Of a stretch of DNA of 63,790 bases, positions 1 through 63,790 are shown piece after piece. Position numbers and translations under genes: made by a program. The first letter of the stretch is position 1; each line of letters starts with the position of its first letter. The notes below the pieces were generated by a model. It saw only the letters and a list, made by a program, of their open reading frames with translations, made no database searches and was not told the DNA's origin. Source of the DNA: Flavobacteriales bacterium (lineage in GTDB: Bacteria; Bacteroidota; Bacteroidia; Flavobacteriales; UBA7312); the NCBI GenBank assembly GCA_016779935.1, contig JADHMQ010000011.1, forward strand, positions 1 through 63,790, read 5' to 3'.

Positions 1-72
1 GGGAGTAGCTCAGCTGGCCAGAGCATCAGCCTTCCAAGCTGAGGGTCGCGGGTTCGAATCCCGTCTCCCGCT
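1..72 (+). tRNA. tRNA-Gly(TCC), 5' end cut by window edge
   Basis: A cloverleaf is visible with anticodon loop CTTCCAA (anticodon TCC), T-loop TTCGAAT at 53-59 and a 3' acceptor strand CTCCCGC at 65-71 followed by discriminator T. The 3' acceptor strand pairs with GCGGGAG, of which only the last five bases lie in the window, so the first two bases are missing. CCA is not encoded. It heads a tRNA-tuf-tRNA-secE cluster typical of Bacteroidota. Confidence 0.95.
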
Positions 73-82
73 CTTAATCTAA

Positions 83-154
83 GCCGATGTAGCTCAGGGG
101 TAGAGCGTTTCCTTGGTAAGGAAGAGGTCACGGGTTCAAATCCCGTCATTGGCT
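83..154 (+). tRNA. tRNA-Thr(GGT)
   Basis: Seven-base acceptor stem GCCGATG/CATTGGC (one G-T pair), anticodon loop TTGGTAA (anticodon GGT) and T-loop TTCAAAT. CCA is not encoded. It lies 10 bases after tRNA-Gly and 71 bases before tuf, so it is probably processed from the same primary transcript as the elongation factor gene. Confidence 0.96.
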
Positions 155-225
155 CAACTGATAAAAAAACAGCCTTTCTTTTATAGAAGGTATTAACTTT
201 TTAAACTAATTTAAAATAGCTAGCT

Positions 226-1413
226 ATGGCAAAAGAGAATTTTAATCGTACCAAGCCACACTTGAACATTGGTACTATTGGTCATGTTGACCACGGTAAA
301 ACTACCTTAACTGCCGCTATTACTAAGGTATTGGCGGACGCTGGATTGGCTGAGGCTCAAGCGTTTGACTCTATCGATAACGCTCCAGAAGAAAAAGAAA
401 GAGGTATTACTATTAACACTGCTCACGTAGAGTATGAAACTGTTAACCGTCACTACGCTCACGTTGACTGTCCAGGTCACGCCGATTACGTAAAGAACAT
501 GGTTACTGGTGCTGCTCAAATGGATGGTGCAATTTTAGTATGTGCGGCCACTGATGGTCCTATGCCTCAAACAAGAGAGCACATCTTATTAGCTCGTCAG
601 GTAGGTGTTCCTGCTGTCGTTGTATTCCTTAATAAAGTGGACATGGTTGATGATGAGGAGCTTTTAGAATTAGTAGAAATGGAAGTAAGAGAATTGCTTT
701 CTTTCTACGACTATGATGGCGATAACGCTCCTGTGGTTTCAGGATCTGCTTTGGGTGCACTTAACGGTGAAGCTCAGTGGGTAGATACAGTAATGAAATT
801 AATGGATAGTGTTGATGCGTATATTCCAGAACCAGTTCGTGATAACGCTAAAGACTTCTTGATGCCAATCGAGGATGTATTTACTATTACAGGACGTGGT
901 ACTGTTGCTACCGGTCGTATCGAAACAGGTGTTGCAAACACAGGTGATGCAGTTGATATCATCGGTATGGGTGCTGAGAAATTAGGCTCAACTGTTACTG
1001 GTGTTGAAATGTTCCGTAAAATCTTAGATAGAGGTGAAGCGGGTGATAATGTAGGTATCCTTCTACGTGGTATTGAGAAATCAGATATCAAAAGAGGTAT
1101 GGTAATCTGCAAGCCAGGCTCAGTAACTCCTCACACTAGATTTAAAGCTGAGGTTTATATCCTGAAAAAAGAAGAGGGTGGACGTCATACCCCATTCCAC
1201 AACAAATATCGTCCACAGTTCTACTTAAGAACGACTGATGTAACAGGAGAAATCCATTTACCTGATGGAACTGAAATGGTTATGCCAGGTGATAACTTAA
1301 CAATTACAGTTGAATTAATCAACAAAGTAGCGATGAGCGTAGGTTTACGTTTTGCAATCCGTGAGGGTGGTAGAACAGTAGGTGCTGGTCAGATTACTGA
1401 GATTTTAAACTAG
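226..1413 (+). CDS. tuf: Elongation factor Tu
   Basis: The 395-residue GTPase delivers aminoacyl-tRNA to the ribosomal A site. The P-loop GHVDHGKT is near residues 19-26, switch II DCPGH near residue 80, and NKVD near residue 136. Domains 2 and 3 follow at full length, including the '[12 protein letters not shown]' end. Length is normal for the family. The gene lies between two tRNA blocks, a very conserved arrangement in Bacteroidota. Codon use is biased to GGT, CGT and GTT, as expected for a highly expressed gene. No other tuf copy is in the window. Confidence 0.99.
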
Positions 1414-1430
1414 TAATTATAAATTATTGC

Positions 1431-1471
1431 AGCAATAGGGTAAAGTCTTTAATTAGGCTTTGCTCATTGCT
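1431..1471 (+). promoter_or_regulatory. Imperfect hairpin between tuf and tRNA-Trp
   Basis: The arms at 1431-1447 and 1456-1471 are imperfectly complementary (AGCAAT pairs with ATTGCT at the base, AAAG with CTTT near the loop). It lies after the tuf stop and ends six bases before tRNA-Trp. There is only a short T run after it, so it could be a weak terminator, an attenuator or an RNase processing site that frees the tRNA. The structure is seen; the role is inferred. Confidence 0.4.
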
Positions 1472-1476
1472 GTTTT

Positions 1477-1549
1477 ACGGGTGTAGCTCAATTGGTAGAG
1501 TAGTGGTCTCCAAAACCATTGGTTGGGAGTTCGAGTCTCTCCACCCGTG
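1477..1549 (+). tRNA. tRNA-Trp(CCA)
   Basis: Acceptor stem ACGGGTG/CACCCGT, discriminator G, anticodon loop CTCCAAA (anticodon CCA) and T-loop TTCGAGT. CCA is not encoded at the 3' end. The tuf-trnW-secE order is a conserved arrangement in many bacteria and fits the rest of the operon. Confidence 0.97.
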
Positions 1550-1565
1550 CAAAAAGTAAAGAGAA

Positions 1566-1757
1566 ATGGCAAGATTTGTCGAGTATATAAAAGAGTCAGC
1601 AGATGATCTAATGAACAAGGTCTCTTGGCCAACTTGGAAAGAGTTGCAGAGCAGTTCTATTGTGGTTGCAGTAGCATCCCTAATAATTGCATTGATTGTT
1701 TATGTAATGGATTTAAGTTTCCGAAATATTTTGGAAGTTTTTTATGACTTGTTTTAA
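1566..1757 (+). CDS. secE: Preprotein translocase subunit SecE
   Basis: A 63-residue protein with the minimal single-membrane-span form of SecE. An amphipathic N-terminal helix (residues 1-28, with the conserved 'KVSWPTWKEL' motif) precedes one transmembrane helix (about residues 30-55). It forms the SecYEG channel with SecY and SecG, neither of which is in this window. The gene sits between tRNA-Trp and nusG, the classic location, and is probably co-transcribed with both. Confidence 0.97.
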   Translation: MARFVEYIKESADDLMNKVSWPTWKELQSSSIVVAVASLIIALIVYVMDLSFRNILEVFYDLF

Positions 1758-1765
1758 ATAAAGAA

Positions 1766-2308
1766 ATGGCAGATAAACATTGGTACGTTGTTAGAGCTAT
1801 AGGTGGACAAGAGAAAAAAGTGTCCGCTTACATTGAAAATGAAATCTCAAGATTAAATCTTAGCGATTTTGTTTCTCAAATATTAGTTCCTACTGAAAAA
1901 GTATTTCAAATTAGAAAAGGTAAGAAAGTGAGCAAAGAAAGAAATTTCTTTCCTGGATACATTCTAGTTGAAGCCAATCTAGTTGGAGAAGTACCTCACA
2001 TTATCAGATCAATACCTGGTGTTATCGGATTTTTAGGAGCCACCAAAGGCGGTGACCCTGTTCCAATGAGAACATCTGAAGTTAACAGAATTCTAGGTAA
2101 AGTTGATGAGCTTGCAATTACTGATGAGGAAATCGTTATCCCATTTGTTGTAGGCGAATCTGTGAAGGTCATTGACGGACCTTTCAATTCTTTTAGCGGA
2201 TTAATTGAAGAAATTGACGAGCAAAAGAAAAAATTAAAAGTTACAGTAAAAATATTTGGTCGTAAAACTCCTGTTGAATTGAGTTTTATGCAAGTTGAAA
2301 AAGAATAA
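1766..2308 (+). CDS. nusG: Transcription termination/antitermination factor NusG
   Basis: The 180-residue protein has an N-terminal NGN domain ('WYVVRAIGGQEKKVSAYIE' near residues 6-25) and a C-terminal KOW domain beginning with a 'VKVIDGPF' motif near residue 133. NusG binds the RNA polymerase clamp and couples transcription to Rho or to the ribosome. It starts 8 bases after the secE stop, so the pair is co-transcribed. Length and motifs are normal. Confidence 0.98.
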   Translation: MADKHWYVVRAIGGQEKKVSAYIENEISRLNLSDFVSQILVPTEKVFQIRKGKKVSKERNFFPGYILVEANLVGEVPHIIRSIPGVIGFLGATKGGDPVPMRTSEVNRILGKVDELAITDEEIVIPFVVGESVKVIDGPFNSFSGLIEEIDEQKKKLKVTVKIFGRKTPVELSFMQVEKE

Positions 2309-2388
2309 TTTGTGTTAACCGATTTAATGTTTCAGAAACATTTTGCTTCCAGTTTCTGACACAGAAAAATCAAAAATAAATCAAAGCA

Positions 2389-2835
2389 ATGGCTAAAGAA
2401 ATTAGTAAAGTTGTCAAATTACAGGTCAGAGGAGGCGCAGCAAACCCGTCGCCACCAGTAGGTCCTGCTCTTGGTGCGGCTGGTGTTAATATCATGGAGT
2501 TCTGTAAGCAGTTTAATGCTAGAACTCAGGATAAGCAAGGAAAAGTTTTACCGGTTGTAATTACCGTATACGCTGATAAATCGTTTGAATTTGTCATCAA
2601 AACTGCCCCAGCAGCTGTACAACTATTGGAAGCATCCAAAAAGAAAAAAGGTTCAGGAGAACCAAATAGAAATAAAGTAGGTTCTGTGACATGGGATCAG
2701 GTTAAATCTATTGCAGAAGATAAAATGGCAGATTTAAATGCCTTCTCTATTGATTCAGCAATGATGATGATTGCCGGTACAGCCAGAAGTATGGGATTAA
2801 ATGTTAAAGGTGGAACCGCTCCACAAAAAAAATAA
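2389..2835 (+). CDS. rplK: 50S ribosomal protein L11
   Basis: The 148-residue protein has the conserved N-terminal '[11 protein letters not shown]' and the C-terminal rRNA-binding 'GTARSMGL' motif. It forms the GTPase-associated stalk base on 23S rRNA. An 80-base leader separates it from nusG. In it, ATGTTT-CAG-AAACAT at about 2327-2341 forms a small hairpin, followed by further TTTCTG/CAGAAA complementarity. In other bacteria this leader is where L1 represses its own operon; that role here is only inferred. Confidence 0.98.
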
Positions 2836-2839
2836 CACT

Positions 2840-3529
2840 ATGGCTAGACTAAGTAAAAATATGAAAGAAGCGACAGCTCAGATTGATAAGTCTGTAGCCT
2901 ATTCTCTTACTGACGCTGCTGGTTTAATGAAATCTGTTTCAAAAACTAAATTTGACGCATCAGTAGATATCTCAGTCAAATTAGGTGTTGACCCTAGACA
3001 AGCAAACCAAATGGTCAGAGGAGTAGTTACTCTTCCTCACGGAACTGGAAAAGAAGTAAAAGTTCTTGCCTTAGTTACTGCAGACAAAGAAGCAGAAGCT
3101 AAAGAAGCAGGTGCAGATTATGTAGGATTAGAAGACTACATAGCTAAGCTCAAAGACGGGTGGACTGATGTTGATGTTATAATTACTATGCCTTCAGTTA
3201 TGGGTAAGCTTGGTGCTCTAGGACGTATCCTTGGACCAAGAGGCTTAATGCCTAACCCTAAAACTGGTACAGTAACAATGGAAGTTGGTAAAGCAGTTTC
3301 TGATGTGAAAAAAGGTAAAATTGATTTCAAAGTAGATAAGTTTGGTATTATTCACTGTGCTATCGGAAAGTCATCATTCGAAGCTTCGAAAATTGTTGAC
3401 AATGCTAGTGAATTATTACAAACTATTTTGAAGTTAAAACCATCAGCTTCAAAAGGTACATACGTGCAAAGCGTGTACATGTCAAGTACTATGAGTCCAA
3501 GTGTTCGTATTGATGAAAAATCAATCTAA
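2840..3529 (+). CDS. rplA: 50S ribosomal protein L1
   Basis: A 229-residue L1, starting [11 protein letters not shown]. An open frame extends upstream to 2801 but overlaps the 3' end of rplK. The ATG at 2840, four bases after the rplK stop, gives the normal family length and is chosen. The conserved '[19 protein letters not shown]' core is near residue 125. L1 binds the 23S rRNA L1 stalk and, in many bacteria, its own mRNA. Confidence 0.97.
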
Positions 3530-3542
3530 ATCATAAACAGTT

Positions 3543-4064
3543 ATGACAAGAGAAGAAAAAAATAAAGCTATTGACGCACTAAGCGTTCAGTTAGTTGACA
3601 ATAAGAATTTTTACCTGACAGATATTTCAGGTTTAAATGCTGAAAGTAGCAGTAACTTAAGACGTTTATGCTACAAAAGTGATGTTCAGATTCAAGTAAT
3701 CAAGAATACACTTTTAAAGAAGGCTATGGAGAAAAATGAAATCGACTTCGAACAAATGTATGATTCTTTAAAAGGAAATACTGCAGTTATGTTCGCAGAG
3801 TCATCAAATGCTCCAGCAAAAATTATAAAAGAATTCAGAAAGAAACAAGAAAAGCCAATTTTAAAATCGGCTTACATAGAAGAAAGTTTTTATTTCGGAG
3901 ATGATCAAGTGGAGGTATTATGCTCATTAAAGTCGAAAGACGAGTTAATTGGCGATATTATTACATTATTACAATCTCCTCCGAAAACAGTTATCTCTTC
4001 TCTGCAATCAGCAGGAGGAACACTTTCTGGAATAATTAAAACATTATCTGAGAGATCAGAATAA
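3543..4064 (+). CDS. rplJ: 50S ribosomal protein L10
   Basis: A 173-residue L10, which anchors L7/L12 dimers to the stalk. The N-terminal domain 'MTREEKNKAIDALS' and the middle motif 'VIKNTLLKKAME' are recognisable, and the C-terminal helix that binds L12 is present. It starts 13 bases after rplA. A small hairpin with a T run follows the stop codon, before rplL. Confidence 0.96.
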   Translation: MTREEKNKAIDALSVQLVDNKNFYLTDISGLNAESSSNLRRLCYKSDVQIQVIKNTLLKKAMEKNEIDFEQMYDSLKGNTAVMFAESSNAPAKIIKEFRKKQEKPILKSAYIEESFYFGDDQVEVLCSLKSKDELIGDIITLLQSPPKTVISSLQSAGGTLSGIIKTLSERSE

Positions 4065-4069
4065 AAATC

Positions 4070-4095
4070 TTAGTGATTACGCACCACTAATTTTT
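4070..4095 (+). promoter_or_regulatory. Hairpin plus T-run between rplJ and rplL
   Basis: TTAGTG (4070-4075) pairs with CACTAA (4085-4090) around a nine-base loop and is followed directly by five T. This resembles a weak intrinsic terminator or attenuator six bases after the rplJ stop. rplL needs several times more product than rplJ, so a processing or stabilising element here is plausible. The structure is seen; the function is inferred. Confidence 0.4.
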
Positions 4096-4144
4096 AATGC
4101 TTCCACATTAAATAGAATTTATAACAAACTTAAACTAAATTAAA

Positions 4145-4522
4145 ATGGCAGATTTAAAAGCTTTCGCAGAACAGTTAGTAAACTTAACTGTTAAAGAAGT
4201 AAGTGAATTAGCTGATATCTTAAAAGACGAGTATGGTATTGAACCTGCAGCTGCTGCTGTAGCTGTAGCAGGACCTGCTGTTGGAGGTGGCGGTGACGCT
4301 GCTGAAGAGAAATCAGAATTTGATGTAATATTAACAGCCGCTGGAGGTTCTAAGTTAGCAGTAGTAAAACTTGTAAAAGAGTTAACTGGTCTTGGATTAA
4401 AAGAAGCTAAAGATATTGTAGACGGTGCGCCAGCTCCAATCAAGGAAGGTGTAGCAAAAGACGAAGCAGAAGCATTGAAAACTCAATTAGAGGGTGCAGG
4501 TGCTGAAGTTGAGCTTAAATAA
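4145..4522 (+). CDS. rplL: 50S ribosomal protein L7/L12
   Basis: A 125-residue acidic stalk protein. The N-terminal dimerisation helices (residues 1-35) are followed by an Ala/Gly/Val-rich hinge (about residues 36-55) and the C-terminal domain with '[13 protein letters not shown]' near residue 82, which contacts translation factors. It follows rplJ after an 80-base gap containing a hairpin. Length is normal. Confidence 0.98.
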
Positions 4523-4540
4523 GTTTACATCATCATCCCT

Positions 4541-4584
4541 AAAGGTTTAGGCTTTAAACATCCGTTTAAAGCTTAGACCCTTTT
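4541..4584 (+). promoter_or_regulatory. Long hairpin between rplL and rpoB (attenuator or processing site)
   Basis: The left arm 4541-4559 and right arm 4564-4583 are complementary over nearly 20 bases around a four-base ATCC loop, with a T-rich end. It lies between the rplL stop (4522) and the rpoB start (4628). It resembles the partial terminator that lowers rpoBC expression relative to the ribosomal protein genes in other bacteria. The hairpin is seen; partial read-through is inferred, since rpoB has no other obvious promoter. Confidence 0.65.
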
Positions 4585-4627
4585 GTGGTTACAAACAATT
4601 CATTTTATAACAAAAAAACATACTAAA

Positions 4628-7600
4628 TTGACTTCAAATAAAACTACCAATAGAATCAATTTTGCTTCAACTAAGAATCAGCTTGAATACCCAGATTTTT
4701 TGGATATTCAAATTGGTGCATTTAGGGATTTCTTTCAAATAGGAGCATCATCTGACAGAAGAAAAGAAGAAGGACTATGTAGAGTGTTCAATGATCACTT
4801 TCCTATTTCTGACTCAAGAAATAATTTTGTTTTAGAGTTTATTGACTACGCTATTGACCCACCAAGATATTCCATTGAAGAGTGTATTGAAAGAGGTTTA
4901 ACGTACAAAGTACCTTTGAAAGCAAAACTTAAATTGTATTGTACTGACCCTGATCATGAGGATTTTGAAACCATAGAACAAGAGGTGTTTTTAGGTTCTG
5001 TACCTTATGTTACTCCAAAGGGGTCATTTGTAATTAACGGTGCTGAGCGTGTGGTAGTTTCACAATTGCATCGTTCTCCAGGTGTTTTCTTTGGACACAG
5101 TTTCCATTCCAATGGAGCTAAACTTTACTCAGCTAGAGTTATTCCATTTAAAGGTTCATGGATAGAATTTGCTACGGATATTCACAATGTAATGTATGCT
5201 TACATTGACAGAAAGAAAAAGTTGCCTGTAACAACATTATTAAGGTCTATTGGCTTTGAAAATGATAAAGATATTTTAGAAATATTCGATCTTGCAGATG
5301 AAGTAAGAGTTAGTAAAGCATCTCTTAAAAGAGTTGTTGGACGAAAACTTGCAGCAAGAATATTAAAAACTTGGATTGAAGACTTCGTTGATGAAGATAC
5401 TGGTGAGGTTGTTTCAATCGAAAGAAACGAAGTAATTGTTGATAGAGAGACAATTATCGAGAAAGAGCACATTGATGATATAATTGATTCAGGCTCAAAA
5501 ACAGTACTTCTTCATAAAGAAGATATTAGTACATCAGAGTATGCTATAATTTACAATACTCTACAAAAAGACCCTACTAACTCAGAAAAGGAAGCTGTAA
5601 TTTATATCTACAGACAACTCCGTAATGCTGAGCCACCAGATGAGGAAACAGCTAGAGGCATAATTGACAAGTTGTTTTTCTCTGATCAACGATACAGTCT
5701 TGGTGAAGTAGGTCGTTTTAGAATTAACAAAAAATTAGGTTTGAATGTTGATTCAGACATACAAATCCTAACTAAAGAAGATATTATTTCAATTATCAAG
5801 AACTTAGTTGAGTTAGCTAACTCTAAAACTAATGTTGATGATATTGATCACTTAAGTAACAGAAGAGTAAGAACAGTTGGTGAGCAGTTATCAAATCAGT
5901 TCAGTTTAGGTCTTTCAAGAATGGCTAGAACCATTAGAGAAAGAATGAACGTAAGAGATAACGAAGTATTTACACCAGTTGATTTGATTAATGCAAAGAC
6001 ATTATCTTCTGTAATTAATTCATTCTTTGGAACTAATCAGCTATCTCAGTTTATGGATCAAACAAATCCATTAGCAGAGGTAACTCACAAACGTAGAATG
6101 TCTGCTCTAGGACCTGGTGGTCTTTCAAGAGAAAGAGCTGGTTTTGAGGTGCGTGATGTACACTATACTCACTATGGTAGATTATGTCCAATTGAAACTC
6201 CTGAAGGACCAAACATTGGTCTTATTTCTTCACTTTGTGTTTATGCAAAAGTGAATAGTCTTGGATTTATTGAAACGCCTTACAGAAAAGTAAAAGAAGG
6301 CGTTGTTCAGTTGAACGAAGCCCCAATTTACTTGACTGCTGAGGAAGAAAACGATATGACAATTGCTCAGGCTAATGCTCCTGTAGCTGATTCTGGAAAA
6401 TTTGAAATTGATCGTGTAAAAGCAAGATTTGAAGGTGATTATCCAGTAACAGAGCCGCAGAATATTAGTTTAATGGACGTCGCTCCTAACCAAATTGCAT
6501 CAATTGCAGCATCTCTTATTCCATTCTTGGAGCATGATGATGCTAACCGTGCATTGATGGGATCGAACATGATGCGTCAGGCAGTTCCATTACTACAAGC
6601 TGAAGCACCAATTGTTGGAACAGGACTTGAGCCACAAGTTGCTCGTGACTCACGTGTACTTGTAAACGCTAAAGGGAAAGGTACAGTAGAATATGTTGAT
6701 GCTAATGAAATTCATATTCGTTACGATAAAACGGATGAAGAACGTTTATTGTCATTTGATGATGATGTAAAGGTTTACAGTCTAACGAAGTTTAAAAAGA
6801 CTAACCAAAATACATGTATCAACCTAAAACCTATTGTTGTAAAAGGCGATAAGGTTGTAAAAGGTCAGGTATTATGTGAAGGTTATGCTACACAAAATGG
6901 TGAATTGGCTATTGGTAGAAACTTGAAAGTGGCGTTTATGCCATGGAAAGGATACAACTTTGAGGATGCTATCGTTCTTTCTGAGCGTGTTGTTCGTGAA
7001 GACTTATTTACATCTATTCACATTGAAGAGATGTTGGTAAATGTAAGAGATACTAAGAGAGGACCAGAAGAGCTAACAGCAGACATTCCAAATGTTTCAG
7101 AAGAAGCCACAAAAGATCTTGATGAAAATGGTATGATTCGAGTAGGTGCAGATATTAAAGCTGGTGATATAATCATCGGTAAAATTACACCTAAAGGTGA
7201 GTCTGACCCTACACCAGAAGAAAAGCTTCTTAAAGCAATCTTTGGTGACAAGGCAGGTGATGTAAAAGATGCTTCACTTAAAGCAAGACCTTCATTTAAA
7301 GGTGTTGTAATAGACAAAAAACTGTTCTCAAAATCTATCAAGGATAAAAGAACCCGAGCAATGGATAAAGAAACCGTTGCTGAACTTGAAAAGGATTATA
7401 ACAAATTATCAGCTGACTTAAAAAATGTTTTAGTTAATAAACTATTTACCTTGTTGAGTGGTAAAACTTCTCAAGGTATTGTTAGTTTGCTTGGTGATGA
7501 TTTAATCTCAAAAGGAGTTAAGTATACACTAAAGACTCTACAAGCAATAGATTATGAAACATTCAATGTTAGAGCCTCTAAGTGGGTTGTTGACAAAGAT

Positions 7601-8443
7601 TTAAACGCTAAAGTTCATTTGTTAATGAACAATTATCTATTCAAGAACAGCGAGTTGTTAAGTGATTTCCGTAGAAAGAAATTTGCAGTGACAGTTGGAG
7701 ATGAACTACCTGCAGGTGTTCTTAAATTGGCTAAGGTATATGTCGCTAAAAAACGTAAAGTTCAAGTTGGTGATAAATTAGCTGGAAGACACGGTAACAA
7801 AGGTATTGTAGCAAAAATAGTACGTGACGAAGATATGCCGTTCCTAGAAGATGGTTCTACTGTTGATATCGTATTAAACCCACTAGGTGTACCTTCGCGT
7901 ATGAACCTTGGACAGATATATGAAACTGTACTAGGGTGGGCTGGACAAAAGTTAGACAGAAAATACTTCACTCCTGTATTTGATGGTGCTTCTATTGATG
8001 ACATCAACAAAGAAACAGATGAAGCAGGTCTTCCAAGATTTGGGCAAACTTATCTTTACGATGGTGGTACCGGAGAGCGATTTGATCAACCAGCAACAGT
8101 TGGTATCATATATATGCTTAAACTAGGTCACATGGTTGATGATAAGATGCATGCTCGTTCTATTGGACCATACTCATTGATTACACAGCAACCACTAGGA
8201 GGTAAAGCTCAGTTTGGTGGTCAGAGACTTGGTGAGATGGAGGTGTGGGCACTTGAAGGATATGGAGCATCCAATATCTTGCAAGAAATGCTTACAGTAA
8301 AATCGGATGATGTTGTTGGACGTGCGAAAGCTTATGAAGCAATTGTGAAAGGAAGTCCAATGCCAACACCTGGTATTCCAGAATCATTTAATGTACTAAT
8401 GCACGAGCTACTAGGTCTTGGACTAAAAGTAACTCTAGACTAA
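4628..8443 (+). CDS. rpoB: DNA-directed RNA polymerase subunit beta
   Basis: The chosen start is TTG at 4628, giving 1271 residues beginning [17 protein letters not shown], matching the usual start region and length of flavobacterial RpoB. The frame is open back to another TTG at 4583, but that lies in the right arm of the hairpin before the gene. No ATG occurs in frame near the N terminus. Conserved regions include the rifampicin-pocket segment '[17 protein letters not shown]', the '[21 protein letters not shown]' stretch, and the C-terminal '[18 protein letters not shown]' motif. It forms the catalytic core with RpoC, encoded 34 bases downstream. Confidence 0.97.
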
Positions 8444-8477
8444 TTAATATAATTCTTAATAATCTACACATATAGAT

Positions 8478-11400
8478 ATGGCAGTAAGAAAAGGTAATAA
8501 AGAAGTTAACATAAGTTTTAATAACATTACAATTAGTCTTGCATCACCTGAGGACATGCTTTCAAAGTCAAGCGGTGAGGTTACAAAACCAGAGACTATT
8601 AACTATAGAACTTATAAACCAGAAAGAGATGGTTTGTTTTGTGAAAGAATTTTCGGACCTACAAAAGACTTCGAATGTCATTGTGGTAAGTATAAAAGAA
8701 TCCGATACAGAGGAATCGTTTGTGACCGTTGTGGTGTTGAAGTAACTGAGAAAAAAGTTAGAAGAGAAAGAACCGGACACATTCAATTGGTAGTTCCTGT
8801 TGCTCATATTTGGTATTCTAAATCTAATCCAAACAAAATCGGTTATCTACTTGGATTACCAAGTAAAAAGCTTGACATGATAATCTATTATGAAAGATAT
8901 GTAGTAATTCAAGCAGGTTTAGCCAAAAATGCTGAAGGTGAGCCATTAAATTATATGGATTTCCTTACAGAAGATGAGTACTTGGATGCTCTAGAGCAAT
9001 TACCACCAGAGAATCGTTATTTAGACGATGAAGACCCAAATAAATTTATTGCCAAAATGGGTGCTGAAGCTCTTGTCGAATTACTACGTCGTTTAGACTT
9101 AGATCAATTATCATTTGATTTAAGACATAAAGCCAGCACAGAAACATCTCAACAGAGAAAAGCTGAGGCTTTAAAACGATTACAAGTAATAGAGTCTTTC
9201 AGAGATGCAAACTCCAGAATTGAAAATAAGCCAGAGTGGATGATAGTCAAAGTAATTCCGGTTATTCCACCAGAATTAAGACCATTAGTCCCATTAGATG
9301 GAGGTCGTTTTGCTACTTCTGATTTAAATGACTTGTATAGAAGAGTGATTATCAGAAACAACAGGCTAAAGCGATTAATTGAAATTAAAGCACCTGAAGT
9401 AATTCTTAGAAATGAAAAGAGAATGCTTCAAGAATCTGTAGACTCATTATTTGATAACTCAAGAAAATCAAGTGCTGTTAAAACAGAATCAAACCGTGCA
9501 TTAAAATCATTATCTGATAGTTTAAAAGGAAAACAAGGACGTTTTCGTCAGAACTTATTAGGTAAGCGTGTAGATTATTCTGCTCGTTCGGTAATTGTTG
9601 TTGGACCAGAATTAAAAATGCACGAATGTGGATTGCCAAAGAATATGGCAGCTGAATTATTCAAGCCATTCATCATCCGTAAGATGATTGACAGAGGTAT
9701 TGTTAAGACAGTAAAATCTGCTAAAAAAATTATTGATAAAAGAGAGCCAGTAGTTTGGGATATTTTAGAAAACGTAATGAAAGGACATCCAGTTCTTTTA
9801 AATCGTGCCCCAACTCTGCACAGATTAGGTATACAAGCTTTCCAACCAGTAATGATTGAAGGTAAGGCAATTCGTCTTCACCCTCTAGTTTGTACAGCAT
9901 TTAACGCCGATTTTGATGGTGACCAAATGGCGGTACACTTACCTTTAGGTGAGGCTGCAGTTTTAGAAGCTCAGTTACTTATGTTAGCATCTCACAATAT
10001 TCTAAACCCTGCGAATGGCGCTCCGGTTACAGTTCCATCTCAGGATATGGTATTGGGATTATATTACATGACTAAGTCCTTAAAAGGAGCTAAAGGTGAA
10101 GGATTATCTTTCTATTCTGAAGAAGAAGTTAAGATTGCTTTCAACGAATCTATTGTTGATTTGCACTCAATTATTAAGGTGAGAACTTCAATCAAAGAAG
10201 GCGAAGAATTCACTACTAAACTTTTAGAAACTACTGTTGGTAGAGTGTTATTTAACGAACACGTTCCTTCTGAAGTAGGATATATTGACCAATTATTAAC
10301 CAAGAAAGCCTTAAGAGACATCATTGGTGAGGTATTAAGCATTTCAGGAATTGCAAAAACTGCAGAATTCCTAGATGCTATTAAGGGTATTGGTTATCAC
10401 TTTGCATTTAAAGGCGGATTATCGTTTAACTTAGGTGATGTTATTATTCCTGATGAAAAGGACACTATGATAACAGATGCTTACAATCAAGTTGACGAAG
10501 TTACTTCTAACTATAACATGGGATTCATTACCAATAATGAAAGATACAACCAGGTTATTGATATTTGGTCGAATACCAATGCACACTTGACAGAAAAAGT
10601 AATGAAGCAATTGAGTTCTGATAAAGATGGATTCAACTCTGTTTACATGATGCTTGATTCTGGTGCAAGGGGTTCTAAAGAACAGATTAAGCAGTTAGGT
10701 GGTATGAGAGGCCTTATGGCCAAACCACAAAAATCTGGTGATAAGAGTGGAGCGGCGATTATTGAAAACCCAATTATTGCAAACTTCAAAGAAGGTCTTT
10801 CAATCCTTGAGTACTTTATTTCTACTCACGGTGCTCGTAAAGGTCTTGCCGATACTGCTCTTAAAACAGCAGATGCCGGTTACTTAACTCGTCGTTTAGT
10901 TGATGCTTCTCAAGATGTTGTCGTAAAAATTGAAGATTGCGGTACATTAAGAGGTTTAGAGATTTCAGCTTACAAGAAAAACGATGAAATTGTAGAATCT
11001 TTAAAAGATAGAATTGTTGGGCGTGTTTCACTACACAATGTTTATGATCAGAATGGGAACATTATTGTTACTTCTGATGAAATGATTGTTGAAAAAACAG
11101 CTCAAGCAATTGAAAATGCTCACGTTGAATCCGTTGAAGTACGTTCAGTACTTACATGTGAAGCTAAGAAAGGTGTATGTGCCAAGTGTTATGGAAGAAA
11201 TCTTTCTACTGGTAATATGGCTGTTTCTGGTGATACTGTAGGTGTTGTAGCTGCACAATCAATTGGTGAGCCTGGTACACAGCTAACACTTAGAACATTC
11301 CACTTTGGTGGTACAGCTTCTAAAATAGCATCAGAATCTAGTATTGTTACTAAGTACGATGGTAAGTTAGAAATTGATGACTTAAAAACTATTGAAACCG

Positions 11401-12776
11401 TAAACGAAGAAGGTGAAAAGGTACAAATGGTTATAAGTAGAACATCTGAAGTAAGAATTATTGATGAAAAATTAGGAATAGTTTTATCATCAAGTAATAT
11501 TCCTTACGGTTCTAATTTATATGTAGAGCCCGGTATGAAAGTGAAGAAGGGAACTAAAATTTGTGACTGGGATCCGTATAATGCGATTATTGTTTCTGAA
11601 TTTGAAGGAAAAGTTGTGTTTAAGGATATCGTTGAAGGTCTTTCATTCCGAGTTGAATCGGATGAGCAGACTGGCTTCGAAGAGAAGGTAATGATTGAGA
11701 GAAAAGATAAAACTCTTAACCCTACAATCAGTATCGTTAGTAAGAAAGACGAAAACTCACGCTCTTACAGTATTCCAGTAAAAGCTCACTTATCTGTAGA
11801 TGATAATCAAAAAATTAAGCCAGGTCAAATTATCGCTAAGATACCTAGACTTGCATCTTCATTAGGTGATATTACGGGTGGTTTACCACGTGTAACCGAA
11901 TTATTCGAAGCACGTAACCCATCTAATCCTGCTGTTGTAACAGAGATTGATGGTATTGTATCTTTTGGTTCAAAAATCAAGAGAGGTAATAAGGAAGTAA
12001 TAATCACTTCAAAAACTGGAGAGGTTTCAAAATACCTTATCCCATTATCTAAACATATATTGGTTCAGGAAAACGATTTCGTGAAGTCTGGAATGCCTTT
12101 ATGTGATGGAGCTATTACACCATCTGATATTCTAAGAATTAAAGGACCTACAGCAGTTCAGGAGTATATTGTTAATGAAATCCAAGAGGTTTATAGACTT
12201 CAAGGGATGAAAATTAACGACAAGCACTTTGAAGTTGTTGTACGACAAATGATGAGAAAAATGTCAATTGTTGATGCTGGTGATACTAGATTCCTAGATG
12301 GTCAGACTGTAACTAAGCTAGAATTCTTAGAAGAGAATGATAGAATCTTTGGAATGAAAGTTGTTGAAGAAAGTGGTGACTCTCAAATCCTTAAATTAGG
12401 TCAAATTATTTCTGCTAGAAAGCTAAGAGAAGAAAACTCAAGGTTAAAGCGTAAAGATTTGAAAACTGTTGAGGTTAGAGATGCAGTACCTGCAACAAGT
12501 GAGCAAAAGATTCAAGGAATTACAAGTGCTGCACTACAAACCAATAGTTGGGTATCTGCAGCATCCTTCCAGGAAACAACTAAAGTATTGAACGCTGCTG
12601 CTATTAACGGTAAGCGTGATACGTTAGAAGGCTTAAAAGAAAACGTTATTGTAGGTCATAAGATTCCTGCAGGAACAGGTCTTCGTGTCTTTGATGATAT
12701 CGTAGTTGGTTCTCAAGAAGAATTCAATGAGTTGATGTCTGCTAAGGAAAAAGAAGAAGAGCAACAAGAAGCTTAA
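8478..12776 (+). CDS. rpoC: DNA-directed RNA polymerase subunit beta'
   Basis: The 1432-residue subunit carries the active-site NADFDGDQ motif at residues 476-483, whose three aspartates bind catalytic Mg. The N-terminal zinc site (CHCGKY...CDRCGV) lies around residues 66-85. The second cysteine cluster ('[19 protein letters not shown]') is near residue 900. Trigger-loop and bridge-helix sequences such as '[18 protein letters not shown]' are intact. Length is typical of Bacteroidota, with inserts in the C-terminal half. The C-terminal end is acidic. Confidence 0.99.
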
Positions 12777-12794
12777 CGATTAGTAAATTTAATT

Positions 12795-13106
12795 ATGTCA
12801 GAAAATAAAAAGAAAGGTCTCAATATTGAGTTAACAGAAGAAGTAGCTGAAGGTACGTATAGTAATTTGGCTATTATTAATCATTCGCCGTCTGAGTTTG
12901 TTCTTGACTTTATTAAAATTATGCCAGGCGTTCCTAAGGCTAAGGTTAAATCTCGTGTATTATTAACTCCTCAACATGCAAAACGCTTGTTAAAAGCTTT
13001 AAGTGATAACATATCTAAGTATGAGTCACAGCACGGAGAAATTAAAAACATTGATTCCCTAAATAATATTCCATTAAGTTTTAGTGGACCAACAGCTGAA
13101 GCATAA
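12795..13106 (+). CDS. DUF3467 domain protein
   Basis: The 103-residue protein matches the DUF3467 family, often encoded directly after rpoC in Bacteroidota ('SNLAIINHSPSEFVLDFIKIMPGVPKAKVKSR' region, then 'ILTPQHAKRLLKAL'-like sequence). It follows rpoC by 18 bases and lies before a strong terminator, so it is the last gene of the rpoBC operon. Its function is unknown; the position suggests a link to transcription or ribosome biology, but nothing in the sequence proves it. Confidence 0.9.
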   Translation: MSENKKKGLNIELTEEVAEGTYSNLAIINHSPSEFVLDFIKIMPGVPKAKVKSRVLLTPQHAKRLLKALSDNISKYESQHGEIKNIDSLNNIPLSFSGPTAEA

Positions 13107-13130
13107 ATAGAAAATCGTTAATCTATATTA

Positions 13131-13158
13131 AAAAAGACCACAAATGTGGTCTTTTTTT
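13131..13158. terminator. Bidirectional intrinsic terminator after the rpoBC operon
   Basis: Twelve-base arms AAAAAGACCACA (13131-13142) and TGTGGTCTTTTT (13145-13156) flank a two-base loop and continue into a T run. A-rich on the left and T-rich on the right, it can act on both strands: for the DUF3467 gene on plus and for the desaturase gene converging on minus. Confidence 0.93.
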
Positions 13159-13178
13159 AGTATCTATTATTTGCAAAA

Positions 13179-14258
13179 CTAAGCAGCCTTACCTAATGAT
13201 TTAAGCATTTTAGTGTGTTCTACTAAAGCTGATAAATAGTTTTTCTGTGTATAGTAAGGGAGATTATATTTTTCAGCTTTCTTCTTTACTATGTGTGAAA
13301 TGTTTTTATAGTGTACATGGCATATGTTTGGAAACAAATGATGCTCTACTTGGTAGTTTAGTCCACCAACAAACCATGAGAAAAACCTACTCTTTGGAGC
13401 ATAATTAGAAGTGGTTTGTAATTGGTGAATAGCCCAGTTATTTTCAACTGTACCATTTACGTTTGCATGAGGGTAATCACACTCTGGCATAATGTGAGCA
13501 GTTTGAAAAATCGTTGCTAAAATAAATCCAGCTACAAAGTGTAATGTAATGAAGCATACTAACCAGAATCCAAAAGAAATATTTCCAAAAAAGTACGGTA
13601 TAGCAAACATGTATGCATAATAAATTATTTTCCAGCTTACCATTTCAAACATTAGGCCTCGATATTCTTTCTTATCAATGACACCATCTCTTTTAAACTC
13701 TTTAAGTTGTTTAAATTCCTTATCAGTTGCCCAAGAGAATGTCATCAGCCCGTATAAGAACCAAGCGTAAAAATGCTGTAGTCTGTGAATCTTTTTAAGA
13801 GGAGCATCAGGAGAAAATCTCAGTAGTCCCATAGGACTTACGTCCGGATCCATATCGTGAATATTGGTATATGTATGATGTAGCCTATTGTGTTGAATTT
13901 TCCAGTTTTTGGCACTTCCACCAAGAAAATTTAAGGATAACCCTAGTAGTTTATTTACAAATTTATTTTTTGAATATGCACCATGATTCGCATCGTGCAT
14001 TACAGATAATCCAATACCAGCCATACCAACGCCCATAAGTACCCACATGAGCCAATATACCCAACTATTTGTAATAATGCCAGATACAGCTACAAAATAG
14101 GGAATATAATAAAGTGAAAACATGAAAATTGTTTTGAACACCATATTAGCGTTTCCAAATCTTGATATTTTATTTTTCTTGAAGTATTCGTCAATAGATA
14201 TTCTTAAATCTTTGATGAATTCATTTGAATGATTCTTGTCAAATTTAATAGTTCTCAT
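13179..14258 (-). CDS. Membrane fatty acid desaturase
   Basis: A 359-residue integral membrane di-iron desaturase. All three histidine boxes are present: HDANH at residues 88-92, HNRLHH at 123-128 and QVEHH near residue 307. Hydrophobic spans lie around residues 40-85 and 215-245. It would introduce a cis double bond into an acyl chain; the QxxHH box is typical of front-end/linoleoyl-CoA-type desaturases. The frame is open seven codons further to a TTG at 14279, but the ATG at 14258 is preferred. It converges on the rpoBC operon terminator. Regiospecificity cannot be read from sequence. Confidence 0.93.
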   Translation of the reverse strand: MRTIKFDKNHSNEFIKDLRISIDEYFKKNKISRFGNANMVFKTIFMFSLYYIPYFVAVSGIITNSWVYWLMWVLMGVGMAGIGLSVMHDANHGAYSKNKFVNKLLGLSLNFLGGSAKNWKIQHNRLHHTYTNIHDMDPDVSPMGLLRFSPDAPLKKIHRLQHFYAWFLYGLMTFSWATDKEFKQLKEFKRDGVIDKKEYRGLMFEMVSWKIIYYAYMFAIPYFFGNISFGFWLVCFITLHFVAGFILATIFQTAHIMPECDYPHANVNGTVENNWAIHQLQTTSNYAPKSRFFSWFVGGLNYQVEHHLFPNICHVHYKNISHIVKKKAEKYNLPYYTQKNYLSALVEHTKMLKSLGKAA

Positions 14259-14317
14259 AATTTCATTTGTGAGTAACAAATATACTCATTAAAGCGTGAA
14301 AGATAGGTGTAAATGTA

Positions 14318-15292
14318 TTAAATAAAACCTTGTTCTTTCATCCAATCGTCATTAAATATTTTGGCTACATATCTACTTCCATGGTCGTGTAGCAGTACAA
14401 CAACCACATCTTTATCAGAAAGCTGACCTTTTAGTTGATTTAATCCTGCGATGGCACTACCACACGAATAGCCAGAAAATATACCTTCCTCTTTTGCCAA
14501 ACGACGTGCGTAGATTGCTCCGTCTTTATCGGTTACCTTTTCAAAATGGTCTATAAGGTCAAAATCTACATTCTTTGGTAAAATATCTTCACCAATTCCT
14601 TCAGTAATATAGGAATAGATTTCGTTCTCATCAAAAACTCCTGTTTCATGGTATTTTTTATAAACTGAACCGTATGAGTCAACGCCCCATATTTTAATGT
14701 CAGGATTTTTTTCTTTTAGGAATTTTGCTATACCAGAAATAGTACCTCCAGTTCCAACCCCAACAATAAAGTGTGTGATTTTTCCATCAGTTTGCTCCCA
14801 TATCTCAGGACCAGTAGATTCGTAATGAGCTAAACGATTTGATAAGTTATCATATTGATTAGGATAGAAAGAATTTGGAATTTCTTCATTAAGTCGTTTT
14901 GCTACTGAATAATAAGACTCTGGATGATCTGGAGCAACATTTGTAGGGCAAACATAAACTTTTGCACCCATTGCCTTAAGAATATCCATCTTTTCTTTAG
15001 ACTGCTTGTCAGAAATGGTACATATTAATTTATACCCTTTTTGAATACATGCTAGAGCAAGCCCCATTCCAGTATTTCCTGATGTTCCTTCAATGATAGT
15101 TCCACCTTCTTTGATTAAGCCAGCTTTTTCAGCATCCTCAATCATTTTTATAGCCATTCTATCCTTTGTAGAATGTCCAGGGTTAAAACTTTCTACTTTA
15201 GCTAATACCAGTGCCTTTGTATCAACGACCTTGTTAAGTTTTACCATTGGTGTATTGCCAACAGTATCAACGATGTGATTGTAATAATTCAT
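14318..15292 (-). CDS. PLP-dependent cysteine synthase / cystathionine beta-synthase-like enzyme
   Basis: A 324-residue fold-type II PLP enzyme. The PLP lysine is in 'NPGHSTKDRMA' near residue 40, the substrate loop is 'EGTSGNTGMGLA' near residue 70, and the phosphate-binding 'GVGTGGTISGIAKFL' is near residue 180. No C-terminal CBS regulatory domain is present. It makes cysteine from (acetyl)serine or acts as cystathionine beta-synthase; the family does not separate the two by sequence alone. The ATG at 15292 is chosen because the upstream TTG (15301) lies in a promoter -7 box. Confidence 0.9.
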   Translation of the reverse strand: MNYYNHIVDTVGNTPMVKLNKVVDTKALVLAKVESFNPGHSTKDRMAIKMIEDAEKAGLIKEGGTIIEGTSGNTGMGLALACIQKGYKLICTISDKQSKEKMDILKAMGAKVYVCPTNVAPDHPESYYSVAKRLNEEIPNSFYPNQYDNLSNRLAHYESTGPEIWEQTDGKITHFIVGVGTGGTISGIAKFLKEKNPDIKIWGVDSYGSVYKKYHETGVFDENEIYSYITEGIGEDILPKNVDFDLIDHFEKVTDKDGAIYARRLAKEEGIFSGYSCGSAIAGLNQLKGQLSDKDVVVVLLHDHGSRYVAKIFNDDWMKEQGFI

Positions 15293-15298
15293 AGGGTG

Positions 15299-15306
15299 CA
15301 AATTTA
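15299..15306 (-). promoter_or_regulatory. -7 box (TAAATTTG) of the cysteine synthase gene
   Basis: On the minus strand, TAAATTTG matches the Bacteroidota TAnnTTTG box and overlaps the TAA stop of the upstream permease gene. It ends seven bases before the ATG at 15292, so the mRNA would have almost no leader. No clear -33 TTTG is seen. Confidence 0.6.
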
Positions 15307-16521
15307 CTCAAAACGGATGGCACTCACGGGATTTATTCTACTTATTAAGTATGAAGGAACAATGAGAATTGCTAAACAAATCAATAGTGTGCCAATATTT
15401 AGTGCTAAAAAATTAAGCCAATTCAAGTCTATTGGAATAAATGACATGTAATATGTTTCTGGGTTCAAGCTAATGAGTTGAAATTTCTTTTGAATGAGCG
15501 CTAATGAAATTCCAATAATATTACCGTATAATAATCCTTTTGAAATGAGGTATGCTGAATGGTACAAAAAAATTTTTCTAATTGTCCAATTTGAACTCCC
15601 CAAAGATTTTAAAGTACCTATCAATGGAGTTTGTTCAAGAATAAGTATAAACAGTGCGGTAACCATATTGATAGCGCCTACTAATAACATCAAAATCAAA
15701 ATGACTTTAATATTTAAGTTTTGTAAATCTAGCCAATCAAACAGCTGCGGGTTAGAATCAATAACATTCTTGGCATTCAAGGAATAGCCAATTTTAGAAT
15801 AAACTAATTGTGTCATTAATTCTAAATCCTCAAAATTCTCAATTTGAATTTCAAGAGCTCCAACATCTTCATTAGTCCATTTATTTAGTTTTTGAATGTG
15901 TTTGATATCGCCGATAACCAACATATTGTCATATTCGGCTATCCCAGTTTCATAAATTCCAGCAATAGAAAATTTTCTAACCCTTACTGGCTGTTGTATA
16001 AAATACATTTGAATATCATCTTCAAGTTCAAGGTTTAGTTGTTTGGCAATAGTATTGGACAATACAATACTATTGGACTTTTCACCCTTACCATAGGATG
16101 GAATTTTGCCAGCTATTAGTTTGCTTTCTAAAAATTTAGGGTTAAAATCCTTGTTAACACCTTTTAGTACTACCCCCTGAATTTCGTCCTTTGTTTTTAG
16201 AATCCCTGCCTTTGTCGCATAAGACTGTATGTGAGTAATACCTTCAATATTTATTAGAAGCTGTTTTAGAGAGTCGCTATTCGCTAAAAGGGTTGACTCG
16301 TAAGAATTGCTATCAGAAAAATCAGTCACTTGAATATGCGAACTTAAACCTATAACTTTGTCTCTGATTTCATTTTGAAAACCCTTGATGATAGAAAGAG
16401 ATAATAACATAACCGACACACTCAGAGCAATAGCCGTAATGGCAATGCGTAAAACGGGTCTGGAAAAACGGTATTCGTTTTTACCAATCAATCGTTTCGC
16501 TATGAAAAGGTCTAAATTCAT
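15304..16521 (-). CDS. ABC transporter permease, LolC/LolE-FtsX type
   Basis: A 405-residue inner-membrane protein with one N-terminal transmembrane helix (about residues 25-48), a large periplasmic MacB-like domain, and three C-terminal helices (about residues 270-295, 320-345, 365-390). This is the FtsX/LolC topology. The family releases outer-membrane lipoproteins or exports substrates with a separate ATPase, which is not encoded here. Its ATG is only nine bases from the ATG of the divergent NamZ-like lipoprotein gene, so their 5' control regions must overlap coding sequence. Confidence 0.9.
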   Translation of the reverse strand: MNLDLFIAKRLIGKNEYRFSRPVLRIAITAIALSVSVMLLSLSIIKGFQNEIRDKVIGLSSHIQVTDFSDSNSYESTLLANSDSLKQLLINIEGITHIQSYATKAGILKTKDEIQGVVLKGVNKDFNPKFLESKLIAGKIPSYGKGEKSNSIVLSNTIAKQLNLELEDDIQMYFIQQPVRVRKFSIAGIYETGIAEYDNMLVIGDIKHIQKLNKWTNEDVGALEIQIENFEDLELMTQLVYSKIGYSLNAKNVIDSNPQLFDWLDLQNLNIKVILILMLLVGAINMVTALFILILEQTPLIGTLKSLGSSNWTIRKIFLYHSAYLISKGLLYGNIIGISLALIQKKFQLISLNPETYYMSFIPIDLNWLNFLALNIGTLLICLAILIVPSYLISRINPVSAIRFE

Positions 16522-16530
16522 AAAATACTA

Positions 16531-17676
16531 ATGGCTAAAATTAATCATTTATTCCTTTGTCTTTTGTGTTTTTTGAATTGGTCTTGTGCGCAAGGCACTT
16601 TTCAAGTCGGTGCTGAACGAACGGCTATTTATTTCCCTCTTTTGGAAGAGAAATCGATTGCTGTAGTTGGTAACCAAAGTTCATTGATAGCTTCGACTCA
16701 TTTGGTGGATAGTTTGGTGAACAGTGGTCTTGATGTTGTTAAAGTATTTAGTCCAGAGCACGGTTTTAGAGGTACAGCTGATGCCGGTGCTTATATAGAT
16801 AATGGTGTCGATGAACGTACAGGCTTACCCATCGTTTCCCTTTATGGAAGTAATAAGAAGCCGAAGGCTGAGCAGTTGGCAGGAATAGATGTTTTATTAT
16901 TTGACATTCAGGATGTTGGAGCTCGTTTTTACACCTATATATCCACTTTGCACTATGTTATGGAAGCTGCTGCTCAACATAATATTTCAGTGATGGTGCT
17001 AGACAGACCTAACCCCAACGGACATTATGTTGATGGTCCGGTTTTAGATACCGCTTTCCGTTCGTTTGTAGGAATGCATCCTATTCCAATAGTTCATGGG
17101 ATGACCATTGGCGAATATGCCCAAATGATTAATGGCGAAAAATGGCTCAAAGAGGGTGTAGAATGTGATTTAAATGTTATCCCAATGACGGCTTATGAAA
17201 GATATAAGCCTTATGATTTACCAGTAAAGCCATCGCCAAACTTACCCAATGCTCAGGCAGTAAATTTATACCCTTCACTGTGCTTGTTTGAAGGGACTAA
17301 CGTTAGTATTGGTCGTGGAACGCCTTTACCTTTCCAACACTATGGAGCACCCTATTTGAAAAGCGATTATTTTTTCATTCCTAAAAGTGGAGAAGGAGCT
17401 AAGTACCCCAAACATGAAGGTCAAAAATGCTATGGTATAGACCTCGGTAAACATAAAAAACTTGAGCAAATAGATTTATCTTTTCTAATGAATGCCTACG
17501 AACAAGCTGAAGATAAAAGCACTTTTTTCAATGCTTTCTTTGATAAATTAGCTGGAGGAAATTCCTTAAGGCTATCTATTCTCGAAGGAAAATCAGAAGA
17601 AGAAATTAGAAAAGCTTGGTCTAATGAACTTGAGTCATTTAAGAGAATGAGGAGTACTTATCTTATTTATGAATAG
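16531..17676 (+). CDS. DUF1343 / NamZ-family exo-beta-N-acetylmuramidase lipoprotein
   Basis: A 381-residue protein with a lipoprotein signal peptide (hydrophobic stretch then 'LNWSC' before AQG, cysteine near residue 19). Conserved DUF1343 motifs are visible: 'VFSPEHGFRG', 'LFDIQDVGARFYTYI', 'VLDRPNPNGHYVDGPVLD' and 'EGTNVSIGRGTPLPFQ'. Characterised members (NamZ) release terminal N-acetylmuramic acid from peptidoglycan. It would act in the periplasm or at the outer membrane in cell-wall recycling. Its last 14 bases overlap the convergent YkgJ-type gene. Confidence 0.92.
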   Translation: MAKINHLFLCLLCFLNWSCAQGTFQVGAERTAIYFPLLEEKSIAVVGNQSSLIASTHLVDSLVNSGLDVVKVFSPEHGFRGTADAGAYIDNGVDERTGLPIVSLYGSNKKPKAEQLAGIDVLLFDIQDVGARFYTYISTLHYVMEAAAQHNISVMVLDRPNPNGHYVDGPVLDTAFRSFVGMHPIPIVHGMTIGEYAQMINGEKWLKEGVECDLNVIPMTAYERYKPYDLPVKPSPNLPNAQAVNLYPSLCLFEGTNVSIGRGTPLPFQHYGAPYLKSDYFFIPKSGEGAKYPKHEGQKCYGIDLGKHKKLEQIDLSFLMNAYEQAEDKSTFFNAFFDKLAGGNSLRLSILEGKSEEEIRKAWSNELESFKRMRSTYLIYE

Positions 17677-18151
17677 CATCTTTCATCCTCTCCACGATTT
17701 CATATACAGCTGGACAAACATCAACATTTTTTTGAGTTAAGTTCAGTATTTGATGTTGTTTAGCTCTATCGGTATGCGGAAATTCTCTACACGCTTTTGG
17801 GCGAACATCGTAAATGCTACACTTATTGTCATCACCTAAAAAGGTACAGGGTACAGACTGTAAAATATAATCATTATCCTCATCTATTCTCAAATATTGT
17901 TCGGTAAATTCGGATGGTTTTATTCTGAGGTGTTTGGCTATTCGGCTAATATCTTTATCTGTAAATAAAGGTCCGGTAGTGGTACAGCAGTTAGCGCACT
18001 CTAAGCAGTTAGTACAGGCAAATACATCTTCATGTAATTGGTGCATCTTTTTATCCAAAACCTTAGGTTTCTCTCGCTTGAGTCGTTGAAAAAACGCTTT
18101 ATTTTCTTTAGCCTTTTGTTTAACTAAAGCTCGGTGTTTCTTTAAGTCCAT
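17663..18151 (-). CDS. YkgJ-family cysteine-cluster (zinc/iron-binding) protein
   Basis: A 162-residue protein with the family's cysteine cluster 'CTNCLECANCCTTTGP' around residues 47-62 and later cysteines ('VPCTFLGDDNKCSIYDVRPKAC' region and a last one in 'VDVCP'). The cysteines likely bind a metal ion or Fe-S centre; the biochemical role of the family is not settled. Its ATG overlaps the stop of the upstream aminotransferase by one base (TAATG), indicating translational coupling. Its 3' end overlaps the NamZ-like gene by 14 bases. Confidence 0.9.
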   Translation of the reverse strand: MDLKKHRALVKQKAKENKAFFQRLKREKPKVLDKKMHQLHEDVFACTNCLECANCCTTTGPLFTDKDISRIAKHLRIKPSEFTEQYLRIDEDNDYILQSVPCTFLGDDNKCSIYDVRPKACREFPHTDRAKQHQILNLTQKNVDVCPAVYEIVERMKDAIHK

Positions 18152-19350
18152 TAGAGCGTTCTGCCAGGATATACTTCAAGTGCTTTATCAAGACACTCAA
18201 TAGCTTGAGTGAGTGAATCTTGATTAAGAACATAGGCAATACGCACTTGATTAGTTCCTGTATTTGGAGTAGAATAAAAACCCGCAGCAGGAGCTACCAT
18301 AAGCGTTTTGCCATTGTGGTCAAACTCTTCAAGTAGCCATTGTGCAAACTTGTCGGCATTATCCACTGGAAGTTGAGCAATGCAATAAAATGCCCCTTTG
18401 GGTTTGGGACAAATTACGCCTTCAATTTTATTTAAGCCTTCAATGAGTAGATCTCGTCGGGCAACATATTCTTCACTCACTTCATCAAAGTATTCTGTGG
18501 GAGTACTTAAGGCTGCCTCACCGGCTACTTGTCCAAAAGTAGGAGGAGATAAACGAGCTTGAGCAAACTTCAGGGCAGTTGTCATTACTTCTTTATTTTT
18601 TGAAATCAGGCAGCCTACTCGAATACCACACAAACTGTATCGTTTTGAGGTAGAGTCAATTACAACAGCATGTTGTTCTAATCCTTCAATATTCAATACA
18701 GAATGGTGAGTGTTGCCATCGTAGCAAAACTCTCTATATACTTCGTCAGCAAAAAGGAATAAATCGTGTTTGATAACGATATCCCTTAGGGTTTCTAATT
18801 CTTCTTTGGAGTATAAGTAGCCAGTTGGGTTACCTGGATTGCAAATAAGAATAGCCTTAGTATTTGGTGTAATGAGTTTTTCAAATTCTTCAATAGCAGG
18901 TAGAGCGAATCCATCGTTTATAGAAGTTGTTATTGGTTTTACTTTAACACCTGCAGAAATGGAAAATCCATTATAGTTAGCATAAAAGGGTTCTGGAATA
19001 ATTATTTCATCACCATTATCCATACATGTATTTAGAGCAAATAAAAGAGCTTCGGAGCCGCCAGTAGTTACCATTACATCAGAATGGTCAATATTTATTC
19101 CAACTTTTTGGTAATAATTGGCTAAGCCTTTTCGGTAGCTTTCAAAGCCAGCAGAGTGGCTATATTCTACTACTTTATCATTAAAATTATGAATAGCATC
19201 TAAAGCTACTTCTGGTGATTTGATATCAGGTTGACCAATGTTGAGGTGAAAAACAGTTTTCCCTTTTTGCTTTGCACCTTCAGCAAAAGGCACCAACTTA
19301 CGTATTGGTGATTCGGGCATTTTAATTCCCTTGGATGAAATTTTCGGCAT
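18151..19350 (-). CDS. Class I/II pyridoxal-phosphate aminotransferase
   Basis: A 399-residue aspartate/aromatic-type aminotransferase. It shows 'NPGNPTGYLYSKEEL' near residue 168, the cofactor Asp-Tyr segment 'FADEVYREFCYDG' near residue 202, the PLP Schiff-base lysine in 'DSTSKRYSLCGIRVG' near residue 235, and the substrate-carboxylate arginine close to the C terminus ('QVRIAYVL'). The substrate (Asp, Tyr or Phe/Met) cannot be fixed. It is co-transcribed with the downstream YkgJ-like gene. The N-terminal 'MPKISSKGIKMPESPIRKLVP' is typical of a Bacteroidota clade. Confidence 0.92.
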   Translation of the reverse strand: MPKISSKGIKMPESPIRKLVPFAEGAKQKGKTVFHLNIGQPDIKSPEVALDAIHNFNDKVVEYSHSAGFESYRKGLANYYQKVGINIDHSDVMVTTGGSEALLFALNTCMDNGDEIIIPEPFYANYNGFSISAGVKVKPITTSINDGFALPAIEEFEKLITPNTKAILICNPGNPTGYLYSKEELETLRDIVIKHDLFLFADEVYREFCYDGNTHHSVLNIEGLEQHAVVIDSTSKRYSLCGIRVGCLISKNKEVMTTALKFAQARLSPPTFGQVAGEAALSTPTEYFDEVSEEYVARRDLLIEGLNKIEGVICPKPKGAFYCIAQLPVDNADKFAQWLLEEFDHNGKTLMVAPAAGFYSTPNTGTNQVRIAYVLNQDSLTQAIECLDKALEVYPGRTL

Positions 19351-19364
19351 TGCTTTTGATAAAA

Positions 19365-19396
19365 AAACACCTCCGATATTTACAAAGGAGGTGTTT
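19365..19396 (-). terminator. Intrinsic terminator of the DUF1573 gene
   Basis: AAACACCTCC (19365-19374) and GGAGGTGTTT (19387-19396) form a ten-base stem with a 12-base loop. On the minus strand the stem runs into seven T, so it ends transcription of the DUF1573 gene and separates it from the aminotransferase gene. Confidence 0.9.
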
Positions 19397-19424
19397 ATTA
19401 AACTGAATAAATTAAAAACTTAAA

Positions 19425-19883
19425 TTATTTTACTTCTAAAACTGATGCTTTTGGTTTTGTAGGTGCAGCAGGAGCCTGAGCAGGCTTTTTAACTTCACCT
19501 TTAACAGTCAAAACTTTAGTTTTTTCAGCAGCATTAGTAGTTAGAGTAATAGTCTTAGTGAATTTCCCAATTCTATTTGTAGCGTATTTCACACCAATTG
19601 AAGCCGATTCACCTGGTGCAATTGGGGCTTTTGGCCATGTAGGTACTGTACATCCACAACTACCTTTAGCATTTGAAATAATCAATGGAGCATTTCCAGT
19701 ATTAGTAAGAACGAATTCTCTTTTTCCATCCGAATTGTGTTCAATTAAACCATAATCAATGACAGTAGATTCAAAGTCCATTTTTGGACCTGCTTTTACT
19801 TCTTTTGCAGCAGGAGATGAACTTTGAGCTTGTAATGAAACTGCTGCTCCAATTAAAGCGATAGCTAAAAATAATTTTTTCAT
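19425..19883 (-). CDS. DUF1573 secreted protein
   Basis: A 152-residue protein with a Sec signal peptide (MKKLFLAIALIGAAVSLQAQ). An Ig-like ASH/DUF1573 domain follows, with motifs 'FVLTNTGNAPLIISNAKGSCGCTVPTWPKAPIAPGE' (read as consecutive segments around residues 58-90) and 'KTITLTTNAAEKTKVLTVKGEV'. The C terminus is Pro/Ala/Lys-rich. The family is abundant in Bacteroidota and poorly characterised. It has its own TACATTTG promoter box and its own terminator, so it is monocistronic. Confidence 0.88.
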   Translation of the reverse strand: MKKLFLAIALIGAAVSLQAQSSSPAAKEVKAGPKMDFESTVIDYGLIEHNSDGKREFVLTNTGNAPLIISNAKGSCGCTVPTWPKAPIAPGESASIGVKYATNRIGKFTKTITLTTNAAEKTKVLTVKGEVKKPAQAPAAPTKPKASVLEVK

Positions 19884-19918
19884 TTTATGTTTTTTTTGGT
19901 TCTTAAACTTTAGAACAA

Positions 19919-19926
19919 CAAATGTA
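19919..19926 (-). promoter_or_regulatory. -7 box (TACATTTG) of the DUF1573 gene
   Basis: A minus-strand TACATTTG matches TAnnTTTG, 36 bases before the DUF1573 ATG. A TTTG occurs further upstream but at a longer spacing (24 bases) than the usual 19, so only the -7 box is supported. Confidence 0.55.
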
Positions 19927-19983
19927 CTAAAATATTGTATTGTATTAATCCAAAATTCACCCCCAATTTTTAGTCTAAAGTAT

Positions 19984-19991
19984 TATTTTTG
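19984..19991 (+). promoter_or_regulatory. -7 box (TATTTTTG) of valS
   Basis: TATTTTTG matches TAnnTTTG and ends 18 bases before the valS ATG at 20010. The in-frame TTG that would extend valS upstream (19989) is inside this box, which argues against that longer start. Confidence 0.5.
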
Positions 19992-20009
19992 GTGCTTATA
20001 AAAAATGTA

Positions 20010-22619
20010 ATGAGTATATCAAAAACATATAATCCTACCAGTTCTGAAGAGAAATGGTATGCCCATTGGTTATCTAAAGGTTATTTTAATTCTAAACCTG
20101 ATGATAGAGAGGCATATACTATCGTAATTCCACCTCCTAATGTAACGGGGGTATTGCATATGGGACATATGTTAAACAACACCTTGCAAGATGTACTTAT
20201 TCGAAAAGCCAGAATGCAAGGTTTTAACGCTTGTTGGGTGCCTGGTACTGACCATGCTTCTATTGCTACAGAAGCCAAAGTAGTGCAAAAACTAGCTAAA
20301 GAAGGTATAGATAAATCAGACTTAAGTCGTGAAGAATTTTTAAAACACGCTTGGGAATGGAAAGAAAAACACGGAGGGATTATTCTTGAGCAATTAAAGA
20401 AGTTAGGAGCATCATGCGATTGGGAACGAACAAAGTTCACAATGGATGATGACATGAGTGAATCCGTGATTAAAGTATTTGTTGATTTACACCAAAAAGG
20501 ACTCATCTACAGAGGTGTACGCATGGTAAATTGGGACCCTAGTGCACAAACAGCCTTGTCTGATGAAGAGGTGATACACAAGGAAGTGAAATCTAAATTG
20601 TACCACATTCGCTATGAGATTGAAGATTCTGATGAGTACTTAACAGTTGCAACAACTCGACCAGAAACTATACTTGGTGATACTGCTATATGTGTAAACC
20701 CCAATGACGAACGCTACATTCATTTGAAGGGTAAAAAGGCAATTGTGCCTTTAATTAATCGTTCTGTTCCAATCATTTTTGATGAGTACGTTGATATGGA
20801 GTTTGGTACGGGTGCACTAAAAGTTACTCCTGCTCATGATATTAACGACTACCAACTTGGTGACAAACACGGTCTTGAAGTTATTGATATATTGAATGAT
20901 GATGGCACATTAAATGAGTCTGCTCAATTGTATGTAGGTAAAGATAGATTTCAGGTGCGTAAAGAAATCGACAATGACTTAGAAGAGAAAGAGTATTTAG
21001 TGAAAACCGAAGACTTACTAAATAAAGTTGGCTTTTCAGAACGTACAGATGCCGTGATTGAACCAAAGCTATCCATGCAATGGTTTTTTAAGATGGAGGA
21101 ATTTTCTAAACCAGCTTTAGAAAATGTAATGAATGATACCATCAAATTTCATCCAGATAAATTTAAAAATACCTATCGCCATTGGATGGAAAACATAAAG
21201 GATTGGTGTGTTTCTAGACAACTGTGGTGGGGACAGCAAATACCAGCTTACTTTTATGAGGGTAATAATTATGTCGTTGCTGAATCTAAAGAATTAGCAT
21301 TAGATCAAGCTCAAAAAATAAATCCAAATATCACTCTTTCAGACTTAAGACAGGATGAAGATGTTTTGGATACCTGGTTCTCTTCATGGCTATGGCCAAT
21401 TTCTGTTTTTGACGGTATTCGAAACCCTGATAATGAGGAGGTTAATTATTATTACCCTACTAATGACCTTGTCACTGCTCCTGAAATTTTATTTTTCTGG
21501 GTAGCTAGAATGATAATGGCAGGTTATGAATATAAGGGTGAATTGCCATTTAAAAATGTTTATCTGACAGGTATAGTACGTGATAAATTAGGACGAAAAA
21601 TGTCCAAATCTCTAGGGAATTCGCCTGACCCAATAGAGTTAATGAATAAGTATGGTGCTGATGGTGTTAGGGTTGGGATGTTACTATCTTCGCCTGCTGG
21701 AAATGATTTGCCATTTGACGAATCCTTATGCGAACAGGGACGAAATTTCTCCAATAAAATATGGAATGCTACACGCTTAATAAAAGGGTGGGAGGTAGCT
21801 GACATTAATCAACCAGAATCATCTGCAATAGCTATCGATTGGTTTGAAAATAAATTTCAGCATACCCTTGAGTTGATAAATCAGGCTTTTGAGAAGTACA
21901 GAATATCTGAAGCATTAATGCTCACGTATCGTTTAGTTTGGGACGATTTTTGTTCGTGGTATTTAGAGTCCATTAAGCCAGATTATCAAAATCCTATTGA
22001 TTCAAAAACTCTTGAATTGACTACAGAGTTTTTAGATAACATACTGAAACTATTACATCCTTTTATGCCATTTCTCACTGAAGAAATATGGCATATAGTA
22101 GCTAAGAGAGATGAAGATATTATCGTTTCTACATGGCCTAAAACTAAAGAAGTAAATCAGTCTATTATTAATGATTTTGAATATGCTACAGAAATTGTAT
22201 CTGCCATCAGAACAATTAGAAAGGAGAAGCAAATACCGAATAAAGATGCTTTACAATTATTTATAAAGACCAACGAAGAAACATCTACTTCAATGGATTC
22301 TTTAGTATGTAGACTGGTGAACCTATCTGAACTTTCTTACACTAAGGAGACTGTTGATGGGGCTTTTTCTTTCAGAGTTAAATCTAATGAATTCTTTGTG
22401 CCTTTATCTGATAATATTGATGTTGGTGCTGAATTAGACAAGCTGCGTTCGGAATTGGAATACACTCATGGGTTTTTGAAGTCTGTTGAGGGTAAACTGT
22501 CCAACAATCGATTTGTAAATAATGCTCCTGAGCAAGTAGTAGCCATTGAAAGAAAAAAGCAATCTGACGCCTTAGCGAAGATTGCTTTTTTAGAGGAACA
22601 AATAAAAGCCTTATCCTAA
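20010..22619 (+). CDS. valS: Valine-tRNA ligase
   Basis: The 869-residue class I synthetase charges tRNA-Val. The HIGH-type motif '[18 protein letters not shown]' is near residues 39-56 and the KMSKS motif '[14 protein letters not shown]' near residue 530. The CP1 editing domain ('[20 protein letters not shown]') and the C-terminal valine-type coiled-coil arm (last about 65 residues, '[23 protein letters not shown]') are both present. Start at the ATG 20010 rather than the TTG seven codons upstream, which is in a promoter box. It ends with a four-base convergent overlap with the T9SS BNR gene. Confidence 0.98.
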
Positions 22620-25342
22620 TTTAGGATTAGCTTTTTGCTCTCTTTTTTCTGTTCGCCAATTAGGTTTAAGAAGTAAACTCCTCTTTCTAGTTCAGCGGTT
22701 CGCAATGTGATAGAACTAGAAGAAATCTTTTCTTCAATTACTACTTTTCCACTCGCGTCGATTAATTGTATTTTTTTCCATTCTTCATTTTCTTCCAAGT
22801 CAATATTTACGATGTCTTTTGCTGGATTTGGATAGATTGAATATTGAGTGTGGTCAATCTCATTTACACTCACCAAATCAGGAAATACATCGTATATAGA
22901 GGTAATAATAGTTGAATATACGCCAGTACCGTGCGTTCCTACTACAAGTTTACCATCGCTATCTCTGAATCGAATATTTTCAATGACTACATTTCCTATA
23001 GCACTTGTTCCAATCTGACGCCATTCAGTATCTAAACCTTCTAACTTATCTGTTCCATAAAGCCCAGTACTACCACCTACTAAATATAGAGTATCACTGC
23101 CAAGAACAGCAATTTCTGCAGTTCGCATGGAAGGTCCATTTCCACCACCAGAAAAAGAGTCTTCTAGATTACCTCCAACCTTTTTCCACGTTTGTCCACC
23201 ATCATCAGTAAATAGGAAGCTATATGTAGAATAGTTTGAAATGAGCACCAATACCCGTTCAGCATTTGTTGGATCAATTTCTACTGCCGAGACGTTTTTA
23301 TTACCAAATCCTATTGGTAAAGTGTTTAACAGAACCATATCTGGATCCCCTTCGTGAGCATTGTCAATTCTATAAATATAATTATCGCTCGTACCAATGT
23401 AAACTGTATTTGGTGGGTTAGTCGAAACGTCCATACATGAAATTGTTCTATTTGTAGTGTCAGAGAAAACCTCCCAACCTATATTGGTCCTAGTTTGTGA
23501 ATTATTGTAAGGGTAGTTACTAGCGTCGTTATTTCTCCACAGATGATAAGCGTTGTTCATGTAGATAATATCGTCATTATTAGGGTCCATAGCTAGGTAG
23601 TTAATGAAGTCATACATTACTGTATCAGCACCTAGTGGATCCATTCTATTATATGCCATTACTTCACCTTGATTATTTAACTTCATTTTGAATAAAACAC
23701 CCCTTTGTATTTGTAAATAAAAGTCTTCTTCATTGTCTGCAACAGCACTGTAGCACCCATCTCCATTGAAAGGCATTACCCAGTCGTCTGTTTCGTCATC
23801 GCTAATTGTTACAAAGTTTCCGTTATCCTGGAAGCCACCGACAATTAAGTCGCTATTTCCTTTACCCATTGTTACGGAATAAAGCTGGGTTGTCTGATAC
23901 CCATTATTAAGTCTTGTCCAAAGATGAGGTGTAGCTAAACAGTTTGTTGACTTATAGATTCCTCCATCATTAGCACTTAGAATAGTATTGGGGTCTGAAG
24001 GTAAAAATAGAAGGTCGTGCTGGTCTGGATGGTGTCTGTCATAGATATCCCAATTATCGTATCCATGATCGGAACCTTCATAATATCCTCCAATTTGAGC
24101 TGTATTTGTATCCGAAGTAAAACCATCCGTTGAACGCCATAAGTTAGTACCCCCTATGAAAACAACGTTTGGCTCATCTGGTTTTACTTTTACCAATAAA
24201 TCATAACCACCCTGAGCATTGAAGTTGTCGAAAGTTGTTGGTTTGTTTGCTGGAATATTTTGGGAAAGATTAATCCATGTACCACAGCTATCCGTACCGT
24301 CGCCACATAAGTAAGTGTATTTCCACAAAGAAGTCCAGGTTTCACCATTGAAAAAAGTATTTGTGAACTGACCAGAATTTGTAGTTTCAGCAGTTAAGAA
24401 ATAGACTTCATTTTCGTTGGACGGATTTATGCCAATAGCACTTCTTCCGTACGTATTCCCAAAGCTATCAGGTAAAATATTTGCCCATTCCATACCATCA
24501 GCAGAACGCCAGAACCCTTTGCCTGCACCATCTGAGCTAAGTGTGGCGTACACTACTCCTGTTGAAGTAATTTCTACATTGTTGTAGTAAGCTTCCCCGC
24601 CACCAACTTCTTCATTCCAAGACTCACCACCATCAACCGAGCGGTAGATGCCTCCATATGTTGCCAAATACATTTCATCTTCCTCTAGATTTGAAGGGTC
24701 AAGAACAATGTTCCAAGCAAAATCAAAAACATTGAAACTTCCAGCTGGGCTATTATCAGCAGTAGAACTAATGGAGTCCCAAGTGAGTCCGTTGTCAATG
24801 GATTTGTAAATACCATTACCATCGAAATAAGCACCACTTCCACTAGCAGAATTACCAGCTAATTCACCTGTTCCATAGTACCATATATTTTCTTTTCCTT
24901 CTCTAGTATCTTGAGCTAAGCAGGTAACGTTATGTAATTGAAAAGGTTTTGTCATTTTACTCCAACTCTGTCCCAAGTTTGTTGACCGCCAAATACCACC
25001 AGAAACACCACCGGCTATTAAGGTGTTTTCGTCAGTAACATCATAGGCTAGTGCTCTAGTGCGTCCTCCAACATTGTAGGGTCCTTCAGCAGTCCAAACG
25101 AGATTAGAATTATTTAAATCATTTGGTAAAGATTGTGCAAATTTCAACTCCTTTCTTCTTATGCTTTGTGGAATATTACCATTGGCATCAAGCAAACGTT
25201 TTGCATCCCACGCCTTTCTCGACTTAGGAGATTCGGAAGGTGCTTTGTAGATGGAATTAAAATCAATTGGTTTGTCAGGAGTTAGCGCTACAAATGTAAG
25301 TCCAGCCAAAATTAATACGGTTAAAATTTTAAATAATTTCAT
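22616..25342 (-). CDS. T9SS-secreted BNR/VPS10-like repeat protein
   Basis: A 908-residue secreted protein: signal peptide ([20 protein letters not shown]), then a long beta-propeller region with Asp-box/BNR repeats ([28 protein letters not shown]) and '[17 protein letters not shown]', then a C-terminal type A sorting domain ('[16 protein letters not shown]' to 'KKLILN', about residues 832-908). Such proteins are exported by the type IX secretion system and anchored to the surface or released. BNR repeats occur in sialidases and glycosidases, but no catalytic residues can be assigned. Its ATG abuts the stop of the protoporphyrinogen oxidase gene with no gap. Confidence 0.9.
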
Positions 25343-26686
25343 TTAGTTGTTGTTAAGATGCATATTTTCAACGAAGATTTCAGCTTTTTTAACACAGTCG
25401 CTGACAGAAACCCCGTTGAAATAATTCCCTAAAATATGAAAGTTAGGGAAATTGCTCTCAAATTTATCTATTTCCAATATAAGTTGGTCAAGTTCAAGGC
25501 CATATTGGGGTATACCTTTGATGTATGATGTATGGTTTTTGAAGGTAGGTATTTTTTTGCATTGCATTAACTCCATTACTTCATCTAAAACAATTTTTTC
25601 GAGTTCATCTTTTTCCAAAGAACATAGTTCGGACTGCCTACTTCCGCCTACAATTACGGTAAATAATTCCTTATTTTTTGGAGAAACATGAGGGAAAATT
25701 CTTGAATTAAAAAGTATTCCTAGAAAGTGTTTGTTGTCAGATTGTTTACTAAGTACTCCAAAACCTTGTGCTTGATTTTTCACCTCATTTTTATCAAATC
25801 CAAAATGAAATACATCAATAGGTACATATTCAATAGCATTTAAATTAGTTATTAGCTCGATGGTTTCAATGACTTTTGAAAGTGAATGAGCAGGTATAGT
25901 AGATATAATTTTTTGACAGTGAATAATATTATTATTTGAATCGATAATTTCATATCCCTCTTCTATCTTAATAATACTGACTACCTCTGTATTGCATTGG
26001 ATTTTATCTTTTAGTCGTTGGCTAATTTCATCAGTTAATTCAGAAAGACCATTTGGGAAATTAAACATTCTAGCTTTTGGAGCTTTCTTTTTTTTCATTA
26101 AACCTTTTATAACGGAACCATGTTTTTGCTCAGCTTCCCATATCATTTTAAGAGTATGCTTAGCACTCATTTTCTTTGGATTTCCAGAATATATTCCAGT
26201 TACAAAGGGTTCCACAAACTGTTTTAGTATGGCTTTGCCAAACCGTCTACTAATGAATTCAGCTAATGAAGTATCGCTTTGGTGTGGTTTAATAAAAGGC
26301 TCTTTCAATAACCTCAATTTTTCATACCATTTCAATAATGGTGTTTTTATGAACTCTATTGGATTTCTTGGAAGTAACTGTAATTTATTTTGATGTAAAA
26401 CGTAACGGTTATTTTCAGCTGTTTCTAACGGAGTCGACATTTTATTCCATAATCCGCAATCTTTGATGAGTGATTTAATAGATTCATTATTAAGCAATAC
26501 GGTATTTGGTCCATTTTCAATAAGGTAACCATCAATTAATTTAGAATGAATGTTTCCGCCTGTTTTTTCACTTTTTTCTAAAACAATAAAGTCATCGGTT
26601 TTCTTTGAAAGAAAGTGTGCTACACTTAGGCCAGAAATACCACATCCTAATACAACGGTATGTTTTTTTATAGAAGCGATATGCAA
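25343..26686 (-). CDS. hemG: Protoporphyrinogen oxidase (oxygen-dependent, HemY type)
   Basis: An about 440-residue FAD-dependent oxidase. The Rossmann GxGxxG is 'VVLGCGISGLSVAHFL' and is followed by the FAD-ribose 'VLEKSEKTGGNIHS' and the family's 'LIENGPNTVLL'. The C-terminal FAD segment 'FHILGNYFNGVSVSDCV' is present. It makes protoporphyrin IX for heme. The start is uncertain: no ATG or GTG precedes the FAD motif. The only standard start is TTG 26686, inside a likely -7 box; an ATA at 26671 would give the usual N terminus. It is transcribed away from icmF and is followed without a gap by the BNR-protein gene. Confidence 0.9.
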   Translation of the reverse strand: MHIASIKKHTVVLGCGISGLSVAHFLSKKTDDFIVLEKSEKTGGNIHSKLIDGYLIENGPNTVLLNNESIKSLIKDCGLWNKMSTPLETAENNRYVLHQNKLQLLPRNPIEFIKTPLLKWYEKLRLLKEPFIKPHQSDTSLAEFISRRFGKAILKQFVEPFVTGIYSGNPKKMSAKHTLKMIWEAEQKHGSVIKGLMKKKKAPKARMFNFPNGLSELTDEISQRLKDKIQCNTEVVSIIKIEEGYEIIDSNNNIIHCQKIISTIPAHSLSKVIETIELITNLNAIEYVPIDVFHFGFDKNEVKNQAQGFGVLSKQSDNKHFLGILFNSRIFPHVSPKNKELFTVIVGGSRQSELCSLEKDELEKIVLDEVMELMQCKKIPTFKNHTSYIKGIPQYGLELDQLILEIDKFESNFPNFHILGNYFNGVSVSDCVKKAEIFVENMHLNNN

Positions 26687-26691
26687 ATTTA
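26684..26691 (-). promoter_or_regulatory. -7 box (TAAATTTG) before hemG
   Basis: TAAATTTG on the minus strand matches TAnnTTTG exactly. It contains the only conventional start codon (TTG 26684-26686) available to the oxidase gene, so either the box is not used or translation begins downstream of it at a rare codon. Confidence 0.5.
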
Positions 26692-26713
26692 GCCAAAATA
26701 AGCGCGTAAAATA

Positions 26714-26721
26714 TATATTTG
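26714..26721 (+). promoter_or_regulatory. -7 box (TATATTTG) of icmF
   Basis: TATATTTG matches TAnnTTTG and ends 20 bases before the icmF ATG at 26742. It stands back to back with the hemG box 22 bases away, giving a compact divergent promoter pair. No convincing -33 TTTG. Confidence 0.55.
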
Positions 26722-26741
26722 CATACCCAAGTTAATTGAAA

Positions 26742-29700
26742 ATGCAAGAACCGAAACCATACAAACCCAAAAATAATATTCGGATAGTTACTGCAGCCAG
26801 TCTTTTTGACGGTCATGATGCAGCTATTAATATTATGCGTAGAATTATACAAGCTACTGGATGTGAAGTCATTCATCTTGGTCATGACCGTTCCGTTGAA
26901 GAGGTGGTTAATTGTGCCATTGAAGAAGATGCAAATGCAATTGCAATGACTTCTTATCAGGGAGGGCATACAGAGTATTTAAAATACATGTATGACTTAC
27001 TACAAGAGAAGGGAGCTAGTCAGATTCGCATTTTTGCTGGAGGTGGAGGTACAATATTGCCTGAAGAAATTAAGGAACTACATGAATATGGTATAAGCCG
27101 TATTTATCATCCTGATGACGGAAGAGCTATGGGGCTTCAAGGAATGATAAACGATTTGGTTGAAAAATCAGACTTCCCTACAGGCAAAGGAGTCGAAAAT
27201 TGTGCTAAAGATTTATCAAATGTTCAAAATATTGCGCGTTTGATTTCTGCTGCAGAGAATTTCCCTGATGAAGCTAAGAATGAATTGGCAGAAATTTCAA
27301 AACTGGCTAAAGAATCTAAGACGCCTGTGTTGGGTATAACGGGTACAGGTGGTGCTGGAAAATCTTCTTTGGTGGATGAATTGGTTAGGCGTTTTCTGAT
27401 TGATTTTTCTGATAAGCGATTAGCTATTATTTCTGTTGACCCATCAAAGCGTAAAACTGGTGGGGCATTGCTAGGTGATAGAATTAGAATGAACTCTATC
27501 AAAAATAAGCGTGTTTACATGCGTTCTTTAGCAACTAGACAAGCCAATTTAGCCTTATCAGCACATGTAAATAAGGCCTTAGATATTCTAAAAGTCGCCA
27601 ATTTTGACTTGATAATTCTTGAAACATCTGGAATTGGTCAGTCAGATACTGAAATTTTAGAACATTCTGATGCTTCCTTGTATGTAATGACTCCTGAATA
27701 TGGTGCAGCTACTCAGCTTGAAAAAATTGATATGCTTGATTTTGCAGATTTAATAGCCATAAATAAGTTTGATAAGCGTGGCTCATTAGACGCCTTAAGA
27801 GATGTTAAAAAACAATACCAGCGTAATCACAAATTATTTGAACAGGATGCTGAGACGATGCCTGTATTTGGAACTATTGCCTCACAATTCAATGACCCTG
27901 GAGCAAATACCTTATACAAAGCTTTAATAAGTAAGATTGTTGAAAAAACAGGAGTCTCCTTAGATTCAACTTTTGAGATTAGCAGAGAAATGTCGGAGAA
28001 GATTTTTGTAATCCCTCCAAAAAGAAGCCGTTACCTATCAGAAATTGCAGATGCCAATAGAAACTACAATGAATGGGTAGGACAGCAAAAAGAAGTTGCT
28101 CAAGAGCTTTATGCTTTACAAACCTCTATTAAGTCTATCGAGCGAGCTAATGTTGAAGATAAAGACCGTTTAATAAAGCAGTTGCAAGAAGTTTATAATG
28201 AAAAAGCTTTAGATATAGACCCTAAAAATATGCTGCTTTTAGAGGCTTGGAATGATGTTAAAAATGACTATAAGAGAGAACATTACTCCTTTAAAGTCAG
28301 GAATAAAGAGTTAAAGATAAAGACACATACTGAATCCCTATCAGGTTCGCAAATACCTAAAATATCTGTGCCAAAATATTCTGGATGGGGCGATATATTA
28401 CAGTGGCAACTACAAGAAAATTTACCAGGAAAATTCCCATTTACTTCAGGGATCTTCCCATTCAAAAGAGAAGGAGAGGATCCAACACGAATGTTTGCTG
28501 GTGAAGGTGGCCCTGAACGAACAAATAAACGTTTCCATTATGTGAGTTTAGGAATGCCTGCTAAACGTTTGTCAACAGCCTTTGACTCCGTCACTCTATA
28601 TGGTAACGACCCTGATTATAGACCAGATATTTATGGTAAAATTGGTAATGCAGGTGTTTCTATTTGCTGTCTGGACGATGCTAAAAAATTATACTCTGGT
28701 TTTGACTTGTGTAATTCGTCCACATCTGTTTCAATGACGATTAATGGACCCGCTCCAATGTTATTGGCATTTTTTATGAATGCTGCTATTGACCAACAAT
28801 GTGAATTGTATATTAAGGAAAATGGACTTGAAAAAGAAGTTCAAAAGAAAATAGACTCATTGTACAAAGGCAAAAAGCGTCCACAATACCAAGGTAATTT
28901 GCCTGAAGGTAATGACGGTTTAGGTTTAATGTTACTCGGCGTCACAGGAAATCAAGTATTGCCAACTGATGTTTATGAGAAAATAAAGCGAGAGACTCTT
29001 AAAGTAGTAAGAGGAACGGTTCAGGCAGATATTTTAAAAGAAGATCAGGCACAAAATACCTGTATATTTTCAACTGAGTTTGCACTCAGAATGATGGGTG
29101 ATGTACAACAGTACTTCATTGAAAAAGAAATAAGAAATTTTTATTCTGTATCTATTTCAGGATATCATATAGCTGAAGCAGGAGCAAATCCAATTTCACA
29201 ATTGGCATTTACTCTAGCAAATGGCTTTACTTATGTAGAGTATTATTTAAGTAGAGGAATGGATATTAATAAGTTTGGACCTAACTTATCATTCTTTTTC
29301 TCAAATGGTATTGATCCAGAATATGCCGTAATTGGTAGAGTTGCCAGAAGGATTTGGGCAAAAGCAATGAAGCAACGTTATGGAGCAAATGAGCGTTCTC
29401 AAATGCTTAAATATCATATTCAAACATCTGGTCGATCATTGCATGCTCAAGAAATAGATTTCAACGACATTAGAACTACTCTACAGGCATTGTATGCCAT
29501 ATACGATAATTGTAACTCATTACATACCAATGCTTACGATGAAGCCATTACTACTCCAACTGAAGATTCTGTAAGACGAGCAATGGCGATTCAGTTGATA
29601 ATCAATAAGGAACTTGGATTAGCTAAAAATGAGAATCCACTTCAAGGCTCATTTATTATTGAGGAATTAACGGATTTAGTTGAAGAGGCCGTTTTGGTTG

Positions 29701-30110
29701 AGTTTGATAGAATTACGGAAAGAGGTGGTGTCTTAGGTGCTATGGAAACTATGTACCAACGTTCTAAGATTCAAGAAGAATCAATGCACTATGAAATGCT
29801 TAAGCATACTGGTGAGTATCCAATTATTGGAGTAAACACCTTCTTAAATTCGAAAGGCTCGCCTACAATAATCCCTTCAGAGGTTTTTCGTGCTGCAAAA
29901 GAAGAAAAGGAGTATCAGATAGAAATGCTTATCAACTTAATAGAAAACAACAGTAGTGCTTCAAAACAAAAGATTGAGGAGCTACAACAGTCTGCTATTC
30001 AAAATCAAAATATTTTTGAGGTAATGATGGAAGCTGCAAAAGTATGTTCACTCGGACAGATTACCAATTCTCTTTTTGAAGTAGGTGGTCAGTACCGAAG
30101 AAATATGTAG
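26742..30110 (+). CDS. icmF: Fused isobutyryl-CoA mutase (IcmF), methylmalonyl-CoA mutase family
   Basis: The 1122-residue fusion has three parts in IcmF order. The N-terminal B12-binding domain (about residues 13-140) has Asp23-x-His25 in '[13 protein letters not shown]'. The MeaB-like G-protein chaperone domain has its P-loop GTGGAGKSS near residue 201 and NKFD near 341. The C-terminal mutase barrel (about 540-1122) has '[20 protein letters not shown]'. It rearranges isobutyryl-CoA/butyryl-CoA or similar acyl-CoAs using adenosylcobalamin. The G-domain order separates it from plain MutA/MutB. No B12 riboswitch fits in the short leader. Start at ATG 26742; a TTG two codons upstream is less likely. 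Confidence 0.95.
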
Positions 30111-31385
30111 TTATTCAAAAGCTTTCTTTTGGGTTTGGGTTTCTTTTAATTTGCTTTCGGATTTTTTGAGATTTTCTTCGATACCTTTTTGTTCTTCTTC
30201 TAGATTAACAATCTTATTTTCTGAAAGTCTTATGTTTTCAGTGTTTTCGTTAATACCATTAGTCTCCTTTTCAATTTGTTTTTCAATTTTCTTTTTCTCT
30301 TGATTTAGCGATTTAGATTCCTTTTCAAGTAGCTTTAGTTGTTCTTCTAGAGCCATTTCATCATGCTCTGTTATTTCTTTTTTAATGTTTGAAATATTTT
30401 CTTGATTAGTTTGAATTTTTGTTTCTAGTTCCTTTATGGCATTTTCTTCGTTAGCTACTGAGGTTTTTAGAGTTTCGATTTCTCCGATACTCTCGAGGAT
30501 AAGTTTGTCAATTTGTTTGATTTTCTTTCTCCCAGCCTTGTCTAATTTATCGTGCTTTTTGAGAGCTGCCTTTTCTGTTTCATTACCTTTCATTGAAGAG
30601 TTTTGGATAGCTATCTGACCATTTTTTATTGCGATTTTTTCTTTGTGTTTATTTATTTCTTTCAACAATGACTTATTAGTTTTTTCTAAACCAGTGATAT
30701 TTTTTTGCATGCCTTTTATGCTTTTTGATGCAATTTCAGATTCTTTACTTCTTATTTTATCATCATTCTTTAAAATCAGTTTTTCCTGAGATGATAGGCT
30801 TTGCTTCAAATTTTCTATTTCATGGTTTGAGTTTTTAATACTGGTGGTATATTTACTGATATTCTTATATTGACTTTCTTGATTTTTTTTAGCTTGATTT
30901 ATTTTTTTTTCAGTGACTTTATTTCGTTTTCTTGTTTGTCGATAAGTTCAATATAGACTAATTCAACAGCTTCATTTGCGATGTTTTTCACGACTTTTTT
31001 ATAGTTATTTATTTCGCTCGGTGTTTTCTCTTCACTAATTTCTGATTCTTCATTGGCAAAGTAAGAGTACAATATGGCATTACCGTTGTTTTCAGTGATT
31101 TTGAATTTTCCTTTACTTTTGATTACTCTCTAATGAAAATTCACTCACTAAAAATTCGTTATCACTACCTTTTATTGGAGTTAGCTTGGCATTATAGGCT
31201 TTAAAAATGGTTTTTAAAGCCTTCTCTACATTGCTCTTAGATACTTTATCAAATTGGGTTTGAATTACGGGTAAACTTCCACTGTTAAAATTAAATTCTG
31301 TGCTAATAGCTTCAGTAAAGTTTTGTGCATTTGCACTAATAACTATGCAGGTAATAATGCTTAGAGTATTGATTAATTTTTTCAT
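30111..31385 (-). pseudogene. Secreted coiled-coil protein gene broken by two frameshifts
   Basis: Three coding pieces in different frames line up end to end. Piece one (31385-31113) encodes a signal peptide (MKKLINTLSIITCIVISANA) and an about 70-residue domain. Piece two continues from about 31125 ('VIKSKGKFKITENNGNAILY') to a stop after an A9 run at 30902-30910. Piece three runs from there to 30111 as a long Lys/Glu-rich coiled coil. Adding an AG in the GAGAG at 31126-31130 and one A in the A9 run would restore one frame of about 425 residues. Both breaks sit at simple repeats: slippage mutation, phase variation or sequencing error are all possible. The longest intact piece is a 232-residue coiled coil (30111-30809). 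Confidence 0.75.
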
Positions 31386-31408
31386 GTTTTAAGTTTTTCA
31401 ATTAGTTG

Positions 31409-32416
31409 TCATTCCAGTTCATACACCACTAAAGTTTCCCAACTTGCTGTATTTGTTGTGAGTTGCGGATCGGTAAGGTATATTTCGTAAGGCTGTGGTT
31501 TAAGCTGATATCCATTTTTATCACAAAATGCTCTAATCTTTTCATGGGTTTTGAAAATAGTTCTATAATCACCTTTGTGTATAGCTTGAGCACTTAGTGT
31601 TGCTGGTTTTTCCGAGTATTCCATTTTTGCTGGCAAGGGGCTTGAAACAGGGACTTCTATAAACATTCCAGATTTTAAAACAACTTTATTTTCTTCGCCA
31701 GGCGTGTTTGGAAATTCCTCATATTGGGCAAATGGAGAGCTCGTTGGCATTATTCCATTTTCTGCAAGAAAAACAAAAATAGTATTGTAACTTTCAGAAA
31801 GTGAAGAACTAATACCTTCTGTTGAGCAGCTCGTTGTAATCGAGATTACGTTCTGACTACCCCAGTCTTTTATACTAACTTCACCGCTTTCTGAAGGTAT
31901 AGATTCACAATAATTTTTAAGAAGTTGTAATCCTTTTTCATGGTCGGACTTCATCATTTTAGTCATTACAGGACCAAATATTCGTGCTAAGAATGGTAGT
32001 TCTCCATAATTTTTCCAACTAACCTCAATACCGCTATTATTAGGGGCTAATTCAAAACTAGCTTGGAAAGGTGAATTATCTTTTATGGTAATTTTATATT
32101 CAAGTGATTTAAGAAAAATAGTATTAGTCAATTCAATTGCACCTTCTCCAGAATTTTCACTTTTCCATTTTCTTACGGCACCAACTTCATATGGTTTTGG
32201 CGAAAGACTTGTTTTTATAGTAGTATCCGTACTTAACCAAGGGTCCCAATTTTCCCAATTTGAAAAGTCACTAATTTGATTGTAAACTATAAAAGGGCTA
32301 CTATCAATTTCTATAGAGGTTTCAACTTCAAATTCTCTGTCAAAGAAAAAATTAGCAATAAGGTAAATAGTGAGTATTCCTAAAAGTGCGTATAAAATTG
32401 ATTTGATGAATTTCAT
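31409..32416 (-). CDS. SRPBCC-domain protein with C-terminal GyrI-like effector domain
   Basis: A 335-residue protein. One N-terminal membrane helix (residues 5-24, IKSILYALLGILTIYLIANF) is followed by a polyketide cyclase/START-like SRPBCC domain (about residues 32-170, with 'ISDFSNWENWDPWLSTD') and a second half resembling GyrI/AraC effector-binding domains ('MFIEVPVSSPLPAKMEYSEKPATLSA' read as two segments). This two-domain form is common in Bacteroidota and thought to bind small hydrophobic ligands. The actual ligand is unknown. It belongs to a minus-strand group with the small membrane protein and YceI. Confidence 0.82.
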   Translation of the reverse strand: MKFIKSILYALLGILTIYLIANFFFDREFEVETSIEIDSSPFIVYNQISDFSNWENWDPWLSTDTTIKTSLSPKPYEVGAVRKWKSENSGEGAIELTNTIFLKSLEYKITIKDNSPFQASFELAPNNSGIEVSWKNYGELPFLARIFGPVMTKMMKSDHEKGLQLLKNYCESIPSESGEVSIKDWGSQNVISITTSCSTEGISSSLSESYNTIFVFLAENGIMPTSSPFAQYEEFPNTPGEENKVVLKSGMFIEVPVSSPLPAKMEYSEKPATLSAQAIHKGDYRTIFKTHEKIRAFCDKNGYQLKPQPYEIYLTDPQLTTNTASWETLVVYELE

Positions 32417-32425
32417 ATCTAAAGT

Positions 32426-32617
32426 TTAAATCATATAGCCTCTGAAAACATAGGCAAGAAAAGCAAAAATTACAACAGAAAAAACAAATAGGATACTTCC
32501 TTTGTAGTGTATCCTATTTACTTTAAAATCTTTCACATAAGACCATATTAAGTAGCCAATGAAAGCTATTGCAAAACAAATTGCAAAAACCCAATGGCCA
32601 GAAGTAATATTTTCCAT
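32426..32617 (-). CDS. Small two-span membrane protein
   Basis: A 63-residue protein with two transmembrane segments (about residues 8-27 and 40-60) joined by a positively charged loop ('YVKDFKVNRIHYKG'). I do not recognise a named family. The ATG overlaps the stop of the upstream YceI gene by one base (TAATG), and its stop is nine bases before the SRPBCC gene, so it is a real, translationally coupled gene. Function unknown. Confidence 0.75.
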   Translation of the reverse strand: MENITSGHWVFAICFAIAFIGYLIWSYVKDFKVNRIHYKGSILFVFSVVIFAFLAYVFRGYMI

Positions 32618-33201
32618 TACTTATTTAAAATAATATTAAAGTCTATTAAAACATCATCGTTGATTGCTTTATCACCTAAGTTTTCAAAGAAAGAGCCAGA
32701 ATCGTACTTAATATCAAATTTTGTTCTGTCAAAAGAGAAAGTTCCTGAAACTTCCAATTCAGATTTTGATTCTTTCAGCTGCATAGGAAAAGATATTACA
32801 CCTTTGATGCCTTTGATAGTAATATTACCAAATACATCAAATTTTCCTTTGCCAAGAGGCGTAGCTTTAATCATATCAAAACTAACTTCTGGGTATTTTT
32901 TAACGTTAAAAAAATCTTCACTTTTAAGGTGACCAACAAGTTTGTTGCTATATTTTTCAGATTTGATATCATCATTAGTAATCGTATTCATATCTACCAC
33001 AAAATTTGCAGAAGCTATTTTTCCATGATCCATAAAGACATTACCACTTTTTAATGAAACGTGACCATCATGACCACCAGTTACTTTTTCTGCTTTCCAA
33101 ACGACTTTACTCTTGCTTACATCAACAGTATATTTATCGACATGCGTAGTAAATGCTGATAAAACAAACAAAGCACTTAAAACAATTGCTATTTTTTTCA
33201 T
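32617..33201 (-). CDS. YceI-family periplasmic lipid-binding protein
   Basis: A 194-residue protein with a Sec signal peptide (MKKIAIVLSALFVLSAFT). The YceI lipocalin-like fold follows: 'YTVDVSKSKVVWKAEKVTGGHDG', 'VVDMNTITNDDIKSE', 'LVGHLKSEDFFNVKKYPEVSF', and 'GNITIKGI' can all be seen. YceI proteins bind polyisoprenoid-type lipids in the periplasm. It begins a three-gene minus-strand unit. A TAATTTTG box lies upstream on the minus strand. Confidence 0.93.
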   Translation of the reverse strand: MKKIAIVLSALFVLSAFTTHVDKYTVDVSKSKVVWKAEKVTGGHDGHVSLKSGNVFMDHGKIASANFVVDMNTITNDDIKSEKYSNKLVGHLKSEDFFNVKKYPEVSFDMIKATPLGKGKFDVFGNITIKGIKGVISFPMQLKESKSELEVSGTFSFDRTKFDIKYDSGSFFENLGDKAINDDVLIDFNIILNK

Positions 33202-33270
33202 AATTATAGTTTTGAATTTGATATTTACGTTACAAAATTAACTTATTTTGAAACAAATTAGTATTTATAA

Positions 33271-33672
33271 ATGGAAGATAAGATAAATAAGGTTAAAAAA
33301 TTTCACGAAGTATTTTTAATTGGAAATGAAGAGGAATTAAAAAGAGATGTAGATGAACCTACCTTTCTTTTGCGTCACAGACTGATGCATGAAGAAAATG
33401 AAGAGTATTTGGAAGCTTGTAGAAATGAGGATGTTGTAGAAATTGCAGATGCACTTGGGGATATGTTGTACATCTGGTGTGGAACAGTGCTAAAACACGG
33501 GATGCAAGATGTTATCGCCGAAATTTTTGACGAGATTCAAAGGAGCAATATGTCAAAACTTGATGAGTCAGGACAGCCTATTTTTCGTGAAGATGGAAAA
33601 GTGTTAAAAGGGGCTAACTATTTCAAGCCTAACATCAAAAAAATATTAGAAAAGCATGTTGGAAGTCTTTAG
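33271..33672 (+). CDS. MazG-like nucleotide pyrophosphohydrolase
   Basis: A 133-residue protein of the all-alpha NTP-PPase superfamily. The metal-binding E-E-x-x-E ('MHEENEEYLEA', near residue 47) and the paired E-x-x-D ('VEIADALGDMLYI', near residue 61) are present. It probably hydrolyses a nucleoside triphosphate to NMP and pyrophosphate, in nucleotide-pool cleaning. It overlaps the following GNAT gene by 17 bases, so the two are translated from one message. The substrate is unknown. Confidence 0.85.
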   Translation: MEDKINKVKKFHEVFLIGNEEELKRDVDEPTFLLRHRLMHEENEEYLEACRNEDVVEIADALGDMLYIWCGTVLKHGMQDVIAEIFDEIQRSNMSKLDESGQPIFREDGKVLKGANYFKPNIKKILEKHVGSL

Positions 33673-34084
33673 ACTAAACTTTTCTGACAGTTTATTTTCT
33701 GATGTTCGAGCGATAAGACAAAGTGTTTTTGTTGAAGAGCAAGGCGTTAGCAGCTCAAAAGAAAACGATGAGTTTGAACAGGAAGCCTTTCACTATTTAC
33801 TAAGATATAATAGCAGAAATATTGGTGCGGCTAGAAGGAGAACGACCAGCAATGGTATTAAATTAGAGCGTTTTGCTATTCTAAAGAAATTCAGAGGTAG
33901 AGGAATGGGCAAAAAGCTCGTAAAGGAAGTATTGATGGATGTAAAAGATTCTGATAAACAGATTTACCTTCATGCTCAAATTCAAGTCGTTGACTTTTAC
34001 GAAAATTTAAATTTTGTAATAGAAGGAGAGTTGTTTGAAGAAGCTGGGATTAATCATTATAAAATGATATTTAAATCTCCATAG
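33656..34084 (+). CDS. GNAT-family N-acetyltransferase
   Basis: A 142-residue GNAT protein. The N terminus 'IRQSVFVEEQGV' is typical of the ElaA/YjcF-like group. The acetyl-CoA-binding R/Q-x-x-G-x-G/A motif is 'KFRGRGMGKKL' near residue 82, followed by 'LHAQIQVVDFYENLNF'. The acceptor substrate is not known. It is out of frame with and overlaps the MazG-like gene at its start, and its 3' end overlaps ilvE (convergent) by 14 bases. Confidence 0.87.
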   Translation: MLEVFRLNFSDSLFSDVRAIRQSVFVEEQGVSSSKENDEFEQEAFHYLLRYNSRNIGAARRRTTSNGIKLERFAILKKFRGRGMGKKLVKEVLMDVKDSDKQIYLHAQIQVVDFYENLNFVIEGELFEEAGINHYKMIFKSP

Positions 34085-35117
34085 TCCACCCAAAAGTATC
34101 TTCGACTTTTCCATATTGAATACTTAACAATTCTTTCTTTAAAAATTGCCCGTATGATTTTGGTGTTTGTTTTTCAATATGGATGTCTAAATCCCTAAAA
34201 GTAATTTTGTCAATTGGGTTAAGTGTAACTGCTGTTCCCACACCAAATGCTTCTTGTAAAGTATTGTTTTTGTAAGCTTGCACAATTTCCTTCACAGAAA
34301 TTTTTCTTTCTTCAACTTCAATGCCTTTTTGTTTTGCAATAGCGATAACACTATCTCTAGTAATTCCTCCTAGAATACTATCGCTAAGTTGAGGAGTTAT
34401 AAGGGCGTCATTTATTCTAAACATAATGTTCATAGTACCAGACTCCTCAATGTATTCATGATTTTTGGCATCGGTCCAAATAACTTGAGTATAGCCATCA
34501 TTTTGAGCATCTTTAGTTGGTGCAAATGCAGCGGCATAATTTCCTGCAGCTTTAGCAAAACCAGTTCCACCTTCAACAGAACGTGCAAATTTTTCTTCGA
34601 TTTTTAAATTGGTTTCACCTTTATAATAACTCGCAGTGGGTGATGTAATTATCATAAATCGATAGTTTGAAGATGGAGTAGCACGAATAAACTCACTGTC
34701 AGCAATCATAAAAGGTCTTATATAAAGTGACTTTTCATCAGAATGAGGAATCCAGTCGCTATCCACTTTTAAAAGTTCAGTCAAGCCATTCATGAATAAA
34801 TCTTCATCAATGGTTGGCATGCATAATCGTTCTGCTGAAGTGTTAAATCGCTTTAAGTTATCAAGGGGTCTAAATAGAAGTATTTTCCCCTCTTTATTTT
34901 TATAGGCTTTCATGCCTTCAAAAATAGCTTGACCATAGTGAAATACATGCGTACTTGGAGCTACACTTATTGGTCCATAAGGAATTATTTCTTCATCACA
35001 CCATTTACCATCTTTAAAGTTGGCAGTAAACATATGGTCGCTAAAACTTTTACCGAAAGAAAGGTTGTCAAAATCGGTATTAGCTAATTTAGAATAAGTT
35101 GTTTTAGTGATTTTCAT
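34071..35117 (-). CDS. ilvE: Branched-chain amino acid aminotransferase
   Basis: A 348-residue fold-type IV PLP enzyme of the class II BCAT type. It shows 'GQAIFEGMKAYKNKEGKILLFRP' (as two adjacent segments near residue 75), 'YIRPFMIAD', 'KAAGNYAAAFAP' carrying the Schiff-base lysine, 'EYIEESGTMNIMF' and 'SILGGITRDSVIAIA'. It catalyses the last step of Leu, Ile and Val synthesis or the first step of breakdown. ATG at 35117 chosen; a TTG directly upstream gives one extra residue. It follows the M42 peptidase gene by about 8 bases in the same direction. Confidence 0.95.
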   Translation of the reverse strand: MKITKTTYSKLANTDFDNLSFGKSFSDHMFTANFKDGKWCDEEIIPYGPISVAPSTHVFHYGQAIFEGMKAYKNKEGKILLFRPLDNLKRFNTSAERLCMPTIDEDLFMNGLTELLKVDSDWIPHSDEKSLYIRPFMIADSEFIRATPSSNYRFMIITSPTASYYKGETNLKIEEKFARSVEGGTGFAKAAGNYAAAFAPTKDAQNDGYTQVIWTDAKNHEYIEESGTMNIMFRINDALITPQLSDSILGGITRDSVIAIAKQKGIEVEERKISVKEIVQAYKNNTLQEAFGVGTAVTLNPIDKITFRDLDIHIEKQTPKSYGQFLKKELLSIQYGKVEDTFGWTMEI

Positions 35118-35125
35118 CAACAGAT

Positions 35126-36214
35126 TTATTTTAAATATCTAAAATCGTGATTATCTTCTATCTTTAACAATGCATTATAGATTAGGTCAATTACATTTTC
35201 AACATCATCTTTATGAACGCTCTCTACAGTAGTATGCATATACCTTAATGGTAACGAAATAAGTGCAGAAGCAACACCTCCTGTAGAGTATGCAAAAGCA
35301 TCTGTATCAGTGCCTGTAGCTCTAGAAGCAGCAGCTCTCTGGAATGGAATTTCATTCTTTTCTGCTACATCAATTATTAAGTTCAGTAAATTATTTTGAA
35401 CGGCAGGCCCATAAGTTAAAACAGGTCCTTTGCCACTAAACAAATCACCTTGTTTGATTTTATTAATCATTGGTGTTTGAGTGTCATGACAGACATCAGT
35501 AACTATGGCAACGTCAGGATTAATTCTTTCCGTTATCATTTGAGCTCCGCGTAATCCTACTTCTTCTTGAACGGAATTAGTTATGTATAGTCCGAATGGT
35601 AATGACTTTTTATTTTTTTTTAAAAGTCTAGCTACTTCAGCAATCATAAATCCACCAATTCTGTTGTCTAAAGCTCTACCAACGTAATAAGAATCATTTA
35701 GAATCATGAATTCATCTTTATACGTTACAACACAGCCAACATGAACACCAAGTTTCTCAACCTCTTCTTTACTACTACAGCCACAGTCAAGGAATATGTT
35801 ATCTAGTTTGGGTGACTTCTCATCAGCACCGTGTCGAGTATGAATTGCTGGCCATCCAAAAATGGCATCAACTGTTCCGTTTTTAGTGTGTATATTAACC
35901 CGTTTTGAAGGAGCAATTTGATGGTCACTACCACCATTTCTTCTAAGGTAAATAAAACCTTCTTTAGTTATATAATGAACAAACCAAGATATCTCGTCGG
36001 CATGTGCTTCGATAACAACCTTGTACTTAGCTTCTGGATTTATGACACCAACAACAGTACCGTAGGTGTCAACAAAGTAATCCTCAACATATGGTTTGAT
36101 ATATTCTAACCATAATTTCTGTCCTTCACTCTCAAAACCTGTAGGAGAGGCATTATTAAGGTATTCCTCCAAAAATTTTATTGAATTCTTGTTAGTCAAA
36201 GTCTTTTTAGCCAT
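35126..36214 (-). CDS. M42-family metallo-aminopeptidase
   Basis: A 362-residue cytosolic dinuclear zinc aminopeptidase (FrvX/PepA glutamyl aminopeptidase type). Metal ligands are visible: His/Asp in 'VIEAHADEISW' near residue 72, Asp in 'GRALDNRIGGFM' near 181, the catalytic Glu pair in 'SVQEEVGLRGA' near 213, Asp in 'VTDVCHDTQ' near 236 and the last His in 'RYMHTTVESVHKDD' near 333. It trims N-terminal residues from peptides. A TAGATTTG promoter box lies upstream. Confidence 0.95.
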   Translation of the reverse strand: MAKKTLTNKNSIKFLEEYLNNASPTGFESEGQKLWLEYIKPYVEDYFVDTYGTVVGVINPEAKYKVVIEAHADEISWFVHYITKEGFIYLRRNGGSDHQIAPSKRVNIHTKNGTVDAIFGWPAIHTRHGADEKSPKLDNIFLDCGCSSKEEVEKLGVHVGCVVTYKDEFMILNDSYYVGRALDNRIGGFMIAEVARLLKKNKKSLPFGLYITNSVQEEVGLRGAQMITERINPDVAIVTDVCHDTQTPMINKIKQGDLFSGKGPVLTYGPAVQNNLLNLIIDVAEKNEIPFQRAAASRATGTDTDAFAYSTGGVASALISLPLRYMHTTVESVHKDDVENVIDLIYNALLKIEDNHDFRYLK

Positions 36215-36242
36215 AATACAGTCGGGTTTGAATTTTGGACTG

Positions 36243-36250
36243 CAAATCTA
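36243..36250 (-). promoter_or_regulatory. -7 box (TAGATTTG) of the M42 peptidase gene
   Basis: Minus-strand TAGATTTG matches TAnnTTTG and ends 29 bases before the ATG at 36214. It would drive the peptidase-ilvE pair. The -33 element is not clear. Confidence 0.5.
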
Positions 36251-36273
36251 AGAAAATATAGTTAATTTGTCGA

Positions 36274-36942
36274 ATGAATGGACTAAAAGTGATATTTACA
36301 AAGGACGGTAGTAAGACCTTACACATGCAAGAGCTAAATGTGCAATACCACTCAATTCATGGAGCTATAAATGAAGCCAAACATGTTTTTATTAAAAATG
36401 GGCTTAGAGAATGCAATCAAGAGAATATTACCATTTTTGAAATGGGTTTTGGAACAGGCTTAAATGCCTTTATGACCTTTCTAGAGTCTAATAAGTCATT
36501 ACAAAATGTGCGTTATTATACTATTGAAAAAAATCCTTTATCAATAAACCTTACTGAGTCTTTAGATTACCCTGAACAACTTAATGCTGGTGAAGAAAAG
36601 TCTATTTTTTCAAATCTTCATTCTTCTGAATGGAATGTCTTAACAACTATTTCACCTACTTTTGAGTTCTTTAAAATTAGTGGTGATATCCAAAATCTAC
36701 ATCTTGATGAAAAGGTTGATTTGATTTATTACGATGCTTTTGGGCCTAGAGTACAGCCTGACTTATGGATTGAAAAAATATTCTGTAAAATTTCTGCTAT
36801 TATGAAGCCTGAAAGTATTCTTGTTACCTACTGTGCTAAAGGTGAAGTAAAAAGAATTTTGAAACGATTAGGGTTTGTTGTTGAGACCTTAGCCGGACCT
36901 CCTGGTAAAAGAGAAATGATAAGAGCAAAAAAGATTAAATAA
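36274..36942 (+). CDS. mnmD: tRNA U34 5-methylaminomethyl-2-thiouridine methyltransferase
   Basis: A 222-residue SAM-dependent methyltransferase of the MnmD/DUF752 family. The SAM-binding motif I 'FEMGFGTGLNAFMTFLES' lies near residues 55-72, and the family signature 'DLIYYDAFGPRVQPDLW' near 150-166, followed by 'VTYCAKGEVKRILKRLGF'. It completes mnm5s2U at the wobble base of tRNAs, here without the FAD oxidase (MnmC1) domain of the enterobacterial fusion. Divergent from the M42 peptidase. Confidence 0.92.
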   Translation: MNGLKVIFTKDGSKTLHMQELNVQYHSIHGAINEAKHVFIKNGLRECNQENITIFEMGFGTGLNAFMTFLESNKSLQNVRYYTIEKNPLSINLTESLDYPEQLNAGEEKSIFSNLHSSEWNVLTTISPTFEFFKISGDIQNLHLDEKVDLIYYDAFGPRVQPDLWIEKIFCKISAIMKPESILVTYCAKGEVKRILKRLGFVVETLAGPPGKREMIRAKKIK

Positions 36943-36994
36943 CATGCAATCATTCTTTTTTGCACAAAAAAATAATTATTAGCAAATAAATTAA

Positions 36995-37002
36995 TACATT
37001 TG
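36995..37002 (+). promoter_or_regulatory. -7 box (TACATTTG) of rpsT
   Basis: TACATTTG matches TAnnTTTG and ends 35 bases before the rpsT ATG. The upstream stretch is A/T-rich without a clear TTTG at the usual spacing. Confidence 0.5.
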
Positions 37003-37037
37003 CCCTCCTGATTTTTAATGAATAAAAAACGATAAAT

Positions 37038-37289
37038 ATGGCTAATCACAAGTCAGCAAAAAAGAGAATAAGACAAACTGCTAGAAAAAATGCTGCTAAC
37101 AGTTATTATCACAAAACTGCTAGAAATGCAGTTAAGAATCTTAGATCAGTTACTGATAAGAAAGAGGCTTTAAAGTTACTACCTTCTCTTGAGTCTATGT
37201 TAGATAAACTCACTAAGAAAAATATTATACACAAAAATAAAGCGGCTAACTTGAAGTCTAAGTTAGCAAAGCACGTTAATAGTTTGTAA
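37038..37289 (+). CDS. rpsT: 30S ribosomal protein S20
   Basis: An 83-residue basic, helical protein binding 16S rRNA. It starts '[21 protein letters not shown]', the standard S20 N terminus, and includes '[15 protein letters not shown]' and '[20 protein letters not shown]'. It has its own promoter box and is followed directly by an intrinsic terminator, so it is transcribed alone. Confidence 0.97.
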
Positions 37290-37310
37290 AAACAAGCTCT
37301 TAGTATTTAT

Positions 37311-37343
37311 AAAGGCTTCTCATTAATGAGGAGCTTTTTTTTT
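37311..37343 (+). terminator. Intrinsic terminator after rpsT
   Basis: Arms at 37311-37323 and 37326-37337 (TCTCAT with ATGAGG at the top, AAAG with CTTT at the base, one bulge) end in a run of nine T. It closes rpsT 22 bases after its stop codon. Confidence 0.88.
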
Positions 37344-37354
37344 ATATTTTAATC

Positions 37355-38047
37355 ATGAATCATGAAAAACTTAGTATAAAATCTTGGTCAGAAGATGATA
37401 AGCCAAGAGAAAAATTAGTGTTAAAAGGCTCTAGAACACTAAGTCACGCAGAATTGTTAGCTATTTTAATAGGCTCAGGAAATAAAAAAGAATCTGCTGT
37501 AGAGCTGTCTAAGAAAATTATGAGCAATTGCAATGGTAAGTTAAACCTACTTTCCAAAATGTCACTTAAAGAATTGATGCAGTTTAATGGAATTGGTCAA
37601 GCAAAAGCCGTTACTATAATAGCTGCACTCGAACTTGCAAAGAGGAAAGCAATGGAAAATTCAACTGAAAAGCCTTCAATAAATTCTAGTATTGATGCCT
37701 ATAATCAAATGCGTTATGACTTTGAAGGTCTTGACCATGAGCAGTTTTGGATATTACTTTTGAATAGAGCAAATAAAATTATTGAATCCAAAAATATTAG
37801 TAAAGGCGGAATAAGTGCTACAGTAGTTGATCCAAAACTTATATTTAGCTCTGCTTTGCAAGAAAAAGCCTCAGGAATAATATTATTTCACAACCACCCT
37901 TCTGGTAATGTCTCCCCTAGTAAAAGTGATATAGCACTCACTACAAAACTTAAAGATGGGGGTAAATTGTTAGAAATTAACATTATTGACCATATTATTA
38001 TTGGTCAAAACACGTATTTTAGCTTTGCAGACGAACAAATGCTCTAG
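37355..38047 (+). CDS. radC: DNA repair-associated JAMM protein RadC
   Basis: A 230-residue RadC/YicR protein. The N-terminal half has a helix-hairpin-helix ('LKELMQFNGIGQAKAVTI', near residue 70). The C-terminal MPN/JAMM domain carries the metalloprotease motif HxHPSGxxxPSxxD ('FHNHPSGNVSPSKSD', near residue 176). The name comes from an early E. coli link to repair; the real biochemical role is still unclear. It directly abuts the deacetylase-like gene downstream (TAG then ATG). Confidence 0.95.
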   Translation: MNHEKLSIKSWSEDDKPREKLVLKGSRTLSHAELLAILIGSGNKKESAVELSKKIMSNCNGKLNLLSKMSLKELMQFNGIGQAKAVTIIAALELAKRKAMENSTEKPSINSSIDAYNQMRYDFEGLDHEQFWILLLNRANKIIESKNISKGGISATVVDPKLIFSSALQEKASGIILFHNHPSGNVSPSKSDIALTTKLKDGGKLLEINIIDHIIIGQNTYFSFADEQML

Positions 38048-39346
38048 ATGCTAATTTATACACCTAAAATAACAAGTAGAACAGAATATACGTTTAATTT
38101 AATTTTTGACACTATTTGGGACATTGAATACAAGTTAACCGATGATGTTGAATTTTTCAAGGAGTACGATGGCAATAAAATCAACTATTCAAGCAAAAAA
38201 ATAGAGGATGAGTTTTTTGTAAAACGTTATGGTTTATTAGAGGAGGAAGGAGTATCGGTGCAAGAAATTAACTTTAATCAGTGGAATAACTTGCCTGTTT
38301 TTTATCAAAATTCTGATGAAAATATTCCTTTTGATGTTTTTTCTGCCACCTTTTTTCTTGTGTCTCGTTATGAAGAATATTTACCTCACATCAAAGACCA
38401 TTACAACCGTTTTACAGCTAAAGAAAGTTTAGCTTATAAACATAACTTTTTAGATAGACCATTAGTAAATCTATGGCTAAAAGAATGTAAAAAAGTTTTT
38501 CAAGACCATTTTCCATTATTAGTTTTTCCTGTCAAAAAATTCAGCTATCAATCCACTATTGATATTGATAATGCCTATTGCTTTTTAGAGAAAGGATTTG
38601 TGAGAACAACAGCTTCCTTTATCAAATCAGCTTTTGAAATGGATATAGAATTGATAAAAAAAAGAAAGAATGTTTTATTAGGTAATGAGAAAGACCCGTA
38701 TGATACATTTGAACTTCAGTTAGCATTAAATAAACGCTATAATGTAGATGTCGTTTATTTTATTTTATTGGCAGATTATGGTTTCAACGATAAAAACTGT
38801 TCAGTTCATAGTCGTAAATTTCAATTGCTCATAAAACATTTGTCCGACCATGCAAATCTGGGGATACATCCTTCTTTTGCCTCAAATGCGTCCTTTGAAA
38901 CATTTGCTGAGGAAAAAAAACGTTTAGAAAATATTATTAAAAAAGAGGTCGAGCTTTCAAGGCAACATTTTCTTAAATTAGATTTGCCAAAAACATACAG
39001 GAACCTAATTGAATTGTCGGTAAAAGACGACTACACTATGGGTTACGCCTCTTTGCCAGGTTTTAGAGCTAGTATTTGCACCCCTTTTTACTTTTATGAC
39101 TTGGAAATGGAAACAAAAACACATTTAAAAGTTCACCCTTTTGCTGTAATGGACGCGACCTTTAAATACTATTTGAGAACATCAGCAGAGAATTCTCTTC
39201 CAATGATTAAAAAGATTATTGATGATGTTAAATTAGTTGATGGACATTTCATTTCTTTGTGGCACAATGAGACTTGGTCTGAATACAAAGAGTGGAAGGG
39301 TTGGAGCAAGCTCTATGAAAACATGCTTGAACATATTTATAATTGA
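38048..39346 (+). CDS. Polysaccharide deacetylase-like protein (Bacteroidota type)
   Basis: A 432-residue protein. About 160 N-terminal residues form a Bacteroidota-specific region, followed by a NodB-like domain: 'YQSTIDIDNAYCFLEKG' with the metal-site Asp pair near residue 175, the His-containing 'LGIHPSFASN' near residue 275, and a C-terminal 'HFISLWHNETWSEYKEWKGW'. It may remove N-acetyl groups from a cell-surface glycan, but this subgroup is not characterised. It overlaps the start of the next gene (TTGA), indicating a coupled pair. Confidence 0.78.
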   Translation: MLIYTPKITSRTEYTFNLIFDTIWDIEYKLTDDVEFFKEYDGNKINYSSKKIEDEFFVKRYGLLEEEGVSVQEINFNQWNNLPVFYQNSDENIPFDVFSATFFLVSRYEEYLPHIKDHYNRFTAKESLAYKHNFLDRPLVNLWLKECKKVFQDHFPLLVFPVKKFSYQSTIDIDNAYCFLEKGFVRTTASFIKSAFEMDIELIKKRKNVLLGNEKDPYDTFELQLALNKRYNVDVVYFILLADYGFNDKNCSVHSRKFQLLIKHLSDHANLGIHPSFASNASFETFAEEKKRLENIIKKEVELSRQHFLKLDLPKTYRNLIELSVKDDYTMGYASLPGFRASICTPFYFYDLEMETKTHLKVHPFAVMDATFKYYLRTSAENSLPMIKKIIDDVKLVDGHFISLWHNETWSEYKEWKGWSKLYENMLEHIYN

Positions 39347-40227
39347 TAAAGTATATACATTATAAAGACATTGATTTCCAGAAATGGGATGCTTGCATTA
39401 GCAATGCCGTGAATAGAAATATTTATGCTTCTAGTTGGTATCTTGATTTAGTATGTAAAAATTGGGACGCTTTAATTTTAAACGATTATGAGGCCGTGAT
39501 GCCATTGCCTTGGAATAAAAAATGGGGGCTAAAATATATTGCTCAACCTCTGTTCTGTCAACAACTTGGTGTATTTCATCAATCTGATAGTATTATTGTC
39601 GATGATTTTTTAAAATCAATTCCAAAGTCATTTTTATTTGTCAACATGAACTTAAATACCCACAATGGTAAGCCTAGATTCAATTACATAAAGAATGCCA
39701 ATTATGAGTTGTATATTCATGATTATCACCTTTTAAAGCGGGGGTACTCTAAAAGTCATTTAAAAAATGTTAGTAAAGCTGAAAAGTACACGGTTGAAAT
39801 TTCGAGCAAGGCAGAAAGCCCCAGCGATTATCTTTTAAGAAAATCTCATGAGGCTAAAGACTTCATGACTAAAGAACAATTAATGATGGAGTTTATCATC
39901 ATTGAAAATGCTATTAAAAAATCTAGGGGCGTAATGTTTTCTGCATCTTTAGGAGGTGAAAATGTCAGTTCTATTTTTTTGTTGAAAGACGGTAAGCGTT
40001 TAACCTTACTCACTTCATGTACTGACGCTAAAGGTAAAAAAGCATCTGCATACTTTTTTCTTTTAGATTATATCTTTTCTCTAGAAAAGTTCAAAGGATA
40101 CATTTTTGATTTTGAGGGTTCTAATATTCCTGGTATAGCACAAAGAAATAAGGGCTTTGGTGCAGAACTTACCAACTACTATACTGTAAAGTTTAATTTT
40201 TTAGATAGATTTTTTCGTTTTAACTAG
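39343..40227 (+). CDS. FemAB/GNAT-like acyltransferase-fold protein
   Basis: A 294-residue protein whose second half resembles the GNAT/FemAB-type C-terminal domain ('GVMFSASLGGENVSSIFLLKDG' read in two parts near residue 195, then 'ASAYFFLLDYIFSLEKF', then 'IFDFEGSNIPGIAQRNKGFG'). Conserved in Bacteroidota beside the deacetylase-like gene, but not characterised. The start is TTG 39343, overlapping the upstream stop TGA; no ATG is available. It could transfer an amino acid or acyl group onto a cell-surface sugar. Its last four bases overlap the convergent NRDE gene. Confidence 0.7.
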   Translation: MIKYIHYKDIDFQKWDACISNAVNRNIYASSWYLDLVCKNWDALILNDYEAVMPLPWNKKWGLKYIAQPLFCQQLGVFHQSDSIIVDDFLKSIPKSFLFVNMNLNTHNGKPRFNYIKNANYELYIHDYHLLKRGYSKSHLKNVSKAEKYTVEISSKAESPSDYLLRKSHEAKDFMTKEQLMMEFIIIENAIKKSRGVMFSASLGGENVSSIFLLKDGKRLTLLTSCTDAKGKKASAYFFLLDYIFSLEKFKGYIFDFEGSNIPGIAQRNKGFGAELTNYYTVKFNFLDRFFRFN

Positions 40228-40916
40228 AGTTTAAGTATTGTGCTTTTATTGGAGATGAAATCAGAATAGAGGAATGATACTTTTTTATCCTTTATTTCTA
40301 CACTTGTTATACTAGTTGTAAGAATGTCGCTTTTTTTCTTTTTAATTTCAAAGAGTTCCGAGTTATTTTCCTTTAGGTCTAGATGAAAATCAATTGGATT
40401 ATTCCCTTGGTTTTTTGTTTCCCAATCCAATAGTAAATCATGCCTTTTCTGTTTTACTTCATTACTGTACAAAGAAGTTGATGTCCAAAGATGAGGAATT
40501 GTATTATCTAAAGATCTTACAGTTAATTTTTCGCCATTCCAATTGAACTCTTGGATATGTGTGTTTTTTTCAAAATCGACTTGTAATAGAATAAAAGGCT
40601 CAACATATTTTAAAGGAATTTGTTTGAGGAAATCTTTTGTATTCAAAAACTTAAAATTATCAAGTAAAATTTGACCTCTACTAATTTTGGTAAGAGCATT
40701 AACTGTTTTGTTAATCTTTCCGTTTAATAAACAAAGTATACGGCTTTTTGAACTAGCAATCCAAGTTCCTCCAGATTTACTATCCTTAGGGAAAATCAGA
40801 CTCTCTTTATTCAACATCCTCTTTTTAGGTGTTGAGGTTGGTCTATTTACACTCTCATCTCTGCTTGATGTAAGTATAAAGTCATTATTTCGTGGGATGT
40901 AACTAACTGTACACAT
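40224..40916 (-). CDS. NRDE/TANGO2-family protein
   Basis: A 230-residue protein beginning 'MCTVSYIPRNNDFILTSSRDE', the TANGO2/NRDE family signature of an N-terminal Cys2 and N-R/S-D-E motif. 'GGTWIASSKSRILCLLNG' follows near residue 50. The Cys2 suggests an N-terminal nucleophile-type enzyme. The family has been linked to heme handling and lipid metabolism, not settled. It overlaps the upstream DinB gene by 14 bases. Confidence 0.87.
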   Translation of the reverse strand: MCTVSYIPRNNDFILTSSRDESVNRPTSTPKKRMLNKESLIFPKDSKSGGTWIASSKSRILCLLNGKINKTVNALTKISRGQILLDNFKFLNTKDFLKQIPLKYVEPFILLQVDFEKNTHIQEFNWNGEKLTVRSLDNTIPHLWTSTSLYSNEVKQKRHDLLLDWETKNQGNNPIDFHLDLKENNSELFEIKKKKSDILTTSITSVEIKDKKVSFLYSDFISNKSTILKL

Positions 40917-41406
40917 TATTTCTTATTGTTGAGTATGCCATTCCAAATTTATCATCTATTAACTTTTCTTTACCTAATTCTATTAATGCAACTTTGATTA
41001 GGGCCTGATGATGAATGCTGTGGTCTAAGCAAAATAGTAATTCTCTTAAGGTATTACTTACCATTTCAGCAGACTGATTGTCTTCAAAGGTGTAATTGTA
41101 TTCAAAAATAATTGCACTCTGATTGTTTGTTTTTGTTGAAAGTTTTTCAACGATTGAATTTATTGTTTCAATACAAAATGTTTTGTTTGATTCCAGTTTC
41201 ATTGAACGTTCCCTAGAATCGAAGTTGATGTGATTATCTTCGATGCCTTTCAAGTAGCAAAAATAGAATTCAATTATGTGTCGGCTGTGTTGACCGATAG
41301 TTGAATTATTCAAGTGTTTTATAGGAGTGCTATAATCTTTATTAGTAATTTTCTTTAAAAGAACTGAAATTGAATTTAGATTCTCCTTGCAAATTTTGTT
41401 TATCAT
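40903..41406 (-). CDS. DinB-family putative metal-dependent enzyme
   Basis: A 167-residue four-helix-bundle protein of the DinB/YfiT type. Candidate metal-binding His residues are in 'TIGQHSRHIIEF' near residue 38 and 'LDHSIHHQALI' near residue 133. Members bind a divalent metal and some act as thiol-dependent transferases. The substrate is unknown. It sits between the ATP-grasp gene (three bases upstream) and the NRDE gene (overlapping), so the three form one transcript. Confidence 0.78.
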   Translation of the reverse strand: MINKICKENLNSISVLLKKITNKDYSTPIKHLNNSTIGQHSRHIIEFYFCYLKGIEDNHINFDSRERSMKLESNKTFCIETINSIVEKLSTKTNNQSAIIFEYNYTFEDNQSAEMVSNTLRELLFCLDHSIHHQALIKVALIELGKEKLIDDKFGMAYSTIRNNVYS

Positions 41407-41409
41407 AAG

Positions 41410-42426
41410 TTAATAGCTATAAAGTCGATAAATATCTATTAATATTTCTTTAAAGGAAGCTGTTTTTAACCCTTTTAATTCTCTGTTTTGTTGACTGATT
41501 TTGAACATCATATCCATATGCCAAAAGAGGTCTTTGTATGCATCTTTAATATTAGTTTTTGTGTCATAAATATGAGACGGCTCAGAATTTACTCCATTCA
41601 CTTCTAAGACTTTTAGGTCTTTATTAAGTAAAGCGTCGATACTTTTTGTTTTTAAGTCAATTCTGCCATAGTAGAAGTCTGGAATATGCGATACTAACCA
41701 CGAGATTACATCTACTAACTCTGGACTTATTAGGCTATTTGCATTTATAAATTCAGTACCTCTATTATGGTTACCAATAGGTTCTAATAACACTTCCTTG
41801 TCTTTTGGTACAATACTATTCCATTCAGATTGTAATTCCTTTTTTAGTTTTCTTTTTTGACCTATTGCTCTAATATTTTTTGAAATTATTTTTCTTAATG
41901 TTGATTTACCATCCCCTTTAATACTTAGAAATTTCTTTTTTGTGATTGATGTTATTTTTTCTTCTTTTCCGTCAGGTGTTTTGATAAAAAATATGCCAAG
42001 CTCTATAGGTAGATTAATGTATTCTTGTAACAAAAAATCATCTCTTGATGCCTGAACTAAAAAATCTATTAGTTCATTCATTGAGTTTACCTTTTTCACC
42101 TCTTTTCCTCTTTGACCTTTATCAGGCTTAATAATTAATGGAAATTGAAATTTATTTTGAATTATTAAGTTTTGAAGTTTATAATTTTCAATTTTCTTAT
42201 TTATAAGTAAGGTTTTTGGTATTATTTCTTCTGGTAAAAAACGGTAATAATCCATTTTTGAATATTCTAATCCACCACTATACCTCATGCTAGGGTTTAC
42301 AGTAGTGAAGAACGTAATAGAACGAGCTTTCAAGGATAGTATTAGCCCGTATAAAGCCACTGGGATATAAAAAATCCACATAGGCCAAAATTCAAATTTG
42401 AAAATCCTTTTAAGTCTTAGAATCAC
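41410..42426 (-). CDS. ATP-grasp ligase-like protein of unknown substrate
   Basis: A 338-residue protein with an ATP-grasp core: 'FPLIIKPDKGQRGKEVKKV' near residue 95 (the ATP-binding Lys strand), 'FLLQEYINLPIELGIFFIK' near 135 and the acidic Mg-binding end 'LKVLEVNGVNSEPSHIYDT' near 275. The first about 65 residues, with two hydrophobic stretches ('FWPMWIFYIPVALYGLILSL'), are not part of the usual fold and may sit at the membrane. ATP-grasp enzymes join a carboxylate to an amine, thiol or imine. Start is GTG at 42426. Confidence 0.75.
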   Translation of the reverse strand: MILRLKRIFKFEFWPMWIFYIPVALYGLILSLKARSITFFTTVNPSMRYSGGLEYSKMDYYRFLPEEIIPKTLLINKKIENYKLQNLIIQNKFQFPLIIKPDKGQRGKEVKKVNSMNELIDFLVQASRDDFLLQEYINLPIELGIFFIKTPDGKEEKITSITKKKFLSIKGDGKSTLRKIISKNIRAIGQKRKLKKELQSEWNSIVPKDKEVLLEPIGNHNRGTEFINANSLISPELVDVISWLVSHIPDFYYGRIDLKTKSIDALLNKDLKVLEVNGVNSEPSHIYDTKTNIKDAYKDLFWHMDMMFKISQQNRELKGLKTASFKEILIDIYRLYSY

Positions 42427-42472
42427 GTGTTTTTTTTCACTTTGTGTATGAGCAGTTGTATCCTAAAAGGTG

Positions 42473-44152
42473 CTATTGCTTATACACTTTGTTAGCAAAA
42501 GTTTTTATCTTAATTATATACAATCCACTTGGTAAATCAGATAGGTCAATAGATTGGTTTCCTATCACATTAAAGTTTTGGAATTCTTGACCTATAGTAT
42601 TGACAATTTTTATTTCCGATTTCATAAAAGTTAGCCCTTCAACCTTAAGTATGTTCTTTACTGGGTTCGGGTAAATTGAAATCGAAGAAATAAGCAGGTC
42701 ATCTATACCTAATGTTGAGATGTGTTCAATTGCCCCTATATCTGGATTTGCGTCCCTGCTATTTCCAAAAAAGTCAGTTGTTTGTCCACTTTGTATTGAA
42801 GCATTGTCAACAGCAGTTGAAGAATTGCTGAGTGAAAAATCATAATTATTTTCGTCAACAAATAATGGATTTACTTCATTCCAACCATTTGTTAAAGGAT
42901 TAGATGAAGTGCTTCTTATAACGTTTATGCTTCCAGAGTTATTAAATACAATGTTAGAATCTAGAACAAGGTTAGTAACAGGTTCTGCCAATATCCCCAA
43001 AGCCCATTTATTAGATTTTGAATAGGAAATATTACTCAATATTTTTACATTATCAGATACATTTACTCCAATTCCACCTGGGTTTCCATGCTTAGTTGTG
43101 GCATTATAAAAAACGGTATTGTGTTCTATGGTTACATCATTAGTATGATGACAAACTATTCCGCTAGCCCCATTTTTATAAGATAAATTATTTGCTATTA
43201 GGATTTCTCCATGTGTGTAGGTGTCCTTATTCCGTGTAAGAAATATTCCAGTTCCTTCATCTATTTCTAAATGGACAAATGTTTTTGTTGGATTCCAAGA
43301 AATAAGTCTATTTCCATTTTGGTAAACTTCATTTTCAGCAATAATGATTTTGGTTCCAGTAAAGGTATCTCCTGATGGCCTTACAGTTGCTTCACTTATA
43401 GTAATAGCACCTACGCCTTGAGTAGTCCAAAAAGTATTATTATAAACTTTGTTTTTAGAAATGGTAATATAATCAGATTGCTGTGCTCTTATGGCAGCAG
43501 AGGGTACATTTTTAATTATATTTCCAATAAATTCTATGTGATGAGATTTGTTGGCAACCAAAGCTCTACCGTTATACTCAATAGGCTTTTCAATTGTATT
43601 ATTTGAACTAGATGGCTGATTTATAGATGTCCCTATAATATATGGGTCTGTTATATCAATGCCCATTTCAGCTTCTAAGTCATGGATAACGCCATTTGTA
43701 TCTTTATATAACCCCCAAGCATCTTCTGCTTGTTGTTGAGTTATACTATCAGCGATACCATCAAAAATAAAATCTTGTATTTTTATATATGAAGAGTTCT
43801 GAATTAAAAAACCGTAGATACCATCAAATTCAATAAAAACTTGTTCGTTCTCATATGGGGTAAAAGTTATATAATTACCTATTGTTCCGTTTATGTTTGA
43901 TAATCTAGCTACCGGTTCTCCTGTCCAAATGTCATTATCACCAAAGTCAGAGTTTTGATAGGTTCCAGCTCTTACTAAAATCGTATCACCAGGCATGGCT
44001 TGGTCTCCAGCATATTTTATAGTGCCATATGGATTAGTAATACTTCCATCACCTGTACTATTGCTTCCTGTAGTACTAACAAAAATTTGATTTTGACCGT
44101 AACATATTCCAGTCATAAGAAGTGTGGTTAATATTATTATTATTATTTTCAT
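42473..44152 (-). CDS. T9SS-secreted right-handed beta-helix protein
   Basis: A 559-residue protein: signal peptide (MKIIIIILTTLLMTGICYGQ), then 'IFVSTTGSNSTGDGSITNPY' typical of parallel beta-helix (PbH1) surface proteins, then repeated Asn-rich coils ('KNKVYNNTFW', 'AENEVYQNGNRL', 'ANNLSYKNGASG', 'EHNTVFYN'), and a C-terminal type A sorting domain from 'ISIYPNPVKNILKVEG' to 'KVYKQ'. Such folds are found in polysaccharide lyases and adhesins. No catalytic residues can be assigned. It is five bases from the upstream DoxX gene. Confidence 0.88.
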   Translation of the reverse strand: MKIIIIILTTLLMTGICYGQNQIFVSTTGSNSTGDGSITNPYGTIKYAGDQAMPGDTILVRAGTYQNSDFGDNDIWTGEPVARLSNINGTIGNYITFTPYENEQVFIEFDGIYGFLIQNSSYIKIQDFIFDGIADSITQQQAEDAWGLYKDTNGVIHDLEAEMGIDITDPYIIGTSINQPSSSNNTIEKPIEYNGRALVANKSHHIEFIGNIIKNVPSAAIRAQQSDYITISKNKVYNNTFWTTQGVGAITISEATVRPSGDTFTGTKIIIAENEVYQNGNRLISWNPTKTFVHLEIDEGTGIFLTRNKDTYTHGEILIANNLSYKNGASGIVCHHTNDVTIEHNTVFYNATTKHGNPGGIGVNVSDNVKILSNISYSKSNKWALGILAEPVTNLVLDSNIVFNNSGSINVIRSTSSNPLTNGWNEVNPLFVDENNYDFSLSNSSTAVDNASIQSGQTTDFFGNSRDANPDIGAIEHISTLGIDDLLISSISIYPNPVKNILKVEGLTFMKSEIKIVNTIGQEFQNFNVIGNQSIDLSDLPSGLYIIKIKTFANKVYKQ

Positions 44153-44156
44153 TTTG

Positions 44157-44561
44157 TTAATTTTTGTTAACCTTGGGATTAGTTGATAGATGACTTTTGA
44201 GATTTAAATAAATAAGTATAATGCAAAGAATGATGACTATTACAGCCATGCTAAAAAGCTTACCATAATCTGACTCTCCATTCCAATTCACCACAATTCC
44301 TAAATCAGTTGTTAAATGAAAAAATACTGCTCCAAGCATTAATACTAAACTTCCAATAGTAGCTAGAAAAGAAAACCTTGGAATAAAAAATAGTAGAGCA
44401 CATATTAGTTCAATACACCCTATGCCTACTCTTCCAAAAGGTTCCATATTCAATGTTGAAAATATGTGTATGGCCTGTGGGTGTCCAGAAAATTTAAAGA
44501 ATAATGATTGAATAAATATTATCGCAACGATTAGCTTTAAGAAGAAGTTTGTAAGTTTCAT
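44157..44561 (-). CDS. DoxX-like membrane protein
   Basis: A 134-residue protein with four predicted transmembrane segments (about residues 8-25, 46-65, 67-88, 103-122) and the DoxX family pattern 'SLFFKFSGHPQAI' and 'GCIELICALLFFIPRFSFLA'. DoxX-like proteins are linked to thiol/redox and quinone functions, with little direct evidence. Its ATG overlaps the stop of the YHS-domain gene by four bases (ATGA). Confidence 0.8.
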   Translation of the reverse strand: MKLTNFFLKLIVAIIFIQSLFFKFSGHPQAIHIFSTLNMEPFGRVGIGCIELICALLFFIPRFSFLATIGSLVLMLGAVFFHLTTDLGIVVNWNGESDYGKLFSMAVIVIILCIILIYLNLKSHLSTNPKVNKN

Positions 44562-45020
44562 TTAGATATTTTTTTCCAATTTATTTTGGCTTTTTGCTCT
44601 AAACTCTTTGGGTTAACGTTCCATTTGTTTTTAGTATCATTAAATATTGAATCATAGAATAAATACAATTCATTACCATTTATGATAAAGCTTTTAGGGT
44701 CAATCTTAACTTTCTCTCCAGTTTTTTTCCATTGCATAAGCACACCAACCTCCAAAACTTGGCAAATAATTTTGTGGTGATTTTTTAAAGGTATTAAGGT
44801 GTTTTTCAGAAGAAAAATAGTAGTTAGCACCCTTGAAAGTAAACTTGAAATTTTTCTTTCCTGGTACTGCTCGATTTTCTTCAAAATAAGAAACTAAATC
44901 ATAGCCATCAACAGCAATGTTTTTTGAATTTAAATTAAGTTGATGAGTGTCATTTTGAGAATAAATAGGTTTAAAATATAAACCAAATAGAAGAAGAAGT
45001 AATATATACTTTATTATCAT
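44558..45020 (-). pseudogene. YHS-domain secreted protein gene with a frameshift
   Basis: Frame one (from 45020) encodes a signal peptide (MIIKYILLLLLFGLYFKPIYSQ) and a YHS domain: 'IAVDGYDLVSYFEENRAVPG', 'YYFSSEKHLNTFKKSPQNYL', then 'FGGWCAYAMEK', and stops early. The rest ('KTGEKVKIDPKSFIINGNEL') continues in another frame to 44558. The shift lies in an A7 run (44722-44728, minus strand); six A would give one 153-residue protein. It is either a real slippage mutation or a sequencing error. YHS proteins of this type are thought to bind metal or heme. The final frame couples to DoxX by an ATGA overlap. Confidence 0.8.
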
Positions 45021-45180
45021 TAGCTTTTAAGTTTTTACGAAGTTATGGTTTTTGTTTAACTAATTATATACTTTTATGTAAGATTTTATAAGTCATTTTG
45101 TAAAAGAATATGTCAATTTTTATTGCTATTAGTAATATTTTCGTGAGTTTTGCGTTATATTATATTATTAGGGCTATAAA

Positions 45181-45606
45181 ATGCATATTCTCGAATTATT
45201 TTCTGTTTTCTTTATGAGTTTTGTCAAGTTTTTTCTGGCAATTCCATTGGCCTTTACTTTTGATTTTGGCTTTTGGGAAACTTTTCTAATTACTTGTTTA
45301 GGAGGTATTTTAGGCGTTTTGTTTTTTGCTCAGTTTCGCAAGGTAATTCTGAAAATATATCACAAATTTTTCCCTTACAATCCTAAGGCACATAAAAAAA
45401 GAGGATTTAAAAATGCATTAGCTATTAAGACAGCGAAAAAATACGGATTATTTGGTATAGCATTCTTAACACCAATAGTATTTTCAATTCCTTTAGGAAC
45501 ATTTTTAGCTCTTCACTTTTTTCCTAATAAGAAAAAGACCTTACCTATTCTTATTGCATCTGTTCTGGTTTGGTCTTTCATTTTAACCCTAGCTTGGAAT
45601 ATATAA
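45181..45606 (+). CDS. Integral membrane protein, unknown function
   Basis: A 141-residue protein with three or four hydrophobic spans (about residues 5-30, 35-55, 90-112, 118-139) and a basic loop 'RKVILKIYHKFFPYNPKAHK'. It resembles a small-exporter or SNARE-like (DedA-type) fold but no signature is clear. Its stop overlaps the next gene's ATG by one base (TAATG), so it is translated with the HAD phosphatase. Confidence 0.65.
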   Translation: MHILELFSVFFMSFVKFFLAIPLAFTFDFGFWETFLITCLGGILGVLFFAQFRKVILKIYHKFFPYNPKAHKKRGFKNALAIKTAKKYGLFGIAFLTPIVFSIPLGTFLALHFFPNKKKTLPILIASVLVWSFILTLAWNI

Positions 45607-46298
45607 TGTACAAGCATTTATTTTTTGATTTAGACCGTACTTTATGGGATTTTGAGAAAAATTCTAATGAGGTTCTCAGCGATTTATTTTTCAAGTATAA
45701 TCTTTTGGGAAGGGGAATTATTAGCGTTGATGAATTCATTTCTAAATACAAAACTAACAATGAAAAACTTTGGGACTTATATCGTCAAAATAAGATAGAA
45801 AAGGAAAAACTTCGAGATGAACGGTTCAGAGTAACGTTAGCAGAGTATAATGTTTTTGATGATGATTTATCTACTCGGTTTGGTTTAGACTATGTTGAGC
45901 TTTGTCCAATGAAAACACATCTTTTTCCATTTGTACATTCAACATTGACGTTTTTAAAAAGCAGGTATGAACTGCATATTATTACCAATGGTTTTGAGGA
46001 AGTTCAGTTCAAAAAATTAAAAAATAACAATCTGTTAGAATACTTCAATCAAATCATAACCTCTGAGCAAGTTGGCTTCAAAAAGCCCAATAAGGAAATA
46101 TTTAGTTATTCTTTTAAAAAAACATTTTCAAGACCATCTGATTGTTTAATGATAGGAGATGATTTGTTTGCAGATATTCATGCTTCTAGAGAGGTTGGAA
46201 TGGACCAGATTTATTTTAATCCAAACTCTATCCCTCATTCAGATGATAATATTACATACGAAATTCAATGTCTTAGCGAGTTAGAGCAGATACTGTAA
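45606..46298 (+). CDS. HAD hydrolase, YjjG-type noncanonical pyrimidine nucleotidase
   Basis: A 230-residue HAD phosphatase with the DxD nucleophile 'YKHLFFDLDRTLWDFEKNS' near residues 3-20, motif II Thr in 'IITNGFEEVQF', the Lys in 'QVGFKKPNKEIF' and the acidic motif 'CLMIGDDLFADI'. The pattern 'LWDFEKNS' is typical of the YjjG family that dephosphorylates noncanonical pyrimidine nucleotides. The start ATG 45606 overlaps the upstream stop; a longer frame from 45570 is inside the membrane protein gene. Its last 26 bases overlap aroA, which converges on it. Confidence 0.87.
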   Translation: MYKHLFFDLDRTLWDFEKNSNEVLSDLFFKYNLLGRGIISVDEFISKYKTNNEKLWDLYRQNKIEKEKLRDERFRVTLAEYNVFDDDLSTRFGLDYVELCPMKTHLFPFVHSTLTFLKSRYELHIITNGFEEVQFKKLKNNNLLEYFNQIITSEQVGFKKPNKEIFSYSFKKTFSRPSDCLMIGDDLFADIHASREVGMDQIYFNPNSIPHSDDNITYEIQCLSELEQIL

Positions 46299-47499
46299 AT
46301 CCCATTTTTTTTAAGTCCTCCCAAAATGTGGGGTATGATTTGCTCACCACTTCAACATCATTTATTTTTATATCGAATAGCATTCCTAAAGGGGCTAAAC
46401 ACATTGCCATACGGTGATCATTATGTGTTTCTAGGTTTTGCTTAGGTGAAGTCAGTGTCGAATCTCTGAGTATAAAATCAGTGTCAGTATAGTTTGATTT
46501 TTGTTGAAATTTTTCAAGTTCACATTTTAAGGCTGAAAGGCGATGACTTTCTTTATACTTCAAATTTTGAAGGCCCTTAATAGTAGCCGTTTTACCAAGA
46601 CCAGCAAGAGAACAACAGTAGGCTTGAGCTAAGTCAGGATAATCAATTAAATTTATATCTAGAGATGTTGAGTTTACTATTTCCTTCTTTGAAAGGTGTA
46701 ATGAAGAGTATTGAAATTTACCTTCTACCCCTAAATTCTTATATATTTCTAAAACCTTAGAATCGCCTTGCCAACTATTTTCAAATAAGCCATTAATTTT
46801 GAGAGTTCCACTTTGTGCCAATGACATAATTTCTAGCAGAAAAGCTACAGCACTCCAGTCGCCTTCTATTGTAATATCTTTAGCTTTGTATGGCTGATTT
46901 TTGACACTAATTGTATTTCCAATCCATTTGCTTTCAATGCCAAAATAGGACAATATTTCTAATGTCATTTTGATGTATGGAGTGGAAAGAATATCTCCTT
47001 CTAGTGAAATAGTTAAGCCTTTTTTCAAAGAGGCAGCTATTAATAATAATGCAGAAACAAATTGACTACTGATGCTTGCATCTACAGAAATACCGCCACC
47101 CTCAATTTGTTTTCCACTAATTTGTAAAGGAGGATAGCCTTCTTTTTCAATGTATTTAATATCTGCACCAAGTTTTTTCAAAGCACTGACCAATTCTTTG
47201 ATAGGGCGTTCTTTCATTCGTTTACTTCCAGTTAGGGTAAATTCACCCTCTTTGCACGCCAATAATGCAGTTAGGAAACGAAAAGCAGTACCACTATCAC
47301 CAACATCAATGGTATTCGATTTAGTCTTTAGAGCAGTCGATAAAAGTTGAGTATCTTTTGAAGTGGATAGTTTGTGAATTTGAAATGAACCAGAAGTTAA
47401 TGCTTGAATTATTAAGGCTCTGTTGCTTATACTCTTGGATGTAGGTAGATTTACTTCAGCATTAATTGTTTTTGTTTTATGTGAAATATGGTAGTCCAT
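46273..47499 (-). CDS. aroA: 3-phosphoshikimate 1-carboxyvinyltransferase (EPSP synthase)
   Basis: The 408-residue enzyme joins shikimate-3-phosphate and PEP, the sixth step of the chorismate pathway. Visible are 'LPTSKSISNRALIIQAL' near residue 17 (active-site Lys), 'DVGDSGTAFRFLTALLA' near residue 73, 'RMKERPIKELVSAL' near residue 101, and 'ETHNDHRMAMCLAPL' near residue 365. It lies directly after aroB (gap three bases) at the end of a long minus-strand operon. Its end overlaps the convergent HAD gene by 26 bases. Confidence 0.96.
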   Translation of the reverse strand: MDYHISHKTKTINAEVNLPTSKSISNRALIIQALTSGSFQIHKLSTSKDTQLLSTALKTKSNTIDVGDSGTAFRFLTALLACKEGEFTLTGSKRMKERPIKELVSALKKLGADIKYIEKEGYPPLQISGKQIEGGGISVDASISSQFVSALLLIAASLKKGLTISLEGDILSTPYIKMTLEILSYFGIESKWIGNTISVKNQPYKAKDITIEGDWSAVAFLLEIMSLAQSGTLKINGLFENSWQGDSKVLEIYKNLGVEGKFQYSSLHLSKKEIVNSTSLDINLIDYPDLAQAYCCSLAGLGKTATIKGLQNLKYKESHRLSALKCELEKFQQKSNYTDTDFILRDSTLTSPKQNLETHNDHRMAMCLAPLGMLFDIKINDVEVVSKSYPTFWEDLKKMGFTVSALTR

Positions 47500-47502
47500 C
47501 AG

Positions 47503-48513
47503 TTAAAACTGAGCTTTAATTTTTGAAAGATCTACGGTGCAATTATAGTCGCATTTCCCGATTTTTGAAAGCAATGAAAACTTAAATTCGTTACTCTCAT
47601 TTTTCTTGTCATTTTTTAAAAAAGGAAAAACACTTTCAAAATTAGGTAAGTCAATTATTTTAAAAGTAGTGTGTAAGAAGTTATGTATCTCGGTTTTCTC
47701 CTCAATAGAAAGGCTTGATAGTTTACTTTCCAATAACATTCCAGTTGCTACAGCTTGACCATGCAACACCTCTTTTCCAATAGATAAATAATAGCTTTCA
47801 ATAGCGTGTCCTATGTTATGGCCAAAATTCAAAATTTTCCTAACTCCCTTTTCTGTTGGGTCAGCTTTTACTATTTCATTTTTAATCTTGACGCTTCTTT
47901 CAATAAGCTCTTCCCAATTTAACTGTTCAACGGATGATGCGCTAAGAGTTTTCCACATTTCAGCGTCGTAAATTAAAGCATGTTTTATTACTTCTGCATA
48001 GCCAGAGTATAGTTGTTCTTTATCTAAAGTATTTAGGAAAGATGGAAAGATGTAAACACTCTTTGGATTTTTAAACAAGCCAATTTGATTTTTTAAGTTA
48101 GAAAAATCTATTCCAAGTTTTCCGCCAATTGATGCATCCACCATAGCCAAAAGGGTAGTGGGTATCTGAATAAAATCGATACCCCTTTTGTAGCATGAAG
48201 CTGCAAAGCCACCCATGTCGCCAATCACTCCACCTCCGAGGTTTATGAATAGAGACTTTCTGTCAAATTGATGTTGGCTTAATTCATCCCAAATTAGTTG
48301 GCAAGTATTGATAGTTTTATGTGTTTCCCCAGATGAAATACAGATTAAAACATCGTAAGAGATATTCGTTTCATTTAAGAATATATCTAAACAGGATTCC
48401 TTTGTGTTTTCGTCAACAAGAATGGCAATTTTTGAATATGTTGACACATCTATTTCCTTGAGAACAGTATTCCCAACATATATTGAATAGTTTTGACTTT
48501 TGACTATTCTCAT
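47503..48513 (-). CDS. aroB: 3-dehydroquinate synthase
   Basis: The 336-residue NAD-dependent enzyme makes 3-dehydroquinate from DAHP. The conserved 'LINLGGGVIGDMGGFAASCY' lies near residue 88, 'IPTTLLAMVDASIGGKLGID' near residue 117, 'KHALI' near residue 170, and the Zn-binding His pair in 'RKILNFGHNIGHAIE' and 'LHGQAVATGM' at about 230 and 250. It is four-base overlapped with pafA upstream (ATGA) and followed by aroA, so two chorismate-pathway steps are co-transcribed. Confidence 0.96.
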   Translation of the reverse strand: MRIVKSQNYSIYVGNTVLKEIDVSTYSKIAILVDENTKESCLDIFLNETNISYDVLICISSGETHKTINTCQLIWDELSQHQFDRKSLFINLGGGVIGDMGGFAASCYKRGIDFIQIPTTLLAMVDASIGGKLGIDFSNLKNQIGLFKNPKSVYIFPSFLNTLDKEQLYSGYAEVIKHALIYDAEMWKTLSASSVEQLNWEELIERSVKIKNEIVKADPTEKGVRKILNFGHNIGHAIESYYLSIGKEVLHGQAVATGMLLESKLSSLSIEEKTEIHNFLHTTFKIIDLPNFESVFPFLKNDKKNESNEFKFSLLSKIGKCDYNCTVDLSKIKAQF

Positions 48514-50063
48514 TCAGTAATATTTCGGATTGGGTTTCCAGTACAGCCATTTGGAAAAGAAATGCCAAGTAATGTGCTAATTGTAGGCGCTATATCGCTA
48601 ATTGAAATGTATTCGTCAGAAAGGCCATGTTTAATGCTTTTACCCCAGAATAATAAGGGTACGTGCGTGTCATAACTAAAACATGAGCCGTGTGTGGTAC
48701 CCGTTGGAGAGTTCCATTCAATCCACCCTGAATTTAAGGCTATAACTACATCCCCAGAACGTTTTTGATTAAAGCCTTTTTGTATAAAGGAATGAAAACT
48801 ATTTTGGTATTCGTTATTGTGAAGCTGATGAGCAGTGTAAGTGTACTGAACGCCATCAACATTAAGTAAAAAGTCGGCAGCAACTTGCTGTACTTCATAA
48901 TGGCTTAATTTACTTTCTTCAATCAATTTTCGATTTAGGAAAAACTGTTGATTAGAATATTTCAGCACCCAATTTTCTTCGCCAAATCGTTTAGAAAGAT
49001 GAGCGTTTAATTGGGTGGTTAAATCAGAAGCATTAAAGTAACCGGCTGGTATTTTTCTTTTCTTTAATTCATTTGGAACACTTACTACACCATGATCTGA
49101 AGTTAAAAATACAAGCGCATTTTCTTTACCAACAGTTGAGTTGATATATTGGATAATTTCTGCAATATCTTTATCAAGTTTAATGTAGGTGTCAACTAAT
49201 TCTTGAGCATGCGGCCCAAACTGATGACCTATGTAGTCTGTTGATGAAAAACTAACAGACAATACATCCGTTATATTATCTTTTCCTAATTCTTCACTTT
49301 TCATCAACTCAATAGCTAAATCTTTGAGGTAAGTATTGCCTTGAGGAGTGCTTTTTACAGATGAAGGCCCTCTGCTTGCCAGCAAACTGTCCATGGGGTA
49401 GCCAAAGCCTTTACCTTTCCATGCTCCTTTGAAATAGCTTGTAGCAGGTTTGTCTTGTTGAAATTGCAACAACCATTCGGGAAGTTGTTCATAGTAGTAA
49501 GAACTTGAAATCCACTCTCCACTTTTACCCATCCAAAAGGCACCATTGGCCATATGCCCAGCAGGTAAAATAGCTCCTCTATCTTTTATTGAAATACCAA
49601 AAACTTTGGATTCAGGACTAAACAATTTTAGCTCATCACCAAATGTAGTAGTCAACATTCGGTGAGGTGACATCTTACCAGCTGCTGATTCCACATCAAT
49701 ATGGTTTTCACAATCGCAAACAGTGGTAGAATTACCATCTCCAGCACAGTAGACTGAAAGTCCATCCGCTTTATTATACCAGTTGTTTCCTATGATACCG
49801 TGAACAGACGGAGTAGTACCTGTGAATATACTTGCATGTCCAGGTCCTGTATAAGTAGGGGTATAGTTGTAATGTGTGTTTCTTAAAAAATAACCTTCAT
49901 TGACAAGTTTTTTGAAACCATCATCTTGAAACTGATTCCAAAATCGGTAGATGTAATCATAACGCATTTGGTCTACTACAATTCCAACAACGAGTTTAGG
50001 CTTTTCTTGTGCTTGTGTAATTCCACTTGAAAGTATTAAAGCTATGATTAAGATTTTCTTCAC
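48510..50063 (-). CDS. pafA: PafA-type alkaline phosphatase family protein
   Basis: A 517-residue secreted phosphatase with a Sec signal peptide (KKILIIALILSSGITQAQ). The metal-binding Asp is in 'VGIVVDQMRYDYIYRFW' near residue 30; the nucleophile Thr is in 'YTGPGHASIFTG' near residue 72; metal-binding 'DYIGHQFGPHA' and 'LTSDHGVVSVP' follow. PafA-type enzymes hydrolyse phosphomonoesters and are phosphate-insensitive in flavobacteria. Start is GTG 50063, overlapping the stop of the 50-residue protein gene (GTGA). Confidence 0.9.
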   Translation of the reverse strand: MKKILIIALILSSGITQAQEKPKLVVGIVVDQMRYDYIYRFWNQFQDDGFKKLVNEGYFLRNTHYNYTPTYTGPGHASIFTGTTPSVHGIIGNNWYNKADGLSVYCAGDGNSTTVCDCENHIDVESAAGKMSPHRMLTTTFGDELKLFSPESKVFGISIKDRGAILPAGHMANGAFWMGKSGEWISSSYYYEQLPEWLLQFQQDKPATSYFKGAWKGKGFGYPMDSLLASRGPSSVKSTPQGNTYLKDLAIELMKSEELGKDNITDVLSVSFSSTDYIGHQFGPHAQELVDTYIKLDKDIAEIIQYINSTVGKENALVFLTSDHGVVSVPNELKKRKIPAGYFNASDLTTQLNAHLSKRFGEENWVLKYSNQQFFLNRKLIEESKLSHYEVQQVAADFLLNVDGVQYTYTAHQLHNNEYQNSFHSFIQKGFNQKRSGDVVIALNSGWIEWNSPTGTTHGSCFSYDTHVPLLFWGKSIKHGLSDEYISISDIAPTISTLLGISFPNGCTGNPIRNITE

Positions 50064-50212
50064 TGTTTTAATTTTAGATTAATTTGATATGCAAAAATAG
50101 AAAGAATGACAGCAACAATAACATCTGCAATTGGCGGAACAGATTCCCAGATGTAATTCCAACATATGACTAAAACAAGCCAAACAAACCAAACTAGATT
50201 AAATTGCTTCAT
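50060..50212 (-). CDS. Small (50-residue) two-span membrane protein
   Basis: A 50-residue gene fills what would otherwise be a gap between PAP2 and pafA. It encodes two hydrophobic helices (about residues 5-21 and 28-43) separated by 'YIWESVPPIAD'. Its ATG overlaps the PAP2 stop (ATGA at 50209-50212) and its stop TGA overlaps the GTG of pafA (50060-50063). Coupling on both sides is strong evidence that it is real. I do not recognise a family. It could be a small partner of either neighbour. Confidence 0.78.
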   Translation of the reverse strand: MKQFNLVWFVWLVLVICWNYIWESVPPIADVIVAVILSIFAYQINLKLKQ

Positions 50213-50751
50213 TTTTTTGTTAGATAAGTATGTAACTTAACGGTTAACAAAGCTACAAAAGTTCCCCATAGCATTCCACCAATTATATCAATAGGGTAGT
50301 GAACGCCTACATATACTCTACTATAGGAGACTAATACTGCCCAAAAAAAGAGAAGTAGAAATAGGCTTTTCTTTTCTAAGAGTTTTCCAATTATTATTGC
50401 CAGTCCAAAGACATTGGAAGCGTGTGAGGAAATAAAACCAAATTTACCACCACAGCCTTCAGTTACTAAGCGAACATTTTCTAATGCGTAGCATGGACGT
50501 AATCGTTCGAAATTATTTTTAAAAAGGTGTACGCTTCCCATGTCACAAAGAAGAATAACAAAGCCAATAGCTGCAAAAATCCAGATGCTTTCTCTCTTTT
50601 TTTCTCTAATAATTAGTAGTACTAAAAGTAAGTAGAGTGGTATCCAAGAGAGTTTATGCGTTGTAAAGAGCATGAAAGCGTCCCAGCTTTCTCTACCCGA
50701 TTGATTAATCAGATAAAACCAATCTTTGTCAAGTTCAAGAAGCCAATCCAT
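50209..50751 (-). CDS. PAP2-family phosphatase
   Basis: A 180-residue membrane phosphatase with five or six hydrophobic spans. The three-part PAP2 active-site motif is present: 'KNNFERLRPCYALE' near residue 75, 'FISSHASNVFGL' near residue 106 and 'SYSRVYVGVHYPIDIIGG' near residue 143. It likely dephosphorylates a lipid phosphate or undecaprenyl pyrophosphate. It follows obgE with no gap (TAA then ATG) and overlaps the 50-residue gene by four bases. Confidence 0.92.
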   Translation of the reverse strand: MDWLLELDKDWFYLINQSGRESWDAFMLFTTHKLSWIPLYLLLVLLIIREKKRESIWIFAAIGFVILLCDMGSVHLFKNNFERLRPCYALENVRLVTEGCGGKFGFISSHASNVFGLAIIIGKLLEKKSLFLLLFFWAVLVSYSRVYVGVHYPIDIIGGMLWGTFVALLTVKLHTYLTKK

Positions 50752-51750
50752 TTAGGAAGTTAATTTTTTCCAAATTAAATCTTTGAGTTCTACTAGTCCT
50801 TGCTGGGCTACTGAAGAAATAAAAATACTTTCAATGTCTTTCGGTAGTTCATTAGATATTTCTTCTTTAAGTTCATCATCAAGCATATCAGATTTACTTA
50901 TGGCAAGGATTTTGTCTTTATCTAGTAATTCAGGATTATATTTTTCAAGTTCACCTAGTAAGATGTGGTAATCTTTAGCAATATCATTGCTATCAGCGGG
51001 CACTAAAAACAGTAAAGTTGAATTACGTTCAATATGTCTTAAAAAGCGTAAGCCCAAGCCCTTTCCTTCAGCAGCACCTTCAATTATTCCAGGGATATCT
51101 GCCATTATAAATGAGCGATCATCTCGATAAGAAACTATTCCAAGATTTGGCACTAAAGTGGTAAATGGATAATTAGCAATTTCAGGTTTTGCAGCAGAAA
51201 TTACAGATAGCAGAGTGGATTTTCCAGCATTCGGAAAACCTACAAGTCCAACATCTGCTAAAACTTTAAGTTCTAGAATAAACCAATCTTCTAGTGAGTC
51301 AATGCCTGGTTGAGCATAACGTGGCGTTTGGTTTGTTGATGATTTAAAATGTACATTTCCTTTTCCGCCTTTTCCGCCCTCAAGGAGTATTCTTTCTTCA
51401 TTATGTTCTGTAATTTCGAATAATACTTCACCAGTTTCAGCATGTTTGGCAACTGTCCCAAGAGGGACTTGAAGTAATTTACTTTGTCCATCTTTTCCAA
51501 TTCGATTATTTCCGCTTCCTGAACCTCCATGTTCAGCGAAAAGATGTTTTTGGTATTTCAAGTGTAGCAATGTCCACATTTGGTCATTTCCCTGAATGAT
51601 AATATGTCCACCACGACCTCCATCACCTCCGTCAGGACCTCCTTTAGCTGTAGTCCTATCTCTAAGAAAGTGAGTTGAGCCAGCCCCTCCTTTACCAGAA
51701 CGGCAAAAGATTTTAACATAGTCAACAAAGTTGGAGTTTTTTACTTTCAT
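50752..51750 (-). CDS. obgE: GTPase ObgE/CgtA
   Basis: A 332-residue Obg GTPase with the glycine-rich Obg fold in the first 157 residues ('[16 protein letters not shown]', '[16 protein letters not shown]') and a G domain: '[16 protein letters not shown]' near residue 160, '[16 protein letters not shown]' near 208 and 'ISKSDML' near 282. It takes part in late 50S ribosome assembly and stress control. The C-terminal OCT domain is absent, as in many Bacteroidota. Its ATG overlaps the adk stop by one base. Confidence 0.96.
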
Positions 51751-52322
51751 TATAAATTATCAATAGCTATACACAACTTAGAATTGATTTCTTCGATTGT
51801 ACCTACACCTTCAATAGATTGTAATTTGAGTTGATTGTTGTAGTATTCTTTTAGTGGAGCTGTTTTGTTGTTGTATTCGTTGATTCGATTTCTGATGATA
51901 GATTCATTTGCATCATCAGCACGCCCACTACTTTTTCCTCTTTCCAATAAACGCTTGGTGAGTTCATCATCATCGACATCAAGAGATAATATTGTTGTAA
52001 TAGAGGTGTTTAAATCAGATAGCATATTATCAAGAGATTCTGCCTGAGCTGTAGTTCTAGGGAAACCATCGAAAATAAAGCCTGTTGCTTCTAAATTATC
52101 TTCTAAGATTGACTGAATCATTTTAATGACAACGTCGTCAGGCACTAAATCGCCTCTGTCCATAATGCTTTTGGCTTGTAAACCGAGTTCACTTCCTTTT
52201 GCAATTTCACCTCTTAGAATGTCTCCTGTCGAAAGGTGGATAAGCGAATACTTATCAATCAGTAATTGGGATTGTGTTCCTTTTCCTGCACCAGGAGGTC
52301 CAAACAAGACAATATTTAACAT
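51750..52322 (-). CDS. adk: Adenylate kinase
   Basis: A 190-residue short-type adenylate kinase (no zinc-binding LID insert). The P-loop '[16 protein letters not shown]' is near residue 6, the AMP-binding 'HLSTGDILR' near 32, '[15 protein letters not shown]' near 80 and the LID region '[14 protein letters not shown]' near 119. It balances AMP, ADP and ATP. It starts two bases after the hpt stop and overlaps the obgE start by one base. Confidence 0.97.
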
Positions 52323-52324
52323 AG

Positions 52325-52852
52325 TTAAGAATTTTTGAGTTTGTAAATTTGTGTTAAAGTTCGTCCTAATTCTTCATAATCCAATCCATATCCAACAACA
52401 AAATGGTTAGGAATTTCTTTTCCTACAAAGTCAATTGGTATTTCTTTAGAATACACATCAGGTTTTAGTAATAGACTAGCGATGTGAATTTTACTAGGAT
52501 TTTCTTTGGATAATCGATTGTACAAATATTCCAATGTATTGCCAGTATCTACAATATCTTCGATTATAACAATTGTTCTATCTTTCAAATTCATTGGCAC
52601 ACCCATTATATCTTTAATCTCTCCTGAACTCTGAGTGCCTTCATAGGATTTGATTTGCATAAATGTTATTTCAGAATCAAAAGAAAGTGCTTTAAGTAAA
52701 TCGGAAGCAAATAGAAAAGAACCTTTCAAAACAATTATAAAAAGTGGATTCTCATTTTTGAGAATATCCATTTCCTTTGCTACTTGACTAACAATATTTT
52801 GAATGTCTTCTTGTTCAAGGAATGGTTCGAAGGTTTTATCGAGTATTTGCAC
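52325..52852 (-). CDS. hpt: Hypoxanthine phosphoribosyltransferase
   Basis: A 175-residue purine salvage enzyme. The PRPP-binding motif 'VIIEDIVDTGNTLEYLYNRL' is near residue 92, the N-terminal 'FIIVLKGSFLFASDLLKAL' near 38, and the C-terminal 'PIDFVGKEIPNHFVVGYGLDY' region is complete. It forms IMP or GMP from free base and PRPP. It heads the long minus-strand operon and lies divergent to purE, another purine gene, about 96 bases away. Confidence 0.95.
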   Translation of the reverse strand: MQILDKTFEPFLEQEDIQNIVSQVAKEMDILKNENPLFIIVLKGSFLFASDLLKALSFDSEITFMQIKSYEGTQSSGEIKDIMGVPMNLKDRTIVIIEDIVDTGNTLEYLYNRLSKENPSKIHIASLLLKPDVYSKEIPIDFVGKEIPNHFVVGYGLDYEELGRTLTQIYKLKNS

Positions 52853-52948
52853 TATTTATACAATTAGTCTGCGAATTTACAATAAAACTAGGATTTTATT
52901 TTAACAACTTTTTTAAATTCGCAGCATTAAATTATAACAACACAAATT

Positions 52949-53461
52949 ATGAAAGCAGTAGTAAGTATCATTATGGGGAGTACATCTGATATGCCAGTTA
53001 TGCGAAAAGCAGCAGACTTCCTTAATTCAATGAAAATCCCATTTGAAATAAACGCTTTGTCGGCACACCGTGTTCCCGAAAAAGTAGAAGAATTTGCCTC
53101 AAATGCACATGCCAATGGCATTAAGGTAATTATTGCTGGCGCTGGTGGTGCTGCTCACTTGCCAGGTGTTGTTGCTGCTTTTGCTACAGTTCCAGTAATT
53201 GGTGTTCCCTGCCGTTCATCTATTTCTATTGACGGATGGGATAGCATCCTCTCAATCCTTCAAATGCCTCCTGGAATTCCAGTTGCAACAGTTGGACTAG
53301 ATGCAGCTTACAATGCTGGGATTTTAGCAGGACAAATCTTATCTACTTCAGATGAAGAGCTTCATGCTAGAATGGTAGAGTTCAAAATGAACATGAAACA
53401 AAAAATTGTAAAAGCTAACCAAGATTTAGCAAGCGAAAAGTTTGAATTTAGAGTTCAGTAG
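52949..53461 (+). CDS. purE: N5-carboxyaminoimidazole ribonucleotide mutase
   Basis: A 170-residue class I PurE. The substrate-binding motif 'SIIMGSTSDMPVMRKAADFL' is at the N terminus; the active-site 'NALSAHRVPEKV' is near residue 38; 'IAGAGGAAHLPGVVAAFATVPVIGVP' in two segments and 'SILQMPPGIPVATVGLDAA' follow. It rearranges N5-CAIR to CAIR in purine synthesis. PurK is not adjacent. A strong terminator follows, so it is expressed alone. Confidence 0.97.
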   Translation: MKAVVSIIMGSTSDMPVMRKAADFLNSMKIPFEINALSAHRVPEKVEEFASNAHANGIKVIIAGAGGAAHLPGVVAAFATVPVIGVPCRSSISIDGWDSILSILQMPPGIPVATVGLDAAYNAGILAGQILSTSDEELHARMVEFKMNMKQKIVKANQDLASEKFEFRVQ

Positions 53462-53489
53462 TCGATTTCAACTTTATATAATTTTTACA

Positions 53490-53522
53490 AAGCCTCTGCT
53501 AATACAGCAGAGGCTTTTTTTT
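53490..53522 (+). terminator. Intrinsic terminator after purE
   Basis: AAGCCTCTGCT (53490-53500) and AGCAGAGGCTT (53506-53516) form an 11-base stem with a five-base loop (AATAC), followed by a run of T. One of the strongest hairpin terminators in the window. Confidence 0.95.
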
Positions 53523-53738
53523 GACTAATTCAAAAATATTTTTTGATAAGTCAGCTTATGAATATGATAACTTTCTAATTTTTTAGGGTGAAAGCTTATT
53601 TGCGTAATTATGTGAAAAATATAAAATACTTAAAGATATGATGGTATTAAAGTTATTGAATCGCATGAATTTTTTAATGATAACTATTCTGCCTTTTCTT
53701 TACAACTGGCAAGAAGGGACACAGTAGAAAGTATTTTA

Positions 53739-54080
53739 GTGCTGCTTAATCTTGATGAAAAATTTGAAGTCATAAGAATTGACAATGATATACATTTTGT
53801 CGATCTAAGTGGTAATAATAAGGTTGAATTAGTGGATAATGATGGTAGTCTTTCACACAAAATTGAGTCAAACAAAAAAAGAGAAAAAATAGTGTTTAAA
53901 TGCAATGGTTCTTGTTGTTTTTTCTCTCAAATAACCGATACTCATTTAGCTGTGTTTGCCCAGATGCTAGAGACGTTACAATATCTACAGGTGAAAATTG
54001 AAATGTTACAATTAAAAGAGGAGGGCGATAGTACCAAAGAGAGCAGTCTTGTTAATGATAATAGAGTTCATAATCTCTGA
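53739..54080 (+). CDS. Hypothetical acidic protein, start uncertain
   Basis: The frame has a GTG start at 53739 giving 113 residues, but it stays open back to 53634 with sensible sequence ('VIESHEFFNDNYSAFSLQLA', then 'RRDTVESILV') and no start codon. An ATG at 53638 lies in another frame, so a one-base frameshift near 53640-53645 may have removed the natural start. No family is recognised. It contains a 'CNGSCCFFSQ' cysteine cluster and a helical C-terminal half. It sits alone between purE and an outer-membrane gene pair. Confidence 0.5.
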   Translation: MLLNLDEKFEVIRIDNDIHFVDLSGNNKVELVDNDGSLSHKIESNKKREKIVFKCNGSCCFFSQITDTHLAVFAQMLETLQYLQVKIEMLQLKEEGDSTKESSLVNDNRVHNL

Positions 54081-54115
54081 AATATTTAATACCTTAGGCT
54101 TTCATTATTTTAGCT

Positions 54116-54874
54116 ATGAAAGCCATCTTGCTTTGCCTGTATTTTACAGTATTTAGTTGCGTATTATATGCACAATCCACTCTTATAGAAGGTCAATCTG
54201 TAATAGGAAAAGGATTGTGGTCTCATAATTGTGCTGGTATAAGTCACTCTTCAAATTACGCTCTTGGTGTTTCCAACACCTATGCTTTTGGATTAAGTGA
54301 ATTGTCAACTTCAAAATTAGCAGTGGTCGGCCCTTTAAATTTTGGAGTAATTGGGGCTAGCTGGATAAATTCAGGAGATTATATATACAATGAAAATGAA
54401 ATAGCACTTTCATTTGCCCGATACTTTTCATCAGCCTTTCAGCTTGGAATGAGAATGAGAGTTAATTCAATTTCTATACATTCTGAAAATCGATCTTCTT
54501 TCATTGCTGATATTGGTATGCAGTCGTCAATCAGTGAGAAAATTTCATTTGGAGTGCAGTTAAAAAACCCTTTGAGAGCAGAATTGCAAACTACTTCTTT
54601 AGATATAGGCTTTGCCTATTGGCTTTCAAAAAAAGCAGCATTATTTCTTTCGGCTCGAAAAGAATCAGATTTGCCTACTTCAGTGATACTGCATGTCAAT
54701 TATACAATTTTAGAAAAAGTATCTATTCAAGGAGCTGTATCAAACACTGCTTTTTTTAATCGTTTCGGACTAGCTTATAAATTGAAAAACATATCCTTAG
54801 AAGCTTTTCTATCTCATCATTCTTATTTGGGTTTTAGTCCTCAAGTTGGAATTTCATATTCTTTTAGAAAATGA
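54116..54874 (+). CDS. Predicted outer-membrane beta-barrel protein
   Basis: A 252-residue protein with a Sec signal peptide (MKAILLCLYFTVFSCVLYAQ) and alternating hydrophobic/polar beta strands to the end ('QVGISYSFRK', terminal aromatic-rich strand). The pattern 'GVIGASWINSGDYIYNENEIALSFARY' (read in two segments) resembles the PorV/PorQ-like outer-membrane family. No function can be assigned. The next gene, a barrel with HhH motifs, overlaps it by four bases (ATGA at 54871-54874), so the two are made together. Confidence 0.65.
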   Translation: MKAILLCLYFTVFSCVLYAQSTLIEGQSVIGKGLWSHNCAGISHSSNYALGVSNTYAFGLSELSTSKLAVVGPLNFGVIGASWINSGDYIYNENEIALSFARYFSSAFQLGMRMRVNSISIHSENRSSFIADIGMQSSISEKISFGVQLKNPLRAELQTTSLDIGFAYWLSKKAALFLSARKESDLPTSVILHVNYTILEKVSIQGAVSNTAFFNRFGLAYKLKNISLEAFLSHHSYLGFSPQVGISYSFRK

Positions 54875-56751
54875 AAAAAATCCTTTTAATGATTCTCATT
54901 TGTAACTGTGTTTACGCTCAAGAATTACCAGAGGCATTGGCTTTTTATTTGGAAAATGAAAATGTAGACGAAAGTGAACTTTCTTTTCTATACGAGGTTT
55001 TGGAATCTCCCATTAATCAAAATGATTGTTCTATTGACGATTTATTGCAACTGCCATTTGTAACTAAAGAAGAAGCAATCTCAATTATAAAATATAGAGA
55101 GTCCAAAACATTGTTTCGTTCAGTGTATGAATTGCAAGCGATTAATGACTTAAAAAGAAATACAATTAGTTTATTGTTTGAATGTGTAAGTGTCGAGCCA
55201 AAATCAGCTGAGGTAAAAAAATTACGCCATCAATTAATTGCTCTTTACCAAAGTTTTTTGGAGGATCAGATAGAATTTTCTGACGGAACCTTTATTGGAA
55301 ATAAAAGCAAATATAACTTAAGGTATAAGGGTAGTTATAAAAATGTGAATTTTGGCTTTGTTAACGAAAAAGATGCTGGTGAAAAACACTTTGATTTTAA
55401 CTCTTTCCATTTAAATGTTAAAAAAAGAAATACACATCTTTTTATTGGAGATTATCAACTTTCATTGGGGCAAGGATTGTTAAATTATCAGGGGTTTAGC
55501 TTTGGAAAGTCAGCAAATGTATTGAATACATTTAAAAGAAGTCCTACCTTTCGTTCACATACTTCAACTCGAGAAAGTCACTTTTACAGAGGGTTAGCAA
55601 TTGAACAAAAATATAAGAGATGGAAATGGTCTTCCTGGCTTTCTTACAAAGAAATTGATGCTAATTATGATGAAACATCACAGTTGATAACGTCTTTAAG
55701 TGATGTAGGCTTGCACAGAACACTAACTGAGATAGAAAATAAACATCAACTTCTTCAAAAAACATTTGGAAGTCGGCTATCCTTTCAAAAAAGCCGCTTC
55801 AATTCTTCAGTTTATTTTAATTATCAAGATTGGGATAAACCTATAAAAGTTCTCAAAGATACTCTTGAAAATTCACTTTCTGTTGCAGCGGATTATTCCA
55901 TTACAATTAAAAATATGTACTTGTTTGGCGAAATGAGCCTAGCACAACATTCGTTTTCATGTTTGTCTGGAATGACAATAAATCTATCACGAAATTTATC
56001 ATATGCTTTGCTATATAGAAATTATCCCTCAGATTACTACTCTTGGGAATCGAACGCCTTTTCTGAGCAATCCACTATTAGAAATGAAAGAGGATTATAT
56101 TCGGCAATAAATCTTGATTTATCAAAAAAATGGAACTTATCATCTTATTCAGATTATTATTATTTTCCTGAAAAGAGTTATTATACGGATGTTCCTTTAA
56201 GAGGTAAAGACCACAACATTCAACTAAAGTATAAAGCATCAAAAAAGCATCAAGCTTTGGCACGAATAAATTGGGAGTCAAAAACTACAAATCAAAATGA
56301 TGAAATAGGGCTTGATGTTATTGAAGAATCGTCTTCCATGAAGATTCTTGCACAACTAAATTTTAAACTCAATGATTTTTCATTTAAAAGTCGTTCATCA
56401 TGGAGTATGTCAGAAAACGATTGGGGGTATTTGATTTTCTATGATGTAAAATATAAACCCTTAGAAAGTAATTGGTCATGTTCAATGAGGTATCTTTTAT
56501 TTGATACTCCAAATTATTCGACAAGAATTTACGTCTATGAACCCGATGTGTTATACTCCTTTTCTGTTCCAGCGTTTTATGGTGAAGGACAAAGAATTAT
56601 TGGGCTTCTAAAGTATAAACTTAACAAACAGTTAACCCTTAACTTTAAGGTTGCACAAACGCTTTATTACGATAATACGTCCATTCGTTCAAGAAGTATC
56701 GAAGGCGATAGATTGACTGATTTTAAGATATTAGTTAAATATGTAATGTAA
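54871..56751 (+). CDS. Outer-membrane barrel protein with ComEA-like HhH domain
   Basis: A 626-residue protein: signal peptide (residues 1-16), then two helix-hairpin-helix-like motifs in the next about 90 residues ('SIDDLLQLPFVTKEEAISII' at 54-73 and 'RSVYELQAINDLKRNTISLL' at about 83-102), then a long beta-rich region to the C terminus ('RLTDFKILVKYVM') with features of a large outer-membrane barrel. The HhH pair matches the DNA-binding ComEA family; the barrel part is unusual for it. It may bind or move DNA at the outer membrane; that is inference. It overlaps the preceding barrel gene. Confidence 0.7.
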   Translation: MKKILLMILICNCVYAQELPEALAFYLENENVDESELSFLYEVLESPINQNDCSIDDLLQLPFVTKEEAISIIKYRESKTLFRSVYELQAINDLKRNTISLLFECVSVEPKSAEVKKLRHQLIALYQSFLEDQIEFSDGTFIGNKSKYNLRYKGSYKNVNFGFVNEKDAGEKHFDFNSFHLNVKKRNTHLFIGDYQLSLGQGLLNYQGFSFGKSANVLNTFKRSPTFRSHTSTRESHFYRGLAIEQKYKRWKWSSWLSYKEIDANYDETSQLITSLSDVGLHRTLTEIENKHQLLQKTFGSRLSFQKSRFNSSVYFNYQDWDKPIKVLKDTLENSLSVAADYSITIKNMYLFGEMSLAQHSFSCLSGMTINLSRNLSYALLYRNYPSDYYSWESNAFSEQSTIRNERGLYSAINLDLSKKWNLSSYSDYYYFPEKSYYTDVPLRGKDHNIQLKYKASKKHQALARINWESKTTNQNDEIGLDVIEESSSMKILAQLNFKLNDFSFKSRSSWSMSENDWGYLIFYDVKYKPLESNWSCSMRYLLFDTPNYSTRIYVYEPDVLYSFSVPAFYGEGQRIIGLLKYKLNKQLTLNFKVAQTLYYDNTSIRSRSIEGDRLTDFKILVKYVM

Positions 56752-56756
56752 ATTTT

Positions 56757-56764
56757 TATATTTG
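56757..56764 (+). promoter_or_regulatory. -7 box (TATATTTG) of the acyl-CoA ligase gene
   Basis: TATATTTG matches TAnnTTTG, five bases after the HhH-barrel stop and 22 bases before the ligase ATG. It suggests the ligase has its own promoter rather than being in the outer-membrane operon. Confidence 0.5.
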
Positions 56765-56786
56765 GGGAAATCAAATTAAAATACCT

Positions 56787-58427
56787 ATGCAAGATTATCA
56801 ATCACCTTTAGAAATGCTATACCGTTGGGAGAATGAATCGCCTAACAAATTATATATGCGTCAGCCCATAAATGACGAGTGGCACAAATGGACTTGGTCC
56901 GAATCGGCTACAGAAGTCAGAAAAATGGCAGCATATCTTCAATCTCTCGATTTAGCACCTAAAAGTAAAATTGCAATACTTTCTAAAAACTGTGCACATT
57001 GGATAATCAGTGATTTAGCCATCATGATGGCAGGTCATGTTTCAGTTCCCTTATATCCAAACTTAAAGGCTGAAAGTATAAAACAAATTCTTGATCACAG
57101 TGAAACTAAATTGGTGTTTGTAGGTAAATTAGATGATTTTGCAAGTATGCGACCAGGTATTCCAAAAGATATGCCTTGTATAGCTTACCCTTTTTACTCT
57201 GAAGAAGGATATCCGGTTTGGGGAGATGTAATAAAAGATGTTGAGCCTATTTCAGAAAATGTGATAAGAGAGCCAAAAGATTTGGCAACTATAATATACA
57301 CTTCTGGTACAACTGGAATGCCAAAAGGAGTGATGCATAAATTTTACAACTTTTCATTTGCAACATCAAATGCAGTCCCATTACTAGGATTAGCAACTGA
57401 AGAACGCTTTTTCTCCTATCTACCACTCTGTCATATCGCAGAACGTCTGTTAGTGGAGATGGGTAGTTTATACTCAGGCGGTATGGTATCTTTCGCTGAA
57501 AGCTTAGATACATTTGCAAAGAATTTATCAGACACTAAACCAACGGCCTTTTTAGGTGTTCCACGAATATGGACAAAATTCCAACAAGGTATTTTAACAA
57601 AATTACCTCAAAAGAAATTAAATATTTTACTTGCTATTCCTGGTGTTTCATCTCTTATTAAAAAGAAGATAAAATCAGGACTTGGTTTACAAGAAGCAAG
57701 AAATGTATTTACAGGAGCAGCACCAACACCAGTTTCTACATTAAAATGGTTTAAACGTCTAGGGATAAACATTCAAGAAGCTTATGCTATGACGGAAAAC
57801 TGTTGTTATTCTCACGTTACTCTAAATGATGACATTCAATTTGGATTTGTAGGAAAAGCACTGCCACATTGTGAAGTCAAACTAAGTGAGAAAAATGAGA
57901 TTTTAATAAAGCACGTTGCCTTAATGGATGGCTACTACAAAGAAGAAAAGCAAACCCAAGATACTATCAAAGACGGTTGGTTATATACTGGTGATGAAGG
58001 ACACATTGATAGTAAAGGATTTTTAAAAATTACGGGAAGGGTGAAGGATTTATTCAAAACATCCAAAGCCAAATATGTGGCTCCGGCACCTATTGAGATG
58101 AAGCTTTCTGCAAATAAAAACATTGAGCAAGTTTGTGTAGTGGGGGAAAATATCCCGCAACCGATTGCTTTGGTTACACTCTCAGAATATGGAAAAAGTA
58201 GACCATCTCAAGATGTTGTAGCAAGTCTATCCAAAACGTTATCCATTGTAAATCCAAAATTTGATGCGCATGAAAGGTTAAAAAAGATAATAGTTCTAGA
58301 TCAAGAATGGACTATTGAGAATAACCTTTTGACTCCCTCAATGAAAATAAAACGAAATGAAGTTGAGAAACTTCACAAGGATAATTATGTTTCTTGGTAC
58401 GAAAGAGTAGAAGAGGTAATTTGGTAA
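56787..58427 (+). CDS. AMP-binding long-chain fatty acid-CoA ligase
   Basis: A 546-residue adenylate-forming enzyme. The AMP/ATP P-loop 'IIYTSGTTGMPKGVMHK' is near residue 170, 'PLCHIAERLLVEMG' near 212, 'YAMTENCCYSH' near 333 and the hinge 'LYTGDEGHIDSKGFLKITGR' near 395-415. It activates fatty acids by forming acyl-AMP then acyl-CoA. It resembles the FadD15-type group of Bacteroidota/Actinobacteria. Slightly short compared with many FadD proteins but complete. Confidence 0.92.
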   Translation: MQDYQSPLEMLYRWENESPNKLYMRQPINDEWHKWTWSESATEVRKMAAYLQSLDLAPKSKIAILSKNCAHWIISDLAIMMAGHVSVPLYPNLKAESIKQILDHSETKLVFVGKLDDFASMRPGIPKDMPCIAYPFYSEEGYPVWGDVIKDVEPISENVIREPKDLATIIYTSGTTGMPKGVMHKFYNFSFATSNAVPLLGLATEERFFSYLPLCHIAERLLVEMGSLYSGGMVSFAESLDTFAKNLSDTKPTAFLGVPRIWTKFQQGILTKLPQKKLNILLAIPGVSSLIKKKIKSGLGLQEARNVFTGAAPTPVSTLKWFKRLGINIQEAYAMTENCCYSHVTLNDDIQFGFVGKALPHCEVKLSEKNEILIKHVALMDGYYKEEKQTQDTIKDGWLYTGDEGHIDSKGFLKITGRVKDLFKTSKAKYVAPAPIEMKLSANKNIEQVCVVGENIPQPIALVTLSEYGKSRPSQDVVASLSKTLSIVNPKFDAHERLKKIIVLDQEWTIENNLLTPSMKIKRNEVEKLHKDNYVSWYERVEEVIW

Positions 58428-58492
58428 TTACTATTTCTTAATAACTTTTTAAAAAGCTGCGATATTTAGTTCGTTTATACTAGAGGTATTTA

Positions 58493-58500
58493 TATTTTTG
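58493..58500 (+). promoter_or_regulatory. -7 box (TATTTTTG) of purL
   Basis: TATTTTTG matches TAnnTTTG, ending 20 bases before the purL ATG. The upstream GTTT at about 58473 is only a weak -33 candidate. A purine operator was not found. Confidence 0.5.
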
Positions 58501-58520
58501 CCATTTAGAAAACGAATAAT

Positions 58521-60755
58521 ATGTCTTTACAAGCAACCACAACATTAGCTACACTAGAACAGGCTGTCGAACTTGGTCTTCGCCCTGAAGAATTTGACAA
58601 AATCAAGGAAATATTAGGACGCACACCAAACTTTACTGAGATGAGTATTTTTTCAGTAATGTGGTCGGAACACTGTTCTTACAAGAACTCCATTACTTGG
58701 TTGAAAACCTTGCCAAAAGATGGGCCTCATATGCTAGTAAAAGCAGGAGAGGAAAATGCCGGACTAGTTGATATTGGTGACGGTCTTGCTTGTGCATTTA
58801 AAATAGAAAGCCATAACCACCCATCAGCACTTGAACCTTACCAAGGTGCTGCAACAGGTGTAGGAGGTATTAATAGAGATATTTTCACAATGGGTGCTCG
58901 TCCAATTGCTCAGCTTAATTCACTTCGATTTGGAAATATAGAACTTGATAGAACAAAGTGGCTCGTTAAAGGTGTTGTGAAAGGAATTGGCGACTATGGA
59001 AATGCCTTCGGTATTCCAATTGTGGGCGGTGAAGTATTCTTTGACGAATGCTACAATACAAACCCATTAGTCAATGCCTTTTCGGCAGGAATTATGAAAG
59101 CTGATGGATTGATTTCAGCAACATCTTCTGGAGTAGGGAATCCAGTATTTATAGTTGGTTCTAGAACTGGTAAAGATGGTATTCATGGAGCAGCATTTGC
59201 ATCCAAAGATATTACAGAAGATTCAGCCAATGATTTACCAGCAGTTCAGGTAGGAGATCCTTTTCAAGAAAAATTACTTCTAGAAGCAACACTTGAGTTA
59301 GGGCAAACAGATGCTATTGTTGGTATGCAAGATATGGGCGCAGCAGGAATTACGTGTTCAACCTCTGAAATGAGTGCAGCCGGAGAACATGGTATGATTA
59401 TTCACTTAGATAAAGTCCCAACACGACAAGAAAACATGAAAGATTGGGAAATTCTTCTTTCAGAATCCCAAGAACGTATGCTTATAGTTGTAGAAAAAGG
59501 CAAGGAGCATATCGTTCAGAAAATATATGATAAATGGGATTTAAGTTGTGAGCAAATAGGAGAAGTAACCTCTGGAGGAAGATTAAAATATTATATGCAT
59601 GGTGAATTGGTTGCCGATGTTCCAGCCGATGATTTAGTTCTTGGCGGCGGTGCGCCAGTATATACTCGAGAATACTCTGAGCCAGAGTATTTTAAAAGAT
59701 TTAAGTCCTTCAGTATAGATAGCATTGAGCAACCTAAAGATTTAGTGAAAGTGGCTAAGTATTTAGCATTACACCCAAACATAGCTTCAAAAAAATGGAT
59801 CTATGAACAGTACGACTCAATGGTAGGCACTATCAATATGGGGACAAATTCACCAAAAGATGCAGGAGTAGTAAATATTAAAGGTACTAATAAAGCCCTA
59901 GCGATGACGGTTGATTGTAACGCCAGAATGGTAAACGCGAATCCTGAAGAAGGCTGTGCTATGGCAGTAGCCGAAGCTGCGAGAAACATTGTGTGTTCAG
60001 GAGGAGTGCCAAGTGCAATTACCAATTGTTTAAACTTCGGAAACCCATATAACCCAGAAGTATATTGGCAATTTGTCGGAGCCATTAAAGGAATGACAAA
60101 GGCTTGTCTGAAGTTTAAGACGCCAGTTACCGGTGGAAACGTTAGTTTTTACAATCAAACAGCATTAGAAGGTAAAGAGGTACCCGTTTTCCCAACACCG
60201 ACTATTGGAATGTTAGGTATAGTAGAAGATAAAGACCGTGTAATGTCTCTTGACTTCAAAGGAAAAAGTGATTTAATATTCCTACTTGGAGAGTCAAAAA
60301 ATGACATAAGCAGTTCAGAATATCTAGCATCATATCATAATTTCAAAGAAAGTTCTACGCCAGAATTTGATTTGGATAAAGAGTTTGAACTACAAGAATC
60401 CGTTAAAAAATTAATCAGAGCTAAGCTAATTGAATCAGCTCATGATGTTTCAGACGGTGGATTATTCATAACACTTCTTGAAAGTGCAATGCCAAAGAAT
60501 TTAGGTTTCGATATTACTACTTCCTCTGAAATCAGAGAAGATGCGTTTCTTTTTGGTGAAGCACCATCACGCATAGTAGTATCTGTTGCTGAAACAACTG
60601 AAGATGCCTTTTTAGATGTGATGAAAAAATCTCAGGTGCCATACACTTTAATAGGCCATGTAACCAAAGGAGAAATCAGAGTTGATGATCATTCTTTTGG
60701 AGAAGTAAGTGAATTCAAAGATTTATTTGATAACTCTCTTGCTAAACACTTTTAA
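58521..60755 (+). CDS. purL: Phosphoribosylformylglycinamidine synthase, small-type PurL
   Basis: A 744-residue PurL of the small (Bacillus-like) form, about 500 residues shorter than the single-chain enzyme. The motifs '[21 protein letters not shown]', in part, near residue 33, '[20 protein letters not shown]' near 94 and '[20 protein letters not shown]' near 273 are present. It makes FGAM from FGAR, but needs separate PurQ (glutaminase) and PurS, which are not in the window. It has its own promoter box and stands between the acyl-CoA ligase and the hydroxylase gene. Confidence 0.96.
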
Positions 60756-60783
60756 TTTTTAGTTAAAATTTCAATTGTTTTAC

Positions 60784-60791
60784 TAAATTTG
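60784..60791 (+). promoter_or_regulatory. -7 box (TAAATTTG) of the aromatic hydroxylase operon
   Basis: TAAATTTG matches TAnnTTTG exactly, ending 19 bases before the hydroxylase ATG. The TTTG of a -33 element is not present at the ideal spacing. Confidence 0.55.
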
Positions 60792-60810
60792 GCTCTCTAA
60801 CTAGCCTATT

Positions 60811-62544
60811 ATGAAAACAATATTTAACGACTTTGGAAACCCGCAGGTGGCTAAACTTCCCGACCATCTTAGACAATTTGTTGTTGATCAAGATTACAGT
60901 AGTTATACTGCATTAGACCATGCCCTTTGGAGGTATGTCATGAGAAAGAATATTTCTTACCTAAAAAATGTAGCTGACAGTTCTTATTTAGATGGCTTGG
61001 AAAAAACAGGTATTACCATAGATGCAATTCCTAATATCAAGGATATGAATGATATACTTGGTAAAATAGGTTGGGGTTGTGTTTGTGTCGATGGCTTTTT
61101 GCCACCATCATCATTTATGGAATTTCAAGCCTATAAAGTATTAGTGATAGCAGCAGATATTCGCCAAATTGAACATATAGAATATACGCCAGCACCAGAT
61201 ATAATTCATGAAGCAGCTGGTCATGCGCCAATTATTGCAGACCCCATGTATGCCGAGTATCTTAGGCTGTTTGGAGAAATAGGTAGTAAGGCTATTTCAT
61301 CATCAAAGGATTTTGAATTATATGAAGCCATTCGCCATTTATCAATAATCAAAGAAGACCCGAATACAAAAGCAGATGAAATAGAAAAGGCAGAAGTGGA
61401 GATTTCCCGTATTCAACAAAATATGGGTGAGCCTTCAGAGATGGCTAGAATTAGAAATTTACACTGGTGGACGGTTGAATATGGTCTTATTGGTGATCTT
61501 TCAAACCCTAAAATTTATGGAGCTGGACTTTTATCCTCAATAGGAGAGAGTGAAAGTTGTCTAAAAGATGAGGTCAAGAAAATACCATATTCATTAGATG
61601 CGGCTAATCTAGCTTTCGATATCACTGAGCCACAACCACAGCTCTTTGTTACGCCATCTTACACCTACCTTACTCAGGTGCTAGAAGAGTTTGCCAATGG
61701 AATGGCACTTCGAACAGGAGGAATTGATGGGTTAAGCAAAGCAATAGAATCCCAAAACATCTGTACCTCAGAGTATAGTTCTGGTATTCAAGTTTCAGGA
61801 ACCTTCAATAAATTAATTGAGAAAGACGGTAAAGTTGTTTACCTTTCAACATCATCCCCAACAGCCTTGGCTTGGCAAAATAAAGAACTTGTAGGTCATG
61901 GAAAAGACTATCACAAAGATGGATTTAGTTCTCCAGTTGGTTTACTTAAAGGAGAGTCTACACCATTAGAGTTAATGAGTATAGAACAACTATGTGATTT
62001 AGGAATAGAGTCATCCAAAAGAGTTGATATAGAATTTGCAAGTGGCGTTAAGGTGTCAGGAAAACTCATTAATATAGTTAAGAATATAAAAGGAGAAAAC
62101 ATACTCATGTCATTTAAAGAATGTACAGTCACATATAACGAGGAAGCTTTGTTTTTGCCAGAATGGGGAATGTATGATATGGCTATAGGTCAGAAGATTA
62201 CTTCTGTTTTCTCAGGAGCTGCAGACAGAGCTATTTTCTCTAAAGATAATCCGTTCGTTCCTAGCGAAAAGACGCATAAGATTAATTATTCTGCTCAACG
62301 AAAAGAGTTGCATAAACTATATCAAAAAGTTAGAGATGTTAGAAATGGAGACCTACCCAATGAAAGTACATATTCCATATGGTCTGAGCTAATTAACTAT
62401 AAAGAAGACTGGTTGTGTGCCATTGAATTATTAGAAATATGTGAGGATGATATACTATCTTCAGAAATTATTGATTATTTGAAAAAGAAAAATGAGAAGT
62501 CAATTAAACATTTAGTTGAAGAAGGATTAAATTTTGTAGTATGA
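60811..62544 (+). CDS. Aromatic amino acid hydroxylase (phenylalanine 4-monooxygenase-like)
   Basis: A 577-residue protein. The first half has the non-heme iron site: His133 and His138 in 'DIIHEAAGHAPIIADPMYAE' and Glu223 in 'HWWTVEYGLIGD', and 'GWGCVCVDGFLPPSSFMEFQ' before them. It would hydroxylate Phe (or Trp/Tyr) using O2 and a tetrahydropterin. The second half (about residues 300-577) is a Bacteroidota-specific C-terminal extension that I cannot assign. The next gene, an SDR, overlaps the stop by four bases (ATGA). No pterin-4a-carbinolamine dehydratase is nearby. Confidence 0.92.
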   Translation: MKTIFNDFGNPQVAKLPDHLRQFVVDQDYSSYTALDHALWRYVMRKNISYLKNVADSSYLDGLEKTGITIDAIPNIKDMNDILGKIGWGCVCVDGFLPPSSFMEFQAYKVLVIAADIRQIEHIEYTPAPDIIHEAAGHAPIIADPMYAEYLRLFGEIGSKAISSSKDFELYEAIRHLSIIKEDPNTKADEIEKAEVEISRIQQNMGEPSEMARIRNLHWWTVEYGLIGDLSNPKIYGAGLLSSIGESESCLKDEVKKIPYSLDAANLAFDITEPQPQLFVTPSYTYLTQVLEEFANGMALRTGGIDGLSKAIESQNICTSEYSSGIQVSGTFNKLIEKDGKVVYLSTSSPTALAWQNKELVGHGKDYHKDGFSSPVGLLKGESTPLELMSIEQLCDLGIESSKRVDIEFASGVKVSGKLINIVKNIKGENILMSFKECTVTYNEEALFLPEWGMYDMAIGQKITSVFSGAADRAIFSKDNPFVPSEKTHKINYSAQRKELHKLYQKVRDVRNGDLPNESTYSIWSELINYKEDWLCAIELLEICEDDILSSEIIDYLKKKNEKSIKHLVEEGLNFVV

Positions 62545-63212
62545 ATGTAGTTTTAACCGGAGCAAGTAGAGGAATAGGATATGAGTTAGTCAAGTTGTTT
62601 TTGGCAGAAGGTCATAATGTATTAGCGATTTCAAGAAATAAAGAAAAACTAAATAAACTAGAGGAATTAGGGGCAACTATTCTAGCATTTGATTTATGTG
62701 AAGAATCATTTGCTCCAATTGTTGATGCTGTTTCTGATTTTGGGCAAATAGATATTTTAATAAATAACGCTGGAGCATTAGTCAACAAGCCCTTTGGGAA
62801 GTTGACTAATGATGACATTAAGTATGTATATAATATTAATGTCTTTTCAATAATTAAGTTAACCAGAGATTTGTTGTCTTCTTTTTCTTTAGAAGCACAT
62901 GTCATTAATATAAGTAGTGTAGGTGGAGTTCAGGGAAGCGTAAAGTTCCCTGGCTTATCTGTGTATAGTAGTAGTAAAGGCGCATTAACAATCCTAACAG
63001 AATGTTTAGCGGAGGAATTTAAAGAAACAACTTACAGATTTAATACTCTGGCCTTGGGAGCAGTTCAAACTGAAATGTTAGAAGAAGCTTTCCCAGGCTA
63101 TAATGCAAAGGTATCTGCTAGCCAAATGGCACACTTTATTTACAGATTTTCCACAGAAGACGGAAAATTATTTAATGGTAAGACTATAAGTATATCGTCT
63201 AGCACTCCTTAA
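62541..63212 (+). CDS. Short-chain dehydrogenase/reductase coupled to the hydroxylase
   Basis: A 223-residue Rossmann enzyme with the cofactor motif 'LTGASRGIGYELVKLF' at the N terminus, 'INNAGALVNKPF' near residue 74, the catalytic Ser in 'VINISSVGGVQGS', and Tyr-x-x-x-Lys in 'VYSSSKGALTIL'. Overlap with the hydroxylase stop implies coupled translation. A role in recycling the pterin cofactor (dihydropteridine or sepiapterin-type reductase) is an attractive inference, not shown by sequence. Confidence 0.88.
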   Translation: MNVVLTGASRGIGYELVKLFLAEGHNVLAISRNKEKLNKLEELGATILAFDLCEESFAPIVDAVSDFGQIDILINNAGALVNKPFGKLTNDDIKYVYNINVFSIIKLTRDLLSSFSLEAHVINISSVGGVQGSVKFPGLSVYSSSKGALTILTECLAEEFKETTYRFNTLALGAVQTEMLEEAFPGYNAKVSASQMAHFIYRFSTEDGKLFNGKTISISSSTP

Positions 63213-63372
63213 GTAATCCGTCTTATTGACATCCTTCCCCTAATTACTGACCTCAAGATATTGGTCTTGCGCCCTATCTTTTGATTTTTATTAAAAAAAA
63301 TCGATTTAAAAATAGCTTTTTACTAGCTTAAATAAGGCCTTATAAAAATATATTAAAAAAAAACAAAAAAGA

Positions 63373-63403
63373 TTTGTTACGTTCATTAAAGAAACTATAT
63401 TTG
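63373..63403 (+). promoter_or_regulatory. rRNA promoter P1 (TTTG-N19-TATATTTG)
   Basis: TTTG at 63373-63376 and TATATTTG at 63396-63403 are exactly 19 bases apart, a perfect match to the Bacteroidota sigma factor consensus. The A/T-rich stretch directly upstream could serve as an UP element. About 250 bases before the mature 16S start. Confidence 0.85.
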
Positions 63404-63491
63404 CAGCCGCTTTTGAACGAAAAAGTGATTTTGAAAAACAAATCGGTTTTCAACCCTTGATTATTTAGTTAAAATTATTTTAACAAAAGAG

Positions 63492-63521
63492 TTTGAGGTA
63501 TTCAAAAGTATTGTATCTTTG
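63492..63521 (+). promoter_or_regulatory. rRNA promoter P2 (TTTG-N18-TATCTTTG)
   Basis: TTTG at 63492-63495 and TATCTTTG at 63514-63521 are 18 bases apart, close to consensus. It gives a second, tandem start point about 120 bases after P1 and 130 bases before the 16S gene. Confidence 0.8.
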
Positions 63522-63562
63522 CCGACCCTTTCAGTTAATTCTGAAAAGAGGCAAAACAAAAA

Positions 63563-63572
63563 TGTTCTTTGA
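63563..63572 (+). promoter_or_regulatory. boxA-like antitermination element (TGTTCTTTGA)
   Basis: TGTTCTTTGA resembles the boxA element TGCTCTTTA in rRNA leaders, where NusB/NusE load to prevent early termination. Position between promoter P2 and the 16S gene fits. Based on similarity only. Confidence 0.55.
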
Positions 63573-63661
63573 TTTAATGGGATAGACGAAATTTAAACAA
63601 CAAAATTCAACGTCAATTTTTTTAGCTTATGAACGAACCAGGAAATTATATAAACTTTTAT

Positions 63662-63790
63662 ACAACGAAGAGTTTGATCCTGGCTCAGGATGAACGCTAG
63701 CGGCAGGCCTAACACATGCAAGTCGAACGGTAACAGGGATTGCTTGCAATCCGCTGACGAGTGGCGCACGGGTGCGTAACGCGTATGCAA
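63662..63790 (+). rRNA. 16S ribosomal RNA, 5' part (cut by window end)
   Basis: The start AGAGTTTGATCCTGGCTCAG (from about 63669) and 'ATGAACGCTAGCGGCAGGCC' after it are the universal 16S 5' region, the second typical of Bacteroidota. By alignment with E. coli numbering the mature 5' end is near 63662. The gene runs off the right edge after about 129 bases. Confidence 0.97.

Follow-up and report, generated by a model that had tools for sequence, protein, structure and literature searches.

Hairpins of the DNA-binding helix-hairpin-helix (HhH) type turn the main-chain amides of a GhG motif towards the DNA backbone (PMC3905867). Within the Bacteroidota, the HhH protein RA0C_RS02645 is essential for transformation of Riemerella anatipestifer, and the function of the candidate outer-membrane genes for transformation in this organism is unknown (PMC8459023). 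The subunits that have been named for the Bacteroidota BAM machinery are BamA, BamD, BamG-K, BamM and BamP (PMC12611786, PMC12578637). Here we describe a pair of outer-membrane barrel genes, the larger of which carries an HhH domain related to that of ComEA.

The window, by which we mean the whole stretch of DNA analysed, comprises 63,790 nt from a Flavobacteriales bacterium (UBA7312; assembly GCA_016779935.1, contig JADHMQ010000011.1, + strand, positions 1-63,790). The source genome is 1.68 Mb in size and 99.1% complete, and the large barrel gene is present in a single copy. An initial annotation, made from the letters of the sequence, had described two genes overlapping by four bases, the first encoding a smaller barrel-like protein and the second a signal peptide, HhH motifs within the first 100 residues and a large beta-rich barrel. 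It had further suggested that HhH motifs normally bind DNA, as in ComEA, and that a barrel carrying them could let DNA through the outer membrane or act as a surface DNA receptor, and it had called for structure prediction of each protein alone and for a gene-neighbour survey across the Bacteroidota. Both open reading frames were found on the + strand with four bases in common, an arrangement whose ATGA overlap suggests translational coupling of the small and large genes. The features are as follows.

52949-53461 (+): purE, which recurs upstream of the pair (in 27 homologous loci) and belongs to its context, not to the system itself
54116-54874 (+): small outer-membrane protein gene, an ORF of 252 aa; predicted minimal barrel of the FadL/PorV type, with 14 strands and an N-terminal plug
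54871-56751 (+): large outer-membrane protein gene, an ORF of 626 aa; signal peptide, HhH domain and predicted 24-strand barrel
54871-54874 (+): ATGA overlap of both genes, 4 bases, read from the sequence
54871-54918 (+): signal peptide of the large protein, residues 1-16, with cleavage before Q17, read from the sequence
55006-55167 (+): HHH_3 (ComEA-like) domain, residues 46-99, without the GhG glycines (Pfam match)
55225-56745 (+): 24-strand barrel, residues 119-625 (AlphaFold2)
55372-55395 (+): external loop 3, DAGE of the EKDAGE motif, the best-conserved loop (0.84)
55468-55584 (+): external loop 5, GQGL motif, 39 residues
56509-56580 (+): external loop 21, RIYxYExDVLYSFSVPAFY motif, conservation 0.77

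Two other reading frames in the window were recorded. Between purE and the pair lies a 113-aa ORF with a GTG start (53739-54080, +), which has only weak, sub-cut-off HTH-like matches and may be an orphan or chance ORF. Downstream, a 577-aa protein (60811-62544, +) has a biopterin-dependent aromatic amino acid hydroxylase domain (PF00351) in its first part and exceeds the usual hydroxylases in length.

The structure of the large protein was predicted by AlphaFold2 from a 65-sequence alignment (mean pLDDT 85.3, pTM 0.80). The signal peptide described initially is present, with the cleavage site CVYA|Q and a Q17 that is nearly invariant among the 65 homologues; helices extend up to residue 105, and the expected barrel follows as 24 predicted strands between residues 119 and 625. 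With the N-terminus taken as periplasmic, the periplasmic turns of the predicted barrel average 2.8 residues (range 2-6) and the external loops 14.8 residues (maximum 39), and the C-terminal residue is Phe in 56/65 homologues. In this model the short turns, long loops and terminal Phe are as expected for an outer-membrane barrel. In a surface-exposed porin, loops are usually less conserved than strands. Here, external loops 3, 21 and 15 are conserved at 0.84, 0.77 and 0.70, as against 0.57 for the strands and 0.30-0.63 for the periplasmic turns, which points to loops that fold inward or that meet a conserved partner. Comparison of the predicted structure with the PDB gave, among the low-rmsd rows spanning residues 116-626, mainly the 24-strand ushers FimD and PapC, the best of them at Z 14-15 and rmsd 3.7-4.4 over about 360 residues. 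AlgE and OprD-type porins scored above the ushers, mostly over part of the barrel, and the top Foldseek match (6r2q_B, Mtr complex; TM 0.45, rmsd 16.6) reflects general barrel likeness only. Pfam models for ushers, TonB plugs or receptors and porins found no match in the window protein or the 65 homologues, and membership of the usher, TonB-receptor and porin families was therefore rejected.

The HhH motifs proved to be a genuine HHH_3 domain (PF12836, residues 46-99), which scores 32.7 bits (cut-off 27; E 8e-8), is the sole Pfam match of the large protein and was also matched in 44/65 of its homologues. The NCBIfam comE model TIGR01259 gave 18 bits, far below its cut-off of 152.35. Since profile searches of the PDB retrieved the ComEA crystal structures 8dss and 8dfk among the best matches (E about 2e-5), and profile searches also matched the protein EEPD1, the HHH_3 domain can safely be taken as a homologue of the DNA-binding domain of ComEA. 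The proposed manner of DNA binding is weakened by the residues themselves. Neither GhG position of hairpin 1 has a Gly in any of the homologues (0/65 and 0/65), these positions being mostly Leu/Phe/Ile and then Asn/Ser/Thr. In hairpin 2, Gly stands at the first GhG position in 50/65, with Phe next; the window protein has Asp at that position, and thus lacks the GhG glycines in hairpin 2 as well as in hairpin 1. The net charge of the HhH segment is negative rather than positive (window protein -2, homologues -2.6 on average), but charge alone is not decisive on DNA binding, as the ComEA domain of 8dss likewise has a net charge of -2. With the glycines of DNA-binding hairpins lost, the unit may instead serve as a plug or for docking. 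A separate ComEA-like protein is encoded in the same genome (L137, contig G000:C8, 3625-4305, -). It is 226 aa long, with a membrane segment at its N-terminus and the HHH_3 domain in duplicate, and one of its hairpins is a canonical LPGIG; by these sequence features it is a better ComEA candidate than the HhH domain of the barrel, and it is possibly the counterpart of Riemerella RA0C_RS02645.

For the small protein, AlphaFold2 likewise predicted a barrel with confidence (pLDDT 90.1), of 14 strands with an N-terminal plug, behind a signal peptide of about residues 1-19, in agreement with the smaller barrel-like protein described initially. Its closest structural matches are FadL (Z 23-27), PorV (Z 25) and BamG (Z 21-23), all at rmsd 2.0-2.5, and it is much shorter than any of the three. 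A Pfam search with the window protein gave no match. The PorV_fam model NF033709 matched all 62 small-protein homologues at E <= 1e-3, with the window protein at 22.9 bits, below the curated cut-off of 90. The BamG model NF053685 matched 2/62 homologues and Toluene_X (PF03349) 4/62 at E <= 1e-3, and neither matched the window protein. To our knowledge, FadL/PorV-type partners have no role in DNA uptake.

The gene-neighbour survey showed the pairing to be phylum-wide. The small barrel gene lies directly upstream of the large one in 65 of the 69 homologous loci having an upstream ORF, and several of these pairs also overlap. A strong small-protein match was found in 32/41 barrel-bearing genomes and in 0/15 barrel-free ones (P 8e-8, kinship ignored), and at least three genomes (G117, G230, G321) have kept both genes though they lie apart. 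The barrel occurs without a strong small-gene match in 5/6 green sulfur bacteria and in G289, G300, G242 and G395. From this pattern of occurrence the small gene seems to depend on the large one, and not vice versa. One locus (L142, G190:C3, about 10070-10871, -) has the small barrel gene broken up over two reading frames, possibly through a frameshift, next to an intact barrel-comEC pair.

Presence of the large barrel was counted by hand from the table of a profile search of 392 Bacteroidota genomes. About 290 carry it (family profile, best E 1e-17 or better) and 101 are without it; with the family present across the phylum, the pair is not a chance feature. The barrel is absent from every sampled member of two families, f3 and f6, of the same order as the window (53 genomes), which are probably Flavobacteriaceae and Weeksellaceae by inferred identity; weak matches of the barrel profile there are most likely other HhH proteins. 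The window's own family includes two genomes of 93-95% completeness without the barrel. A third genome of this family has a broken copy (L003/L020, G003:C32), in which stop codons split the barrel gene into two matches while the ORF at the position of the small gene is open; this represents either ongoing decay or assembly errors. Family f32, identified as green sulfur bacteria by the FMO protein (7/7 tested), carries the barrel in all genomes sampled. This distribution indicates a gene that is old, widespread and dispensable. Competence genes are often dispensable. The T9SS protein SprA was found in 76/80 genomes whether or not the barrel was present, and 3/4 genomes without SprA keep the barrel, including the green sulfur bacterium G081. 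A literature search on the barrel family, largely confined to sources other than subscription journals, found no paper.

In the commonest genomic context, as in the window, purE lies upstream of the pair and hpt, adk and obgE lie beyond; recJ adjoins the pair in about 7 loci, in convergent orientation and not as an operon partner. Adjacency to comEC was observed in one family only, f17, which was taken as Sphingobacteriaceae from two named loci and the common gene order. The small barrel, the large barrel and comEC follow one another on one strand in Pedobacter psychrophilus (L073) and in a genome of the Sphingobacteriales (L062). Outside genus g63, the large barrel lies directly upstream of comEC in 21/21 loci of this family, from 7 genera, and in 18 of the 21 a possible ComEC start codon lies no more than 13 nt from the barrel stop. 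Coordinates from the phylum-wide and order-wide searches agree for G061, G133, G174, G190, G395 and G427 (one among the 21). None of the 9 loci of genus g63 has the barrel. In seven of them comEC adjoins, where the pair would be expected, a merR-like gene, the same one that borders the pair in G190. G395 is without the small gene and has gyrB upstream, yet its barrel and comEC remain neighbours. Around comEC in the barrel-free families, inspection of three regions by eye (L139-L141) recognised no Riemerella-like transformation cluster.

The barrel and ComEC also tend to be missing together. A ComEC match was absent from 12/392 genomes, 11 of which also lack the barrel (Fisher P 2e-6, kinship ignored). 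Nine of the twelve belong to one family, and counted by lineage (three of four) the association has a P of about 0.06. The exception, G311, which has the barrel and no ComEC match, is a 290-contig assembly from a family whose other sampled members all have both. In family f38, G364 is the sole genome without the barrel and also the sole one without ComEC. SprA, used as a control, showed no comparable link to the barrel. In all sampled members of family f52 (G219, G259, G266, G297, G309, G320, G327, G420, G432), ComEC and the barrel are both missing and HhH matches are weak or absent, an apparent loss of the transformation machinery. Conversely, about 290 of the 380 ComEC-bearing genomes have the barrel and about 90 do not; since so many genomes keep comEC without it, the barrel is not obligatory for ComEC function. 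Riemerella, a member of the Weeksellaceae-type group, is transformable, and the genes essential for this are others (PMC8459023). A search for the secretin domain found none in the window genome or 9 other Bacteroidia, and found it in 7/8 genomes outside Bacteroidia. Bacteroidia therefore need another outer-membrane route for DNA, if they take up DNA at all.

The proposal of a DNA route across the outer membrane is thus partly supported, by the adjacency to comEC in the Sphingobacteriaceae and by the co-absence of ComEC and barrel, while the reason originally given for it, the HhH motifs, is weakened. We regard as most likely, at even odds, that the pair forms a pore through which transforming DNA crosses the outer membrane at a step before ComEC. 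The stronger version, of a dedicated Bacteroidota and green sulfur DNA importer that is unrelated to the type IV pilus secretin and consists of a ComEA-gated 24-strand barrel with a FadL-type side barrel, is put more tentatively, somewhat short of even. The relationship of the HHH_3 domain to ComEA at the level of sequence favours a DNA gate, as do the absence of a secretin from the Bacteroidia searched, external loops better conserved than strands, unlike those of a plain porin, and the presence of the barrel throughout the green sulfur bacteria, a group that includes the naturally transformable Chlorobaculum tepidum (PMC5473272), which makes the link at group level. For such a gate we infer contact between the barrels, passage of DNA, gating or hand-over by the HhH unit and a source of power. 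On its way in, DNA held at the surface would pass the conserved external loops and enter the 24-strand pore. At the periplasmic mouth, the HhH unit could serve as a gate or hand-over point, acting through protein contact or a modified DNA contact, after which the anchored ComEA-like protein and the inner-membrane ComEC would take over the DNA. The small barrel probably docks on the wall of the large one, in the manner of PorV on SprA and BamG on BamA, and, by analogy with PorV on SprA (PMC10994853), may seal or open its side. Such a pore would replace the type IV pilus secretin, which is absent from the window genome.

The main rival reads the same observations as a pore that conveys some other substrate, be it a lipid, a glycan or a protein, through the outer membrane. 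Its HhH domain would then be a structural plug or offer a docking site to a partner in the periplasm, the FadL-type barrel would form a lateral gate, and the comEC operon would be an accident of local gene order. The loss of the GhG glycines counts against a DNA gate, as does the segment's lack of net positive charge, and it suits this alternative. The FadL fold of a partner with no DNA-uptake role known to us points the same way; part of the large barrel also aligns with the polysaccharide export protein AlgE and the capsule protein Wzi, and the whole of it with ushers. It would also account for the roughly 90 ComEC-bearing genomes without the barrel, all sampled f3 and f6 members included, and for gene order in most lineages, where the pair adjoins purE, which is no competence gene; adjacency to comEC is confined to one family, and the co-absence amounts to about four lineage events. 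An accident of gene order fits poorly, however, with an operon retained over 7 genera, with its persistence in G395 despite loss of the small gene and different flanking genes, and with the co-absence itself. We consider a pore for another substrate possible, with the balance of evidence tilted against it.

The fold of the small protein raises the question of an accessory part of the T9SS or BAM, because it falls in the PorV/BamG group by structure (Z 25 and 21-23) and is matched throughout its family by PorV_fam and in two homologues by the BamG model. Yet SprA occurs irrespective of the barrel, most SprA-free genomes keep the barrel, the window protein falls well short of the curated PorV_fam score, and a term search of the Bacteroidota BAM papers (PMC12611786, PMC12578637) returned no helix-hairpin-helix; such a role is unlikely. 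Membership of the T9SS was rejected because the distribution is independent of SprA, and that of BAM because of the model scores. Least probable, and very doubtful indeed, is an ordinary nutrient porin or TonB-dependent receptor with an incidental HhH-like segment: its general likeness to both kinds of barrel is offset by the lack of any TonB plug or porin Pfam match, by 24 predicted strands rather than 22, by key external loops that are conserved phylum-wide rather than variable, and by an HHH_3 match that is significant in 44 of the 65 homologues. By the tests made, this is an uncharacterised family that is not ComEA, usher, TonB-receptor, PorV or BamG.

Since the pair occurs in most of the phylum and forms an operon with comEC in one family, it offers a concrete gene target and a testable candidate for the outer-membrane DNA gate of the Bacteroidota, a phylum in which ComEC is nearly universal. 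Should the substrate be another, the family would still represent a large pore of the outer membrane, so far uncharacterised, that is accompanied by a FadL-type barrel; with SprA-PorV and BamA-BamG it might make three such pairings in the phylum.

Set against these known systems, the large protein resembles ComEA (8dss, 8dfk) in having an HHH_3 domain outside the cytoplasm; ComEA, however, has GIG hairpins and no barrel, whereas the domain here lacks the GhG motif and is fused to a predicted 24-strand barrel. Riemerella RA0C_RS02645 is likewise an HhH protein of this phylum, predicted to be periplasmic and linked to competence by mutation (PMC8459023), but its HhH region lies at residues 236-301, and it resembles the separate ComEA-like protein rather than the large barrel. 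The predicted strand number and the span are similar to those of the chaperone-usher pores FimD and PapC, from which the protein differs in having no usher Pfam match. SprA, the partner of PorV, is much larger, with 36 strands and about 2,400 residues, and the barrel is distributed independently of it. In BamA-BamG a FadL-family barrel is bound to another barrel (PMC12611786, PMC12578637), as would be the case here if the putative contact is made; BamG, in contrast, is larger and reported to be essential, while the present pair is missing from about a quarter of genomes.
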